DNA of 64,000 nucleotides from Citromicrobium bathyomarinum (GTDB taxonomy: Bacteria; Pseudomonadota; Alphaproteobacteria; Sphingomonadales; Sphingomonadaceae), in NCBI RefSeq assembly GCF_021021475.1, contig NZ_JAINWL010000002.1:558001-622000 (forward strand), given 5' to 3'. A program made the translations under genes and the position numbers. The notes beneath the pieces are model-generated. The model was not told the origin of the DNA, searched no databases, and saw only the letters and a list, made by a program, of their open reading frames with translations. Shown here piece by piece: positions 1 through 64,000 of this stretch; positions within the stretch are counted from its first letter, which is position 1, and every line of letters begins with the position of its first letter.

Positions 1-1277
1 TCGCCAAGGAAGCGCTGGACCAGTACCTGCCCGATGACCGCAAGGACGAGGCCAAGATCGCCTCTTTCCTCAAGCATCTACAATACCAGCCGCTCGACGC
101 ATCGACGATCGAGGGGTTTGACGATCTCGCCGCCAAGCTGGGCGATATCTCGGGCGGGCTCTCGATCTTCCTGTCGACCGCGCCGTTCCTGTTCGAACCC
201 ACGATCAAGGGGCTACAATCCGCCGGGCTGGCGGGCGACAATGTGCGGATCGGGCTGGAAAAGCCGCTCGGCAATGATCTCGCCAGTTCGGCCAAGATCA
301 ACGATGCGGTCGCCAGCGCCTTCGCCGAAGACCGGATTTTCCGCATCGACCACTATCTGGGCAAGGAAACGGTCCAAAACCTGATGGCGCTGCGCTTCGC
401 CAACATGATGTTCGAACCGCTGTGGAACGCCAACCACATCGACCATGTGCAGATCACCATCAGCGAGACGGTGGGTCTGGAAGGGCGGCACGGCTTCTAC
501 GACGAGACCGGCGCGCTGCGCGACATGGTCCAGAACCACATGCTCCAGCTGCTTGCGCTGATCGCGATGGAGCCGCCGGTCGATTACGACGCGGCCAGCG
601 TGCGCGACGAGAAGGTCAAGGTGCTGCGATCGCTGCGCCCGGTTTCGCCCGAGGAAATGGTCCGCGGCCAGTATGGCAGCGGGGCCGTGCAGGGCGAGGC
701 GGTGGAAGGCTATGCCGACGATCTGGGCGAGGCGTCCGACACCGAAACCTTCGTCGCGATCAAGGCGCATGTCGATAGCTGGCGCTGGCAGGGCGTGCCC
801 TTCTACCTGCGCACCGGCAAGCGCATGACCGAGCGGCGCAGCGAGATCGTGATCCAGTTCAAATGCGTGCCGCACAATATCTTTGCCGGGCGCGGCGGGC
901 GGCTGGATGCGAACCGGCTGGTGATCCGCCTGCAGCCCGAGGAATACGTGCGGCTGATGGTGATGGCCAAGCAGCCCAGCATGGACCGCGAAGGCGTGAC
1001 CTTGCGCGAAGTGCCGCTGGACCTCTCGCTGACCCATGCCTTCGCCAAGGCCCGCCGCCGGATCGCCTACGAGCGGCTGCTGCTCGACCTGATCGATGGC
1101 GACCCGACGCTGTTCGTGCGCCGTGACGAGGTCGAGGCGCAGTGGCGCTGGGTCGACGGCATCCGCGCAATCTGGGCGAAGGAAGACGCTCCGCCCAAGC
1201 GCTACGGCGCGGGCAGCTGGGGGCCGAGTGCGGCGATCGCTCTGACCGAGCGTGACGGGGTGACCTGGCATGAGTGA
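1..1277 (+). CDS. zwf: Glucose-6-phosphate 1-dehydrogenase, 5' end outside window
   Basis: Oxidises glucose-6-phosphate to 6-phosphoglucono-lactone with NAD(P)+, the entry step of the Entner-Doudoroff route. The frame is open from base 3 (424 residues visible). Family length is about 485-490, so roughly 60 N-terminal residues, including the nucleotide-binding loop, lie upstream of the window. Visible hallmarks are EKPLG (about 258-272) and the active-site signature RIDHYLGKE (about 343-369), followed by the C-terminal domain with FYLRTGKRM. The stop overlaps the pgl start by 8 nt (ATGAGTGA), so the two are translationally coupled. This is the first visible gene of the operon zwf-pgl-edd-glk-eda. 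Identification is certain; only the start is unknown. Confidence 0.97.
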   Translation, partial: AKEALDQYLPDDRKDEAKIASFLKHLQYQPLDASTIEGFDDLAAKLGDISGGLSIFLSTAPFLFEPTIKGLQSAGLAGDNVRIGLEKPLGNDLASSAKINDAVASAFAEDRIFRIDHYLGKETVQNLMALRFANMMFEPLWNANHIDHVQITISETVGLEGRHGFYDETGALRDMVQNHMLQLLALIAMEPPVDYDAASVRDEKVKVLRSLRPVSPEEMVRGQYGSGAVQGEAVEGYADDLGEASDTETFVAIKAHVDSWRWQGVPFYLRTGKRMTERRSEIVIQFKCVPHNIFAGRGGRLDANRLVIRLQPEEYVRLMVMAKQPSMDREGVTLREVPLDLSLTHAFAKARRRIAYERLLLDLIDGDPTLFVRRDEVEAQWRWVDGIRAIWAKEDAPPKRYGAGSWGPSAAIALTERDGVTWHE

Positions 1278-1883
1278 TCTGCGCTGGGCACCCGATGGCT
1301 CCGCCAAGGCGGTGGCCGACCATATCGAACGCGTGGTGGGGGCCAGCGATGCGCCGGTGATCGCGGTGCCCGGCGGATCGACCCCGGTGGCGATCTTCGC
1401 CGAACTGGCGGAGCGCGGGCTCGACTGGAGCGGGGCGACGATCATGCTGGGCGACGACCGGCAGGTGCCGCGCGATCACGAGGCGAGCAATCAGGCGAAG
1501 CTGGAGCGTGCGCTGGGCGACAGCGGGGCGCGGATCGTCGCATTGGAAGAGGGCATGGCAGTGCCCGATCTCGACCTGTTGTGGCTGGGCATGGGAACGG
1601 ATGGGCACATCGCCTCGCTGTTCCCACAGATGCAGGCCGAAGACCGCCCCGGACGCGCGGTGATCCGCACCGTGCCCGATCCGCTTCCCCCCGAAGCGCC
1701 GTTCCCGCGTCTGAGCATGAATTTCGCCGCGCTGACCAAGGCCCCGCGTGAGAGCATCATCGTGCTGCGCGGAGCGGACAAGAAGCAGGTGATCGAGCGG
1801 GCGCAGGATTGTGCAAGTGACCTGCCGGTCGCGCGCTTCCTGCGCGAGGCGAGCGGCCCTGTGACCATCTACTGGAGCGCGCA

Positions 1884-1887
<4 letters not shown>
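1270..1887 (+). CDS. pgl: 6-phosphogluconolactonase (DevB type)
   Basis: Hydrolyses 6-phosphoglucono-1,5-lactone to 6-phosphogluconate. The 205-residue protein is slightly short for the DevB/SOL family (about 220-260) but has the expected landmarks: the phosphate loop [10 protein letters not shown] near residue 35, LGDDRQVP near residue 60 in place of the usual DERWV-type motif, and the catalytic-region motif [13 protein letters not shown] near residue 105. The ATG overlaps the zwf stop and the TGA overlaps the edd start (ATGA), placing it in a tightly coupled operon between the enzymes that make its substrate and use its product. Confidence 0.93.
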
Positions 1888-3700
<1,813 letters not shown>

Positions 3701-3704
<4 letters not shown>

Positions 3705-4678
3705 GCGAAAGCCAGCTGGTCGCGGTCGATATCGGCGGCACCCACGCGCGCTTCGCCATCGCGACCATCGCCGAGGATGGAGCGATCTCGCTCGACGAGC
3801 CGGAGACGCTCCACACCGCCGATCACGTGAGTTTTCAGACCGCGTGGGAGGATTATCGCGCGCGCAAAGGCGGCCACCTGCCCGACGCGGTAAGCCTCGC
3901 AATTGCGGGCCGGACGAGCGGCGATGCGATCCGCTTCACCAATAATCCGTGGGTGATCCGCCCCGCGCTGATAAAGGAAAAGCTCGGCGCGTCGCGCTAC
4001 ACTCTGGTGAACGATTTCGCGGCGGTCTCCCATGCCGTGGCGCAGGCGCCGGATGACCAGTTTCTTCGTCTTGCAGGCCCCGACCAGCCACTCGCTGCGG
4101 AGGGCACGCTGAGTGTGCTCGGCCCCGGCACAGGGCTGGGCGTTGCGCATTTGTGGCGCGATTCCAGTGGCTACCGGGTGCAGGCGACCGAGGGCGGGCA
4201 TGTCGATTTTGCTCCGCTCGACCAGATAGAGGACGCGATCTTCGCCCGCCTGCGCAAACGCCACATGCGGGTTTCGGTGGAGCGGGTGGTGTCCGGCCCC
4301 GGCATCGTCGAGATCTACGCAACGCTCGCCGCGCTCGAAGGAAAGCCGGTTGCCGAGATGGACGATGTAGCGATCTGGCAGGCGGGAATGGCGGGCAGCG
4401 ACAGCCTTGCCGCCGCTGCCGTCGACCGGTTCTGCCTCGCGCTGGGGAGCGCGGCGGGTGATTTTGCGCTGGCTCAGGGCGGCTTTGGCGGCGTCGTGAT
4501 CGCCGGCGGGCTGGGCTATCGCCTGCGCGACATCCTCCCGGGATCGGGCTTTGCCGAGCGGTTTCGCGCCAAGGGGCGCTTTGCGGACCTGATGGGCACG
4601 ATCCCCGTCAAGCTGATCACCCACCCCCAGCCGGGCCTGTTCGGCGCGGCCGCTGCCTTCGCGAAGGAACACGGATGA
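3701..4678 (+). CDS. glk: Glucokinase (ROK-independent Glk family)
   Basis: Phosphorylates glucose to glucose-6-phosphate with ATP, feeding zwf. I place the start at GTG 3701, which overlaps the edd stop (GTGA) and gives 325 residues beginning [17 protein letters not shown], the usual N-terminus with the ATP-binding DIGGTHARF loop. An in-frame extension to 3569 lies wholly inside edd and is unlikely. Other Glk features are [11 protein letters not shown] near residue 103, [11 protein letters not shown] near 143 and EGGHVDFAP near 165. The ATGA overlap with eda continues the operon. Confidence 0.95.
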
Positions 4679-5283
4679 CGATCGAAGAAATCATGCGCAC
4701 CGCGCCGGTGATCCCGGTGCTGGTGGTGGACCGGCTGGAAGATGCGGTGCCGATGGCCGAGGCGCTGGTTGCAGGCGGCCTGCGCGTGCTCGAAGTGACG
4801 CTGCGAACCCCGGTCGCTCTCGACGCGATCCGGGCGATGCGCGAGGTCGACGGCGCGATCGTGGGCGCGGGCACGGTCGTCGATCAGGAGCAATTGCAGG
4901 CCGCGATCGATGCAGGCGCGCAGTTCATCGTCTCTCCCGGCCTGACTGAGGCGCTGGGCCGCGCGGCGATTCGCGCGCGGGTGCCTTTCCTTCCCGGGGT
5001 TGCGACGGCTGGCGACATCATGCGCGGGCTCGAACTGGGCCTTGAACATTTCAAGTTCTTCCCGGCAGAGGCCAATGGCGGTATTCCTGCGCTCAAGGCA
5101 CTGGCAGGCCCGTTCGGCGGGCTGAAGTTCTGCCCCACCGGCGGCATAAGACAGGAAACCGCCGCCGACTGGCTCGCGCTCGATCAGGTGTTGTGCGTGG
5201 GCGGCAGCTGGCTGGTGCCGCAGGGCGAGGTTGACCGGGAAGCGATCCGGGCGCGGGCACAGTCTGCGGCCCGATTGGTATAG
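4675..5283 (+). CDS. eda: KDPG aldolase (bifunctional KDPG/KHG aldolase family)
   Basis: Cleaves KDPG to pyruvate and glyceraldehyde-3-phosphate. The 202-residue class I aldolase has the expected length. The Schiff-base lysine is Lys127 in the motif [12 protein letters not shown], and the glutamate of [12 protein letters not shown] near residue 45 is the general acid/base. [19 protein letters not shown] and PTGGI are further family landmarks. Its start overlaps the glk stop (ATGA). It ends the Entner-Doudoroff operon; the gap to the next gene is only about 30 bases, so ppc may be co-transcribed. Confidence 0.96.
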
Positions 5284-5312
5284 TAGGCATCCGCAACCCA
5301 GGGAGAATTTCC

Positions 5313-7979
<2,667 letters not shown>

Positions 7980-7991
7980 ATTGGTGAAGGA

Positions 7992-8016
7992 GGGGCGGGC
8001 CGACAAGGCCCGCCCC
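7992..8016. terminator. Hairpin between convergent ppc and ggt
   Basis: A perfect 10-bp inverted repeat, GGGGCGGGCC (7992-8001) and GGCCCGCCCC (8007-8016), with a 5-nt loop. It lies 12 bases after the ppc stop and just beyond the ggt stop, so it can serve both genes. There is no T-run on either side, so it is a strong hairpin of uncertain intrinsic termination strength. Confidence 0.6.
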
Positions 8017-8021
8017 ATCGC

Positions 8022-9875
8022 TCAATAGCCCGAGGCCTGGCCGTCCTTGCGCATCTCGGTCGCGCCGACATAGACGCCACTCTCGGCATCGCGGGCGATC
8101 GCCTGATAGCCGCCGAACGGGATGCCGGTGGTCTCCACCTCGACATTGTGGCCCATCGCACGCAGTGCCTCCACGGTCGCAATGGGGATGCCGGGTTCGA
8201 CCATCAGCACGCCCAGATTGTCGATGTCCACGGTATCGGCGGCGCTACCTGCCAGCGCGTCGGTCGGCTGGCGGCCGCCATCGTGCATCAGCCGCGCGGC
8301 ATCGCCCGCCTCCTGCAGGTTCATCCCGTAGTCGACGAGGTTGATGAGGATCTGCACGTGCCCCTGCGGCTGCATCCCCCCGCCCATCAGCCCCAGCGTC
8401 ATGAACGGCTTGCCGTCTTTCTTTACGAAGGCCGGAATGATCGTGTGGAAGGGTCGCTTGCTGGGTGCGTAGGCATTGGGGTGTTCGGGATCGAGGCTGA
8501 ACAGCTCGCCGCGATCCTGGAACATGAAGCCAAGCCCTGGCGCGACAAGCCCGCCGCCCATGCCGCGATAATTGGACTGGATCAGGCTGACCATCATCCC
8601 GTCCTTGTCTGCCACGGTGAGGTAGGTGGTGTCGCCTTCACCCTCCAGCTTGGGCTCCACCTCAGGATCACCCGGCCCGAAAGCGGGCGTGGCACGCTCC
8701 GGATCGATCAGCGCGAACCGATCGCGTCCGTAGGCATCGCTCAGCAGGGCCTGCGGCGCGGCGGCGAAGTCGGGGTCGGCGTAGAAGCGCGCGACATCCT
8801 CGAACGCGAGGCGCTTGGCCTCGGTGATGTAGTGGATCACTTGCGGCGATCCGCGCTCCCACTGCGACAGGTCCACATTCTTGAGGATGTTGACCATCTG
8901 CAGCGCGGCGAAGCCCTGGCTGTTGGGCGGCAGTTCGCACAGCTCGTACCCCTTGCGATAGGCGACGCACGAGACATCGACCCACTCGCTGTCATGATTG
9001 GCGAAGTCCGCCAGCGTGAACGCGCTGCCCTGTTCGCGCAGATAGTCGACGATGATCCGCGCGGTTTCGCCTTCGTAATATTCGTCGCGTCCATTGCGCG
9101 CGATCCGCTCCAGCGTGTTGGCGAGATCGGGGTTCTTGAACATCTCGCCCGGCTTGGGCGCATCTCCGTCGGCGAACCAGGTCGCGCGGGCATTGTCGAA
9201 GTCGAAATCGAACCGCTTGAGCCGCGCCTCGTAGGCGGCGAGCGAACGGTCGAGATACATCGCGATCACCGGGGCCACCGGATGCCCTTCGCGTGCGTAG
9301 GTGATCGCAGGCGCGAGAATCTGCGTCATCGGCAGTTTGCCGAAGCGATCGTGCATGTCGAACCAGGCATCGACCGTGCCGGGAATGGTGATCGGCAAGG
9401 GCCCCACCGGCGGAATTGCGGTCGCGTCCGGCCCAAGCTTTTCCTTCAGCTGATCGAGAGTCTGGCCCGAGGGACTGCGGCCCGATCCGTTGATGCCGTA
9501 AAGCTTGTCGGTCTTGGGATCGTAGATGATCGCGAACAGGTCGCCGCCGATGCCGTTCCCGGTCGGCTCCATCAGGCCCAGCGCGGCGTTGGCGGCAATT
9601 GCCGCGTCGACCGCGCTGCCGCCCGCCTTGAGGATGTCGAGCGCGATCTGCGTCGCCAGCGGATGCGCGGTCGCGGCCATGCCGTGCGGTGCCGCCACCG
9701 GGGAGCGGCTCCAATCCGCACCCACGGGCCGCGCGCCCGCGCCGATTCCCTGCGTCGCATTTTCGGCGGTGTCGGCAGGGTTGAGCGGGGGCGGATCGTC
9801 CTGCGCCAGCGCCGGGCTGGCGATCAGCGCGCCTGCTGCGATGCCCGAAGCCAGAAAACTCGAAATTTTGCGCAT
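8022..9875 (-). CDS. ggt: Gamma-glutamyltransferase, periplasmic
   Basis: Transfers or hydrolyses the gamma-glutamyl group of glutathione and related peptides. The 617-residue precursor begins with a signal peptide (MRKISSFLASGIAAG..SPALAQD, cleavage after about residue 24). The family fold is a proenzyme that cuts itself before a threonine, which becomes the new N-terminal nucleophile. Here that is Thr416 in GDTTYLTVADKDG, splitting a large subunit of about 390 residues from a small one of about 200. N-terminal hallmarks AAPHGMAATAHPLAT and EPTGNGIGGDLFAI are present, as is GLMGGGMQPQGHVQ near the C-terminus. It is monocistronic and convergent with ppc. Likely role is glutathione salvage in the periplasm. 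Confidence 0.94.
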   Translation of the reverse strand: MRKISSFLASGIAAGALIASPALAQDDPPPLNPADTAENATQGIGAGARPVGADWSRSPVAAPHGMAATAHPLATQIALDILKAGGSAVDAAIAANAALGLMEPTGNGIGGDLFAIIYDPKTDKLYGINGSGRSPSGQTLDQLKEKLGPDATAIPPVGPLPITIPGTVDAWFDMHDRFGKLPMTQILAPAITYAREGHPVAPVIAMYLDRSLAAYEARLKRFDFDFDNARATWFADGDAPKPGEMFKNPDLANTLERIARNGRDEYYEGETARIIVDYLREQGSAFTLADFANHDSEWVDVSCVAYRKGYELCELPPNSQGFAALQMVNILKNVDLSQWERGSPQVIHYITEAKRLAFEDVARFYADPDFAAAPQALLSDAYGRDRFALIDPERATPAFGPGDPEVEPKLEGEGDTTYLTVADKDGMMVSLIQSNYRGMGGGLVAPGLGFMFQDRGELFSLDPEHPNAYAPSKRPFHTIIPAFVKKDGKPFMTLGLMGGGMQPQGHVQILINLVDYGMNLQEAGDAARLMHDGGRQPTDALAGSAADTVDIDNLGVLMVEPGIPIATVEALRAMGHNVEVETTGIPFGGYQAIARDAESGVYVGATEMRKDGQASGY

Positions 9876-9988
9876 TGCGACTCTACTCCCCTAAATGCCG
9901 GTATTGACGCTAGGGGAAGCGGGGCAAGAGCAAAAGGGGGCGCACCCGAGGTCGCTCCGGCAAAGCTGTGCTTCTTCGCAGGCGCAAC

Positions 9989-10026
9989 AAATTTGCATTG
10001 AAATTTCGTGGAGCATCCTCAATGCT
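9989..10026. promoter_or_regulatory. AT-rich repeats in the ggt/gltD divergent gap
   Basis: The 206-base gap between the divergent ggt and gltD starts holds an unusually AT-rich patch for this genome. AAATTT occurs at 9989-9994 and again at 10001-10006, 12 bp apart on one helix face, followed by the small inverted repeat AGCAT (10012-10016) / ATGCT (10022-10026). These could be operator sites for gltDB. I could not identify a convincing -35/-10 pair or assign a regulator. Confidence 0.3.
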
Positions 10027-10081
10027 GATCGAGTGATGCGCCAAATGCGGCGCTGACTTTCCGAAACCGAAACTTTTCGCT

Positions 10082-11535
10082 TTGAACTGGGCCGATCCGA
10101 TCGAACGTAACGTCACCAACAAATTTGTCGACCGCCAACAGGCCTATCCGGCCAAGCGCACCCCCGATAGCCGCCGTGCGGACTTCCTTGAGATCGGTGC
10201 GCCCTTTGCGGATGATGCCGCGCGCGCCCAGGCGGGGCGCTGCGCGCAATGCGGCGTGCCGTACTGCCAGGTCCATTGCCCGCTGCACAATCACATTCCC
10301 GACTGGCTGCGCCTGACCGCCGAGGGGCGCCTGCAAGAGGCCTACGACCTGTCCTCGCGCACCTCGACCATGCCCGAGATTTGCGGCCGGATCTGCCCGC
10401 AGGACCGGTTGTGCGAAGGCAATTGCGTGATCGAGTTCTCCGGCCACGGCGCAGTCACCATCGGCAGTGTCGAGAAATACCTCGGCGACAATGCGTGGGA
10501 GAACGGCTGGGTGCGACCGATCGAGCCGGGCACGCCAACCGGCCAGTCGGTCGCCGTGATCGGTGCGGGGCCCGCCGGGCTGACCGCTGCGGAATACCTT
10601 CGCGTCGCGGGCTACGAGGTCGAGATTTACGACCGGCACGACCGGGCGGGCGGGCTGCTGATCTACGGCATCCCCAACTTCAAGCTCGACAAGAGCGTGG
10701 TCGACCGGCGCGTCGCACGGATCGAGGAAGGTGGCATTACCATCCATCGCGGTGTCGAGGTGGGCAAGGATATCACTCTGGCCGAATTGCGCGAGCGGCA
10801 CGATGCGGTGTTCGTCGCCACCGGCGTTTACCAGTCGCGCGAGCTTACGGTCGATGGTGCGGACAAGGACGGTGTCGTCCGCGCAATCGATTTCCTGACC
10901 GCTTCCAACCGCAGCGGTCTGGGTGACGAGGTCGCCGAGCACGCCGATGGCAGCTTGTTCGCGAAGGATCGCGACGTGGTCGTGATCGGCGGCGGCGATA
11001 CCGCCATGGACTGCGTCCGAACTGCGATTCGTCAGGGTGCGAAGAGCGTGAAGTGCCTTTATCGCCGCGACCGGGAAAACATGCCCGGCAGCCGCACCGA
11101 GGTTGCCCATGCCGAGGAAGAGGGCGTCGAGTTCCTGTGGCTGTCCGGCCCCGCCTCGATTCAAGGCGAGACCCGTGCCGAGCGGGTGCAGGCCAACCGG
11201 ATGGAGCTGGGCGAGCCCGATGCCGATGGCCGTCGCCGCCCGGTGGTCGACCCGTCGAGCAGCTTTGCGCTCGACGCCGATCTCGTGATCCTCGCTCTGG
11301 GCTTCGAGCCCGAGCCGCTGCCGGCGATTTTCGGCGAGGAAGGTCTCAACGTAACCGACTGGGGCACGCTGGAATGTGATGAGGACATGATGACCTCGCT
11401 CCCCGGAGTATTCGCAGGGGGGGACATTTCCCGCGGTGCCAGCCTGGTCGTCTGGGCGGTACGCGACGGGCGCGATGTAGCCGAGAAAATCGACGCCTAC
11501 CTTGTCCAGCAACGCAATCCGAGCGCGGCAGCAGC

Positions 11536-11539
<4 letters not shown>
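10082..11539 (+). CDS. gltD: Glutamate synthase, small (beta) subunit
   Basis: Supplies electrons from NADPH to the large subunit GltB for glutamate synthesis from glutamine and 2-oxoglutarate. At 485 residues it is of normal length. Cysteines 54, 57, 62 and 66 (CAQCGVPYCQVHC) plus the later cluster CGRICPQDRLCEGNC form the N-terminal iron-sulfur ferredoxin-like domain. Two dinucleotide-binding loops follow: VAVIGAGPAGLTAAEYL near residue 155 (FAD) and VVVIGGGDTAMDCVRTA near 300 (NADPH). The only usable start is TTG 10082; an in-frame stop at 10034 limits extension, and no clear Shine-Dalgarno sequence precedes it, so the exact N-terminus is uncertain. The stop overlaps gltB (ATGA). Confidence 0.95.
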
Positions 11540-16056
<4,517 letters not shown>

Positions 16057-16159
16057 GCCTTGCCCGGCAAGTCGTGCCGATTTCGGTCACCTGCGTGATC
16101 GACGCTCGACTGCCGGGACCTTTCTGGCATGCCTCCTGCCGACAAACAGGAGGTATCGA

Positions 16160-16357
16160 ATGAAACTGATCACTGCCCTCGCGGGTGCCGCGTTTCTGGC
16201 CGTGGCCGCTCCGGCTGTCGCGATGGACACGCCGCCTTCGGACCCCGGTCATGGCGGTGGCTCGAGCGGTGGGGGCACGCCCGTTCCCGCACCTCCGGTC
16301 GCGATCATTTTCGGTCTCGCTGCCGGCGCGATGCTGGTTCGCCGCAAGCTGGGCTAG
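16160..16357 (+). CDS. Small PEP-CTERM-like exported protein
   Basis: A 65-residue protein with a perfect Shine-Dalgarno (AGGAGG at about 16148) 7 nt before the ATG. Residues 1-21 are a signal peptide ending AAPAVA. A short mature stretch of Asp/Pro/Gly/Ser (TPPSDPGHGGGSSGGGT) follows. The C-terminus is tripartite: PVPAPP (41-46), a hydrophobic helix VAIIFGLAAGAMLV, and the basic end RRKLG. That is the layout of PEP-CTERM sorting signals read by exosortases, although the core is VPAPP rather than PEP. No exosortase is present in the window. The mature part is only about 20 residues, so it may be a minimal sorted peptide or surface glycopeptide. Function unknown. Confidence 0.72.
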   Translation: MKLITALAGAAFLAVAAPAVAMDTPPSDPGHGGGSSGGGTPVPAPPVAIIFGLAAGAMLVRRKLG

Positions 16358-16365
16358 AGCTTTTA

Positions 16366-16400
16366 TCCCTAGGAGCGCGCTTGCGTTGCGCCCCTAGGGA
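16366..16400. terminator. Hairpin between small PEP-CTERM-like gene and RND gene
   Basis: A 13-bp inverted repeat with one mismatch: TCCCTAGGAGCGC (16366-16378) and GCGCCCCTAGGGA (16388-16400), with a 9-nt loop. It lies just after the small plus-strand gene and overlaps the stop of the convergent RND gene, so it probably ends transcription from both sides. A TTTT run precedes the stem on the plus strand, i.e. an AAAA follows it when read on the minus strand, so it lacks a classical U-tract. Confidence 0.55.
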
Positions 16401-19400
16401 ACCATAGGTTCGCCTCCGGGATCGACGGCATCGCGGTTTCTGCCGCGCCACCTCTGAACCCTCGCGACCGCGCGCATCTGGATCGTCGCGAGCGCAGGGA
16501 TCAGCAGGATCAGCAGCGCAGTGCCGAACAGGACGCCAAAGCCCAAGCTGGCCGACATCGGGATCAGGAACTGCGCCTGCAGGCTGGTCTCGAACGTGAT
16601 CGGCGCCACGCCCAGAAACGTCGTGATTGCGGTCAGCATTATCGGGCGGAAGCGTGATTTCGCCGCGTCGATAACAGCCTCGCCCGGCTCCATGCCGTTG
16701 GCGAGGTTTTCGTTCAGGAAGTCGATAAGCACCAGCGCGCCGTTGATGATTACGCCGGACAGCGCGATGATCCCGAACATCGAGAGAATTCCCAGCGGGA
16801 TGCCCAGAAGCAGGTGCCCGATCAGCGCCCCGATCATGCCGAAGGGGATCGCCGCCATGATGATCAGCGGCTGGATGTAAGAGCGGAAGGGCACCGCGAG
16901 CAGCGCGTAGATCGCCACCAGCGCGAGCAGGAAAGCCTGCCCAAGATCGCCGAAGCTTTCCTGCTGTTCCTCCTGCTCTCCCCCAAAATCATATTGTAGG
17001 GAGGGGTAATCCGCCTGCAGTTCGGGCATGATCTCGTTGTCGAGCAGGTCGGCCACCTCTTGCCCTGTGATCGTGTCGCTATCGACATCGGCAGTAATCG
17101 TAGTGATCCGGTGCCCGTCCTCCCGCCGGATGACCGAAGGCGCCTCGCCGAAGGATACCTCCGCCAGGCTCGACAGGGCGACCTCGCCGCCGGGCACGCG
17201 GACCCGGTAATTCTCGATATCGGCGATCGAATCGCGCTCTTCCTCGGGCAGGCGAATATAGACCCGCACGTCCTCGCGCCCGCGCTGGACGCGCACCGCT
17301 TCGGCTCCGAAGAATGCCGCCCGCACCTGCCCTGCGACATCCTGCAAGGTTACCCCCAGCGTGCGCGCCGAAGGCTTCAGGCGTAGCTCGATTTCCTGCT
17401 GGCCCGCGTCCTGATCGCTTTCGATGTCGAACACGCCGGCAACGCCTGCCAGTTGGTTCATCAGCCGGTCGCCGGCGAGATCGAGCACCGCATCGTCCGG
17501 GTGGCTCAGCTGTACGTTGACCGGTTCGCCGATCCCCAGCAGCGAGGAGGAAATGGAGAGGGATTTCGCCTCGGGCACTTCGCCCAGCTCCTCGCGCCAT
17601 GCCTCTTCGATCCTCACTGCGGATGTGTCGCGCTGGGCCGCGGGGACGAGGCTGAGCTGCACGTTGGCAAGGTTGGGGCGTACGGTTCGCTGTGGTCCGC
17701 CCGGGCCCTGGCCCGTCTGCGCCAGCCCGATCGTCGTGTAGGTCGCTTCGAGAAAGCTCGGATTAGGCCCGCCGCTCGCAGCCCCGGTTTGCGCCTGCGT
17801 TTCGCCGGATGGGGAAGACTCGAGCCGGGCGAGCGCTCGGTCGGCCGCCGCTTCGATCCGGTTGGTTATCTCGGCCGTCCGCTCGACCGTGGTGCCCGCA
17901 GGCATTTCGAGCGAGGCGGTGACGATGTCCCCTTCGATCTCGGGGAAGAAGGAGAACTTGATGATCCCCGCGGGCAGCATCGCCACGAAGAGGATCAGAA
18001 GAGCGATTCCGCCTGCGACGACCAGATAGGGCGCGGCCACCACGAAGCGCAGTGTCCTGTCGAGCGGGCCCTCGACAAAGGCCTTGAACCGCTCATCGAC
18101 CCACGCCTGCACCCGCGCGAAGAAGCGTGTGACCGGGTTGCCAGGCTTGTGCGAGGGATCGGGCAGCGTGCTCAGGTGATGGGGCAGGACATAGAGCGCC
18201 TCGATCAGCGAGAGCGTGAGTACCGCGATCACCACCAGCGGGATATCGGCCAGAATCTTGCCGATCACGCCGCCCACCGCCAGCAGCGGCAGGAACGCGG
18301 TAATGGTCGTCGCGACCGCGAAGAACACCGGCACCTTCACGCGCTGTGCCCCGGCGATCGCGGCACCCATTCCGGTGCGACCGCGCTCCCGCTCTGCATA
18401 AACATTCTCGCCCACGACAACCGCGTCGTCGACCACCAGGCCAAGCGCGAGGATGAAGCCGAACAGGGAGAACATGTTGATGCTCGACCCGGCCCAGTCG
18501 AGAATGAAGATGGCGCCCACGAAGGTCGCGCCAATGCCCACGGCGGTCCACATCGCCAGCCGCAGGTCGAGGAACAGGGTCAGCGCGGCCAGCACCAAGA
18601 CGAGACCGAACGCGGCGTTGCGCAGCAACAGGTCCAGCCGGTCTTCGAGCAGTTCCGAGCTGTCTTCCCAGATCGCGTAGGAGATGCCGGGCGGCATGTC
18701 GAACTCGTTGGCCACCAGGTTCTTGGCCGCCTCGGCAATATCGAGCACGCGTTCGTCGCTGGTTCGGTACACGTCAACGAAGGCGACCGGCTGGTCGTTG
18801 AACCGGGTGATGAGGTCCGAATCCTCGAAGCTGTCGTCGACATCGGCAATGTCGCCCAGCCTCAGGGTTGCGCCGTCCTGCGTGGTCAGGACAATGATAT
18901 TCTCGAAGTCCTGCTGGTCGTAGTTCTGGCCGATGGTGCGCACGCGCACCTCTTCCCGGCCCGTCTCGATAGACCCTGCCGGGGTGTCGAGGCTCGACTG
19001 GCCGACGATCTGGGCGACCTGTGGGAGCGACAGGCCGAGCGCACGCAGGCGCGATTGGGGAACATCGGCATAGATCTCGTAATTGCGGACCGCCGAGGTA
19101 TCGACATAGCTGATCTCCGGCAGGGCGGCGGCCGCATCTTCCAGCCGGTAGGCGGTTTCCTTCAGCGTCCGCTCGTTCACGTCGCCGAACAGCGCGATCC
19201 GCAGCACCACCAGCCGGGTGGTGAGTTCGCGAATATCGGGTTCCTCCGCCTCGTCGGGGAAGGTCTGGATCTGATCGACTTCGGACTTCACCTCGTCCAG
19301 CGCGCGGGCGATGTCCGCGCCCAGTTCCAGCTCTACATTGACCGTGCCGCGCCCTTCGGCTGCGGTCGCGGTAATCTGCTTCACGCCCTCGATCGCCTCG

Positions 19401-19687
19401 ACGGCTTCCTCTACCTTCTGGACGATCGATTCCTCGATCTCCTCGGGCGTGGCACCGGGATAGGTGACCGAGACGGAAATCGTATCGAGGCTGCTTTCGG
19501 GAAACACCTCCTGCACGATGCTGGTGTAGGAGAAATAGCCCGCCACCAGCATCGCCAGTAGCAGCAGGTTGGCTGCAACGCCGTTGCGCGCCATAAACGC
19601 GATAGGCCCCGAGCGGTCGCGCGCCCGGTCACTCGCTTCGTTGCCGTATCGGTCGACCGCGCCGGTATGGTCTTCCGTGTCACTCAC
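16394..19687 (-). CDS. RND-family efflux transporter, inner-membrane permease
   Basis: The proton-driven pump of a tripartite efflux system. The 1097-residue length and internal twofold layout are typical: an N-terminal membrane helix (about residues 32-50), a large periplasmic loop, a block of helices near 340-540 containing the proton-relay-type segment LALGLVVDDAVVVGENVYAE, a second periplasmic loop and a C-terminal helix block near 900-1080 (LSGVIINGALVLIDFLNENL). It resembles the hydrophobic/amphiphilic (AcrB-like) branch more than the heavy-metal CusA branch, but the substrate cannot be read from sequence. The GTG start overlaps the adaptor gene stop by 8 nt (GTGAGTGA). It is the last gene of the operon OMF-adaptor-pump. 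Confidence 0.93.
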   Translation of the reverse strand: MSDTEDHTGAVDRYGNEASDRARDRSGPIAFMARNGVAANLLLLAMLVAGYFSYTSIVQEVFPESSLDTISVSVTYPGATPEEIEESIVQKVEEAVEAIEGVKQITATAAEGRGTVNVELELGADIARALDEVKSEVDQIQTFPDEAEEPDIRELTTRLVVLRIALFGDVNERTLKETAYRLEDAAAALPEISYVDTSAVRNYEIYADVPQSRLRALGLSLPQVAQIVGQSSLDTPAGSIETGREEVRVRTIGQNYDQQDFENIIVLTTQDGATLRLGDIADVDDSFEDSDLITRFNDQPVAFVDVYRTSDERVLDIAEAAKNLVANEFDMPPGISYAIWEDSSELLEDRLDLLLRNAAFGLVLVLAALTLFLDLRLAMWTAVGIGATFVGAIFILDWAGSSINMFSLFGFILALGLVVDDAVVVGENVYAERERGRTGMGAAIAGAQRVKVPVFFAVATTITAFLPLLAVGGVIGKILADIPLVVIAVLTLSLIEALYVLPHHLSTLPDPSHKPGNPVTRFFARVQAWVDERFKAFVEGPLDRTLRFVVAAPYLVVAGGIALLILFVAMLPAGIIKFSFFPEIEGDIVTASLEMPAGTTVERTAEITNRIEAAADRALARLESSPSGETQAQTGAASGGPNPSFLEATYTTIGLAQTGQGPGGPQRTVRPNLANVQLSLVPAAQRDTSAVRIEEAWREELGEVPEAKSLSISSSLLGIGEPVNVQLSHPDDAVLDLAGDRLMNQLAGVAGVFDIESDQDAGQQEIELRLKPSARTLGVTLQDVAGQVRAAFFGAEAVRVQRGREDVRVYIRLPEEERDSIADIENYRVRVPGGEVALSSLAEVSFGEAPSVIRREDGHRITTITADVDSDTITGQEVADLLDNEIMPELQADYPSLQYDFGGEQEEQQESFGDLGQAFLLALVAIYALLAVPFRSYIQPLIIMAAIPFGMIGALIGHLLLGIPLGILSMFGIIALSGVIINGALVLIDFLNENLANGMEPGEAVIDAAKSRFRPIMLTAITTFLGVAPITFETSLQAQFLIPMSASLGFGVLFGTALLILLIPALATIQMRAVARVQRWRGRNRDAVDPGGEPMVP

Positions 19688-21008
19688 CGCCGGACTGGCC
19701 CGCTCGGCGCTGCTTTTCTGCCCCTGCGACCCGTACGCGCATGCCGTCGGTCGGCGCGCGCAGGGTACTGGTCACGATTCTGCCACCGGCGGCAAGACTC
19801 TGCGTGGTGACGTAGGCAATCTCGTCGGAGCGCTGGATGACGCGTACGGGCAGGATACGCAGCCGCCCCTCGCGCACCACCCAGATCTCGTTGCCGGGCC
19901 TGAGCGCGGCGATCGGGATGCGGGCGAATGGCACCGGCACCTCCCCCACGATCCGCGCCTCGACGAAACTGCCGAGCAGCAGCGGCGGGCCCTGCGGAGC
20001 ATCCTCGCCTGCATCGACCGGCTGCCCGCTACGTAGCGGAGAGGGCACTTTCAAAAAGGCGTCGATGGTGCGCGTCTGCGGGTCGAGGATCGGGTCCGCG
20101 CGGTCAACGAAGGCATCCCATCGGTAGGTGACGCCGCCATAGACGAAGGTCACGCTGGCGGGGATGCGGCCTGCATCGGCGCGCAGCAGGGAAGGGATCA
20201 GAGCTGCCTCATCCTCGGTAAGTGCCACGCGCACCTCGAAAGCGTCGGTCGCGACCAGCGTGCCGAGGGTCTGGCCCGGCTGCACCAGCGTGCCGACCGC
20301 GGCGTTCTCTTCCTCCACCAGGCTGCTGAAGGGCGCGCTGATCCGGGTGCGGGAGAGCGAGAGCTGGGCGGCTTCGAGATTGGCGGAGGCACGTTCCCGC
20401 GCCGCCTGAGCGGAGCGCAGTTGCGGTTCGCGCGTGGCGAGGCGGCTGGGCGAGTCGCGATCCCGACCTGCCTGTTGCCCGGAGAATGCCTGCTGCGCGA
20501 GTGAGCCGGGGGGCAGGATGCGCGCGGCATAATCGTCAGGGTCTATCCCCGCCTGCAATACGTCGCGGGTCGATTGGCGCTGCGCGAACCGGTCGAGTTC
20601 CTCGCGGGCGATTTCCAGTTCTTCGCGCGCCTGCAGCACAGCGACATCCTGCGCCGCGACATCGGCGCGCGCGGTGCGGACCTGGTTCTGGTAGTCGACC
20701 GGGTTCACGCGGAACAGCGTTGCCCCGCGCGGGACGGTGCGGCCCTCGCGAAAAGCCGGGTTCACATAGACCAGCCGCCCGCCGACCTCGGCCCCGACGG
20801 TGACGGTTTCGCTCGCCTGCACAGTGCCGCTACCGCGCACTTCCAACGGGCCTGTGTCCTGCTGGAAGGCGACCGTCTCTACCAGCGGGGCCTGCTCGAC
20901 CCGCTCCTGCTCTTCCGTTTCTGGCCGCAGGGTCACCATCAGCACTGCAATCAGGATCGCCCCGACCAGCACGGCCGCCACCAGCAGCAATTGTTTGCGA
21001 CGGCTCAT
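19680..21008 (-). CDS. RND efflux periplasmic adaptor (membrane fusion protein)
   Basis: Links the inner-membrane pump to the outer-membrane channel. I chose ATG 21008, which overlaps the upstream channel gene stop (ATGA), giving 442 residues starting MSRRKQLLLVAAVLVG, a single N-terminal membrane anchor. A longer frame to 21065 lacks support. After the anchor come a barrel-sandwich half (GTVQASETVTVGAEVGGRLV), a long alpha-hairpin of heptad-like sequence (about residues 95-210, rich in Ala/Arg/Glu/Gln), the second half of the lipoyl-like domain (SRTRISAPFSSLVEEENA) and a beta-barrel domain. Order fits the HlyD/AcrA family. Confidence 0.92.
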   Translation of the reverse strand: MSRRKQLLLVAAVLVGAILIAVLMVTLRPETEEQERVEQAPLVETVAFQQDTGPLEVRGSGTVQASETVTVGAEVGGRLVYVNPAFREGRTVPRGATLFRVNPVDYQNQVRTARADVAAQDVAVLQAREELEIAREELDRFAQRQSTRDVLQAGIDPDDYAARILPPGSLAQQAFSGQQAGRDRDSPSRLATREPQLRSAQAARERASANLEAAQLSLSRTRISAPFSSLVEEENAAVGTLVQPGQTLGTLVATDAFEVRVALTEDEAALIPSLLRADAGRIPASVTFVYGGVTYRWDAFVDRADPILDPQTRTIDAFLKVPSPLRSGQPVDAGEDAPQGPPLLLGSFVEARIVGEVPVPFARIPIAALRPGNEIWVVREGRLRILPVRVIQRSDEIAYVTTQSLAAGGRIVTSTLRAPTDGMRVRVAGAEKQRRAGQSGGE

Positions 21009-22507
21009 GGCTCTTGTCCTTCCTGAGGGGCGGGCACCATCTCGACCGGGTTGGGGGCGAGCCAATCGGGCGCTGATGGGGCGGCCCAGTCTCCGCCCAG
21101 CGCCCGGTGGATGCCAAGGCGCGAGATCGCGACCGTGCGGCCTGCCGAAGACAGCGCGGATTCGACTTGGTACAGTGCGCGCAACGCATCGAGATAGCTG
21201 ACATAATCGCCCACTCCGGCCTCGAACCGACGGACCTGCAGATCGGCGGAGAACCGCGCCTCTTCGCGCTGGGCGAGGATCAGCCGATAGCGCTGGCGGT
21301 TCTCTTCGTAATCCTCGATCGCGCTGTTCGCTTCGCGAAAGGCGGTCAGCACGGTGCGCGCGTAATTGGCCGCTGCCGCATCGTAGGTTGCTTTCGCAGC
21401 CTCGATATTGGCGGAAATCCGCCCGCCCTGGAAGATCGGCGCAGTCAGCCCGGCGGCAAGGTTGACCGCCCAGTTGTTCGCCACGTCCAGCGCGCCGCCG
21501 ATGTCGCCCCCCTGCGTGCCCGGCTGTGCGGACAGCGTGATCGAGGGGAAGCGCTCTGCCTTGCGGGCGCCGACGCGTGCGCGCGCGGCCTCCAGCCTCG
21601 CCCAGGCCGCAGCGACGTCGGGCCGCTGGCCGAGCAGGTCGGCGGGCAGGCCTGCAGGCACCTCGTCGAACACCAGTTGAGGCGTCAGCGGGCGTGCGAG
21701 ACGCGCCTCCACAGCCTGCGGATAAACGCGCACAAGCACACCAAGACGGCCCTCAGCGTCGTCGAGCGCGGCTTCACGCTGGGGCAGGGATGCCTGAACA
21801 TTTCGCTGGTCCTGCTGCACCTGATAAAGCTCGAAGCTCTGGGTCAGTCCGCGCCGGAACCGTTCTTCGGTCCGCGCGGCGCGATCGGCCAGCAGATCGA
21901 TCGTTTCGAGCGTCAGTTCGATCTGGCGACGCGAATCGACGATTTCGAAATAGGTCGCGATGGTCTCGGCCGCGGCGGCGAGCTGGACCGTACGATAATC
22001 ATATTCGGCGGCGAGGGCATCGGCGCGTGCGGCTGCGTAATCGTTGCGGACGCGGCCGAACAGGTCGATCTCGTAGGAGGCGCCGAGGCCGAGCGAGTAG
22101 GAATCGTTTTCGATCCGGCTGCTCTGAGCGCCGCCGCCCCCTCCGGGAAAGCCGCCGAAGGCGCTCCCGCTCAGCGGGGTGTTGGAATAGCTGGCATCGC
22201 CGCTGGCACTGACTCGTGGCAGCAGGGCGGAGCGGGCCACGCGCGCCTGCGCGGCGGCTTGCGCGACCCGGGCAGAGGCTTCGGCGATGTCGAGATTGTC
22301 GCCCAGCGCATCGGCCACCAGCGCGTCGAGCACCGGGTCCTGGAACGCGGTCCACCATGCGGCGGGCCGATAAGGTGCCGCATTCTCGTTATTGGGGAAC
22401 CCCTCGGGCAGCTGCGCGGTAACCTGCGGCTGGGCGCGGTCGGGCGCAAGATTGACGCATCCGGTCAGGGCCAGGGCGGCGAGGGCAATTGTGATCGCGC
22501 AGCGCAT
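21005..22507 (-). CDS. Outer-membrane efflux factor, TolC/NodT-type lipoprotein
   Basis: Outer-membrane channel of the tripartite pump. The 500-residue protein has a lipoprotein signal: MRCAITIALAALALTGC, with lipobox LTGC placing the acylated cysteine at residue 17. Two outer-membrane efflux (OEP) repeats follow, each with long helices rich in Ala, Glu and Arg, as in NodT/OprM proteins. A glycine/serine-rich insertion (GGFPGGGGGAQS, about residues 120-132) is seen between the helices. It is the first gene of the operon; adaptor and pump follow with overlapping starts, so one transcript probably makes all three in order. No dedicated regulator gene is adjacent. Confidence 0.92.
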   Translation of the reverse strand: MRCAITIALAALALTGCVNLAPDRAQPQVTAQLPEGFPNNENAAPYRPAAWWTAFQDPVLDALVADALGDNLDIAEASARVAQAAAQARVARSALLPRVSASGDASYSNTPLSGSAFGGFPGGGGGAQSSRIENDSYSLGLGASYEIDLFGRVRNDYAAARADALAAEYDYRTVQLAAAAETIATYFEIVDSRRQIELTLETIDLLADRAARTEERFRRGLTQSFELYQVQQDQRNVQASLPQREAALDDAEGRLGVLVRVYPQAVEARLARPLTPQLVFDEVPAGLPADLLGQRPDVAAAWARLEAARARVGARKAERFPSITLSAQPGTQGGDIGGALDVANNWAVNLAAGLTAPIFQGGRISANIEAAKATYDAAAANYARTVLTAFREANSAIEDYEENRQRYRLILAQREEARFSADLQVRRFEAGVGDYVSYLDALRALYQVESALSSAGRTVAISRLGIHRALGGDWAAPSAPDWLAPNPVEMVPAPQEGQEP

Positions 22508-22599
22508 GGGCGGCGACGATAGGCAAGGCTCTCCCGATTGGCGAGTGCGTCCGGGAATTTAAGTTTCGATCGGCGACCGATTGTGGCCGGTGCGTGCCC

Positions 22600-22725
22600 T
22601 CAGGGTATCAGCCACCAGCGGATCAGAAAGGCCACCGCACCCAGCGCGGCGACGCTCATCCCCCAGATCGCGGCCATCCAGCCGAGCCGTTTCCAGAGGG
22701 GAGAATCGACGTCACCTTCCGCCAT
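22600..22725 (-). CDS. DUF2474-type small subunit of cytochrome bd (CydX-like)
   Basis: A 41-residue single-span membrane protein, MAEGDVDSPLWKRLGWMAAI then a hydrophobic helix ending IRWWLIP. Its ATG shares one base with the cydB stop (TGATG), so it is translationally coupled to the oxidase. Small proteins of the DUF2474/CydX kind sit next to the haem in bd oxidases and stabilise the complex. Size, the single helix with a tryptophan-rich end (LIRWWLIP), and its place as the third gene all fit. Confidence 0.8.
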   Translation of the reverse strand: MAEGDVDSPLWKRLGWMAAIWGMSVAALGAVAFLIRWWLIP

Positions 22726-23719
22726 CAGTGGTAGCCTTCGTCGCCCACTTTGCCGCGAAACACCCAGTAGGCCCAAGCGGTATAGGCGATGATCAGCGGC
22801 ATGGTGATTGCCACGCCGACAAGCATGAAGATCTGGCTGCGTTCGGGCGCGGCGGCATCCCAGATCGTCAGTCCCGGCGGGACGACATTGGGCCAGATGG
22901 TCACGCCTACGCCCGCGAGCCCGAACAGGAACAGCGCAAGCGAGAGCCAGAAGGGCTTGGAGTGCCGGTCGCACGACAGCGCGTGCCAAAGGAACCCGGC
23001 CACGATCAGCGTGGCGATCGGGATCGGCGCGACCCAGTAGATGGCAGGCGCGCTCAGCCAGCGGTCGGCATATTCGGGCCGCAAGACGAGGTTGTAGAGG
23101 CTGACCGCGCCCATCAGCGCGAGGGTTGCGAGCGCCGCGATCTTGCCCAGCTTGCGCGCATGGGCCTGCCCGTCGCCGTCCAGCTTCCATACCAGCCATG
23201 TGGCACCCAACAGCGCGTAGCCTGCGACCGTGCCGACACCCGTCAGCAGCGTGTAGGGCGTCAGCCAGTCGAACCAGCTGCCCGAATAGGCGCGGTCGGT
23301 AACTTCGATGCCCTGCAGCAGCGCGCCAAGGATCATCCCCTGCGACAGCGCGGCGACGATCGAACCGCCGCTGAACGCCGCATCCCAGAATCGCCGGTGC
23401 GAGGAATCGCGCCAGCGATATTCGAACGCGACCCCGCGGAAGACGAGGCCCAGCAGCATTGCGATGATCAACGGATAGGTCGCGGGCAGGATCACCGCAT
23501 AGGCCAGCGGGAAGGCCGCGAACAGGCCGCCGCCGCCCAGCACCAGCCAGGTCTCGTTACCATCCCACACCGGCGCGATGGAGTTCATCGCACGGTCGCG
23601 TTCGCGGCCCACCGCGAAGCTGGGGAAGAGCACTCCGATGCCGAGGTCGAACCCGTCCATCACCACATAGGCGAAGATCGCGAAGGCGATGATGAAGGCC
23701 CAGATCGTCGTGAGGTCGA

Positions 23720-23723
<4 letters not shown>
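22725..23723 (-). CDS. cydB: Cytochrome bd-type quinol oxidase subunit II
   Basis: Partner subunit of a terminal oxidase that oxidises quinol and reduces oxygen to water in the inner membrane. The 332-residue protein has about eight membrane helices. The N-terminal region YVVMDGFDLGIGVLFP and WDGNETWLVLGGGGLFAAFP (about residues 20-70) are CydB signatures. Its start overlaps the cydA stop (ATGA), and its stop overlaps the 41-residue third subunit. The pairing with a short-Q-loop CydA suggests the cyanide-insensitive (Cio) branch. Confidence 0.95.
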
Positions 23724-25192
<1,469 letters not shown>

Positions 25193-25284
25193 GGGCGCGA
25201 CTTACAGAAAAGCCTGCCGTGCTACCAGCGCCGGTTCGTCATCGGGCGTTGCGATCTGCGCAACAGAGACGATCTGCTGAGCCG

Positions 25285-26460
25285 TCACGCGGCCAGCGTG
25301 GGCGCGTAGCGCGTGCCGATACCCTTGCCCGCCCTCTTCGCGGCATAAAGCGCCCGGTCGGCCAGAACATGCAGCTCCGCAATGTTGGTGGCATCGTCCG
25401 GGTAACAGGCGAAGCCCGCAGTAACGCCGATTTCGACCAGGCTTTTTGCATCGGCCGCGTAGGGCGCGCCGGAGACCTTGGCGAGTACCGCCTGGATGAC
25501 CGTTTCGGCGGCCTGGGCGCCCTGTCCAGGGAGTAAGACAAGAAATTCGTCTCCGCCGATCCGCGAGAGAACCTGCCCCTCGGCAAGCGCGGACTGCATC
25601 CGATTGGCGACCTCGCATAGCAAATCGTCGCCTGCGGCATGGCCGAAGCGGTCGTTGATCGGCTTGAAGCCGTCCAGATCGAAACACACCAGCGAGAACA
25701 CCTCGCCGCGGGAGAGGCTTTTCATAACCCCTTCCAGCCCATGCCGATTGAGCAGACCGGTCAAGGGATCGCGACGTGCACGTTCGGCATTGATCATCTC
25801 CGCGCTGAGGGCGGAAAGCATCGCGCTGCGATAGTGCGCGAGTAGCTGGACCGAGCCGATCAGGAAGCCGGGAAGCAGCGCCAGCAGCGCCAGCATCAGC
25901 GGTTCGCCCGTGCTCGCCGCGCCGGCCAGAAACGGGCCCACGCATAGCGCGACCAGCAGCAGGCCGAGCCGGGGGGCTGCGTAGTTGCGCGCGCACAGCG
26001 GCCCGACCAGACCCATGCAATGGGCCGCGACAAGGACCATCATGGCCGTATTGCCGCTTCTCATCGAGAAGAAGAAAAGTGCACCCTGCAGTGCGCACCA
26101 CAGGATCGAAAGCGTGATCGGTGTATCAATGCCCGGTGTTTCGCCCTTGGAACGGATCTCGCTCACCCGCTTCAGGCTGACCAAGCGGGCGAACAGCAGG
26201 ATCGTTTCGATCGCGATGATGATTGCGAAGGCGGGGCCACCGATTGTAAAATGGGCGAGGGTGGCCAGGAACAGGCCATTCACTGCGCCCAGAATTACCG
26301 CGCCGGGCGAGGAAAGCAGAGCACCGCACATGAACGGGCGCAGCGCATGGGGTGTCCCATGGCTCCACCGCATCAGCCAGGGTAAGGGGCCTCGCGTCGC
26401 GCGCAATCGTCCTTCAGGCCGATCGGGCGAGGTACCCTGTGTCCTCTCGTCCATCCTCAT
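25285..26460 (-). CDS. Membrane-bound diguanylate cyclase (GGDEF)
   Basis: Makes the second messenger cyclic-di-GMP. The N-terminal half (about residues 40-210) holds around six hydrophobic helices, so this is a membrane sensor of unknown signal. The C-terminal GGDEF domain starts near residue 225 (RARRDPLTGLLNRHGLEGVM), with LVCFDLDGFKPINDRFGHAAGDDLL and the intact active-site motif RIGGDEFLVLLPGQG near residue 305, so it should be catalytically active. No RXXD inhibitory site is obvious directly upstream of GGDEF. The start is uncertain: ATG 26460 is chosen, ATG 26454 and TTG 26490 are alternatives, none with a clear Shine-Dalgarno. Confidence 0.88.
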   Translation of the reverse strand: MRMDERTQGTSPDRPEGRLRATRGPLPWLMRWSHGTPHALRPFMCGALLSSPGAVILGAVNGLFLATLAHFTIGGPAFAIIIAIETILLFARLVSLKRVSEIRSKGETPGIDTPITLSILWCALQGALFFFSMRSGNTAMMVLVAAHCMGLVGPLCARNYAAPRLGLLLVALCVGPFLAGAASTGEPLMLALLALLPGFLIGSVQLLAHYRSAMLSALSAEMINAERARRDPLTGLLNRHGLEGVMKSLSRGEVFSLVCFDLDGFKPINDRFGHAAGDDLLCEVANRMQSALAEGQVLSRIGGDEFLVLLPGQGAQAAETVIQAVLAKVSGAPYAADAKSLVEIGVTAGFACYPDDATNIAELHVLADRALYAAKRAGKGIGTRYAPTLAA

Positions 26461-26538
26461 ACGAGGACGATAGCCATATATCGCTAACAAAGATTGAAAC
26501 GGCGATCGGCTATGCGCCGCTAAACCGGCGTTTGCTGT

Positions 26539-26576
26539 GAAAAAAGGGCGACCCGCAGGCCGCCCTTTCTTTTCTT
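26539..26576 (-). terminator. Intrinsic terminator after the S46 peptidase gene
   Basis: Stem AAAGGGCG (26543-26550) / CGCCCTTT (26561-26568) around a 10-nt loop. Read on the minus strand the stem is followed by TTTTTT, a classical rho-independent terminator 25-50 bases after the peptidase stop. On the plus strand a CTTTTCTT tract follows too, so it may work both ways. Confidence 0.8.
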
Positions 26577-26593
26577 CCGAAGTGGATCGCCGT

Positions 26594-28759
26594 CTAGTCG
26601 ACGATGTCCATTTCCGCGATCAGGTTCTGCGCCCCGTCGACCTTTTCCATCACCCACAACATGTAGCGGGTGTCGACATGGATCGACCGCGTGGTGCGCG
26701 GGTCGAAATCCCAGTCCGAATTCACGCTTTCGAACGTGCCGTCGAACAGCAGGCCTACCAGCTCGCCCTTGGCATTGAGGGTGGCAGAGCCGCTGTTGCC
26801 GCCGGTCACGTCGAGGTCGGACAGGAAGTTGACCGGGACCGAGCCGATCGAGTCGAGCTCGTACTGGCCGTAATCCTTCGCCTCGATCAGGGCGAGTTCG
26901 CGCGCCGGAGCGTTGAACGGATCGATCCCGGTGTCCTTCTGGGTGATCCCTTCGAGCGTGGTGAAGGGCAGGTATTCCATCCCGTCGAAGGGCGATCCGC
27001 CCATCACGTTGCCGTAAGTGATGCGCAGCGTCGAATTGGCATCGGGATAGGGCAGCATGCCCTGTTCGGACTGCCACTGCGTGATCGCCTCCATATAGGC
27101 GGGGCGCAGGGCGAGGCCGCGACCGGCGCGCTCCTCTGCTTGGTCTTCCAGCCCGCGCTCGTAATCGTAGAGCGCGATGGCGAGCTTCATGAAGGGATCG
27201 TCGCTCGCTTCCAGATCGGCGACGCTGGCATCCATCAGCGCGAGCCGGGTCTCGCTCTCGTCGAGCGAGGTGTTGGCGTAGTAACCGTCGAGGATCGCAT
27301 CGAGCTGCTTGGCATCGTCGACGCCGGTCAGGCCCAGGGCGTTGTCGAACACGGCGACGCGTTCGGCCTGCGGCTGGGCGAGATAGCCGCTGAGGAACAG
27401 CTCCCATTCGGCCTTGTCGACGCTCGGATCATAGCGGCGGTCGAGTGCCTGCAGGCCCTGACGGAAGAACGCCATGTCGCGTTCCTGATAGCCCGACTCG
27501 CGCTGGGCGTTGGGCTTCTCACGCTCCTTGGCGAGGCGATAGAGCCGCTCGGCGACCGAGAGCAGCTGCGCGCGGGTGGCGTTGCCGTACCAGAAGCTGG
27601 TGCGCGCCGCAGTGGCGCTTTCCTGCGAGAGTTCGGCCAGGTTTTCGATCGCCGGACCATAGGCCGCCCGCGAGGGATCGGCGGCGATCCAGTCGGCCAG
27701 CGCGGCTTCCCGTTCGCGGCGACGTTCGATCAGGCCGACGCGGCGCGCGCCTTCGATCTGGCCGCGCAGGTTCTTCTCGTAATTGTTGAGCCCGGCAAGG
27801 CGTGCTTCGTATTTGACGCGCGCATCCGATCCTTCCGGCGCGGCGGCTTCGATGGTGCCGATCCAGTCGGTCAGCAGCTTCTGGAAGGTCGGATATTCCC
27901 AGCCGAAGGTGTTTTCGACTTCGGCGAGCATCGCGTAGCGCGAGGTCGAGCCGGGATAGCCTGCGACCATCACGAAATCGCCTTCGTCGAGCCCGCTCTT
28001 GGAGACCTTCAGGAAGTGCTCGGCCTTGTAGGGCACGTTGTCTTCGGAATATTCGGCCGAGGAGCCGTCGGGCGCGACATAGGCGCGGTAGAACGAGAAG
28101 TCACCGGTGTGGCGCGGCCACATCCAGTTATCGACGTCGCCGCCGTACTTGCCGATCGAATCCGCCGGTGCGTAGACGAGGCGCACGTCCTTCACTTCGA
28201 GCTGCTTGATCAGCTTGTACTCGTCGCCGCCGTAATAGCTCGCCACCCGGCAGCGATAGCCTGCTTCCTGTTCGCATTCCGCGGTGATGTCCTTCGCGCG
28301 CTGGTCGATCGCGTCATAGCGCGCGTTGGGCGTCATCGTGTCGGTGCCTTCGCGCATGCGCTGGGTCACGTCGCTGAAGTCGGTGGTGACATAAATGCGC
28401 GAGCCGGGCGCGGCAGGCAGTTCGGCGCCCATCGTCTTCGCGAGGAAGCCGTTTTCGAGATAGTTGTTCTCCGCGGTCGAGTTGTACTGGACCGATCCGC
28501 GCGCGCAGTGGTGGTTGGTGACGACCAGTCCCTGCGGCGAAACGAAGCTGGCGGAGCAGCCGCCCAGGCTGACGACCGAGCCCATCGGGAAGCCGGTCAG
28601 GTCGGTGAGCGCTTCGGGATCGAGTTCGAGGCCGGTCTCTTTCAGATCGTCGGCGATCTCGGGCAGCTGCTCGGGGGTGAACATCCCCTCCTTGGCAGCG
28701 AGCGGTTGGGCCGCGACACCCGCCATGAGGGCGGCCATCAAAAACACCTTGTTACGCAT
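26594..28759 (-). CDS. S46 family dipeptidyl-peptidase (DPP7/DPP11-like)
   Basis: Exported serine peptidase that removes dipeptides from oligopeptide N-termini, for peptide nutrition. I chose ATG 28759, preceded by AGGGGA at good spacing, giving 721 residues (family about 710-720) with a signal peptide MRNKVFLMAALMAGVAAQPLAA. The chymotrypsin-like catalytic residues are the histidine in TNHHCARGSVQ (His83/84), the acid in DVDNWMWPRHTGDF and the nucleophile Ser656 in TGGNSGSATLN. The residue after the catalytic motif, GLLFDGTFE, matches the region that sets P1 preference (hydrophobic in DPP7, acidic in DPP11), but I cannot decide between them. Transcribed divergently from acs. Confidence 0.92.
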   Translation of the reverse strand: MRNKVFLMAALMAGVAAQPLAAKEGMFTPEQLPEIADDLKETGLELDPEALTDLTGFPMGSVVSLGGCSASFVSPQGLVVTNHHCARGSVQYNSTAENNYLENGFLAKTMGAELPAAPGSRIYVTTDFSDVTQRMREGTDTMTPNARYDAIDQRAKDITAECEQEAGYRCRVASYYGGDEYKLIKQLEVKDVRLVYAPADSIGKYGGDVDNWMWPRHTGDFSFYRAYVAPDGSSAEYSEDNVPYKAEHFLKVSKSGLDEGDFVMVAGYPGSTSRYAMLAEVENTFGWEYPTFQKLLTDWIGTIEAAAPEGSDARVKYEARLAGLNNYEKNLRGQIEGARRVGLIERRREREAALADWIAADPSRAAYGPAIENLAELSQESATAARTSFWYGNATRAQLLSVAERLYRLAKEREKPNAQRESGYQERDMAFFRQGLQALDRRYDPSVDKAEWELFLSGYLAQPQAERVAVFDNALGLTGVDDAKQLDAILDGYYANTSLDESETRLALMDASVADLEASDDPFMKLAIALYDYERGLEDQAEERAGRGLALRPAYMEAITQWQSEQGMLPYPDANSTLRITYGNVMGGSPFDGMEYLPFTTLEGITQKDTGIDPFNAPARELALIEAKDYGQYELDSIGSVPVNFLSDLDVTGGNSGSATLNAKGELVGLLFDGTFESVNSDWDFDPRTTRSIHVDTRYMLWVMEKVDGAQNLIAEMDIVD

Positions 28760-28941
28760 CTGTTTCCCCTGAAATTTCATCGCGCGCGACTCGCGCCGAT
28801 GTTACAGGGTAACTCGCTATTGGCCTTGCCCGCGTGGTGCAAGGGCGGCGCACTGTCGTTCGTCGGTCTGAATGGCGCGTTGGTCCGGAGCCGATCATTA
28901 TATCAGCGTTCCCCCGCAGCGCTGCGCGGTCGCCAAAACCG

Positions 28942-28964
28942 TGCCGATCGGTTAGCCATCGGCA
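28942..28964. promoter_or_regulatory. Inverted repeat upstream of acs
   Basis: A perfect 7-bp inverted repeat, TGCCGAT (28942-28948) and ATCGGCA (28958-28964), with a 9-nt spacer, ending 25 bases before the acs start. Its symmetry and position fit an operator for a dimeric regulator acting on acs. The gap between acs and the divergent S46 gene (230 bases) must hold both promoters; nothing else in it is recognised with confidence. Confidence 0.4.
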
Positions 28965-28989
28965 AAACACGATTGGGAGAGCCAGCGCC

Positions 28990-30912
28990 GTGAGCGAATT
29001 CATCGACCCGCCGCAGACCGCGAAGACCAACTGCACCGCAGCGCAGTACGAGGCGGATTACGCCCGCTCGCTGTCCGACCCGGACGGGTTCTGGCTTGAG
29101 CAGGCGCAGCGGCTCGACTGGATCGATGCCCCCACCAAAGGCGGCGAATGGTCGTTTGACCCGGTCGATATCAAGTGGTTCGCCGACGGCGCGCTCAACC
29201 TGTGTCACAATGCAGTCGACCGGCATCTGGCCGACAAGGCGGACAAGACTGCGCTCATCTTCGAGCCCGACGAGCCCGACGGCGAAATCCGCACACTGAC
29301 CTACGCCGATCTTCATCGTGAGGTCGTGCGCATGGCCAATGCGCTCAAGGCGATGGGCGTGACCAAGGGCGCGCGGGTCACGCTTTACATGCCGATGGTG
29401 GTCGAAGGCGTGGTCGCGATGCTCGCCTGCGCGCGGTTGGGCGCGATCCATTCGGTCGTGTTCGGCGGATTCTCGCCCGAGGCGCTGGCCGGCCGCATCA
29501 TCGATTGCGACAGCCAGTTCGTGATCACCGCCGATGAAGGCCTGCGCGGGAGCAAGCCGATCCCCCTCAAGGCCAATGTCGATGCCGCTGTCGACGAACA
29601 CGATACTCCGGTGAAGGGCGTGCTGGTGATCGCCCATACCGGGGCGGACATCGCGATGAAGCAGGGCCGCGACCACTGGTACGCCGACCTTGCCAGTGAA
29701 GACGACTGCCCGTGCGAGCCGATGAATGCGGAAGACCCGCTGTTCATCCTCTATACCTCGGGCTCGACCGGCAAGCCTAAGGGTGTGCTGCACACCACCG
29801 GCGGCTACGGCGTGTGGACCGCGACAACCTTCCACTATGCGTTCGATCACAGGCCGGATGACATCTTCTGGTGTTCCGCCGACATCGGTTGGATCACCGG
29901 GCACAGCTACGTCACCTACGGACCGCTGCTGAACGGCGCGACACAGGTGATCTTCGAAGGCGTGCCCAACTATCCCGACCACGGGCGGTTCTGGCAGGTG
30001 ATCGAAAAGCACAGGGTTTCGATCTTTTACACCGCGCCGACCGCAATCCGCGCGCTGATGCGCGAGGGCGACCGCTTCGTCACCGCGCACGACCGCTCGA
30101 GCCTGCGCCTGCTTGGTTCGGTGGGCGAGCCGATCAATCCCGAAGCATGGCGCTGGTATCGCGACGTGCCGGGCGAGGGCCGGGTGCCGGTGGTCGATAC
30201 CTGGTGGCAGACCGAGACGGGCGGTATCATGCTGACCACGCTGCCCGCCGCCCACGCGATGAAACCGGGCAGTGCCGGCCTGCCGTTCTTCGGCGTGCAG
30301 CCGCAACTGGTCGACAATGAAGGCGGCGTGCTGGAAGGCGTTGCGGAGGGCAATCTGTGCCTTGCCGCGAGCTGGCCGGGGCAGGCGCGCACCGTCTACG
30401 GCGATCACGACCGCTTCGTGCAGACCTATTTCAGCACCTACAAGGGCAAGTACTTTACAGGCGATGGGTGCCAACGCGATGCGCACGGCTACTACCGCAT
30501 CACCGGGCGGGTCGACGATGTGATCAACGTCTCCGGCCACCGGATGGGCACCGCCGAAGTCGAGAGCGCGCTGGTGCTCCACCCGCATGTGGCGGAAGCC
30601 GCGGTGGTCGGCTTCCCGCACGACATCAAGGGGCAGGGCATCTATTGCTATGTCACGCTCAACGCGGGCGATGACGGTTCGGACGCGCTTGCGGAGGAAC
30701 TGCGCCAGCAGGTCCGCAAGGAAATCGGCCCGGTGGCCACGCCTGACCGGATCCATTTCACCGATGCTTTGCCAAAGACCCGTTCGGGCAAGATCATGCG
30801 CCGTATCCTGCGCAAGATCGCCGAGAACGATTATGGTTCTCTGGGCGATACATCGACGCTCGCAGACCCGTCGCTGGTCGATCGGCTGATCGAGGGGCGC
30901 GTCTCCGGATGA
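28990..30912 (+). CDS. acs: Acetyl-CoA synthetase
   Basis: Activates acetate to acetyl-CoA through acetyl-AMP. The GTG 28990 start has GGGAGA at 28975-28980 and gives 640 residues, normal for Acs; the open frame to 28834 upstream lies in the promoter region. Motifs: the P-loop-like [20 protein letters not shown] near residue 250, [10 protein letters not shown] near 405, the hinge region [20 protein letters not shown] near 505, and the C-terminal [15 protein letters not shown] with Lys601, the residue whose acetylation silences Acs in other bacteria. [20 protein letters not shown] is typical for acetate-specific Acs rather than longer-chain ligases. Confidence 0.96.
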
Positions 30913-30938
30913 GGTGAAGATTTCGCGCGGCGGAACAA

Positions 30939-30967
30939 TTGACGCAGGCTCTTGGTTGGGTGACTAT
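30939..30967 (+). promoter_or_regulatory. Candidate promoter of the ATP-grasp/Anbu operon
   Basis: TTGACG (30939-30944), a near-consensus -35 box, is followed after 17 bases by GACTAT (30962-30967), a weak -10. It lies in the 114-base gap between acs and the next operon and about 60 bases upstream of its first start codon. No terminator hairpin was found after acs, so read-through is also possible. Confidence 0.35.
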
Positions 30968-31026
30968 CGACGGCATACGGCCAGTAGAGAAGCCGGAACA
31001 GCCGAACAGGAAGGCCGGGAACTCAA

Positions 31027-32451
31027 TTGAGCTTCGACGAAATGCTTGGATATGATGGGGGCAAGTCGGGCGAGACCCGGGAAGCCTACCAGGCATTTCG
31101 CAAATGGCTCGATTCCCAACCTGACAACCGGGTCCTGCGAAAGTCCGAGCAGGCGGAGAATTTCTTCCGCAAGATCGGTATCACCTTCAACGTCTATGGC
31201 GAAGAGGCGGCGGATGAGCGCCTGATCCCGTTCGACGTCGTGCCGCGCGTGCTGTCGGGCAACGAATGGCGCAAGCTCTCCAAGGGGATCGAGCAGCGCG
31301 TTCGTGCGATCAATGCATTCCTGTACGATATCTATCACCGGCAGGAGATCCTGCGCGCAGGACGTGTGCCCGAAAGCCTGATCGCCAATAATGCCGCGTT
31401 CCTGCCCAAGATGATGGGCTTCGATCCGCCCGGCGGCATCTACACCCACATCATCGGCACCGACATCGTGCGCACCGGGCCCGACGAATTCTACGTGCTG
31501 GAAGACAATGCGCGGACCCCCTCGGGCGTGTCCTACATGCTCGAAAACCGCGAGATCATGCTCCAGATGTTTCCGGAGCTGTTCGCGGATATCCCGATCC
31601 GCGAGGTGAGCGATTACCCTAGCTGGCTGCGCCGCTCGCTGTCGTCATGCGCGCCTGCCGCCTGCCTCGACAAGCCGACCGTGGCCGTGCTGACGCCGGG
31701 AACATTCAACTCCGCCTATTTCGAACACAGCTTCCTCGCCGATCAGATGGGTGCGGAACTGATCGAGGGGTCCGACCTCAGGGTGATCGACGGGCGGGTC
31801 GCGATGCGCACCACGCAAGGCTACAAGCCGGTCGACGTGATCTACCGCCGGATCGACGACGAGTATCTCGATCCGCTCAACTTCAATCCGCAATCGATGC
31901 TCGGCGTGCCGGGGATCTTCGATGTGTATCGCGCGGGCGGTGTGACCATCGCCAATGCGCCGGGCACGGGGATCGCCGACGACAAGGCGCTGTACAGCTA
32001 CATGCCCGAGATCGTGAAATTCTACACCGGCGAAGAACCGCTGTTGAAGAACGTGCCCACCTGGCGCTGTTCGGAGCCCGACCAGCTGGCCGAAGTGCTC
32101 GACAAGCTGGACGAGCTGGTGGTGAAAGAGGTCCATGGATCGGGCGGCTACGGCATGCTGATCGGCCCGACCGCCAGCAAGCAGGAAATCGCCGACTTCC
32201 GCGCAAAGCTGAAGGAACAGCCCGAAGGCTACATCGCACAGCCCACGCTGGCGCTGTCGACCGTGCCGATCTTTACCGAGCAGGGCCTTGCCCCGCGCCA
32301 CGTCGATTTCCGCCCCTTCGTGCTGATGGCGCCCAATTCGATTGACATCGTGCCCGGCGGGCTGACCCGCGTGGCGATGAACGAAGGATCGCTGGTCGTG
32401 AATTCGAGCCAGGGCGGTGGGACCAAGGATACATGGGTGCTCGATGACTGA
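31027..32451 (+). CDS. Circularly permuted ATP-grasp type 2 protein (COG2308)
   Basis: A 474-residue protein of the family formerly split as DUF404/DUF407, an ATP-grasp fold with permuted order. Members are predicted amide- or peptide-bond-forming ligases; no substrate is established for this branch. Typical segments are RAINAFLYDIYHRQEILRAG near residue 90, DIVRTGPDEFYVLEDNARTP near 148, VKEVHGSGGYGMLIGP near 365 and the C-terminal VPGGLTRVAMNEGSLVVNSS with GGGTKDTWVL. The start is TTG 31027 with GGGA upstream; ATG 31042 would lose only five residues. It is followed by alpha-E, transglutaminase and Anbu genes, the classic neighbourhood of this family. Confidence 0.92.
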   Translation: MSFDEMLGYDGGKSGETREAYQAFRKWLDSQPDNRVLRKSEQAENFFRKIGITFNVYGEEAADERLIPFDVVPRVLSGNEWRKLSKGIEQRVRAINAFLYDIYHRQEILRAGRVPESLIANNAAFLPKMMGFDPPGGIYTHIIGTDIVRTGPDEFYVLEDNARTPSGVSYMLENREIMLQMFPELFADIPIREVSDYPSWLRRSLSSCAPAACLDKPTVAVLTPGTFNSAYFEHSFLADQMGAELIEGSDLRVIDGRVAMRTTQGYKPVDVIYRRIDDEYLDPLNFNPQSMLGVPGIFDVYRAGGVTIANAPGTGIADDKALYSYMPEIVKFYTGEEPLLKNVPTWRCSEPDQLAEVLDKLDELVVKEVHGSGGYGMLIGPTASKQEIADFRAKLKEQPEGYIAQPTLALSTVPIFTEQGLAPRHVDFRPFVLMAPNSIDIVPGGLTRVAMNEGSLVVNSSQGGGTKDTWVLDD

Positions 32452-32483
32452 TCGCGCGACGACCCTTTCGATGGAGGCGCGCG

Positions 32484-33431
32484 ATGCTGGGTAAGACCGC
32501 ATCAGGCCTGTTCTGGATGTTCCGCTATCTCGAGCGGGCGGAGGCGACCGCGCGTCTGCTCGACGCAGGTTTCCGGATCGCGCTGACGCGTGCAGGTTCG
32601 TCGCGTTCGGAATGGCAGTCCGTGCTGACCACGGTCGGCCAGCTGGATGCTTTCAAGGCCCGACATGGCGAGCCAAACTCGTCCAAGGTGATCGAATTCC
32701 TGCTCAGCGACCGCGACAATCCCTCCAGCATCATCTCGATGGTCAAATCCGCGCGCGACAATGCGCGCGGCGTCCGGATCGGGCTGACCAGCGAGGTGTG
32801 GGAAGCGACCAACGAAAGCTGGATGACGCTCGACAAGCTGCTGCGCGGGACCATCCCCGAAGCGGACCTGCCCGACACGCTGACCACGATCCGCCAGCAG
32901 AACGCGCTGGTGCGCGGCGCGACCACCGGCACGATGCTGCGCAACGACGGATTCAATTTCGTGCGGCTGGGCACCTTCATCGAACGCGCCGACAACACCG
33001 CGCGCATCCTCGATGTGAAGTACTACCTGCTGCTGCCCTCGATCAGCCAGGTCGGCTCGACGCTCGACATCAAACAGTGGGAGACGATCCTGCGCTCTGT
33101 CTCGGCGCTGCGCAGTTATCAGTGGCTCCACGGCGCGACGGTCAATCCGCGCGACATCGCCCAGTTCCTGATCCTGCATGAACAGATGCCGCGCAGCCTC
33201 GCGTTCTGCTATAACAAGATATGCGACAATCTGGGCTACCTCGCGAAGAACTACGACAACCGCACGGAGTCCTGCGAATTGGCCGACCGCATTCACCTCG
33301 ACTATCTGGGCCGTTCGATGGACTCCATCTTCGACGACGGCCTGCACGAGTTCATCGAGAGCTTCCTCGACGCGAACAACCGGCTCGCGAGCCAGATTTC
33401 CACCGACTATTCGTTCGGACCGGGCGCATGA
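32484..33431 (+). CDS. Alpha-E domain protein (COG2307/DUF403)
   Basis: A 315-residue mostly helical protein with the family N-terminus MLGKTASGLFWMFRYLERAE and the later FVRLGTFIERADNTARILDVK, two matching ExxERAxxTAR-like segments that suggest an internal repeat. The alpha-E domain has no known catalytic activity; it almost always accompanies the circularly permuted ATP-grasp protein and in some species is fused to it, so it is probably a structural or substrate-presenting partner. GGAGG lies 8 bases before the ATG. Its stop overlaps the transglutaminase start (ATGA). Confidence 0.92.
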   Translation: MLGKTASGLFWMFRYLERAEATARLLDAGFRIALTRAGSSRSEWQSVLTTVGQLDAFKARHGEPNSSKVIEFLLSDRDNPSSIISMVKSARDNARGVRIGLTSEVWEATNESWMTLDKLLRGTIPEADLPDTLTTIRQQNALVRGATTGTMLRNDGFNFVRLGTFIERADNTARILDVKYYLLLPSISQVGSTLDIKQWETILRSVSALRSYQWLHGATVNPRDIAQFLILHEQMPRSLAFCYNKICDNLGYLAKNYDNRTESCELADRIHLDYLGRSMDSIFDDGLHEFIESFLDANNRLASQISTDYSFGPGA

Positions 33432-34228
33432 GGCTGCGGGTCGATCACGAAACGCGTTACACCTATGACGCGCCCGTCTCCTACGGGCTGCAGCAGGTCC
33501 GCATGCGGCCGAAAGACAGCCGCGGCCAGAAGGTGCTGGACTGGACCATCACGGTCGAGGGCGGGGCGACCGAGCTGTGCTATGACGATCACAACGGCAA
33601 CCGGGTCGACCTGATCGGGATCGAGCCGGGCCGCACCGAAACCTCCATCCGTTGCGTCGGCCTGGTCGAAAACACCGAGGGTGACGGCGTTCTGGGCAAG
33701 CACCAGGGCTTCCTGCCGCTGTGGCACTTCAAGCGCTCTTCCCCGCTGACGCAGGCGGGCGAGGGTGTGCGCAAGCTGGTGGCCGGTCTAGGCGATTGCG
33801 ACATTGCGCAGGTTTCCACCGGGCACGCATTGTCCGCCGCGATTCTCGATACGGTCGGCTATGAAGGCGGCAACACCCATTCGGGCACCACGGCGGAAGA
33901 AGCGATCACGGGCGGCACCGGCGTGTGTCAGGACCACGCGCATATCTTCTGTTCGGCCGCCCGGTTGATGGGCCTGCCTGCACGCTACGTCTCGGGCTAC
34001 CTGATGATGAACGACCGGGTCGAACAGGATGCCAGCCACGCCTGGGCGGAAGCCTACTTCGAAGGCTTGGGCTGGGTTGGTTTCGATGTGTCCAACGGCT
34101 ATTCCCCCGACGAGCGCTATATCCGCGTTGCCACCGGGATAGACTTTCGCGAGGCCGCGCCGATCAACGGCATGAGGATGGGGGGAAGTGACGAAGGCGT
34201 GCTTGTCACCCTGAAGGTCGAGCAATAG
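33428..34228 (+). CDS. Transglutaminase-like cysteine protein (COG1305)
   Basis: A 266-residue protein with an N-terminal beta domain (MRLRVDHETRYTYDAPVSYG) and a transglutaminase-core domain. The papain-like triad is complete: Cys167 in GTGVCQDHAHI, His204 in DASHAWAEAY and Asp220 in GFDVSNGY. Family members cleave or rearrange amide bonds as peptidases or acyltransferases; most bacterial ones are probably hydrolases. The start chosen is ATG 33428, which overlaps the alpha-E stop (ATGA); a longer frame lies inside that gene. Paired with an ATP-grasp ligase and a proteasome-like peptidase it suggests a make-and-break cycle on a peptide bond. Confidence 0.92.
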   Translation: MRLRVDHETRYTYDAPVSYGLQQVRMRPKDSRGQKVLDWTITVEGGATELCYDDHNGNRVDLIGIEPGRTETSIRCVGLVENTEGDGVLGKHQGFLPLWHFKRSSPLTQAGEGVRKLVAGLGDCDIAQVSTGHALSAAILDTVGYEGGNTHSGTTAEEAITGGTGVCQDHAHIFCSAARLMGLPARYVSGYLMMNDRVEQDASHAWAEAYFEGLGWVGFDVSNGYSPDERYIRVATGIDFREAAPINGMRMGGSDEGVLVTLKVEQ

Positions 34229-34263
34229 TCCTTTCCCCACAACTACGACGAGTGCCGAACTAG

Positions 34264-35019
34264 ATGACCTATTGCGTGGGCATGCGGCTGGACCGCGGCC
34301 TGATCTTCATGTCCGATACGCGGACCAATGCAGGCGTCGACGACGTCTCGCAGGTGCGCAAGATGCGCCACTGGGAAAACCCGGGAGAGCGGATCATCAC
34401 GCTGCTTTCGGCGGGCAATCTCGCGACCACGCAGGCGGTCGTCAGCCTGCTGGACGAGCGGACCAAGGCGCCGTCTGAACGCGACCCGTCGATCCTGTCG
34501 GCCCCGTCCATGTTCCAGATCGCGACCATCGTGGGCAATACCCTGCGCGAGGTGATTGCGTCGCTGCGGCACGAGGGGCCCGAGGCGAGCGCTTCGTTCC
34601 GCGCGAGCCTGATCCTAGGCGGCCAGATCGCGGGCAGCGAACCGCGCCTGTTCCTGATCTACCCGGAAGGCAACTTCATCGAGGCGGGCGATGACTCGCC
34701 CTTCTTCCAGACCGGCGAGACCAAGTATGGTCGCCCGATCATCGTGCGCACCTTCGACCCTGCGATGACCTTCGAGGATGCGACCCGGCTGCTGATGGTC
34801 AGCTTCGATTCGACCATCCGCTCCAACCTGGCAGTCGATCTCCCACTGGACCTGGCGACTTACGAACGCGATGCGTGCAAGCTTGCCCACCAGCAGCGGA
34901 TCGAAGTGAACGATCCCTATTTCCGTCGCATCTCCGAGCAATGGAGCCTGTCGCTCCGCGAGGCGGTCAACCGCCTGCCGCCGTTCGAATTCGAAACCGG
35001 CGCGGCGAGCGAGGACTGA
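34264..35019 (+). CDS. Anbu (bacterial proteasome homologue, COG3484)
   Basis: A 251-residue N-terminal nucleophile hydrolase of the proteasome/HslV superfamily. The protein begins MTYCVGMRLDRGLIFMSDTR: removal of Met would expose Thr as the catalytic residue, and the SDTRTNAGVDDV segment carries the conserved Asp. Anbu particles form open helical rings rather than closed chambers in the species examined (established for other members); their substrate is unknown. No ATPase unfoldase such as HslU is encoded nearby, as is usual for Anbu. The gene lies 35 bases after the transglutaminase gene and completes the ATP-grasp/alpha-E/transglutaminase/Anbu operon. Confidence 0.93.
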   Translation: MTYCVGMRLDRGLIFMSDTRTNAGVDDVSQVRKMRHWENPGERIITLLSAGNLATTQAVVSLLDERTKAPSERDPSILSAPSMFQIATIVGNTLREVIASLRHEGPEASASFRASLILGGQIAGSEPRLFLIYPEGNFIEAGDDSPFFQTGETKYGRPIIVRTFDPAMTFEDATRLLMVSFDSTIRSNLAVDLPLDLATYERDACKLAHQQRIEVNDPYFRRISEQWSLSLREAVNRLPPFEFETGAASED

Positions 35020-35057
35020 GGCGGCGCAACCATCGATCCGACAAGAGGACCAATGCA

Positions 35058-35387
35058 ATGGACATGACGCAGCTCGACGAAAACGTGTGGGTCGCGGGGC
35101 AGATCGACCCGGCAGACTTGCCCGCGCTGGCCGATCGTGGCTTCCGCTCGATCATCGGCAACCGCCCCGATGGCGAGGAACCCGGCCAGCCAAGCTGGTC
35201 CGTGATTGCTGCGGCCGCGCAGGATGCTGGGATCGAGGCACGGCATATCCCCATCGCCGGGCCGGACGATATCGCCGCGCGCAAAGACGATTTCGCGCAG
35301 GCACTGGCCGAGATGCCGGGCCCGGTACTGGCCTTCTGCCGCTCCGGCGCGCGCTCGGGCCGCCTCTACGAAGCGGCGCAAGGCTAA
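35058..35387 (+). CDS. TIGR01244-type phosphatase/sulfurtransferase-like protein
   Basis: A 109-residue protein, MDMTQLDENVWVAGQIDPAD at the start and the loop FCRSGARSGRLYEAA near the C-terminus, a Cys-x5-Arg active-site loop of the kind found in dual-specificity phosphatase-like and rhodanese-like proteins. The N-terminal VWVAGQIDPADLPALADRGF matches the small domain that in other bacteria is fused to a Blh metallo-beta-lactamase-fold sulfur dioxygenase-like protein. Here it stands alone. AAGAGGA lies about 9 bases upstream. It follows Anbu by 38 bases, so it may belong to that operon. Real substrate unknown. Confidence 0.8.
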   Translation: MDMTQLDENVWVAGQIDPADLPALADRGFRSIIGNRPDGEEPGQPSWSVIAAAAQDAGIEARHIPIAGPDDIAARKDDFAQALAEMPGPVLAFCRSGARSGRLYEAAQG

Positions 35388-35401
35388 GCGACAGGTCCTA
35401 A

Positions 35402-35420
35402 GCCTGCGCACCGCGCAGGC
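35402..35420. terminator. Hairpin between convergent operon ends
   Basis: A perfect 8-bp stem GCCTGCGC (35402-35409) / GCGCAGGC (35413-35420) with a 3-nt loop, 14 bases after the plus-strand gene stop and 9 bases beyond the minus-strand RTX gene stop. There is no U-tract; a bidirectional hairpin terminator is likely but not proven. Confidence 0.5.
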
Positions 35421-35429
35421 CCGCGGCGG

Positions 35430-38400
35430 TCAGTACATTTGCAGATGTTCAAGGCCTGCGTCCGGCAGGGTTACCTGCAGCATGGGCCAGTCGCCTGATC
35501 CGTCTACCGCAGGCTGCGCGAAGGCTGCGGGGAAGTTCTGCATATGAGGGCCGCCAGCCCCGGTCGGACGATCGAACTGCGCCAGCGCGCGGACCGCATC
35601 ATTGTACGCGTGTCCGCTCCAGCCATCGTCGAAGCGATATTCGTACGCAGCCTCCTGCGATACGACCGCGGCGGAGCCCGACCCATCGGGGGCGTAGCCC
35701 AGTTCGGTCGCGCTCAGGCTGTCCGGTGAGACGCCGACCAGCCTGAAGATGGTCGCAAAGGCGTAGTTCTCGCCCGAAGCACCATCGCGGTCGTACTGGA
35801 TCAGCGTGTCCTCGCCCTCAGCGACCAGTTGCAGGTGCCCGGTGGCGAAGGGATTGGAACCGGCCGGCAAGTTCTGCGATGCCGAGTTCAGGAAGCCTGT
35901 GAGCGAGAGCCGGTCTTCTCCCGCGGTGAAATCGGTCACCACGACCTCGCTACCGAGGCTGTAGGCAATCGTGTTGAGCAGCGACTGGACCGTGATGGCG
36001 TCGCTTCCGGCCCCCAGGGTCACGCTCTGCGAGCCCCCGAATATGCTGATATTGACGGAATCATCGCCTTCGCCAGCATCGATCAAGCCCAACCGGACCC
36101 CGCCGACATAAATCTGGTCGGCGCCCGTCCCACCGACCACCGTGACATCATCAATGTAGCGCACGGAATTGAAAAAGATCCGGTCTTCGCCCTGGCCGCC
36201 ATCGAGAAGGAGGACGCTGGAGGCCTGAGTCAGGCGTGAGACGAACAGGGTGTCATTGCCCCGCTGGCCGAACAGCCGGTCGTTCCCACCGCCGATGTCG
36301 TCGAGAATATCGTCCGATATATCCGGCCCAGCGTCGTTGAAATTATTGCCGTAGAGCGTGTCGTTGCCCAACCCACCGTTGAGCTGGTCCGCACCTTCGC
36401 CGCCTTCGATAAGGTCGTCGTCCGCTCGGCCCCAGATCGTATCGTCTCCGGCAAGACCGCTGAGAGTATCGGCTCCATTGCTGCCGCTCAGGATTTCACG
36501 CGCGGACGTACCGGTAAACGTCTCCCCGACCGGGGCGTCGCCATTTATTGGGTAACCCAGCTCGCGCGCAGTCATTGTGGCGGCGGTTCTGCCGGTGAAG
36601 CTCACCACGGACTGCGGACTATAGGCGCTCTGGGATGCACCGTCCCGGTCGATCTGGAGCGTCGCGGTGCCGTTCACATCGACCAGTTGCAGGTGCCCGC
36701 TCGCGAAGGGGTTGGTCGCCGGATCCCAGCCGATCAGGTACTCGGGGAGATATTCCTCAAGAGCCAGGCGATCCTCACTGGCAGTCATATCCGTGATGAT
36801 AATCGTTGCGTCGGGTGAGGCGACCGGGTCTCGGCGCTCCAGCCAGATGATATCATTCCCCGTCCCGAGAGTGATCGTCTGCACCCCCCCACTCGGATTG
36901 ATCACGACGAAGTCGTCTCCCGACCCAGCGTCAACCGTGCTTTGCGAGACGGCGTTGACAATGATCTCGTCATCGCCGGATCCGCCGAGGATGGTGACGG
37001 TATCAACATAGCGGGTGCTGGAAAAAACGATCGAATCGTTTCCGGCTCCGCCATCGAGTAACAAGACATTGGCCGTCTGGCTGGAGCGACTGACACCGAT
37101 ATAATCGTTTCCGTCCTGGCCGTAGAGGCGGTCATTTCCGCCCCCATCGTCGAAAAGGACGTCGTTACCGCCATCGTCGAAACCGGCGGCGTCTCCGTAG
37201 AGGATGTCATCGCCCGCTCCGCCGTAGAGCGTGTCGTTTCCTGCACCCCCTTCGAGGAAGTCGTCTCCGCTACCGCCATATATGAAGTCCCCCCCTCCGA
37301 GTGCGCGGATCAGGTCGCCCGCTTCGGTCCCGTACAAGGACTCGAATTCAGAGGTTCCGGTAATCTCGTTGAGATTGGTGACATACAGCGTGACGGCGAA
37401 GGAACTGGCAAGCACGCCGTCGCTGGCGGTCACTATGATCTCGTAAGTGTTGTCGCCGTTCCCATCAGCCGGGGCCTCGAAATCGGCGGCCTGGCGGAAA
37501 CTGACCGCGCCGGTCCGGGCGTCGATCGAGAATGCCTCCGCATCCTCGCCGCTCAGCGAAAAGAACAGCGTGTTGTTGTCCGGATCGCTCGCCGTAACGG
37601 TATATGCCAGCACCGATCCTTCGAGGAGCGTCACGGCATCGCTGCTGGTGATCGTCGGCGCGCGATTGCCGCTGAGCGAGACATAGGTGAAGTCGCCGCC
37701 GAAGCCGACGATATCCGCCTGGCCGTCTCCATTCACATCGGCCAGCGTGCGGTAGAACCGGTCGTTCGAAAACCAGCCGCCGCCCGCATCGCTTGCGCCG
37801 AAGGACCGCAGCGCGAGGGTGGGATCCGCAAAGGTTCCGTCGCCATTGCCGAGCGCGACGTAAGCGCCGAGCCCGCCAAAGCCGACGATGTCGGCATACC
37901 CGTCGCCGTTCATGTCGGCGAGGCGGCGCGGATAGGTATCGCTGCTGGTCCAGCCGCCGCCTTCGGGTGCGAAGCCGAAGCTGGCGAGGCCGAGAATGGT
38001 CGGGCCGAAGCCACCACTCTCCTGCGCCAGCGCAACGAACACGCCATTTGCACCGAAGCCGACGATGTCCGCCCGGCCATCTCCGTTCACGTCCGCCATT
38101 TCGCGCGGATAGCGCTCGGAAGAGGCCCAGCCGCCAGCAACATCGCTTGCACCGAAGCCATTATAGGCGAGCGTCGCCTGCGCGAAGGTGGCGTCTTCGC
38201 GGGCGAGTGAGACGTAAACTCCTGCCGATCCGAAGCCGACGAGATCTGCCCGTCCGTCGCCATTCACATCGGCCGCGGTGCGCGGATAGATGCCTTCGTT
38301 GGTCCAGCCGCCTGCCTCGATCGCGGCGCCGAACCCGTTATAGGCGAGCGCAACGTCGCCGAAGCGGACCGGCTGCTCAGCCGTCGGCGCGAGGCCGAGT

Positions 38401-38813
38401 GCGACATAGACGCCCGCCGATCCGAAGCCGAGCAGGTCAGCGCGGCCATCTCCGTTCACATCTGCAAGCATTCGCGGATAGACGGAGTTGTTAGCCCACC
38501 CACCGGCCTCGGCGCTGGCCCCGAAGCTGTTGTAGGCGAGCAATGTCTCGCCGAACCCGCCGGCCGGATCGGCCAGCGCGACGAAGACGCCAGCAGCGCC
38601 GAAGCCGACGATGTCCGCGCGGCCATCGCCGTTCACGTCGGCCATGCGGCGCGGAAAGGTGGTGTCGTCGGTCCAGCCGCCGGCGACGGGGCTGTAACCG
38701 AATCCGCGATAGGCAGACACAGGCGGGGCGAGGCTCACCTCGCCGCTTCGGGCGAATTCGGCATCCCGCACTTCGTTACGCGCAAGCATCCGCGCATGTC
38801 CGCGATAGGTCAT
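35430..38813 (-). CDS. Secreted FG-GAP / cadherin-like / RTX calcium-binding protein
   Basis: A 1127-residue protein with no N-terminal signal peptide, as expected for type I secretion. Residues about 35-385 carry six FG-GAP/VCBS-type repeats of about 60 residues, each with a calcium-binding core like DVNGDGRADIVGFG. Residues about 385-482 form a cadherin-like domain (LAYTVTASDPDNNTL, FSIDARTGAV). Residues about 483-1040 hold two tandem modules of RTX nonapeptides (GGAGNDTLYGGAGDDILYGD type), and an 85-residue non-repetitive tail ends the protein. ATG 38813 with GAGGGG upstream is preferred to TTG 38867. Likely an adhesin or surface/extracellular matrix protein. No type I exporter genes are in the window. 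Confidence 0.9.
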   Translation of the reverse strand: MTYRGHARMLARNEVRDAEFARSGEVSLAPPVSAYRGFGYSPVAGGWTDDTTFPRRMADVNGDGRADIVGFGAAGVFVALADPAGGFGETLLAYNSFGASAEAGGWANNSVYPRMLADVNGDGRADLLGFGSAGVYVALGLAPTAEQPVRFGDVALAYNGFGAAIEAGGWTNEGIYPRTAADVNGDGRADLVGFGSAGVYVSLAREDATFAQATLAYNGFGASDVAGGWASSERYPREMADVNGDGRADIVGFGANGVFVALAQESGGFGPTILGLASFGFAPEGGGWTSSDTYPRRLADMNGDGYADIVGFGGLGAYVALGNGDGTFADPTLALRSFGASDAGGGWFSNDRFYRTLADVNGDGQADIVGFGGDFTYVSLSGNRAPTITSSDAVTLLEGSVLAYTVTASDPDNNTLFFSLSGEDAEAFSIDARTGAVSFRQAADFEAPADGNGDNTYEIIVTASDGVLASSFAVTLYVTNLNEITGTSEFESLYGTEAGDLIRALGGGDFIYGGSGDDFLEGGAGNDTLYGGAGDDILYGDAAGFDDGGNDVLFDDGGGNDRLYGQDGNDYIGVSRSSQTANVLLLDGGAGNDSIVFSSTRYVDTVTILGGSGDDEIIVNAVSQSTVDAGSGDDFVVINPSGGVQTITLGTGNDIIWLERRDPVASPDATIIITDMTASEDRLALEEYLPEYLIGWDPATNPFASGHLQLVDVNGTATLQIDRDGASQSAYSPQSVVSFTGRTAATMTARELGYPINGDAPVGETFTGTSAREILSGSNGADTLSGLAGDDTIWGRADDDLIEGGEGADQLNGGLGNDTLYGNNFNDAGPDISDDILDDIGGGNDRLFGQRGNDTLFVSRLTQASSVLLLDGGQGEDRIFFNSVRYIDDVTVVGGTGADQIYVGGVRLGLIDAGEGDDSVNISIFGGSQSVTLGAGSDAITVQSLLNTIAYSLGSEVVVTDFTAGEDRLSLTGFLNSASQNLPAGSNPFATGHLQLVAEGEDTLIQYDRDGASGENYAFATIFRLVGVSPDSLSATELGYAPDGSGSAAVVSQEAAYEYRFDDGWSGHAYNDAVRALAQFDRPTGAGGPHMQNFPAAFAQPAVDGSGDWPMLQVTLPDAGLEHLQMY
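35684..37368 (-). repeat. Tandem duplicated RTX module inside the large secreted protein
   Basis: Two consecutive modules of about 280 residues (approximately 36530-37368 and 35684-36529). Each runs: RTX nonapeptides, a linker with GGGNDRLYGQDGND or GGGNDRLFGQRGND, a segment VLLLDGGAGNDSI or VLLLDGGQGEDRI, then RYVDTVTILGGSGDD or RYIDDVTVVGGTGAD, a TASEDRLAL or TAGEDRLSL strand, NPFASGHLQLV or NPFATGHLQLV, and a closing ELGY. The order matches one to one, showing duplication of a whole module rather than independent RTX arrays. Confidence 0.85.
37670..38710 (-). repeat. Six FG-GAP repeats in the large secreted protein
   Basis: Six tandem units of about 180-200 bases encode the pattern GGW(T/A/F)-P/YPR-(M/L)ADVNGDGxADxxGFGxxGxYVAL. 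The DNA shows recurring blocks of near-identical sequence, but these follow from the protein repeats and the calcium-binding DxNGDG loops. The fifth unit deviates (DMNGDGY). Confidence 0.85.
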
Positions 38814-38959
38814 CCCAGAACCCCTCGCCTCGCCTCCGGAGCGCAGGATGAAGCTTCTTACAGCCAACCGCGTTCACGATCCGATAACGGTTTAACGCCT
38901 GCCGGATCATGAGAACAGGATTTTTGGCAAGTCCGGGGAGGGTGTTCCCCCGGTCGGCG

Positions 38960-40225
38960 TCAGGCCGCGAAGGCCGCGCGGCGCTTTGCCGCGACTGCCG
39001 CAACCTTCGGGTCGCGCAGGTGCGGGCCCTCTGCAATCGCCTGGCGATAGCTGGCGATGACATTGTCGAGGATCGCCGACCAGTGATAGCGCTCGCTGAA
39101 CGCGATCCCCGCATCGGCGAGGGTTTTCCGGTAGGCGGGGGCGTCCGTCAGCCGCTCGATCGCATCGGCATAGGCGCGGGCATCGCGCGGGGGCACGATC
39201 AGTCCGTTCTTGCCATCCTCGATCAACGCCCGAGCTGCCGGAGCATCCGCGCTGACCACCGCCAGGCCGGACGCCATTGCTTCCAGATTGACGTTGCCGA
39301 ACGCTTCGGTGATGCTCGGATTGACGAGGATGTCCGCGCTGCCGACCGCGCGTGCCAGTTCCTCACCCTCGACATGGCCGGTGAACACGGCCTCGCCGAT
39401 CCGCCCGGCGAGATCGTCGCCCGCAGGCCCGGCGCCGACGATCAGCGGGCGGACCTTGCGTCCACGCTCGCGAAGGGTCTTCACAACCTCTTCGAACACG
39501 TCGATGCCCTTTTCCTTCACCAGCCGCCCGAAGAACAGCAGCACCGCCTCGTCATCCGCATAGCCCTTGGCCCGGCGCCATTCTGGGTCGCGGCGTGAGG
39601 GATTCCACAGCTTGTGGTCGACGCCGCGGCTCCAGGTATGCACATGATCGCCAAGCTGCGTCGTCTGGCGCAGTTCCTCGACAAGGTAGGGGTTGGGGGC
39701 GAGCACGATGTCGCACCGGCCATAGAAGCGGTCGAGATAACGCTCCGCATAGCCCCGGAAGATGTCGAGCCCGTAATAGGTGAAGTAGGTCTGGAACAGT
39801 GTGTGCAGGCTGGCCACCACCGGCACTTCGATCTCGGCGGCGAAAGTCTGCATCTGGCGGCCGAGCCGGTCGGGCGCGGACAGGTGGACCACGTTGGGCG
39901 CGAAGGCGCGGATGTCTTCGCGCACGGCGGCAGGCAGGCCCAGTGCCAGGCGGTATTCCTTGCGCGTCGGGATCGCGAAGGAGGGGACCGAGACAAGATC
40001 GCCCGCAGGCGCGAAGGCAGGCTCCGCAATGGTCGGCGAATAGACCCGCACCTGCGCGCCATGCTCCAGCAGGTAGCGCACCAGCCGGTTGAGCGCCTTG
40101 TTCGCGCCATCGCGAACCATGTTGTAATTTCCCGAGAACAGCGCGACCCGCAGACCGGCGGCCTTGCCACCCGTCCGGTCTGAATCGAAGACCGCGGTCT
40201 TCGCGCTAGGCTCGGTCTGTGCGAT
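38960..40225 (-). CDS. GT4 glycosyltransferase (MgtA/SqdX-like), apparent ATC start
   Basis: Transfers a sugar from a nucleotide donor, probably to a lipid. The C-terminal GT-B half has LLFFGRLVKEKGIDVFEE, GHVEGEELARAVGSADILVN and the donor-binding EAFGNVNLEAMASG, typical of GT4. The acceptor half, with SLHTLFQTYFTYYGLDIFRG, resembles MgtA/SqdX glycolipid synthases. The first standard start, ATG 40120, would remove the first Rossmann strand LRVALFSGNYN, which is encoded just upstream in frame. The frame is open to 40312 without ATG, GTG or TTG. GAGGGA (40233-40238) stands 7 nt before ATC 40223-40225, giving (M)AQTEPSAKTAVFDSDRTGG and 421 residues. Start tentative; family clear. Confidence 0.87.
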   Translation of the reverse strand: MAQTEPSAKTAVFDSDRTGGKAAGLRVALFSGNYNMVRDGANKALNRLVRYLLEHGAQVRVYSPTIAEPAFAPAGDLVSVPSFAIPTRKEYRLALGLPAAVREDIRAFAPNVVHLSAPDRLGRQMQTFAAEIEVPVVASLHTLFQTYFTYYGLDIFRGYAERYLDRFYGRCDIVLAPNPYLVEELRQTTQLGDHVHTWSRGVDHKLWNPSRRDPEWRRAKGYADDEAVLLFFGRLVKEKGIDVFEEVVKTLRERGRKVRPLIVGAGPAGDDLAGRIGEAVFTGHVEGEELARAVGSADILVNPSITEAFGNVNLEAMASGLAVVSADAPAARALIEDGKNGLIVPPRDARAYADAIERLTDAPAYRKTLADAGIAFSERYHWSAILDNVIASYRQAIAEGPHLRDPKVAAVAAKRRAAFAA

Positions 40226-40312
40226 CGGTTGTTCCCTCGTCCCGCAATCTTCCTGGCGGACCCTACGCGCCCTGAAAAGGCCGCGCGGCGGTGCGCCTGT
40301 TTGGCTGCGCGG

Positions 40313-41899
40313 TTAGCACGGGGTGATGCGCGTGACGATAGTGATTGCGTCGGGCGTAGCCGAGCGCTCTTCGGACAGCGCAAATCCGCGGATCGGCGCC
40401 AGATCCTGCGGATGATAGCTGTCGGCACTGGCTACGTGGCGCTTGGATGCACGCGGCGCACGCAGCAGGCGGTCGGTGGTGCGCAGGCCCTCTATCCGGT
40501 CGGTGATCTCGACGCTGCCGTCGCGATGCGTGATCTTGCGGTTCAGGACCGGCTCCGATTGCCCGCCGCGCTTGAAGATCAGCACACGCTTGAGGATCGG
40601 GATCAGGCGCTTGCCGAGCACGAATGCGAGACAGCGCAGCACGATATGCTGGAACGGGTTGGACAGCTTCTCGCGGTGGGAGAACATCCGCCCCGCAACC
40701 GCGATACCGCCATCGACCGGCTCGATCGACCAGTCCGCGCTCCACCAGTGCGACACATATTGCGTCTCATCGCGCCCCACGATCCAGCCGAAATCGCTCG
40801 CCTCGCCGGAGGGGCCGCTGATGGTGAGGATGCCGCCCTTGCGCGGCGAGACGATCAGGCCGTCGGCCAGATAGTGGCCCGATCCGTCGAACATGCGCGG
40901 CGCGGGCGCGGCGGCATCGAAAGCCAGCGCCGCCCGGCCTTCCAGCAGGGCGAGCGCGCGCATCACCGAGTGGCCGATATAGTGGCAGATATAGCGGTCG
41001 TCGGTCGCGGCGTAGGTGTGATCCTCCCTGTCGGCGCTGGCGAACGCCCACTGCGCGACCCGCGCCGCGTCCGCACGCTCAGGCTCTGTGCCCTCGATTG
41101 CGGAACGGATGATGCCGTAGGGCACGAGGTAATCGGTGTTGCGGCTGTTGTGCTGGCCGACCCCGTTGGGCGCGGCAGCGGGGAACGCGGCCATGAAGCC
41201 GAGCGCGCGGGCGATGGCGTCGCGGTAGTCCGCATCGCCGGTCGCATCGTAAAGGTCCCACAGGCAATCGATGGTGACCGCGAGATAGCCCAGGTCCGGC
41301 CCGTCATATTCCCAGAACCAGCCTTCCGCGTGCTGCAAATCCAGCGTGCGGGCCTTTACCTGCGCGAAGGCTGCAGGATCGGCATCCTGCGGCAGCAGCT
41401 TGTCGATCCATGCAAGCGCGGCGAGCCCGGCGACCTGCTGGTTGCCCGCCTGCGCTTCGAACCGGGTGCGCAGCTGGCGCGCGGCGATCCGCAGACCGTC
41501 ACGCAGGTCTTCCACGGCGACCACGCCCTGATCCGCCAGCTTGGCAACCGCGAGCGTGGCGAAGGCGAGCGGGGGGTAGCCCTGCTCCCACGGGTAATAT
41601 TCCTCGAACGCATAATGCTTTTGCGCGCGCGCGTTCCAGAACCGGGCGCTGGCGGCGGCGATGGCCTCCAGCGCCTCTCGCTGGTCGTGCCACTGCGGCA
41701 GGCGCGCGGCCTCGTGCAGCGCGTAGCCGGCCTGCTGGAGGATGATCGAGGGGAAGTCGCGGATCTTGTAGTGCCACCAGTTGCGGTCTGCACAGCCGAA
41801 CAGCGGGGAAGTGGGGTCGCGGCACACCTGCGTCAGGATGCGCGGCATCCAGCGCTGCGCCACGCGAAGCAGTGGGGCATGCAGATCGGGCGCGCTCAT
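40313..41899 (-). CDS. Putative alpha/alpha-toroid protein of unknown function
   Basis: A 528-residue soluble-looking protein without a signal peptide. The N-terminal two thirds consist of repeated helix pairs with aromatic-rich turns (WWHYKIRDFPSIILQQAGYA, YYPWEQGYPPLAFATLA, EGWFWEYDGPDLGYLAVTID), resembling six-hairpin glycosidase or heparinase-type toroids. The last third looks beta-rich (GGIAVAGRMFSHRE, ITHRDGSVEITDRIEGL), the arrangement of heparinase-like lyases. I could not assign catalytic residues with confidence, so the activity is unproven. The ATG at 41899 overlaps the stop of the F420H2-dehydrogenase-like gene (ATGA) and a GT4 gene follows, so a role in glycan or glycolipid metabolism is inferred. 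Confidence 0.75.
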   Translation of the reverse strand: MSAPDLHAPLLRVAQRWMPRILTQVCRDPTSPLFGCADRNWWHYKIRDFPSIILQQAGYALHEAARLPQWHDQREALEAIAAASARFWNARAQKHYAFEEYYPWEQGYPPLAFATLAVAKLADQGVVAVEDLRDGLRIAARQLRTRFEAQAGNQQVAGLAALAWIDKLLPQDADPAAFAQVKARTLDLQHAEGWFWEYDGPDLGYLAVTIDCLWDLYDATGDADYRDAIARALGFMAAFPAAAPNGVGQHNSRNTDYLVPYGIIRSAIEGTEPERADAARVAQWAFASADREDHTYAATDDRYICHYIGHSVMRALALLEGRAALAFDAAAPAPRMFDGSGHYLADGLIVSPRKGGILTISGPSGEASDFGWIVGRDETQYVSHWWSADWSIEPVDGGIAVAGRMFSHREKLSNPFQHIVLRCLAFVLGKRLIPILKRVLIFKRGGQSEPVLNRKITHRDGSVEITDRIEGLRTTDRLLRAPRASKRHVASADSYHPQDLAPIRGFALSEERSATPDAITIVTRITPC

Positions 41900-43362
41900 T
41901 CCTCGTCCACGATCATGCGGAAATCGGCCAGCCCCTTGCGCTTGGTCGGCTTGCTCGCCTTCTTCCAGCTGAGCCGCAGCTTGTTGAACACCGGGCCGAT
42001 CACGCTCTCGGGGATCTGCCGCAGCACGAAGCGGGCAGGGGCGGTGCTGCCGACCACGAACAGGGTGGAAATGACCAGTTCGGCAATCTTGCGCGATGGC
42101 GGGATTGTCGCTGGCTCCATGCCGTAATCGGGCGCAGCCAGCCCGATCTTGCGTCGCCACTGGTTACGGATGAAGCCGCCACGTTTCTTGAAGTCGATCA
42201 TGTGGCCGTGCATTTCGGTCGCCTTGAGATCGTCCTCGCGCTCCAGCACCAGCGCGCCTGCGGCGATCATCTCCTCGACCAGCGCCTCCATCTTATCACT
42301 GCGCGTGACGACCACCGAGTGCCCGCCGCCCTGCGCCTCGAACGCGGGGCTCCACGCATCGCCGACCGACAGGTCGCAGAACTCGTTGGCGAAATCCATG
42401 CTCTGCAGGCTGGCGCGGGTGACGAAGAAGGGGATCAGGAAGTTGTAATAGACCTTCTTGGATCGCAGTACCTTGCCGCTCTGCGTCTTGATCTCGAGAT
42501 AGCCCGGCCACTCGCCCGCGCGCCATTCCAAGCTGGTGACGGGATCGTCCTTCGCCACGCCATGTGCGCGTACGAAGCTGTCGATCGCGGCGGGGTAGAG
42601 CGCGGTGCCGGTATAGGGGCCGAGGACGTAGTCGATCTGCTGCGCCTGCTTGTGCCCCGAATGCTGCAGCCGCCGCAGTGCCGCCGCCTGTTCGGGGACC
42701 AGCGTGATCGCATAGCGCTTGCCCGGCTCCAGCCGTGAGAGGATGTCGAGCATCGCGACCGGGATGTAGACCGATTGCGCCGCGTCGAGGATCTCCTCCG
42801 CCGTGGTCGCAATCACCGGGCTCGCTTCGAGCGGGGCGGGCACGCCCTGCCGCGCGACGATTGCCGCGTCGATCCGGCCCGACTGCAGCAGGTGGAGCAG
42901 CACCGCCGTGGTCACGCCGCCAGATGCACCGCGTGCGCGCACCGACGGGTCGCCCGCATAGCCGGTTCGGGTCGCGACGATGTGCCCGACCAGCCAGGAG
43001 TCCGGCATCCGGCCGTAATGGTCTAGGTAGAGCTGCGGGTAGTCGATGCCCTTGCCCGGGCATGCGTCCCACGCGAGTTCGGGCAGCGCGGTGCCGGGCG
43101 CGAAGGCAGGCTTGGGCCCGGTCGCGGTGCGCTCCATCGCCGAGCGCCCGCTGGCATCCAGCGCCACGCAGGCTCCGCAGCCGACGCAGATGGCGCGCCG
43201 CACGACCTTGTCGCGCAGGCGCTGGGCGACCTCGGCGATCGGTGGCGTCGGGCTTTGTGATGGCGCTGGGAGAGAAATCGTGACTACCTTTGTCCGGTTG
43301 AGCCAAACTGTGCGAGCCCATAGAGGGGGAGCGCCGATCACGGCAACATTTCTTCTGGCCAT
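41896..43362 (-). CDS. Coenzyme F420 hydrogenase/dehydrogenase beta-subunit-like protein
   Basis: About 488 residues. An N-terminal cysteine motif AICVGCGACVALD suggests part of an iron-sulfur cluster, and the FrhB-type region GYAGDPSVRARGASGGVTTAVLLHLL follows, with the C-terminal domain containing CDLSVGDAWSP. Proteins of this type in non-methanogens use flavin-like cofactors and occur in polysaccharide clusters; F420 itself need not be involved. The start is unclear: ATG 43362 is given; ATG 43410 would leave only 18 bases to the divergent GT2 gene; the conserved part begins near 43278, where AAAGG stands 8 bases before an ATT codon. Overlaps the toroid gene start (ATGA). Confidence 0.85.
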   Translation of the reverse strand: MARRNVAVIGAPPLWARTVWLNRTKVVTISLPAPSQSPTPPIAEVAQRLRDKVVRRAICVGCGACVALDASGRSAMERTATGPKPAFAPGTALPELAWDACPGKGIDYPQLYLDHYGRMPDSWLVGHIVATRTGYAGDPSVRARGASGGVTTAVLLHLLQSGRIDAAIVARQGVPAPLEASPVIATTAEEILDAAQSVYIPVAMLDILSRLEPGKRYAITLVPEQAAALRRLQHSGHKQAQQIDYVLGPYTGTALYPAAIDSFVRAHGVAKDDPVTSLEWRAGEWPGYLEIKTQSGKVLRSKKVYYNFLIPFFVTRASLQSMDFANEFCDLSVGDAWSPAFEAQGGGHSVVVTRSDKMEALVEEMIAAGALVLEREDDLKATEMHGHMIDFKKRGGFIRNQWRRKIGLAAPDYGMEPATIPPSRKIAELVISTLFVVGSTAPARFVLRQIPESVIGPVFNKLRLSWKKASKPTKRKGLADFRMIVDEE

Positions 43363-43366
43363 CAAC

Positions 43367-43408
43367 GGGTCTAGGGGCTTTAGCGCCCCGCACACTCCCG
43401 TGAGACCC
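43367..43408 (+). other. Stem-loop in the GT2 leader
   Basis: A nested inverted repeat: outer arms GGGTCT (43367-43372) and AGACCC (43403-43408), inner arms GGGGC (43374-43378) and GCCCC (43385-43389). It ends 20 bases before the GT2 start codon, in the gap between two divergent operons, where it could be an RNA leader structure or an operator. Confidence 0.4.
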
Positions 43409-43428
43409 ATCGATCAAAGAGCCCGCCT

Positions 43429-44418
43429 GTGAAGCTGATCATTCAAATCCCCTGCTACAACGAGGAAGAGACGCTTGGCGAGGCGCTGAGCGATCTGCCG
43501 CGCGAAGTGCCCGGCATCGACGTGGTCGAATGGCTGATCATCAATGATGGCAGCACCGACCGGACGGTGGAGGTCGCCAAGGCGCATGGGGTCGATCATA
43601 TCGTCGATCTGCCGGTGAACATGGGGCTGGCGCACGGCTTCATGGCCGGTGTCCAGCGCGGCCTTGCCGAAGGCGCGGACATCATCATCAACACCGATGC
43701 GGACAACCAGTACGACGCGTCCGACATCCCGCAACTGGTCGAGCCGATCCTGAAAGGGCAGGCGCAATACGTGATCGGCGCGAGGCCGATCCCCGATATC
43801 GAGCATTTCAGCAGCACCAAGCGGTTCCTGCAGAAGCTGGGCAGCCGCGTGGTCCAGATCGTATCGGGGACGGACATTGCCGACGCGCCGAGCGGTTTCC
43901 GCGCACTGAGCCGAGAGGTCGCACTGCGGATCAACGTGTTCGACAGCTATACCTACACGCTGGAATCGATCATCCAGGCGGGGCTCAGCGATTTTCGCAT
44001 CGTCTCCGTACCGGTCGGCGTGAATGGAGAGACGCGTCCTTCGCGGCTGGTCCGCTCGATCCGCGACTATGTGCGCCGCTCGATGATGTCGATCCTGCGG
44101 TCCTTCTTCGTCTACAAGCCGGGCAAGACGTTCTTCCTGCTCAGCCTGCTGCCCGCTTTGCTTGGGACGGGTCTGATGATCCGCTGGCTGGTGCTGTTCT
44201 ACATGGGGACCGAGCGCGCGCATGTGCCCAGCCTGGTCGTCGCGGCGGTGATGCTGATCGCGGCGCTGATTTTCTGGGTGGCGGGCCTGCTGGGCGAGCT
44301 GTTCGCGATCAATCGTCGGCTGCTGCAGGACCTGCAATATATGAAGCGCAAGGAACTGGCGGACGCGCACCTGCGGCTGCGCGATCGGGAGCCGCCCGCC
44401 CCGCCGCCCGCGGGGTGA
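43429..44418 (+). CDS. GT2 family glycosyltransferase, membrane-anchored (DPM-like)
   Basis: A 329-residue GT-A enzyme. It begins IIQIPCYNEEETLGEALSDL, then NDGSTDRTVE (donor-binding DGS) and INTDADNQYDASDIP, the DxD/DADxQ signature of polyprenyl-phosphate mannosyl- or glucosyltransferases; DAPSGFRALSREV follows. Two C-terminal membrane helices (about residues 235-258 and 270-295) anchor it. The likely reaction is transfer of a hexose to a polyprenyl phosphate carrier. The GTG start at 43429 has AAAGAG about 8 bases upstream. First gene of a plus-strand trio with a flippase-like and a GT-C-like protein. Confidence 0.92.
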   Translation: MKLIIQIPCYNEEETLGEALSDLPREVPGIDVVEWLIINDGSTDRTVEVAKAHGVDHIVDLPVNMGLAHGFMAGVQRGLAEGADIIINTDADNQYDASDIPQLVEPILKGQAQYVIGARPIPDIEHFSSTKRFLQKLGSRVVQIVSGTDIADAPSGFRALSREVALRINVFDSYTYTLESIIQAGLSDFRIVSVPVGVNGETRPSRLVRSIRDYVRRSMMSILRSFFVYKPGKTFFLLSLLPALLGTGLMIRWLVLFYMGTERAHVPSLVVAAVMLIAALIFWVAGLLGELFAINRRLLQDLQYMKRKELADAHLRLRDREPPAPPPAG

Positions 44419-44446
44419 GTACCCCTCCGATGAGGGAGACGGCACA

Positions 44447-45385
44447 GTGAAGAAGGCGATCGGGGCACTGGTCAGCCTGATCCTGCTCGCGCTGATCTGG
44501 TGGCAGGTCGATCTGTCGTCGATCCGCGCGGCGCTGGCCGCTGCGGATGGCTGGTGGCTTGCCGCGGGCCTCGCGACGATCGTGCCGCTGACGCTGGTCA
44601 CCGCGCTGCGTTTCGGCATGCTGACCCAGACGCCGATCGGCCTGTGGCCTGCCACCCGGCTGATCCTGGGCGCATCCTCGCTCAACCTCGTGCTGCCCTC
44701 GAAGCTGGGCGATCTGGCCAAGGCGGTCGCGCTGACCGGTCGCCACGGGTTCGACCCAAAGCTTGCGGTGGGCGTGGTGGTAATGGAGCGATCGCTCGAC
44801 ATGGCGGCGCTGCTGTTCTGGGGCGTGCTTGCACTGCTGTGGGTCGGTTGGGGCAATCTGTGGCTGATGCTCGCTGCGGCGGGCACCGGCGCAGTGCTGG
44901 TGCTGCTGATGGTCCTGCTTTCGCCCTTGCGGTTCGCGAGCCGGCTCCTCGCGCTCGCCGGGCGGATCGCGCCGGGTCGGATCGGGCGCTGGTTGTCGGG
45001 CTTTGGCGAGACCTGGCAGCAGGCGGTCGGCTGGTTCTGGAGCGACCGCAGGCGCGTGGCCAAGGTCGCCGGGGTCAGCCTGCTGATCTGGGGCGGGCAT
45101 CTCGCGCAGTTCTGGCTTTTCGCGCAAGGATTGGGCCGAGTGCCGTTCCTCGACAACATGGCCTTTGCCACGCTTGCGATCCTTGCCGGCCTGCTGCCTT
45201 TCACCATGGCGGGGGTGGGCACGCGCGATGCGGCGATCGTGCTGCTGTACGCGCCCTATCTCTCGGCAGGGTCCGCCGCCGTGCTCGGCGTGCTGGCGAC
45301 CTTGCGCTATCTCGTGCCCGCAATCGCGGGCCTGCCCTTCATGGGCGACTATCTGGTCCAGGTCCGCAAGGAGCGCGCCGCATGA
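44447..45385 (+). CDS. Lysylphosphatidylglycerol synthase TM / UPF0104 flippase-like protein
   Basis: A 312-residue integral membrane protein with about eight helices, of the family that forms the flippase half of MprF and also stands alone next to glycosyltransferases. Segments typical of the family are LGASSLNLVLPSKLGDLAKA near residue 76 and LAGLLPFTMAGVGTRDAAIV near 245. No synthetase domain is attached. GTG 44447 follows GAGGGAGA. The stop overlaps the next start (ATGA). Together with the preceding GT2 it suggests moving a lipid-linked sugar across the inner membrane. Confidence 0.88.
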   Translation: MKKAIGALVSLILLALIWWQVDLSSIRAALAAADGWWLAAGLATIVPLTLVTALRFGMLTQTPIGLWPATRLILGASSLNLVLPSKLGDLAKAVALTGRHGFDPKLAVGVVVMERSLDMAALLFWGVLALLWVGWGNLWLMLAAAGTGAVLVLLMVLLSPLRFASRLLALAGRIAPGRIGRWLSGFGETWQQAVGWFWSDRRRVAKVAGVSLLIWGGHLAQFWLFAQGLGRVPFLDNMAFATLAILAGLLPFTMAGVGTRDAAIVLLYAPYLSAGSAAVLGVLATLRYLVPAIAGLPFMGDYLVQVRKERAA

Positions 45386-47100
45386 TGATCCTTCCCGCAC
45401 TCGACGACGAACGCGGCTGGCGCACCCTGCTGTTCGCCGCGACCGGCGTGACCGCGCTGATCTATCTCTACCTTGCCTTCTTCGTGCCCGGCACGCTGAC
45501 TTACGCGCCGCTCACGATTCAGGACGATGCCCGCCAGTTCCTCACCTGGATGGCGCGGCTGAATGATCCGGACGCGATGCGCGGCGACCTGCTGGCGGAT
45601 TACTGGCAGTCGGTCGGGCCGTGGGCCTACCGGATGCTGTTCACGGTGGCGAACATGCTCGGCCTCGAACATCTGGTATTCGCAAGACTGCTGCCGGTGC
45701 CGCTGCTGTTCCTTTCCGTCTGGATGGCCTGGCGGATCGCGCTGGCGCTGACCCAGCGCCCGCTCGCCGCCTTTGCCGCTGCCGCGCTGCTGGCCGGGTT
45801 CGTACTGCACGAGGATTCGATCTACTCGGCCACACCGCGCGCCTTTTCCGCTCCGCTGCTGCTGGTGTTCCTCGACGGGCTTCTGCGCAATCGCGGGTGG
45901 CAGATGATCCCGACGCTGTTCGTGCTCGGCCTGCTGTACCCGACCACCGCGCTGGTCGCCCTGACGATGATGGGCCTGTCGCGGGTCGGCTGGCGGCCGT
46001 TCCGGATCGATTTCAGCCTCAGGACATGGGTGCTGTGCGGGCTCGGCGCGATAGCGGTCGGCGCGGCAGTGATCCCGCTGGCGGGCGCGACCGAGGGCTG
46101 GAGGCCGACCCTCACGATCAGCGACGCGCTGGGGATGGAGAACATGAACACCGGCCTCGCACGCAGCGCGGTGGTCGGCCTGTCGGGCAAGGTCGATCTG
46201 GTGTGCCAGGCGCGCACCGGCCTGCTGCCCGAAATCGTCCCCTGCTGGTCGACCCGGTGGGCCTGGCTGCCCAACATGTTGCTGCTGGTGCCGATGCTGT
46301 GGCTCGCCTTCGCGGCAGTGCGGCGCGGTTCCTTCCGCGTCGACGGGGAGCCGGGCAATTTCATCTATGCCTGGGTGCTGATCGCCGGGATCGCGTGGTG
46401 GGCGGTGGCGGTTGCCTTGGCGTTCTCGCTTCATCTGCCCAGCCGATATACCCAGCGCACGCTCTCGGTGCTCGAGTTCATCGCGATCGGGCAGGTGGCC
46501 GGCATGTGGCTCGATGCGCGGCTGCGGGCAGGGGCGATCGACGCGCGCGTCTATGCGGGCGGCGGCCTGCTGGCTGCCTTCCTCGTCGCATCCTTCCTCT
46601 CGCCCACCCCGGGGCTGACCCGCCCTGCCGATCCCGGCGCGATCGCGCGGATCGATAGCCTGCCCGATTCAGCGGTGATCGGCGGGGTGAGCGAGGAGCT
46701 GGACTTCATCCCCGCGCTGACCGGCCATCGTACGCTCGCCAGCGCAGAGCATTCGATTCCCTATCACATGGGCTATTTCGGCCCGCTTCGGGACCGGCTG
46801 GAGGATGCGCTGGCGGCGGTTTCTTCATCCGATCAGGCGGCGCTGGACGAGTATGTCGAGAAATACGGCGTCACCGTGATCGCGGTCGATCGTGCTTTCC
46901 TGATGCAGGGCACCTTGCCCGAGCGGTGGGATCTGGTCGTGCCCGCGGCGTTCCGCGCGGCACAGGCGCGGCTTGCGCGCGGACCATCTGCCCTGCGTCG
47001 CGCTGCGCCCGGCTGCATCATCCACGACGGCGAACTGATGCTGCTCGACGCCGCCTGCCTCGGCCGCAGCCCGCAAGGCGGGAGCGGAGAGGCAGGCTGA
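45382..47100 (+). CDS. Polytopic membrane protein, probable GT-C-type glycosyltransferase
   Basis: A 572-residue protein with roughly ten membrane helices in the first 400 residues and a soluble C-terminal part. The first loop, about residues 35-60, contains QDDARQFLTWMARLNDPD, with acidic residues placed as in GT-C enzymes, which use polyprenyl-phosphate sugars on the periplasmic side; later YSATPRAFSAPLLL and LPSRYTQRTLSVLEFIAIGQ are typical loops. The C-terminal domain (EELDFIPALTGHRTLASAEH) is like those of membrane proteins tied to sugar transfer. Assignment is by topology and context, not a clear family match. Start ATG 45382 overlaps the upstream stop; ATG 45385 is equally possible. 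Confidence 0.75.
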   Translation: MMILPALDDERGWRTLLFAATGVTALIYLYLAFFVPGTLTYAPLTIQDDARQFLTWMARLNDPDAMRGDLLADYWQSVGPWAYRMLFTVANMLGLEHLVFARLLPVPLLFLSVWMAWRIALALTQRPLAAFAAAALLAGFVLHEDSIYSATPRAFSAPLLLVFLDGLLRNRGWQMIPTLFVLGLLYPTTALVALTMMGLSRVGWRPFRIDFSLRTWVLCGLGAIAVGAAVIPLAGATEGWRPTLTISDALGMENMNTGLARSAVVGLSGKVDLVCQARTGLLPEIVPCWSTRWAWLPNMLLLVPMLWLAFAAVRRGSFRVDGEPGNFIYAWVLIAGIAWWAVAVALAFSLHLPSRYTQRTLSVLEFIAIGQVAGMWLDARLRAGAIDARVYAGGGLLAAFLVASFLSPTPGLTRPADPGAIARIDSLPDSAVIGGVSEELDFIPALTGHRTLASAEHSIPYHMGYFGPLRDRLEDALAAVSSSDQAALDEYVEKYGVTVIAVDRAFLMQGTLPERWDLVVPAAFRAAQARLARGPSALRRAAPGCIIHDGELMLLDAACLGRSPQGGSGEAG

Positions 47101-47113
47101 GCGTCGCATATCG

Positions 47114-50100
47114 CTAGTCGATTGCGACGATATTATCGTCCGAATTGCGGTCGATATACTTGTTGTACGGATCGATCCCCGCGAAGCTCGGCCGTGTGTC
47201 GGTGACGATCCGGATCGTCTGCGAGCCGGAGTGGACGGGGTAGCGGCGCAGCGCCAGCACGTCCTTGCGCTCGAACGCGCCCAGACCGGGCTTCTGCGCA
47301 AACACGCCCACTTCGATCTCGTCGCTCAGCAGCGCCTTGCGCTCCTTGCCCTGACCATCGGCGTAGAACTTTTCCGCATCCACGGTGATCTCGGTCTCGA
47401 ACTTGCCGTCCGCGCGCTTCGTCACCTTGGCCTCGTCCGCCTTCAGATCGTACAGCGTGATCCGCTGAAGCAGGTCGGTCACCAGATCGCGTTCCTGCTT
47501 GTTGCGCGCCAGCGACAGGTAACCGCCGACCAGATCGTTCGCGTTGGCGTAGGGCGGCCCCTTGAACTTGTAGCGATCGAGCAGGCCGGACAGCATCGTA
47601 TTGACCCGATCCTCACCCAGCCGGTCCTGCAGCAGGTAGGTGACCACCGCACCCTTGCGGTAGTGGATGTAGCCCTGGTCTTCGACCCGTTCGAGCGGCA
47701 GTTCCTCGATCGCCTCGCTGCCGCGCGCTGCGAGGTAGTTGTCCAGCTCGTATTTCAGGAAGCGGCGGATGTTATCTTCGCCGTACAGGTGCTTCATCAC
47801 CATCAGCGCGGAATACTGGGCCATCGTTTCGACCAGCATGGTGCCGCCCTGCTGATCCGAACTGATCAGCTGGTGCGCCCAGTATTGGTGGCCGAGCTCG
47901 TGCGCGGTGACATAGGTGACGTAGTCGATGCTCTCCGCATCGCCATTATCGGCGATGAAGCCCATGTCTTCGGAATAGGGGATCGTCCCGGCAAAGGCCT
48001 GCGCGAAGGATGCGTAGCCCGGGAATTCGATGATCCGCGCATAGTCGAACTGGTAGGGGCCGAAATTGGCCTCGTAATAGTCGAGGCTGACCTCCATCGC
48101 GTCCAGCATCCGCTCCACGTTGAAGTCGTGTTTGGGGTGGTGGTAGATTTCCAGCGTGGTGCCGTTGTGCACCCGCCGGGTGACTTCGTAGTCTGCCGAC
48201 TGGATCGAGAAGAACGCGAGGATCGGCTGCTTCGACACGAACCGCGCCACGCGCCGGTCGCCGCGGACCTCGTCGGACACGCGGTCGCCGGGGGCGACCG
48301 GGGTCTGGCCGGCGACGGTCGAGACCGTGATGTCCGAGGTGACCCACGGCGAATTGCCCACGTAATTGCGGTTGCGCGCGCTTTCGTCTTCCAGCTTGGC
48401 CTGCCGCAGTTCGGCGGGCAGATCGTATTTGCGCCGGGTTGCCCGGTCGCTCAGCAGGCCGGACCGGCTCATGCCGATCTGCGGCACGAACTCGCTGTTG
48501 CTCAGGAAGGTGCCGTTGCGCACCAGCCGGGTGTCGTCACCGCTGGCACGCATGCCCTGCTGCCAGCGCCGCGTGGCGAAGGTGAACGTACCTGTCGCAC
48601 CCGGGGCCAGCGGCTGATCGAAGCGGTAGATGCGGTACTTGTTCTCTTCGTCATCCATGTCGAGAGTCGCGCCCTCGACTTTGATCGAGCGGATTTCCGC
48701 GTCGGAATCGGCGATCCGCAGATGCAACTGCTCCAGCGGCCTGCCCGTGTTGTTGACGAAAGCGATCGTCCCGCGCGCCTCCATGCGGGTTTCCTCGGGA
48801 TAGAGGTCGACGGCGAGCTTCATGTCGGTCGCGGTCGGCTGGGGCAGGTTTTCGTATTTGAGATATTTCTTCTCGTACGCCGCCAGCTGGGCCTCGACGT
48901 CGTCCTGCGTGCGGTACTCGTCGACCACGTTCATCTGGTAGAAGATCCACCCGCCCGACAGCGCGGCCACGGCCAGCGCACAGACAAGGATGGCACCCGA
49001 CGGCGAGGCGAGCCTGCGCGGCAATTGCCGCAGGCGGGGCAGCAGCGCGCCATCGGCTCCGCGCCGCCACAGCAAGTGGGCGAGCACCGCCAGCACCAGC
49101 GCGATCGCGCCCCAGTACAGCCGCAGCCACCAGCCGGTCGACCAGCCGACATTCGCGCCGTTGATATCGGACACGCGCATCGTGCCGGTGCTGCCATAGA
49201 GATACAGCGGATGCTCGAAGCCCAGGCTGGAGAGCACGATGGTGCCGATCAGGTAGAGCACCATGATGCCCCAGCCGACGAACTTGTTCGGGCTCAGCGC
49301 CTGGATAAAGATCGACAGGATCGCGAGCAGCACCATGTCGACCGACATCGGCAGCACGTACCAGGCGAGATATTTGCCGATCTCGAAATCGGTATAGCCG
49401 CGAAAGGCCTGGATCAGCATCGCCGCGACCACGGAGATCAGCAGGGTCGCGATCAGCACGAAGGCGACCGCAATCGTCTTGGGCACCATGTACGACCACC
49501 CGGGAACCGAGGTGGAATCGATGATCTCGTTGAACTTGCGCTCCCGGTCGCGCCAGACCAGCTCCCCGCCGTAGTAGATCGCGATGATGATCGGGATCAG
49601 CGCGAAGGTGCCCATCAGCGGCTCGATCAGCGCGAAGGTGAGGGGGCGTGCGGGCGTGCCGTAAATCTCGTTGCCGAAGAACAGCCCGGCGAAGGCGTTG
49701 AACAGGCCGATCAGCAGCAGCACGAAGAAGGCGGGGCTGCGCAGCACCTGCCCCATCTCGAACCGGGTGCGCGCGACCAGCCGGGCCCAGCCGGCACGCT
49801 CGGGCGTCGGCTGGGGCAGGGTGTCGACCAGCCGCGGCTCCTTCGCCGCCAGTTTCGCCTGCTTCCTGTCGGCCTTGCGCGCCTTGCGTGCCGAGATCGA
49901 CTTGCTCGCGAAGCTGAACCGCCAGTAGGCGAGTGCCAGCATGAGGGCGGAAAAGCCCAGCCAGATCGCCCGGTTGGCCAGCAGAACACCGTCGATCGGC
50001 GGGATCAGCGTGTTCGATTCCGCGGCAGTCCAGTAACGGGTCGCATTGCCGAAAGCGGCCAGTCCGAAAGGCTCGATATAGCTCGCCAGGTCGCGGTATT

Positions 50101-50698
50101 CGGGCTGGCTCGACATCACCGAGTTGAGGACGATGTAGAGCACCAGAAACAGCACCACGGCGACGTAGGTGTACATCATCGAGCGGGTGATGGTCGCCAC
50201 TGCAAAGAACAGCGCGCTGACCATGAAGATGCTCGGCAGGGCGAACACGAAATAGGCGAACGCGTAGTAGGAGAAGCGGTTGGGCCCGATCGTTTCGGGG
50301 TCGAGCCACGGCATCAGCGAGCCGATCCAGATCCCCAGCGGCACCACCAGGAAGGCGCATGCGGCGGCGACGAAAGCGCCGGTAAAGCGCCCGAACAGGT
50401 AGCTGAACTTGCTGACCTGAGTGGACCTGATGAGCGGACCGAACCCGCTTTCCTCGTCGCGCACGATCACGTTGGCGACGAAGGCGGTGGTCACGAACAT
50501 GAAGAACAGCGTCAGGATCATGTGGGTCGTGACGATCGCCACGGGGCTGTTGGCGTTGACATTGCCACCCCCGCCGATGGTGATGTCGTCACTCGCCATC
50601 GCGCCATAGGTCAGCAGGAAGAAGATGACCGTCGCGACCCAGAACACCGGGTTGCGCAGCTGGTAGCGCAGTTCGAACAGCGCGATTTTTGCAAACAT
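47114..50698 (-). CDS. ABC-2 permease fused to M1 metallopeptidase
   Basis: A 1194-residue fusion. Residues about 1-560 form two ABC-2-type membrane blocks, each of about six helices (start MFAKIALFELRYQLRNPVFW; second block begins ARTRFEMGQVLRSPAFFVLL). After a membrane helix near 590, the extracytoplasmic C-terminal half is an M1 peptidase: zinc motif HELGH at residues 933-937, then Glu957 (HEXXH-X19-E), and the conserved Tyr region GYIHYRKGAVV. The zinc ligands are intact, so it should be active. With the adjacent ATPase it forms an exporter that may cut peptides at the membrane; similar fusions occur in several bacteria but their substrate is not known. The gene lies 14 bases after the ATPase gene in the same operon. 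Confidence 0.92.
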   Translation of the reverse strand: MFAKIALFELRYQLRNPVFWVATVIFFLLTYGAMASDDITIGGGGNVNANSPVAIVTTHMILTLFFMFVTTAFVANVIVRDEESGFGPLIRSTQVSKFSYLFGRFTGAFVAAACAFLVVPLGIWIGSLMPWLDPETIGPNRFSYYAFAYFVFALPSIFMVSALFFAVATITRSMMYTYVAVVLFLVLYIVLNSVMSSQPEYRDLASYIEPFGLAAFGNATRYWTAAESNTLIPPIDGVLLANRAIWLGFSALMLALAYWRFSFASKSISARKARKADRKQAKLAAKEPRLVDTLPQPTPERAGWARLVARTRFEMGQVLRSPAFFVLLLIGLFNAFAGLFFGNEIYGTPARPLTFALIEPLMGTFALIPIIIAIYYGGELVWRDRERKFNEIIDSTSVPGWSYMVPKTIAVAFVLIATLLISVVAAMLIQAFRGYTDFEIGKYLAWYVLPMSVDMVLLAILSIFIQALSPNKFVGWGIMVLYLIGTIVLSSLGFEHPLYLYGSTGTMRVSDINGANVGWSTGWWLRLYWGAIALVLAVLAHLLWRRGADGALLPRLRQLPRRLASPSGAILVCALAVAALSGGWIFYQMNVVDEYRTQDDVEAQLAAYEKKYLKYENLPQPTATDMKLAVDLYPEETRMEARGTIAFVNNTGRPLEQLHLRIADSDAEIRSIKVEGATLDMDDEENKYRIYRFDQPLAPGATGTFTFATRRWQQGMRASGDDTRLVRNGTFLSNSEFVPQIGMSRSGLLSDRATRRKYDLPAELRQAKLEDESARNRNYVGNSPWVTSDITVSTVAGQTPVAPGDRVSDEVRGDRRVARFVSKQPILAFFSIQSADYEVTRRVHNGTTLEIYHHPKHDFNVERMLDAMEVSLDYYEANFGPYQFDYARIIEFPGYASFAQAFAGTIPYSEDMGFIADNGDAESIDYVTYVTAHELGHQYWAHQLISSDQQGGTMLVETMAQYSALMVMKHLYGEDNIRRFLKYELDNYLAARGSEAIEELPLERVEDQGYIHYRKGAVVTYLLQDRLGEDRVNTMLSGLLDRYKFKGPPYANANDLVGGYLSLARNKQERDLVTDLLQRITLYDLKADEAKVTKRADGKFETEITVDAEKFYADGQGKERKALLSDEIEVGVFAQKPGLGAFERKDVLALRRYPVHSGSQTIRIVTDTRPSFAGIDPYNKYIDRNSDDNIVAID

Positions 50699-50712
50699 GG
50701 TGCTGCTCCCGC

Positions 50713-51606
50713 TCAGGCGGCGATGTCGGCAGGCGCGCGGCGCGAGCTGGCGAGGGCGGAGAAATAGACATCCTCAAGCCCGCCTTCGACCGCCTGGAAA
50801 CCAGGCCCCGGCGCCCCGTCGGACAGGACGTGGATGATCGTCTGGCCCGCGAACAGGCGGGTGGAGATCACCTCGTATTTCTCGCGCATCTCGTCGAGTT
50901 CGGAACGCTCGATCGTCTTGGCCCACACGGTGCCGCGTGCCTTGTCGATCAGTTCCTTCGGTGCGCCCTGCAGGCTGATCTTGCCGTCGATCAGCACCGC
51001 CATGCGCGGGCACAGGTCGGCGACATCCTCCACGATGTGCGTGGAGAGGATCACCACCACGTTCTCGCCAATTTCAGCCAGCAGGTTGAGGAAGCGGTTA
51101 CGCTCTTCCGGGTCCAGCCCGGCGGTCGGTTCGTCGACGATGATGAGGTTGGGGTTGCCGATCAGCGCCTGCGCAATACCGAAGCGCTGGCGCATCCCGC
51201 CGGAAAAGCCCGCAATCGCCTTCTTGCGCACGCCCCACAGGTTCACCTGGTTGAGCAGCGTCTCGACCGTCGCCTTGCGATCCGAAGCGGAAGAAATGCC
51301 CTTCAGCACCGCCATGTGATCGAGCATGTCGTAAGCGGAAACGCGCGGGTACACGCCGAAATCCTGCGGTAGGTAGCCGAGCTGCTTGCGCAGTTCCTCG
51401 GGATTTTCGAGGATGTCGATCTCGCCGAAGCGGATGCTGCCCGAACTGGGCGTCTGCAGCGTCGCAACCGTGCGCATCAGGGTCGACTTGCCCGCGCCGT
51501 TGGGGCCCAGCAGGCCGAACATCCCCTTCGGGATCGACAGCGTCACATCGTCGAGCGCGCGCACTCCATTGGGATAGGTGTGCGTGACGTTTTGCAGTTC
51601 GAGCAT
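50713..51606 (-). CDS. ABC transporter ATP-binding protein
   Basis: ATPase partner of the permease-peptidase fusion. 297 residues from ATG 51606, the first residues being MLELQNVTHTYPNG; frames extending to 51636 use TTG and add little. Walker A is GPNGAGKSTL near residue 33, the Q-loop is LGYLPQDFGVYPR near 76, the ABC signature is FSGGMRQRFGIAQAL near 134, and Walker B is NLIIVDEPTAGLD near 154, followed by the switch LSTHIVED. All catalytic motifs are intact. A C-terminal extension of about 90 residues is seen. Confidence 0.93.
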   Translation of the reverse strand: MLELQNVTHTYPNGVRALDDVTLSIPKGMFGLLGPNGAGKSTLMRTVATLQTPSSGSIRFGEIDILENPEELRKQLGYLPQDFGVYPRVSAYDMLDHMAVLKGISSASDRKATVETLLNQVNLWGVRKKAIAGFSGGMRQRFGIAQALIGNPNLIIVDEPTAGLDPEERNRFLNLLAEIGENVVVILSTHIVEDVADLCPRMAVLIDGKISLQGAPKELIDKARGTVWAKTIERSELDEMREKYEVISTRLFAGQTIIHVLSDGAPGPGFQAVEGGLEDVYFSALASSRRAPADIAA

Positions 51607-51723
51607 TGGTAAGCTGACTCCCCTCAAGCTGACCAAGGCCTAGCATGAGATCGGGCAGCGTGCCCTGACGCCAATCGAAGCGCTGATGTCGCTGGTCGAT
51701 GAGGCGGCTTACCGCCCGCGGGA

Positions 51724-52131
51724 TCAGGCGTTGCCCGCCTTCTTGGCCGCCACCGCAGCATCGAACGCGGCGGGGTTGTAGTAATAGGGCTTGATCTCGC
51801 ACACCTTGCCGTCGCGGAAGCGGAACATCTCGCAGGTCTCCGCCGGGGCCAGTCCTTCCTGCGCGAACTGGATTTCGAGGATCACCACCGCGTAGTCGCC
51901 GCCGGTGGTGGTCTCGATCCGCTTGATCCCGCTGGCATCGACCATTGTGAAGACCAGCGTGTAGAGCTCTCTCAGCCCGCCACGACCGGTGAAGCGGCCC
52001 TTCATCGGCAGGTGATCGGCCTCGCTGGCGAAGAAGTCTTCGGTCAGCATGGACTCCGCGCGTTCCCAGTCGCCCGCTCCGGTGGCGGCGTAAAGGTCGT
52101 CGATCAGCTTGAGCTTTTCATCGTGCGTCAT
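51724..52131 (-). CDS. NTF2/SnoaL-like protein
   Basis: A 135-residue alpha+beta cone-fold protein. The start at ATG 52131 has GGGAGAG directly upstream and gives MTHDEKLKLIDDLYAATGAG, a typical SnoaL-like N-terminus. KPYYYNPAAFDAAVAAKK ends it. Such proteins are isomerases, hydratases or simple ligand binders; no catalytic residues can be assigned. It is transcribed divergently from the VOC gene across a 110-base gap, and starts the catabolic island. Confidence 0.82.
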   Translation of the reverse strand: MTHDEKLKLIDDLYAATGAGDWERAESMLTEDFFASEADHLPMKGRFTGRGGLRELYTLVFTMVDASGIKRIETTTGGDYAVVILEIQFAQEGLAPAETCEMFRFRDGKVCEIKPYYYNPAAFDAAVAAKKAGNA

Positions 52132-52241
52132 CACTCTCTCCCGGTTTCTTATCGGGGGCATTCTTTCGATCAGCCCGCGCGCGGGCACCTGCCGAAATGG
52201 TTAGCCTGTGCCGCTCAAGCGTGGCTGCTAGGCCGGTGGAT

Positions 52242-52769
52242 ATGGGAGACGTCGCAAGTCCGGTCAGGCAAATCGCGTATTTCTGCGAGGATGTCCGCGC
52301 GGCGGCGATGGATCACCATCGGCTGTTCGGCTCCGGCCCGTTCTTCGTGCTCGACCGGATTACGCTTGCCCATGCGACCTATCGCGGGGCCGACAGCGAT
52401 CTGGTCCACAGCTCCGCCTATGGCCAGTGGGGGCCGGTGATGGTGGAGTTCGTCCAGCAGGATAGCGCTGGCGTGTCTCCGTTCCGCGAGATGTTCGCGG
52501 AGGGGGAAACCGGGCTGCACCATATCGCGCTGTTCGAGGACGATCTGGAAGCTGCGGTCGCGCGCTTTGCCGACCGGGGCCACACGGAGGCGTTTCGCGG
52601 GACGATGGAGGACGGCTTCCAGTTCGTTTTCATCGACACCGTCGCCAGCCTTGGGCACATGGTCGAACTTTACCGGCCTGTGTCCGCGCTGGTCGGTTTT
52701 TACGACATGGTTGCGGACGCGGCGGCCGGGTGGGACGGCAGCGAGCCCGTTCGTGTTCTGGAAGGGTGA
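52242..52769 (+). CDS. VOC (glyoxalase-like) superfamily protein
   Basis: A 175-residue protein of the vicinal oxygen chelate fold. It begins MGDVASPVRQIAYFCEDVRA and contains the paired beta-alpha-beta motifs with likely metal ligands His9-type (LHHIALFEDDLEA near residue 90) and the glutamate of GHMVELYRP near 147. Members include glyoxalases, epimerases and ring-cleavage dioxygenases; with Rieske, SDR and MDR neighbours a role in a catabolic ring-opening or isomerisation step is inferred. GGTGGA lies just upstream. The Rieske ferredoxin gene starts 3 bases after its stop. Confidence 0.8.
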   Translation: MGDVASPVRQIAYFCEDVRAAAMDHHRLFGSGPFFVLDRITLAHATYRGADSDLVHSSAYGQWGPVMVEFVQQDSAGVSPFREMFAEGETGLHHIALFEDDLEAAVARFADRGHTEAFRGTMEDGFQFVFIDTVASLGHMVELYRPVSALVGFYDMVADAAAGWDGSEPVRVLEG

Positions 52770-52772
52770 TGA

Positions 52773-53123
52773 ATGAGTGCCACGTGGTTTGAGGCTGTTG
52801 CGATCGACGCATTTCCCGAAGAGGGGAAGCTCGCGACGAAGCTGGGTGAATGGAACGTCCTGATCGTGCGCGAGGATGGTGCGTTCACCGCTTTCAACGA
52901 TTGCTGCACCCATCAGGCCTCTGCCCTTTCGACAGGGCGTATCCGTCGCGGCACGATCATGTGTCCGCTCCACGGCGCGCGGTTCGAGGCGCGCACCGGC
53001 AAGTGCATCGGCGGGGCCTATCCTGCGCTGCGCATGTTCGAAACGCGCGAGAGCGAGGGCATGCTGGAGGTCGCCGTGCCGGATCAGCCGCCCGCGATAG
53101 GCGAGCGCCCAAAGCTAGGCTGA
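52773..53123 (+). CDS. Rieske [2Fe-2S] ferredoxin
   Basis: A 116-residue electron carrier with both cluster motifs: CTHQASALS (Cys-x-His) near residue 45 and CPLHGARFEARTG (Cys-x2-His) near 63, separated by 17 residues, as in biphenyl or toluene dioxygenase ferredoxins. No membrane anchor. It probably passes electrons to the Rieske oxygenase alpha subunits encoded about 10 kb downstream; no reductase is found in the window. Confidence 0.92.
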   Translation: MSATWFEAVAIDAFPEEGKLATKLGEWNVLIVREDGAFTAFNDCCTHQASALSTGRIRRGTIMCPLHGARFEARTGKCIGGAYPALRMFETRESEGMLEVAVPDQPPAIGERPKLG

Positions 53124-53211
53124 GGCCTGCTACCCCCCTCCAATATTGCACAGCTGGCCCGCGGCCTCGCAGCCTGTAGGGTCTGCCGGACAATAATGGA
53201 GAGGACATTTC

Positions 53212-53640
53212 ATGAGCTATACCGGCCCGGTCGAGGACCGGCTCGCTATTCGCGAGCTGATCGAAGCCTATGCGGACGCGGTGACGCGGCGCGACGCGGA
53301 TGATTGGGGGGCTTGCTGGTCGCAAGACGCCCGGTGGGAAATGCCCGATTACCCCGAATTTCCGCCGCAGGAAGGCCGCGACAACATCGTCGCCCTGTGG
53401 AAATCGGCGATGGAGCAATATCCCGGCATCATGTTCCAGGCCTGGCCCGGCGCGATCGAGATCGACGGCGACCATGCGAAGGTCCGCAGCTGGACCGCAG
53501 AAGTCTACGACCAGGGCGACAATACCGTGCGCGATCGCGGAGCCTATGACGACGAATGCGTGAAGGTGGACGGACGCTGGGTGTTCTCGCGCCGCAGCTT
53601 CCGCAATATTCACAAGCAAATCCAGCCGAAGGGGTGCTGA
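53212..53640 (+). CDS. SnoaL/NTF2-like protein
   Basis: A 142-residue protein with the N-terminal helix EDRLAIRELIEAYADAVTRR, the catalytic-type Asp/His region DDWGACWSQDARWEMPDYP and a short beta sheet ending VDGRWVFSRRSFRNIHKQ. This arrangement (SnoaL_4 type) is found in polyketide cyclases, ring dehydratases and gamma-hexachlorocyclohexane dehydrochlorinase relatives. GGAGAGG lies 8 bases upstream. The MDR reductase gene begins 5 bases after its stop, so the two are probably co-transcribed. Confidence 0.85.
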   Translation: MSYTGPVEDRLAIRELIEAYADAVTRRDADDWGACWSQDARWEMPDYPEFPPQEGRDNIVALWKSAMEQYPGIMFQAWPGAIEIDGDHAKVRSWTAEVYDQGDNTVRDRGAYDDECVKVDGRWVFSRRSFRNIHKQIQPKGC

Positions 53641-53644
53641 GGCG

Positions 53645-54655
53645 ATGAGCACCCGTCGCCACTGGCGTCTCGATGCGCGGCCCGAAGGGCACGATTACGA
53701 AGCCGCACTGTCTTTGCAGGAAGAAACCCTGCCCGAACTGGCGGAGGGGCAGGTGCGGGTTGCCGCGCAATACCTCTCCATGGATGCAGGCGTGCGCGTG
53801 TGGATGAGCGCGCGGGAGGACGGCTATTCACCGCCGATCCCGCTCGGCGCGACGATGCAGGGCCAGTTTATCGGCCGCGTCGAGGCTTCGCGCAGCGATG
53901 CCTTCGAAGAGGGCGACCTGGTTCGCGGCTTCGGCGACTGGGCGACCCACAGCACGGTCGACCCGGCGCTGTCCGGGTTGACCAAGCTGGACGCGGATAT
54001 CGACGATGTCCGCCAGCATTTCGGCGTGCTCGGTCTCAATGGCATGACCGCGCTGTGCGGGCTGACCGATGTGATCGGCGGTCTTGAGGAAGGGCAGACC
54101 GTGCTCGTCTCCGCAGCTGCCGGGGCGACCGGCGGAGCGGCCTGCCAGATCGCGCGCAACATGGGCTGCAAGGTCTACGGCATCGCCGGTTCGCCCGAGA
54201 AGTGCGAGTGGCTGACGGGCACGCTCGGGCTCGACGGTGCGATCGACTACAAGCGGCAGAATGTCGCCGAAGAGATCGCGAAGATCGATGGCGGGATCGA
54301 CGTCTATTTCGAAAATGTCGGCGGCCCGATCCTCGATGCGGCGCTACCCAACATGGCGCTGGGCGGCAGGATCGGCATTTGCGGGCTGCTTTCGGGCTAT
54401 ACCAGCGAAAGCGGCGAGGCTGGCCCGGCGCGGTTCGACCAGATCCTGATGAAGCGCCTGACCGTGAAGGGCATCTTCCTGCCCGACTATCTGGCCCAGG
54501 GCTACGACTACTACCCGCAACTGCGCACCTGGTACGACGAGGGCAAGCTGGTCGGCGATATCGACGAGACGCGCGGCATCGAAAACACGCTGCAGGCGTT
54601 CCGGCGCATGCTGACCGGCGACAAGTCGGGCAAGGTCATCGTCGCGATCGACTGA
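53645..54655 (+). CDS. MDR NADP-dependent oxidoreductase (zinc-free)
   Basis: A 336-residue medium-chain reductase of the leukotriene-B4-dehydrogenase/CurA type. The Rossmann loop is AAAGATGGAACQIARNMGCK near residue 155, with SPEKCEWLTGTLGLDGAIDY after it, and YFENVGGPILDAAL near 225. There are no zinc-ligand cysteines. Enzymes of this family reduce the C=C of enones with NADPH. A paralogue with the same layout lies at 57994-59007. The strong terminator at 54671-54710 ends the transcript. Confidence 0.9.
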   Translation: MSTRRHWRLDARPEGHDYEAALSLQEETLPELAEGQVRVAAQYLSMDAGVRVWMSAREDGYSPPIPLGATMQGQFIGRVEASRSDAFEEGDLVRGFGDWATHSTVDPALSGLTKLDADIDDVRQHFGVLGLNGMTALCGLTDVIGGLEEGQTVLVSAAAGATGGAACQIARNMGCKVYGIAGSPEKCEWLTGTLGLDGAIDYKRQNVAEEIAKIDGGIDVYFENVGGPILDAALPNMALGGRIGICGLLSGYTSESGEAGPARFDQILMKRLTVKGIFLPDYLAQGYDYYPQLRTWYDEGKLVGDIDETRGIENTLQAFRRMLTGDKSGKVIVAID

Positions 54656-54670
54656 TCCTGTGCGAACAGG

Positions 54671-54710
54671 AAAAAGGGGGCGCAGCCGATCCCGGCGCGC
54701 CCCCTTTTTT
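54671..54710. terminator. Strong intrinsic terminator after the first MDR gene
   Basis: Stem GGGGGCGC (54676-54683) / GCGCCCCC (54697-54704), extended by AAAAA on one side and TTTTTT on the other, with a 13-nt loop. The six-T tract after the plus-strand stem ends the MDR transcript; the A-tract on the left lets it also serve the convergent SDR gene. Confidence 0.88.
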
Positions 54711-54727
54711 GTGCGTCATGAGCTAGC

Positions 54728-55495
54728 TTACTGAGCGGTCATCCCGCCATCGACCACCAGTTCGGTCCCGGTGACATAGCGACCTTCGTCGCAGCTGAGG
54801 AACAGCACTGCATTGGCGATATCGACCGGATCGCCCATCCGGCCCATCGGGATCGAGTCGACCACCGCATCGAAGTGCTCTGCATTGTCCGCTTTCGCGA
54901 CGTTCTGCATGTTGGTGTCGATCATCCCCGGGTGGATCGAATTGACCCGGATGTTGTCGCGCGCGCATTCGATCGCGATGGTCTTGCCGAACATCCGCAC
55001 CCCGGCCTTGGCCGCAGCATAGGCGGAACAGGCGGGCACACCGACCAGCCCGGCGACCGACGACAGGTTGACGATCGAGCCGCCTTTCCCGGCCTTGCGC
55101 ATGATCTCCACCGCGCGCCGCGTGCCGAAGAACACGCTGTCCAGATTGACGGTCAGCTGCTTGTTCCAGTCCGCGCTGGTCAGGTTCTCGATCGGGCGCA
55201 GTACGGCGATCCCGGCATTGTTGACGAGGATGTCGAGCGAGCCCCATTCCTGCGCAATCCGGTCGAGCACGCTGTCCCAGTCGGCTTCATCGGCGACGTC
55301 CTGCTTCAGCGCCATCGCGGTGCCGCCCGCATCGCGGATGCCTTTGGCGACCGCTTCCGCGCCGTCGAGATCAATGTCTGTCACGCAGACTTTCGCCCCC
55401 TCTTCGGCGAGGCGCTGCGCGGTTGCGCTGCCCAGACCGGGGACCGACGCGCCGCCGGTGATGAGTGCGATCTTGCCATCGAGGCGTTTGGTCAT
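54728..55495 (-). CDS. Short-chain dehydrogenase/reductase, classical (SDR 1)
   Basis: A 255-residue NAD(P)-dependent dehydrogenase. Cofactor loop TGGASVPGLGSATAQRLAEE near residue 14 (a longer TGxxxxGxG variant), NNAGIAVLRP near 92 and the catalytic Tyr-x3-Lys in SAYAAAKAGVRMF near 160, preceded by the catalytic serine of NLSSVAGLVG. CVTDIDLDGAEAVA suggests NAD preference from the aspartate after the second strand. It shares its orientation with the TonB receptor gene upstream but is separated from it by a terminator. Confidence 0.93.
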   Translation of the reverse strand: MTKRLDGKIALITGGASVPGLGSATAQRLAEEGAKVCVTDIDLDGAEAVAKGIRDAGGTAMALKQDVADEADWDSVLDRIAQEWGSLDILVNNAGIAVLRPIENLTSADWNKQLTVNLDSVFFGTRRAVEIMRKAGKGGSIVNLSSVAGLVGVPACSAYAAAKAGVRMFGKTIAIECARDNIRVNSIHPGMIDTNMQNVAKADNAEHFDAVVDSIPMGRMGDPVDIANAVLFLSCDEGRYVTGTELVVDGGMTAQ

Positions 55496-55514
55496 GATTT
55501 CCTCCTAGCGGAAT

Positions 55515-55545
55515 AAAAAAGAGGCCGGGCGCGATGCCCGGCCTC
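55515..55545 (-). terminator. Intrinsic terminator after the TonB receptor gene
   Basis: A perfect 10-bp stem GAGGCCGGGC (55521-55530) / GCCCGGCCTC (55536-55545) with a 5-nt loop. Read on the minus strand it is followed by TTTTTT. It lies about 20 bases after the receptor stop. Confidence 0.88.
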
Positions 55546-55562
55546 GCTGGGATGGGTCTGGG

Positions 55563-57851
55563 TTAGAAGTCGAAGCCGAGAGATGCGCCGAAGATGCGCG
55601 GTTCGCGGGCCGACGAGAAGGAGAACAGCCCGGCCACGGTGAACGCGGCGTTCGGTCCGCGATCGTCGAGCAGGTTGCGCACGAAGACCGAGGCATAGGC
55701 GCGTGCGCCACCGATTTCGAAATTCGCGCGGATGCTGGCGTCGAGCAGGGTCTGCGCATCGGAGCGAACCCGCGGGTCGTTTCCGTTCACGATCACCGGC
55801 CCGTTGGCCAGGTCGCCGCTGAGCGGCCCGAGCGAAATCTGCTGATCGTACGGATCGATGTACCGGAAGGTGACGTTGCCGACCATGCTGCCGAAACTGG
55901 TCGGCTGGTCGTAGGTCGCGCCGATCGAGCCGGTGATCTTCGGGTTGTAGATCAGGTTGTTGTTCGAATAGTCGAACGGGATGATGTTGCCGTTCACCGG
56001 CGAGACGTTGCCCACGATGAACCCGTCGACCTCGTTGTTGAGATAGCCCAGGGCCCCATTGATGGTCAGCTCGCTGGTCAAACGCGACGTGAAGTCCGCT
56101 TCCAGGCCCCAGATGGTTGCCGAGGCGACGTTGTCGGTGATCGTCTGGTTGCCCGTCGGACCGCCGGGGATGGTCGTGTTCGCCTGCAGGTCATTATACT
56201 TCGAATAGAACCCGGCGAAGTTGAACTGGGTGCGGCCGAAACTCAGTTTGGTGCCCAGTTCGAAGCTGTCGACGACCTCGGGCTCGTAGGGGCGGCTGGC
56301 GGTCGCGGCCGTCGCTGCACGCGGGGAGAACCCGCCCGAGCGGAAGCCCTGCGAATAGCTGGCATAGACCATCAGATCTTCGTTGGGCCGCCAGTCGACC
56401 CCCAGCTTGGGGGTGAATTTCTTGAACGTGGCTTCGCCCTGGCCGACGAGCCCGGTCTGGGCGAACCCGTTGCTGAGCTCCTTGGTGTCGGTCGTGTACC
56501 GTCCGCCGAACGACACGCGGACCGTATCCGACAGGCTGAGGTTGAAGTCGCCGAACACGGCGAAGCTTTCCACCGAGCCTATAACCGATTGCGGATTGTT
56601 GTCCGTGGTGCTCGCATCGACCCCCGGCTGGAACCCGAAGACCGAGGTGTACTGGATCAGGTCGTAGTTCGAGTTGAAATAGTACCCACCGATCACGAAA
56701 TCGAAATTGTCGGTGAAGTTGCCGGCGGCGCGCAGCTCCTGGCTGAACTGGTCGTAGTTCTGAAGGCGGCGGACCTTGTACAGATCTACGCTGGAACCGT
56801 CGAAATCCTGGCCCTGGTTCTCTTCCGATTTGCGATAGCTGGTGATCGAGGTGAGCGCGAGGCTGCCCAGATCGAGGTTCATCTCCAGCGTACCTGCCGG
56901 GGCCTTGTAGGTCGATTTGAAAGGCTCGGTGAAGACCGTGTACAGGTCGCTCGTCGTGTTACGATTGCATTCGATCGCGGGCATGAAGCCGCAGAAGACT
57001 TCCCCCGTCTCGGTGATCGGCGCGTTGACCACGTCGAAGGACTGTTCCTGCTGTTCCAGCGTCAGCAGGGCTTCGAAGGGGCCGCCATCACCAACCTTGA
57101 TCGCTACGCCATAGTTTTCGTTGTTGCTCCCGCCGCGACGGTCGCCGGTGTAGTAATCGGTGTAATAGCCGTCGGATTCGGTGTGGAAGTAGAAGAACTT
57201 GCCCGACACCGTATCGCCGAGCATCGGCGTGTTGACGACCGCGCGGGTCGCAAAGGTGCCGTACTCGCCATAGCTTGCTTCGGCCTTGACGCCGAACTGG
57301 CCGGTCGGGCGGGTGCGGCGGATGTTGATCACGCCGCCGATCGTGTTGCGGCCGAACAGCGTGCCTTGCGGGCCGCGCAGCACTTCGACCTGTTCGATAT
57401 CGAAGAAGTCGAGGAACTGGCCGGTGCTGGTGCCGATGAATACGCCGTCGATCACGACGCCCACGGTCGGTTCGGCGGATTTCTCGACGTCGGCATAGGT
57501 GAGGCCGCGAATGGAGAGGTTCGCCGCAGCCGCGCCGCTGTTCTGGTTGGTGATCAGCAGGTTGGGCGACAGGCCCTGAATATCGCCGATGGTCGTGGTG
57601 CCGCGATTATCCAGCGTCTGGGTGTTGATCGCGGTGATTGCGACCGGCGTATCCTGCAGCGCTTCGTCGCGGCGGCGGGCGGTAACGATGATCTCGCCAT
57701 CCATGTCGCTGTCATCGGCCTGGTTCCCGACATAGCCATCGGGCGAATCGTCTTGCGGCGTCTGCGCCTGTGCCTGCGCGGGCATCGCCCACATCAAGGC
57801 GGAGGTGCCCAGCGCGGTTGCCAGGACCGTACGATAGGTCGAAACAGTCAT
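55563..57851 (-). CDS. TonB-dependent outer-membrane receptor
   Basis: A 762-residue receptor. A signal peptide ends near residue 30 (WAMPAQAQAQ). The plug domain follows with GEIIVTARRRDEALQDTPVA, then GVVIDGVFIG and VEVLRGPQGTLFGRNTIGGV, the conserved plug motifs. A 22-strand barrel fills the rest, ending in ...LGFDF with a terminal aromatic residue for BAM recognition. Sphingomonad receptors of this type usually take up plant-derived or hydrophobic substrates rather than iron; its position among catabolic genes suggests the cluster substrate. Transcribed divergently from an MDR gene, with the 142-base gap holding the promoters. AGAGG sits right before the ATG. Confidence 0.94.
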   Translation of the reverse strand: MTVSTYRTVLATALGTSALMWAMPAQAQAQTPQDDSPDGYVGNQADDSDMDGEIIVTARRRDEALQDTPVAITAINTQTLDNRGTTTIGDIQGLSPNLLITNQNSGAAAANLSIRGLTYADVEKSAEPTVGVVIDGVFIGTSTGQFLDFFDIEQVEVLRGPQGTLFGRNTIGGVINIRRTRPTGQFGVKAEASYGEYGTFATRAVVNTPMLGDTVSGKFFYFHTESDGYYTDYYTGDRRGGSNNENYGVAIKVGDGGPFEALLTLEQQEQSFDVVNAPITETGEVFCGFMPAIECNRNTTSDLYTVFTEPFKSTYKAPAGTLEMNLDLGSLALTSITSYRKSEENQGQDFDGSSVDLYKVRRLQNYDQFSQELRAAGNFTDNFDFVIGGYYFNSNYDLIQYTSVFGFQPGVDASTTDNNPQSVIGSVESFAVFGDFNLSLSDTVRVSFGGRYTTDTKELSNGFAQTGLVGQGEATFKKFTPKLGVDWRPNEDLMVYASYSQGFRSGGFSPRAATAATASRPYEPEVVDSFELGTKLSFGRTQFNFAGFYSKYNDLQANTTIPGGPTGNQTITDNVASATIWGLEADFTSRLTSELTINGALGYLNNEVDGFIVGNVSPVNGNIIPFDYSNNNLIYNPKITGSIGATYDQPTSFGSMVGNVTFRYIDPYDQQISLGPLSGDLANGPVIVNGNDPRVRSDAQTLLDASIRANFEIGGARAYASVFVRNLLDDRGPNAAFTVAGLFSFSSAREPRIFGASLGFDF

Positions 57852-57993
57852 CCTCTAATCCCCTCGTGAGTTCGCCATTCACCGATGGCTTCAACCTCAG
57901 TGTTTTCCCTGAGCTGCCGTCCGACTTGAACTGACAATTGGTAGAGGTGCCGTTGCACAGCCTATTTGTGAGGAATGGGAAGGGGAGATATTC

Positions 57994-59007
57994 ATGACCG
58001 ATAACAAGCGTTTTCTTCTCCGCCGCCGCCCTGAAGGCGAGCCGGTGGAGACCGATTTCGAGCTGGTAAGCGCCGCAATTCCGGCCCCGCCCGCGGGTGG
58101 TTTCGTGCTGCGCAACCACTTCGCCTCGCTCGATCCTGCACAGCGCGGATGGATGGACGACGCGCCCAGCTACATGCCGCCGATCGCTCTGGACGATCCC
58201 GTCCGGGCGACGACCGTGGGGCAGGTGCACGCGAGCGATCATCCCGATTATGCGCCCGGCGATTGGGTGATGGGATTGAACGCGATCGAGGAATATTCCG
58301 CCGTGGTGCCCGACGGGTTCACTGCCAAGGTCGATGTCTCGGCAGTCGACAGCCCCTCTCGGTTCCTTTCTGCTTTCGGCGCGGTCGGGTTGACCGCTTA
58401 TTTCGGGCTGCTCGAAGTCGCGAAGCCCCAGCCGGGCGAGACCGTGCTGGTCTCCGGCGCGGCTGGCGCGGTCGGATCGGTGGTCGGGCAGATTGCAAAG
58501 ATCCACGGCTGCCGCACGGTCGGCATCGCTGGCGGACCTGACAAATGCGCAAGGCTGGTCGAGCGCTATGGCTATGACGCGGCGGTCGATTATCGCGGCA
58601 AGTCCACGGAGCAGCTGGCCGACGCGATCCGCGAGGTCACGCCCGATGGCGCGAATATCGTGTTCGAGAATGTCGGCGGAACCGTGTTCGATGCCGAACT
58701 GATGAACCTCGCCAAGCATGCCCGGATCGTGCTGTGCGGTCTGATCAGCGAGTATAACAGCGAGACCAAGCACGGCGCGCGCAACCTGTGGCAGGTGCTC
58801 GCGCAGGAGGCGACGCTGCACGGATACCTGATCTCTGCCTATGTCGATCGCTTTGCCGAGGGCGGGGCGCAGATGGCCAAGTGGATCGCCAGCGGCGAGG
58901 TCGTGATGGACGAAGACATCCAGCACGGGATCGACAATGCCTATCCCGCATTCATGCGGCTGTTTTCCGGCGCCAACACGGGCAAGCTGATCCTCGCACT
59001 CGACTGA
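57994..59007 (+). CDS. MDR NADP-dependent oxidoreductase (zinc-free), second copy
   Basis: A 337-residue protein of the same family as the one at 53645-54655: Rossmann loop SGAAGAVGSVVGQIAKIHGC near residue 152, GIAGGPDKCARLVERYGYDA and VFENVGGTVFDAEL follow. No zinc ligands. The N-terminal half differs from its paralogue enough to suggest a different substrate rather than a recent copy. GGGGAGA precedes the ATG. Confidence 0.9.
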   Translation: MTDNKRFLLRRRPEGEPVETDFELVSAAIPAPPAGGFVLRNHFASLDPAQRGWMDDAPSYMPPIALDDPVRATTVGQVHASDHPDYAPGDWVMGLNAIEEYSAVVPDGFTAKVDVSAVDSPSRFLSAFGAVGLTAYFGLLEVAKPQPGETVLVSGAAGAVGSVVGQIAKIHGCRTVGIAGGPDKCARLVERYGYDAAVDYRGKSTEQLADAIREVTPDGANIVFENVGGTVFDAELMNLAKHARIVLCGLISEYNSETKHGARNLWQVLAQEATLHGYLISAYVDRFAEGGAQMAKWIASGEVVMDEDIQHGIDNAYPAFMRLFSGANTGKLILALD

Positions 59008-59035
59008 GGATCGGCTCGCCCGGCGGTGCGCGCAA

Positions 59036-59797
59036 TCAGAACTGGTTGCGCTTGGTAATCCCGCTGTCGACCACGATGTTCGCGCCGGTCATGGTGGAGC
59101 ATACCGGCGAGGCGACGAAGGCGATCGCCTTGGCCAGTTCGGTGCCGTCGGTCATTTTGCCCAGCGGCATCTGGCCCATGATCTGGCCGAAGAAATCGGG
59201 CATGCCTTCCTTGATCTGGGGCCACGGGCCGTCCTCGGTCCACACCGGGCCCGGGGTGATGCAATTGACCCGGATGTTCTTGGGCGCGAGCGCCTGCGAC
59301 TGGGCGGAGGAATAGGCCATCACCGCCGCCTTCAACGCGTTGTAGGGCTGCACGCCCATGAACTCCTCGACCGCGCCGGTAGAGCTGATGCACAGCACGC
59401 TACCCGCGCCGGATTTTTCGAGATGCGGAAGAGCCGCCTCGATCCCGCGCCGCATCGGGAGCACGTCGGTCGCCAGAATGGTCTGCCATGCCTCGTCGGT
59501 ATCCTCACCCGGGTTGGCCGAGGTGAAGCTGACGAAGATGTCGCACCCGCCCAGCGCGTCTGCGGCATTGCTGACGAAAGCGGGCACCGCGCTCGCATCA
59601 GTCACGTCGAGCGCTTCGGAATAAACCTTCGCGCCCTTGCCTTCGCATTCCTTGGCGGTGGCGGAAACCTTGTCCGCGCTGCGTCCGCAAATCGCGACGT
59701 CGCAGCCTTCTTCGGCGAGCACGTGTGCGACTTGCCGCCCGATGCCGCCGTTTGCACCGACCAGAATCGCCTTCTTGCCCTTGAGTTGCAGGTCCAT
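59036..59797 (-). CDS. Short-chain dehydrogenase/reductase (SDR 2)
   Basis: A 253-residue SDR. Cofactor loop GANGGIGRQVAHVLAEEGCD near residue 14, catalytic CISSTGAVEEFMGVQPYNALKAA near 135 with Tyr-x3-Lys intact. The asparagine-rich NNAG motif of classical SDRs is replaced by SFTSANPG near 88, so it is an atypical member. Convergent with the MDR gene (28 bases apart, no hairpin of note) and divergent from SDR 3. GGGAGA precedes the ATG. Confidence 0.92.
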   Translation of the reverse strand: MDLQLKGKKAILVGANGGIGRQVAHVLAEEGCDVAICGRSADKVSATAKECEGKGAKVYSEALDVTDASAVPAFVSNAADALGGCDIFVSFTSANPGEDTDEAWQTILATDVLPMRRGIEAALPHLEKSGAGSVLCISSTGAVEEFMGVQPYNALKAAVMAYSSAQSQALAPKNIRVNCITPGPVWTEDGPWPQIKEGMPDFFGQIMGQMPLGKMTDGTELAKAIAFVASPVCSTMTGANIVVDSGITKRNQF

Positions 59798-59941
59798 TGT
59801 CGTCTCCCGGAAAATTGCTTGAGATTATCTCCATCCCACCGTGTTCGAGCGGGCCGGTGCACACCACTGCGTTTTGTAACAGGCCCGGCGCTTCCGGGGC
59901 TCTGATACGCTCGATCCGATAACTAAAGCAGGAGAGCGGAT

Positions 59942-60745
59942 ATGAAACGGCTGGAAGGCAAGCGGGCGATTATTCTGGGCGCGAGCAGCCGGGACAACAT
60001 GGGCCAGGTGATGGCGCGCAGGTTCATGGATGAAGGCGCACAGGTAATGGTCTCGGGCCGCAAGGCCGATGTGCTGGAAGACTTCGCGAAGGACACCGGC
60101 GCTGTATGGCACGCGTGCGATATCACGCAGGAAAGCAGCCTTGCCGAGCTGGCCGATGCGGCGATGGAGCAGATGGGCGGGATCGACATTGCGGTCAATT
60201 CCACCGGCTGGGGCCTGCTGGAGCCGTTCCTCGACACGACCCGCGAAACGCTCGACCAGATGACGGCGCTGCAATTCATCGGGCCATACCAGTTCTTCCA
60301 GGCGATGCTGCGCAAGATGGCCCGCAGCCATGGCGGGCAGGGCGGCTCGATCATCCAGATCAGCTCCGCCACCGCCGTCATCATGCTGGAAAATCACGCC
60401 GCCTACATGGGGACCAAGGCCGGGACCGATCATGTCGTGCGGTGCGTCGCCAACGAGTTCGGTGTCGAGGGCGTGCGCGCCAATTCGATCTCTCCCGGTC
60501 TCACCGACACGCCGATGAACGCGGACGCTGCCAAGGTGCCCGGCCTGTTCGAGAGCTTCCGCAAAGGCTATCCGCTGGGCCGGTGGGGGACCTCAGAAGA
60601 CGTTGCCGAAGCGGCTGTTTTCCTCGCCAGCGATGCCTGTTTCATGACCGGCGAGAACCTGCAGGTAAACGGCGGGCTGTGCCTGCGCGGCAACCCGACG
60701 CAGGAAGAGATGCAGGCCTCGATCGAGGCGGCCTCGGCGAACTGA
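59942..60745 (+). CDS. Short-chain dehydrogenase/reductase (SDR 3)
   Basis: A 267-residue SDR with cofactor loop LGASSRDNMGQVMARRFMDE near residue 12 (an unusual GASSxxNxG spacing), NSTGWGLLEPFLDTT near 92 in place of NNAG, and catalytic QISSATAVIMLENHAAYMGT with Tyr-x3-Lys near 147-158. AGGAGAG lies 7 bases upstream of the ATG. Like SDR 2 it lacks the standard NNAG motif, so both may act on bulky or unusual substrates. Convergent with the acyl-CoA ligase gene. Confidence 0.92.
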   Translation: MKRLEGKRAIILGASSRDNMGQVMARRFMDEGAQVMVSGRKADVLEDFAKDTGAVWHACDITQESSLAELADAAMEQMGGIDIAVNSTGWGLLEPFLDTTRETLDQMTALQFIGPYQFFQAMLRKMARSHGGQGGSIIQISSATAVIMLENHAAYMGTKAGTDHVVRCVANEFGVEGVRANSISPGLTDTPMNADAAKVPGLFESFRKGYPLGRWGTSEDVAEAAVFLASDACFMTGENLQVNGGLCLRGNPTQEEMQASIEAASAN

Positions 60746-60767
60746 GACGCGCCGCCCGCAGGCCCGC

Positions 60768-62387
60768 CTAGGCGTCGGCGAGCTTGCGGGCGATGTCCTT
60801 GCGCAGCTGATCCTTGCGCACCTTGCCGCTCGCCGTGCGCGGGAAGTCGGTCACGAACTCGAACCGCTCGGGGATCTTCTGTTTGGCGAGGCCTGAATTG
60901 ATCACATGATCGACCAGATCGCCGATTGCGGGCGGTTCGTCCCCGGCGATGCAGTAGGCGCAGACCCCTTCGCCAAGGCGATCGTGCGGCATTGCCACCA
61001 CGCTCACATCCTGCAGGCCAGGGTGGGTGCGCAAGACGTCCTCGATCTCGACCGCGCTAATGTTTTCGCCGCCGCGGATGATCAAATCCTTCTTGCGCCC
61101 GGTCACGGTCAGCGCGCCATCGGCGGTCAAGCGGCCCAGATCGCCTGTGCGGAAAAAGCCGCGCTCGTCGATTGCGGCGCGGGTTTGCTCCTCGTCCGAA
61201 TAGCCGAGCATCATGGCAGGGCCATGGGCGAGGATCTCACCCTCTTCGCCCGGCGGCAGATCGCGGCCCTCGCCGTCGACGATGCGGACCTGATAATCGA
61301 CGACCTCGCCATCCGTGGTCGCGGCGAGTTCGGGATTGTCGGGCCAGCCATAGGTCACCAGCGGCACTTCGGAGGCACCGAACACGCGAAACGCGACGAG
61401 ATTGTCGAACGCTTTGCGCGCGCTCGGGATCAGTTCGGGCGGCACCGCCGCGCCGCCGCAGGCGAACCAGCGTAGCGAAGGAAGGCGGGTGCCCGCCTTG
61501 CGTGCGGTATCGGCGAGCTCGACCAGGAATGGCGTTGCCGCCACCGTGCCGCTGACCCGATGCCGGTCGATCAGCGCGACCGCCTCGGCCGCATCCCAGC
61601 GCTCCATCAGAATGGTTCGCGTGCCCCGCACCAGCGGCATTTCCAGCCCGTTGGCGAAGCCCGAAATATGCGTGACGGGGGAGGGCATGATCAGCGTATC
61701 GCCCGCGTCCACCCCCCAGTGCGCTGCGCTATGATCGAGCACATGATCGAGCGTGGTGTGCGAATGGAGCACGCCCTTGGGCCGGCCGGTGGTGCCCGAG
61801 GTGTAGAGCACCATCTTGACCCCCTTCGGGTCGACCTCGACCTCTTTGAGGTCGAGCTGTGTACCTTGCTGTACTAGCGAGGCGTAGTCTTCGCCGACGG
61901 TATCGTCCCCGCGCACGACGAAGATATCCTCTAGCTGGGGCAGCTCCCGCTGCACGCGCGCGGCCATTGCGGCGAAGTCGTAATTGCGGAACTCGGCGCA
62001 GGTGAACAGCGCGCGGGCTCCGGAATCCGCCAGCATCAGGCCGACTTCGGCATCGCGGTAGATCGGTACGATCGGGACGATCACCAGCCCTGCCAGCGCC
62101 GCGGCGAGATCGATCACGGCAGTCTCGTGCCAGTTGGGCAGTTGGAAGGCGATAACATCGCCCGCCGCATAGCCGCGGTCCTGCAACGCAGCGGCCAACG
62201 CGCGCGCCTCGTCCAGCCACTCGCGCCGGGTGAGGTCGCGGCGTTCGTCGCTGATCGCGATGAAGCCGGGGTCGGCCTGCGCCAGTTCTTGCGCGCGCTT
62301 GGCGATTGTCGTGTCCCGCCAGTCGCTGTCTGCGTGGTGCGCGGGCGGAATGGCGAGCCAGTTCCAGGCTTTGCGCGGGTCGGCCAT
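60768..62387 (-). CDS. AMP-binding acyl-CoA ligase (class I adenylate-forming enzyme)
   Basis: A 539-residue ligase activating a carboxylic acid to its CoA thioester. Start ATG 62387 has GAGGGG 5 bases upstream; the frame stays open far beyond it on the reverse of the oxygenase gene, which is accidental. Motifs: LYTSGTTGRPKGVLHSHTTL near residue 195, GASEVPLVTYGW near 325, the ATP-binding GFFRTGDLGRLT near 415, GGENISAVEIEDVLRTHPG near 445, and the C-terminal lysine region TASGKVRKDQLRKD. It is closest to fatty-acid or cyclohexanecarboxylate-type ligases; substrate is not readable. It could activate an acid made by the Rieske, SDR and MDR enzymes of the cluster. Confidence 0.93.
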   Translation of the reverse strand: MADPRKAWNWLAIPPAHHADSDWRDTTIAKRAQELAQADPGFIAISDERRDLTRREWLDEARALAAALQDRGYAAGDVIAFQLPNWHETAVIDLAAALAGLVIVPIVPIYRDAEVGLMLADSGARALFTCAEFRNYDFAAMAARVQRELPQLEDIFVVRGDDTVGEDYASLVQQGTQLDLKEVEVDPKGVKMVLYTSGTTGRPKGVLHSHTTLDHVLDHSAAHWGVDAGDTLIMPSPVTHISGFANGLEMPLVRGTRTILMERWDAAEAVALIDRHRVSGTVAATPFLVELADTARKAGTRLPSLRWFACGGAAVPPELIPSARKAFDNLVAFRVFGASEVPLVTYGWPDNPELAATTDGEVVDYQVRIVDGEGRDLPPGEEGEILAHGPAMMLGYSDEEQTRAAIDERGFFRTGDLGRLTADGALTVTGRKKDLIIRGGENISAVEIEDVLRTHPGLQDVSVVAMPHDRLGEGVCAYCIAGDEPPAIGDLVDHVINSGLAKQKIPERFEFVTDFPRTASGKVRKDQLRKDIARKLADA

Positions 62388-62445
62388 GAAAGCCCCTCTC
62401 TGTTTCGTTCTTATAGTTTCGCGTCGAAATCTAGCAGCCGGGCGA

Positions 62446-62498
62446 AGGGCGGCACCTGTTACCTCTCCCAGCTTGTCCACGTGCGCGTAGGGCGGCAC
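62446..62498. repeat. Direct repeat upstream of the Rieske oxygenase gene
   Basis: The 10-mer AGGGCGGCAC occurs at 62446-62455 and 62489-62498, 43 bases apart, in the 147-base gap between the divergent acyl-CoA ligase and Rieske oxygenase genes. A short inverted repeat TTTCG/CGAAA (62417-62429) lies nearby. Both may bind a regulator of the catabolic genes; no promoter box was identified with confidence. Confidence 0.35.
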
Positions 62499-62534
62499 TG
62501 TGGCTGGCAAAACCATAAAGGCTGGAGAGACCCC

Positions 62535-63722
62535 ATGGGCAAGATCGATCGCATTGCGAAGGTTGGCGACGTCGCCGAAATCATGCTCGATTATGTCGAG
62601 AACAAGAAGACCCACCAGACCTCCGAGGTCATGCGGGTCCCGGCGGCGGCCTATGTCGATCCCGAACAGTACCAGCGGGAGATCGACCTGATCTTCAAGA
62701 AGGTGCCGCTGATGCTGGCCTTCACTGCGGAAATGCCCGAGCCGGGCGACTACAAGGCGATGGATGCGGTCGGCATGCCGGTGCTGATCGCGCGCGACAA
62801 AAAAGGCGCCGTGCGCGCCTTCCTCAACGTATGCGCCCACCGCGGTGCGCCCGTTGCAGAGGCCGGGCGCGGCAATTGCTCGCGCTTCACCTGCAAATAT
62901 CACGCGTGGACCTACGGTCAGGACGGCAAGCTCCTGGGCGTGGCGGAAAAATCGCTGTTCGGCGATGTCGACAAGCAGGACCGCTCGTTGCGCGAACTGC
63001 CGTGCGAAGAGCGTGCGGGGATGATCTTCGTCAGCCTCGACCCGGAGGCAACGATCGATCTCGACGAGTACTTCCAGGGTTACCTCAATGATTTCGCCGA
63101 TCTCGACCTTGGCAGCTGGACCTATATGGGCAGCCGCGAGATCGAAGGCGCGAACTGGAAGATCGCCTTCGACGGCTATCTGGAAGGCTATCACTTCGGG
63201 TCGCTGCATCCCGAGACCATTTTTCCGCGGACCCCATCCAACCGGATGCATTACGAGGCGTTCGGCCCGAACCTGCGGATCGGCTTCCCCCACCATGCGA
63301 TCGCAGAGAAGCTGCGCGAGCATCCGCGCGACAAGTGGGGCGAACAGGAAAACAACGGGTTCGACTTCGTGCGCATCCTGTTCCCCAATGTCTCCGCCTT
63401 CATCGCGCCCGAGATCACCCAGATCGCGCAGCTGTTCCCCGGGCCGACGCCCGACAAGAACCGCACCGTGCTCAACTATCTGCGCCGCGAACCGATCAAG
63501 GACGATGCGGATCGCGAGGCGGTGGAAGGGGCGATGAACTTCTTCCGCAACGTAACCTACGAGGAAGACTATCTGATCGGGATGGAAATCCAGAAGGGCC
63601 TGGCTAGCGGCGCGCACGAAGACCTGGTCTTCGGCAAGAACGAGCGCGGCAACCAGTACTTCCACGAGTGGGTCAACTGGTATCTCGCCAATGATCCGGA
63701 CGCGCCCAAGCCCGAGCTTTAG
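62535..63722 (+). CDS. Rieske non-haem iron oxygenase, alpha subunit
   Basis: A 395-residue ring-hydroxylating-type oxygenase. The Rieske domain (about residues 60-150) has CAHRGAPVAEAG (Cys-x-His) and CKYHAWTYG (Cys-x2-His). The catalytic domain has the mononuclear iron histidines in EGYHFGSLHPET (His-x4-His). Length and the low-similarity catalytic half fit monooxygenases and dioxygenases of terpenoid, steroid or aromatic catabolism. GGAGAGA precedes the ATG by 5 bases. A second oxygenase alpha subunit gene follows 154 bases downstream, so this organism uses at least two such oxygenases in one locus. Electrons may come from the ferredoxin at 52773-53123. Confidence 0.93.
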   Translation: MGKIDRIAKVGDVAEIMLDYVENKKTHQTSEVMRVPAAAYVDPEQYQREIDLIFKKVPLMLAFTAEMPEPGDYKAMDAVGMPVLIARDKKGAVRAFLNVCAHRGAPVAEAGRGNCSRFTCKYHAWTYGQDGKLLGVAEKSLFGDVDKQDRSLRELPCEERAGMIFVSLDPEATIDLDEYFQGYLNDFADLDLGSWTYMGSREIEGANWKIAFDGYLEGYHFGSLHPETIFPRTPSNRMHYEAFGPNLRIGFPHHAIAEKLREHPRDKWGEQENNGFDFVRILFPNVSAFIAPEITQIAQLFPGPTPDKNRTVLNYLRREPIKDDADREAVEGAMNFFRNVTYEEDYLIGMEIQKGLASGAHEDLVFGKNERGNQYFHEWVNWYLANDPDAPKPEL

Positions 63723-63755
63723 GGGCAGGGGCCGGGCGGGCCGCTCGCGTCCGCA

Positions 63756-63777
63756 TTATCCGGCGCTAGCTGGATAA
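63756..63777. promoter_or_regulatory. Inverted repeat upstream of second Rieske oxygenase
   Basis: Perfect arms TTATCC (63756-63761) and GGATAA (63772-63777) with a 10-base spacer, in the 154-base gap between two oxygenase genes. The size and symmetry fit an operator for a TetR/GntR/MarR-like dimer. The gap suggests that the second oxygenase has its own promoter. Confidence 0.4.
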
Positions 63778-63876
63778 ACGGTTAGTGGCCCAGCCTGCCC
63801 AAACGACGCATCAAAGGGAAAACGGGCAAACCCCGACAAGCCGGACCGCTACGAGTCAGGACATGAAGAGGACGCT

Positions 63877-64000
63877 ATGAACATCGAGAAGGGCATCTCG
63901 CGCTATTCCGAAGGCTTCGATCAGGAGGTGCGCGGCGACACGATCACCGCCGATCGTTACACCTCCAGGGAGTGGCTGGAGAAGGAATTCGCCAACCTGT
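63877..64000 (+). CDS. Second Rieske oxygenase alpha subunit, 3' end outside window
   Basis: Only 41 residues are visible, MNIEKGISRYSEGFDQEVRG ... YTSREWLEKEFANL, before the window ends. The segment YTSREWLEKEF matches the entry of Rieske oxygenase alpha subunits just before the Rieske domain, the step where the first beta strands begin. AAGAGGA is 5 bases upstream of the ATG. Assignment rests on this N-terminus and on the neighbouring oxygenase gene. Confidence 0.7.
   Translation, partial: MNIEKGISRYSEGFDQEVRGDTITADRYTSREWLEKEFANL

Follow-up and report, generated by a model that had tools for sequence, protein, structure and literature searches.

The closest described system is the Anbu operon, known from Pseudomonas putida (PP_2685-2688) and Yersinia bercovieri, in which, according to the available parts of the published texts, the same four families occur in the same conserved order as in the locus described here. 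A settled role for it was not found in the accessible literature, although Anbu was named in 2008 and an operon hypothesis followed in 2009 (as cited in PMC5666114, text available in part), and the original prediction that the system has no settled biological role therefore holds for these sources. A related cluster in Burkholderia cenocepacia (I35_5080-83) comprises DUF404/407, DUF403 and two transglutaminase-domain proteins, one of them large, with Anbu not listed in the portion of the text available (PMC5491218). Anbu has its fold and its Thr1/Asp17/Lys catalytic set in common with HslV and the 20S proteasome beta subunit, but differs from both in being published as an open split ring (PMC8665760, partial text) and, in the window, in having no unfoldase gene directly beside it; no AAA+ unfoldase gene was found among the immediate flanks of the operon. 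A further point of comparison is provided by glutathionylspermidine synthetase (Gss) and YgiC of Escherichia coli, the latter annotated in the database as a peptide--spermidine ligase, both of which have the ATP-grasp fold and an ExNA motif in common with the ATP-grasp considered here. Gss also resembles the operon in pairing a synthetase with an amidase, which in Gss is a cysteine enzyme, whereas the hydrolases of the operon are separate proteins, and Alpha-E had no match in the E. coli control genome.

The window, a stretch of 64,000 nucleotides from Citromicrobium bathyomarinum, carries a standard example of the published Anbu operon (Table 1). Its ATP-grasp and Alpha-E genes are separated by 32 bp, the Alpha-E and transglutaminase-like genes overlap at an ATGA (spacing -4 bp), and 35 bp precede Anbu; the coordinates, strand and order thus agree with the four co-directional genes, ATGA overlap and short gaps first described. 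The claim that this neighbourhood recurs in bacteria is likewise upheld. The comparison covered the best 80 of 588 confirmed related loci, a sample skewed to near relatives, and 75 of them carry the complete set, so that the grouping is not due to chance. Among the five incomplete loci, three (L064, L065 and L111) are cut by a contig start, one (L080) has no transglutaminase match, and one (L059) carries Anbu alone.

Table 1. The operon and the gene after it, in window coordinates.
Feature	Position	Strand	Details
Four-gene operon (genes in the order below)	31027-35019	+	
Circularly permuted ATP-grasp (Pfam CP_ATPgrasp_2)	31027..32451	+	474 aa, TTG start
Alpha-E protein (PF04168)	32484..33431	+	315 aa
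Transglutaminase-like cysteine hydrolase	33428..34228	+	266 aa; Bact_transglu_N + Transglut_core
Anbu proteasome-like Ntn hydrolase	34264..35019	+	251 aa
Phosphatase-like gene after Anbu	35058-35387		matched only in same-genus loci L002, L003 and L032 (best 80 of 588)

The ATP-grasp protein, which we take to be COG2308, matches CP_ATPgrasp_2 at E 9e-164 and, in the PDB, the sequence of 3n6x (E 2e-191), a direct homologue from Methylobacillus flagellatus (57% identity in the structural alignment) whose name, 'putative glutathionylspermidine synthase', is itself a putative label. The motif LEDNARTPSG occupies residues 158-167 and the lid VVKEVHGSGGYGM residues 365-377; active-site residues are intact here as in the other two enzymes of the operon, with E159 and N161 serving as putative metal ligands, a role assigned from the motif and from general background. 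The structure model (mean pLDDT 82; the five models span 70.7-82.1) matched 3n6x first (E 5e-56). Homoglutathione and glutathione synthetases came next, from E 9e-13, ahead of the fungal amide ligase Cp1B (E 3e-10), Gss of E. coli (E 1e-9), YgiC (E 3e-9) and YjfC (E 8e-8). The modelled fold places the protein, for the first time here, beside glutathione, glutathionylspermidine and peptide-spermidine synthetases; fold and motif are those of enzymes coupling carboxylates to amines, in line with the peptide or amide bond formation predicted earlier. Aligned by eye, LEDNARTPS corresponds to LENNADTPT of YgiC and YEYNADSAS of Gss, and the lid to VVKPIFSREG of YgiC; a search for the lid pattern in Gss gave no match. 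A narrow profile built from the ATP-grasp alignment likewise failed to match the one Gss sequence from E. coli, and the kinship therefore rests on the fold (TM-scores about 0.4-0.6) and the short motif.

Alpha-E matches PF04168 (E 1e-91), with the conserved ER motif present, and was modelled as all-helical. It is duplicated in tandem, carries two ER motifs (E17-R18 and E167-R168) and has no significant fold match, a description that is new here: searches of the PDB and of viral models gave nothing at E 0.001, and a known fold was rejected on that ground and on a sequence search that returned only a chance PDB match (E 0.65). Kinship with HEPN proteins was also discarded, since the text match, in the part of the source available, concerned DUF4037 and not DUF403.

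Alpha-E occurs in 112 of 200 phylum genomes, these 112 all carry ATP-grasp as well, and the two mark the same genomes save for four weak ATP-grasp matches; this strict co-occurrence is new here. Counts by PF04168 take fused and unfused Alpha-E together, and the unfused ATP-grasp (frame <=616 aa) is the best match in 111 of the 112, with one genome (G293) showing only the fused type. The Yersinia ATP-grasp released phosphate from ATP, possibly by plain ATP hydrolysis according to the authors, and glutamine or glutamate did not raise the release (PMC6376114, partial text). Alpha-E is not listed among the additions to that assay and the bait of the accompanying pull-down was Anbu, yet each of the 112 Alpha-E genomes among the 200 searched carries ATP-grasp; the comparison thus points to the helical partner as a piece worth testing.

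In a paralogous protein the ATP-grasp and Alpha-E domains are joined. Both putative metal ligands, E159 and N161, are missing from 16/16 fetched fusions (several of them from related genomes) and kept in 78/78 unfused ATP-grasps, a contrast that is reported here for the first time. One could suppose that Alpha-E, rather than ATP-grasp, is the constant working part: its two Arg/Glu sites would bind an activated acyl group or anionic substrate and complete amide formation, with ATP-grasp as the activating enzyme in the four-gene operon; in the fused paralogue ATP-grasp would be a scaffold and a neighbouring transglutaminase-DUF2126 putative amidoligase would activate. If true, this would amount to a two-subunit amide synthetase of new design, but we regard it as quite improbable, and the finding that Alpha-E of the fused paralogue mostly lacks R174, W44 and W199 (kept in 4/16, 2/16 and 3/16) counts against it. 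Only 14 of the 16 frames in that count are true fusions, because in L123 and L183, which represent a single gene of genome G310, the ATP-grasp is encoded in a separate frame of 483 aa; the true fusions L194 and L196 fell below the cut. Greedy gene calls, which miss genes in G+C-rich loci, were used only for choosing scan targets and giant transglutaminase ORFs.

The alignments uphold the intact catalytic residues predicted for both hydrolases. The transglutaminase-like protein matches Transglut_core (1e-22) and Bact_transglu_N (1e-18), and Cys167, His204 and Asp220 are invariant in a 57-sequence alignment; in a wider set of 94 distinct sequences, paralogues included, they are kept in 91, 94 and 94, respectively. 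Caulobacter hvyA was set aside as a candidate counterpart of this gene, being located in a capsule locus (CCNA_00161-00167). Anbu scores only 24.8 bits (E 2e-5) with the Pfam Proteasome model, whose cut-off is 22.4, and is identified through its matches to Anbu chains in the PDB, 5loy (E 3e-89; a designed Anbu) and 5nyj (2e-76). Its T2 is kept in 89 of 90 distinct sequences and its D18 and K33 in all 90; these residues become Thr1, Asp17 and Lys32 if the start Met is removed. The S1 pocket (T20, V30, S48, L52, T55) is of the Anbu-1 type, similar but not identical to that given for Pa-Anbu (T20, F30, T48, L52, S55) in the available text of PMC5666114. A second, stronger Proteasome-family gene in the same genome is probably hslV. 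Alignment loci were thinned at 88% identity; all 50 were kept for ATP-grasp and 57 of 59 for Alpha-E (L054, with two stops in the frame chosen for it, and L109 were left out), and hand removal left 56 of 64 for the transglutaminase and 51 of 55 for Anbu. For residue conservation, partial matches were dropped, leaving near-full sequences in 76 of 131 (Alpha-E), 92 of 97 (ATP-grasp), 127 of 152 (transglutaminase) and 103 of 116 (Anbu).

We tentatively read the operon as an amide make-and-break system that is more active, where this has been measured, when ammonium is short; the reading is possible, and we hold it with less than even confidence. ATP-grasp, presumably in the cytoplasm and in an obligate pair with Alpha-E, would activate a small acid or peptide by phosphorylating its carboxylate and would couple it to an amine, much as the synthetases of glutathionylspermidine and peptide-spermidine do. 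Cleavage of the product, or of feeder peptides, is predicted to fall to two separate amide hydrolases, the transglutaminase-like enzyme with its Cys-His-Asp residues and Anbu with its Thr, and a cycle of making and cutting may store amine nitrogen and later release it. If the reading is right, amide chemistry would be connected, by a widespread route, with nitrogen shortage, and Anbu might gain a substrate. The original prediction had envisaged a small peptide or peptide tag made by ATP-grasp on an Alpha-E scaffold and trimmed or recycled by both hydrolases; its recurrence, ligase-type fold and motif, and hydrolase residues stand, and the peptide tag, the scaffold and the trimming by either hydrolase are hypothetical. 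Against trimming by Anbu, published tests gave no peptidase or amidase activity, and the pull-down gave no specific partner among the operon proteins (PMC6376114, as far as its available text goes). These results also weigh against the make-and-break reading, as do the 44 of 112 phylum genomes with Alpha-E in which Anbu was not found and the 6 of 124 family genomes with Anbu but not Alpha-E.

An older idea, credited in the accessible part of PMC6376114 to its references 16 and 15 (Iyer 2009; Valas and Bourne 2008), is protein tagging, in which ATP-grasp and Alpha-E would mark proteins with a peptide or amino acid, and removal of the tag or degradation of the tagged protein would fall to Anbu. 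The operon structure, the near-invariant Thr1/Asp17/Lys32 and the binding of proteasome inhibitors by Pa-Anbu (PMC5666114, partial text) fit this proposal; we nevertheless judge it unlikely, given the absence of a directly adjoining unfoldase gene, the lack of specific binding of operon proteins to Anbu and the small substrates on which the structural relatives of ATP-grasp act. The pair is moreover present, with Anbu not found, in 44 of 112 phylum genomes, and Anbu is thus not needed wherever the pair works.

That same count would suit a view of Anbu as a separate, ATP-independent starvation peptidase that merely travels along with a pair making an unrelated metabolite, as would its occurrence without Alpha-E in 6 of 124 family genomes (one of them, G106, a partial match) and without the other three genes at L059. 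Fuchs et al. also favour protein degradation and argue from their own data that peptide synthesis has become a less likely role for Anbu (PMC5666114, text available in part). One P. putida table, whose column heads lie outside the available text, has Anbu out of step, at 1.12, 4.81 and 1.45 in three strains against 11 to 37 for the other three genes. However, Alpha-E accompanies Anbu in 68 of the 69 phylum genomes (among 200) that carry it (Fisher p 6e-22, related genomes counted as independent), and the two lie less than 3 kb apart in 47 of these 69 and 3-10 kb apart in 13 more. In the family, 112 of the 117 genomes compared have them no more than 3 kb apart (again with related genomes counted as independent). 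We consider an independent peptidase a rather unlikely explanation.

The nitrogen component of the make-and-break reading draws on published species, in texts available in part: genes of the P. putida cluster PP_2685-2688, in which PP_2688 is taken as the ATP-grasp and PP_2687, by its place, as the probable Alpha-E, are up under nitrogen limitation (PMC7801951, PMC3325844), PP_2685 and PP_2688 are up on nitrate relative to ammonium (PMC8050072), and I35_5080-83 of B. cenocepacia are down 6.0- to 9.4-fold in an ntrC mutant (PMC5491218). Fuchs et al. describe expression of the operon genes as unchanged across various conditions other than nitrogen limitation (PMC5666114, partial text), and in the P. 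putida table cited above the rise is also present in an rpoN mutant. Nitrogen/NtrC induction is known from few species and is not a defining feature of the operon, nor is a sigma-54 promoter; the same regulation may extend to this genus. Although rpoN is present in the genome, sigma-54 control of the window operon was rejected: no site was seen upstream, a difference from the published operon (best 11/16, with 84% of mononucleotide shuffles as good on a home-made score), and 14/16 was reached by 4 of 77 loci scored. An Rfam search of the window gave no RNA element match, and scans for promoters and terminators returned two promoter-like sites, of which one sits on the start codon, and a single terminator-like site within a gene. 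Nitrogen/NtrC-dependent expression in P. putida and Burkholderia and the strict ATP-grasp/Alpha-E pairing were both absent from the original prediction.

In the Puu pathway, glutamate ligation prepares putrescine for breakdown. By analogy, the pair might acylate otherwise unusable amines for breakdown by other enzymes, with the hydrolases recovering the acyl donor. The nitrogen control reported for the published species (PMC8050072, PMC5491218, PMC7801951, PMC3325844) and the association of the operon domains with urea-metabolism domains in marine metagenomes (PMC3597751), all taken from partial texts, are consistent with such scavenging, which we consider very doubtful, as no oxidase occurs among the identified neighbours (7 of 14 flank clusters).

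These 14 clusters are each common to at least five genera, and none is both close and one-directional across families. The seven identified are an ABC-transporter ATPase, BA14K, QueA, TGT, a DeoR regulator, a cyclophilin and DsbD; the most widespread, the ABC-transporter ATPase (9 genera), is not an operon partner because its median distance is 5.1 kb and it occurs in either orientation. In the window, a gap of 114 bp precedes the operon, which is flanked by an acetate--CoA ligase, a BLH phosphatase-domain gene and a calcium-repeat protein. The phosphatase-like gene after Anbu sets the window apart from the published operon; as a conserved fifth gene it was rejected, having been matched only within the genus. 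Several reports, available in part, were given little weight: PMC4264754, PMC3710099, a COG2308 regulatory region in a Sinorhizobium association study (PMC8407117), and an insertion in a Klebsiella DUF403 gene, at a single site, that was enriched in the mouse gut (PMC6414703).

The window carries a typical example of the published Anbu operon. Its four genes lie on one strand where the original prediction had placed them, with 32 bp between the first two, an ATGA overlap at the second junction and 35 bp before Anbu, and the catalytic residues named there (Cys167, His204 and Asp220 of the transglutaminase-like protein; the Thr after Met in Anbu) proved correct and conserved. Family scans scored the first three genes strongly, as a circularly permuted ATP-grasp, Alpha-E and a bacterial transglutaminase-like protein; the Proteasome model scored weakly on the fourth, which was matched by five solved Anbu sequences (E 2e-63 to 3e-89). 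The genome measures 3.2 Mb, and its closest named relative by Anbu among the matches listed, from which own-genome records were possibly excluded, is Alteriqipengyuania abyssalis (96%). The acetate--CoA ligase gene directly 5' of the operon has homologues in several Sphingopyxis loci, downstream of the operon and on the opposite strand. Immediately 3' of Anbu, the BLH_phosphatase/TIGR01244 gene was matched solely in the same-genus loci L002, L003 and L032 among the best 80 of 588 loci, with no match in loci L033 and L041.

Coordinates of the operon, its neighbors and features in compared genomes
Feature	Location	Strand	Remark
Acetate--CoA ligase	window 28834-30912	+
ATP-grasp	window 31027-32451	+
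Alpha-E	window 32484-33431	+
Transglutaminase-like	window 33428-34228	+
Anbu	window 34264-35019	+
BLH_phosphatase/TIGR01244	window 35058-35387	+
ORF, 1145 aa	window 35430-38867	-	calcium-binding repeat and type I secretion target domain matches
ATP-grasp/Alpha-E fusion	L189 7901-10519
ATP-grasp/Alpha-E fusion	L203 5010-7556
Anbu (Maricaulaceae)	L059 8001-8738
Sigma-54 activator domain match	G000 C6:707170-707657		two pieces

The complete four-gene set was present in 75 of 80 named-genome loci (the best 80 of 588), with median intergenic gaps of 5, 4 and 32.5 bp from 76, 78 and 78 gene pairs, respectively. Counting related genomes as independent, Anbu and Alpha-E each occurred in 124 of 149 family genomes (both in 118, either alone in 6, neither in 19), less than 3 kb apart in 112 of the 117 compared. 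Across 200 genomes of the phylum, counted in the same way, ATP-grasp was found in 116 (113 exceeding the curated cut-off) and Alpha-E in 112, every one of which has ATP-grasp; the four ATP-grasp genomes lacking Alpha-E gave weak matches (E 2e-4 to 1e-7). Anbu was found in 69, of which 68 also have Alpha-E. Thus, the strict pairing is that of ATP-grasp with Alpha-E; Anbu tracks this pair, not the pair Anbu.

Within the family, Anbu falls into two identity groups relative to the window protein (54-100% and 38-47%), which suggests two operon lineages or replacement. The Anbu of L059, a Maricaulaceae locus of 16.7 kb, has no match to the other three genes within that locus. On L090, a contig titled Candidatus Sulfopaludibacter, an acidobacterial name, the operon is as close as alphaproteobacterial ones (Anbu 63%, ATP-grasp 74%), reflecting either transfer or a misbinned contig.

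Many genomes additionally encode an ATP-grasp/Alpha-E fusion of about 850 aa, 16 of which occur among the fetched loci. The pairing is no artefact of this protein, since the best ATP-grasp match lies in an unfused frame in 111 of the 112 Alpha-E genomes. The E159 and N161 positions, putative metal ligands, are substituted in all 16 fusions (14 aligned near-full, two in part); both residues are kept in 78/78 near-full unfused ATP-grasps (69 distinct). Lenient alignment of Alpha-E in 16 frames (14 are true fusions) showed R18 and R168 each in 16 and E17 and E167 each in 15, with R174 in only 4, W44 in 2 and W199 in 3. A transglutaminase-profile ORF of >1000 aa accompanies 15 of the 16 fusions, and the two scanned against Pfam both combine transglutaminase with DUF2126, a putative amidoligase; the window genome gave no DUF2126 match.

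The AlphaFold model of the window ATP-grasp (mean pLDDT 82) matched 3n6x best, followed by homoglutathione and glutathione synthetases, the fungal ligase Cp1B and E. coli glutathionylspermidine synthetase (Gss), with YgiC, YjfC and trypanothione synthetase further down; TM-scores beyond 3n6x were about 0.4 to 0.6. Cp1B is described, in the available part of the source, as ligating epoxysuccinate to an amino acid with ADP formation (PMC12568646). Profile comparison of the ATP-grasp with Gss gave no match. The window protein, YgiC and Gss have an ExNA motif in common; the lid lysine pattern is the same in YgiC and was not found in Gss. From the ExNA motif and human glutathione synthetase, E159 and N161 are inferred to bind magnesium.

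Alpha-E is a duplicated, arginine-rich helical protein. Comparing the halves of its family alignment gave a probability of 97% (E 8e-11, score 68); reversed columns scored 13.4, 40 column shuffles at most 20.9, and halves of the other three operon proteins 10.6 to 15.5. Invariant residues of a 58-sequence alignment also pair up (E17/E167, R18/R168, R24/R174, W44/W199, S82/S238), and the duplication follows from these two observations together. Among 61 distinct sequences, E17, R18 and R168 were each kept in 60 and E167 in 61, with W44 in only 53 and S238 in only 50. Against the PDB, the sequence gave a chance match only (E 0.65), and the confident model (mean pLDDT 88) had no match at E 0.001 in the PDB or among viral models (best 0.11 and 0.12). 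The partial texts searched do not mention the duplication, the founding paper (Iyer 2009) lying outside their scope.

Most likely, the operon serves nitrogen economy through amide formation by the ATP-grasp/Alpha-E pair and hydrolytic recycling by the two hydrolases. The ligase step by the pair is likely, and a cycle in which the transglutaminase-like protein and Anbu would hydrolyze the amide is plausible. In the available parts of the published work, the ATP-grasp of Yersinia liberates phosphate from ATP, and adding Anbu, HslV, glutamine or glutamate gave no stimulation; the listed additions do not include Alpha-E, and the authors could not distinguish ligation from hydrolysis (PMC6376114). 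Excerpts also record that Anbu does not cleave proteasome peptides (PMC5666114, PMC6376114), that Pseudomonas Anbu binds proteasome inhibitors (PMC5666114) and that an Anbu-bait pull-down yielded no specific partner among operon proteins (PMC6376114). No report of ATP-grasp/Alpha-E binding was found in the portions of the literature searched. The useful gain is that Alpha-E emerges as one part that deserves testing, indicated by the pairing data, by its duplication and unmatched fold, and by the fused paralogue, whose ATP-grasp lacks the putative ligands; the listed titles and abstract openings revealed no work on these points, most subscription papers and preprints falling outside that coverage.

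Available excerpts on regulation describe genes of the homologous P. putida operon (PP_2685-2688) as up under nitrogen limitation, ascribed to NtrB/NtrC (PMC7801951, PMC3325844), and PP_2685 and PP_2688 as up on nitrate versus ammonium (PMC8050072); listed cluster genes fell 6.0- to 9.4-fold in a B. cenocepacia ntrC mutant (PMC5491218). Against such control, however, one P. putida table, as far as available, also has the rise in an rpoN mutant and Anbu itself barely altered in two of three strains, DNA immediately 5' of PP_2685 drove constitutive expression (PMC8050072), and Fuchs et al. cite no expression change under various other conditions (PMC5666114). A scan of the DNA 5' of the window operon revealed no sigma-54 site that beats chance; NtrC control is compatible with this, since NtrC in Caulobacter and Rhodobacter is reported, in the part available, to act at sigma-70 promoters (PMC10274813). 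In genome G000, the two pieces of a sigma-54 activator domain match lie in different open frames, which may reflect either an interruption of the gene or an assembly error.
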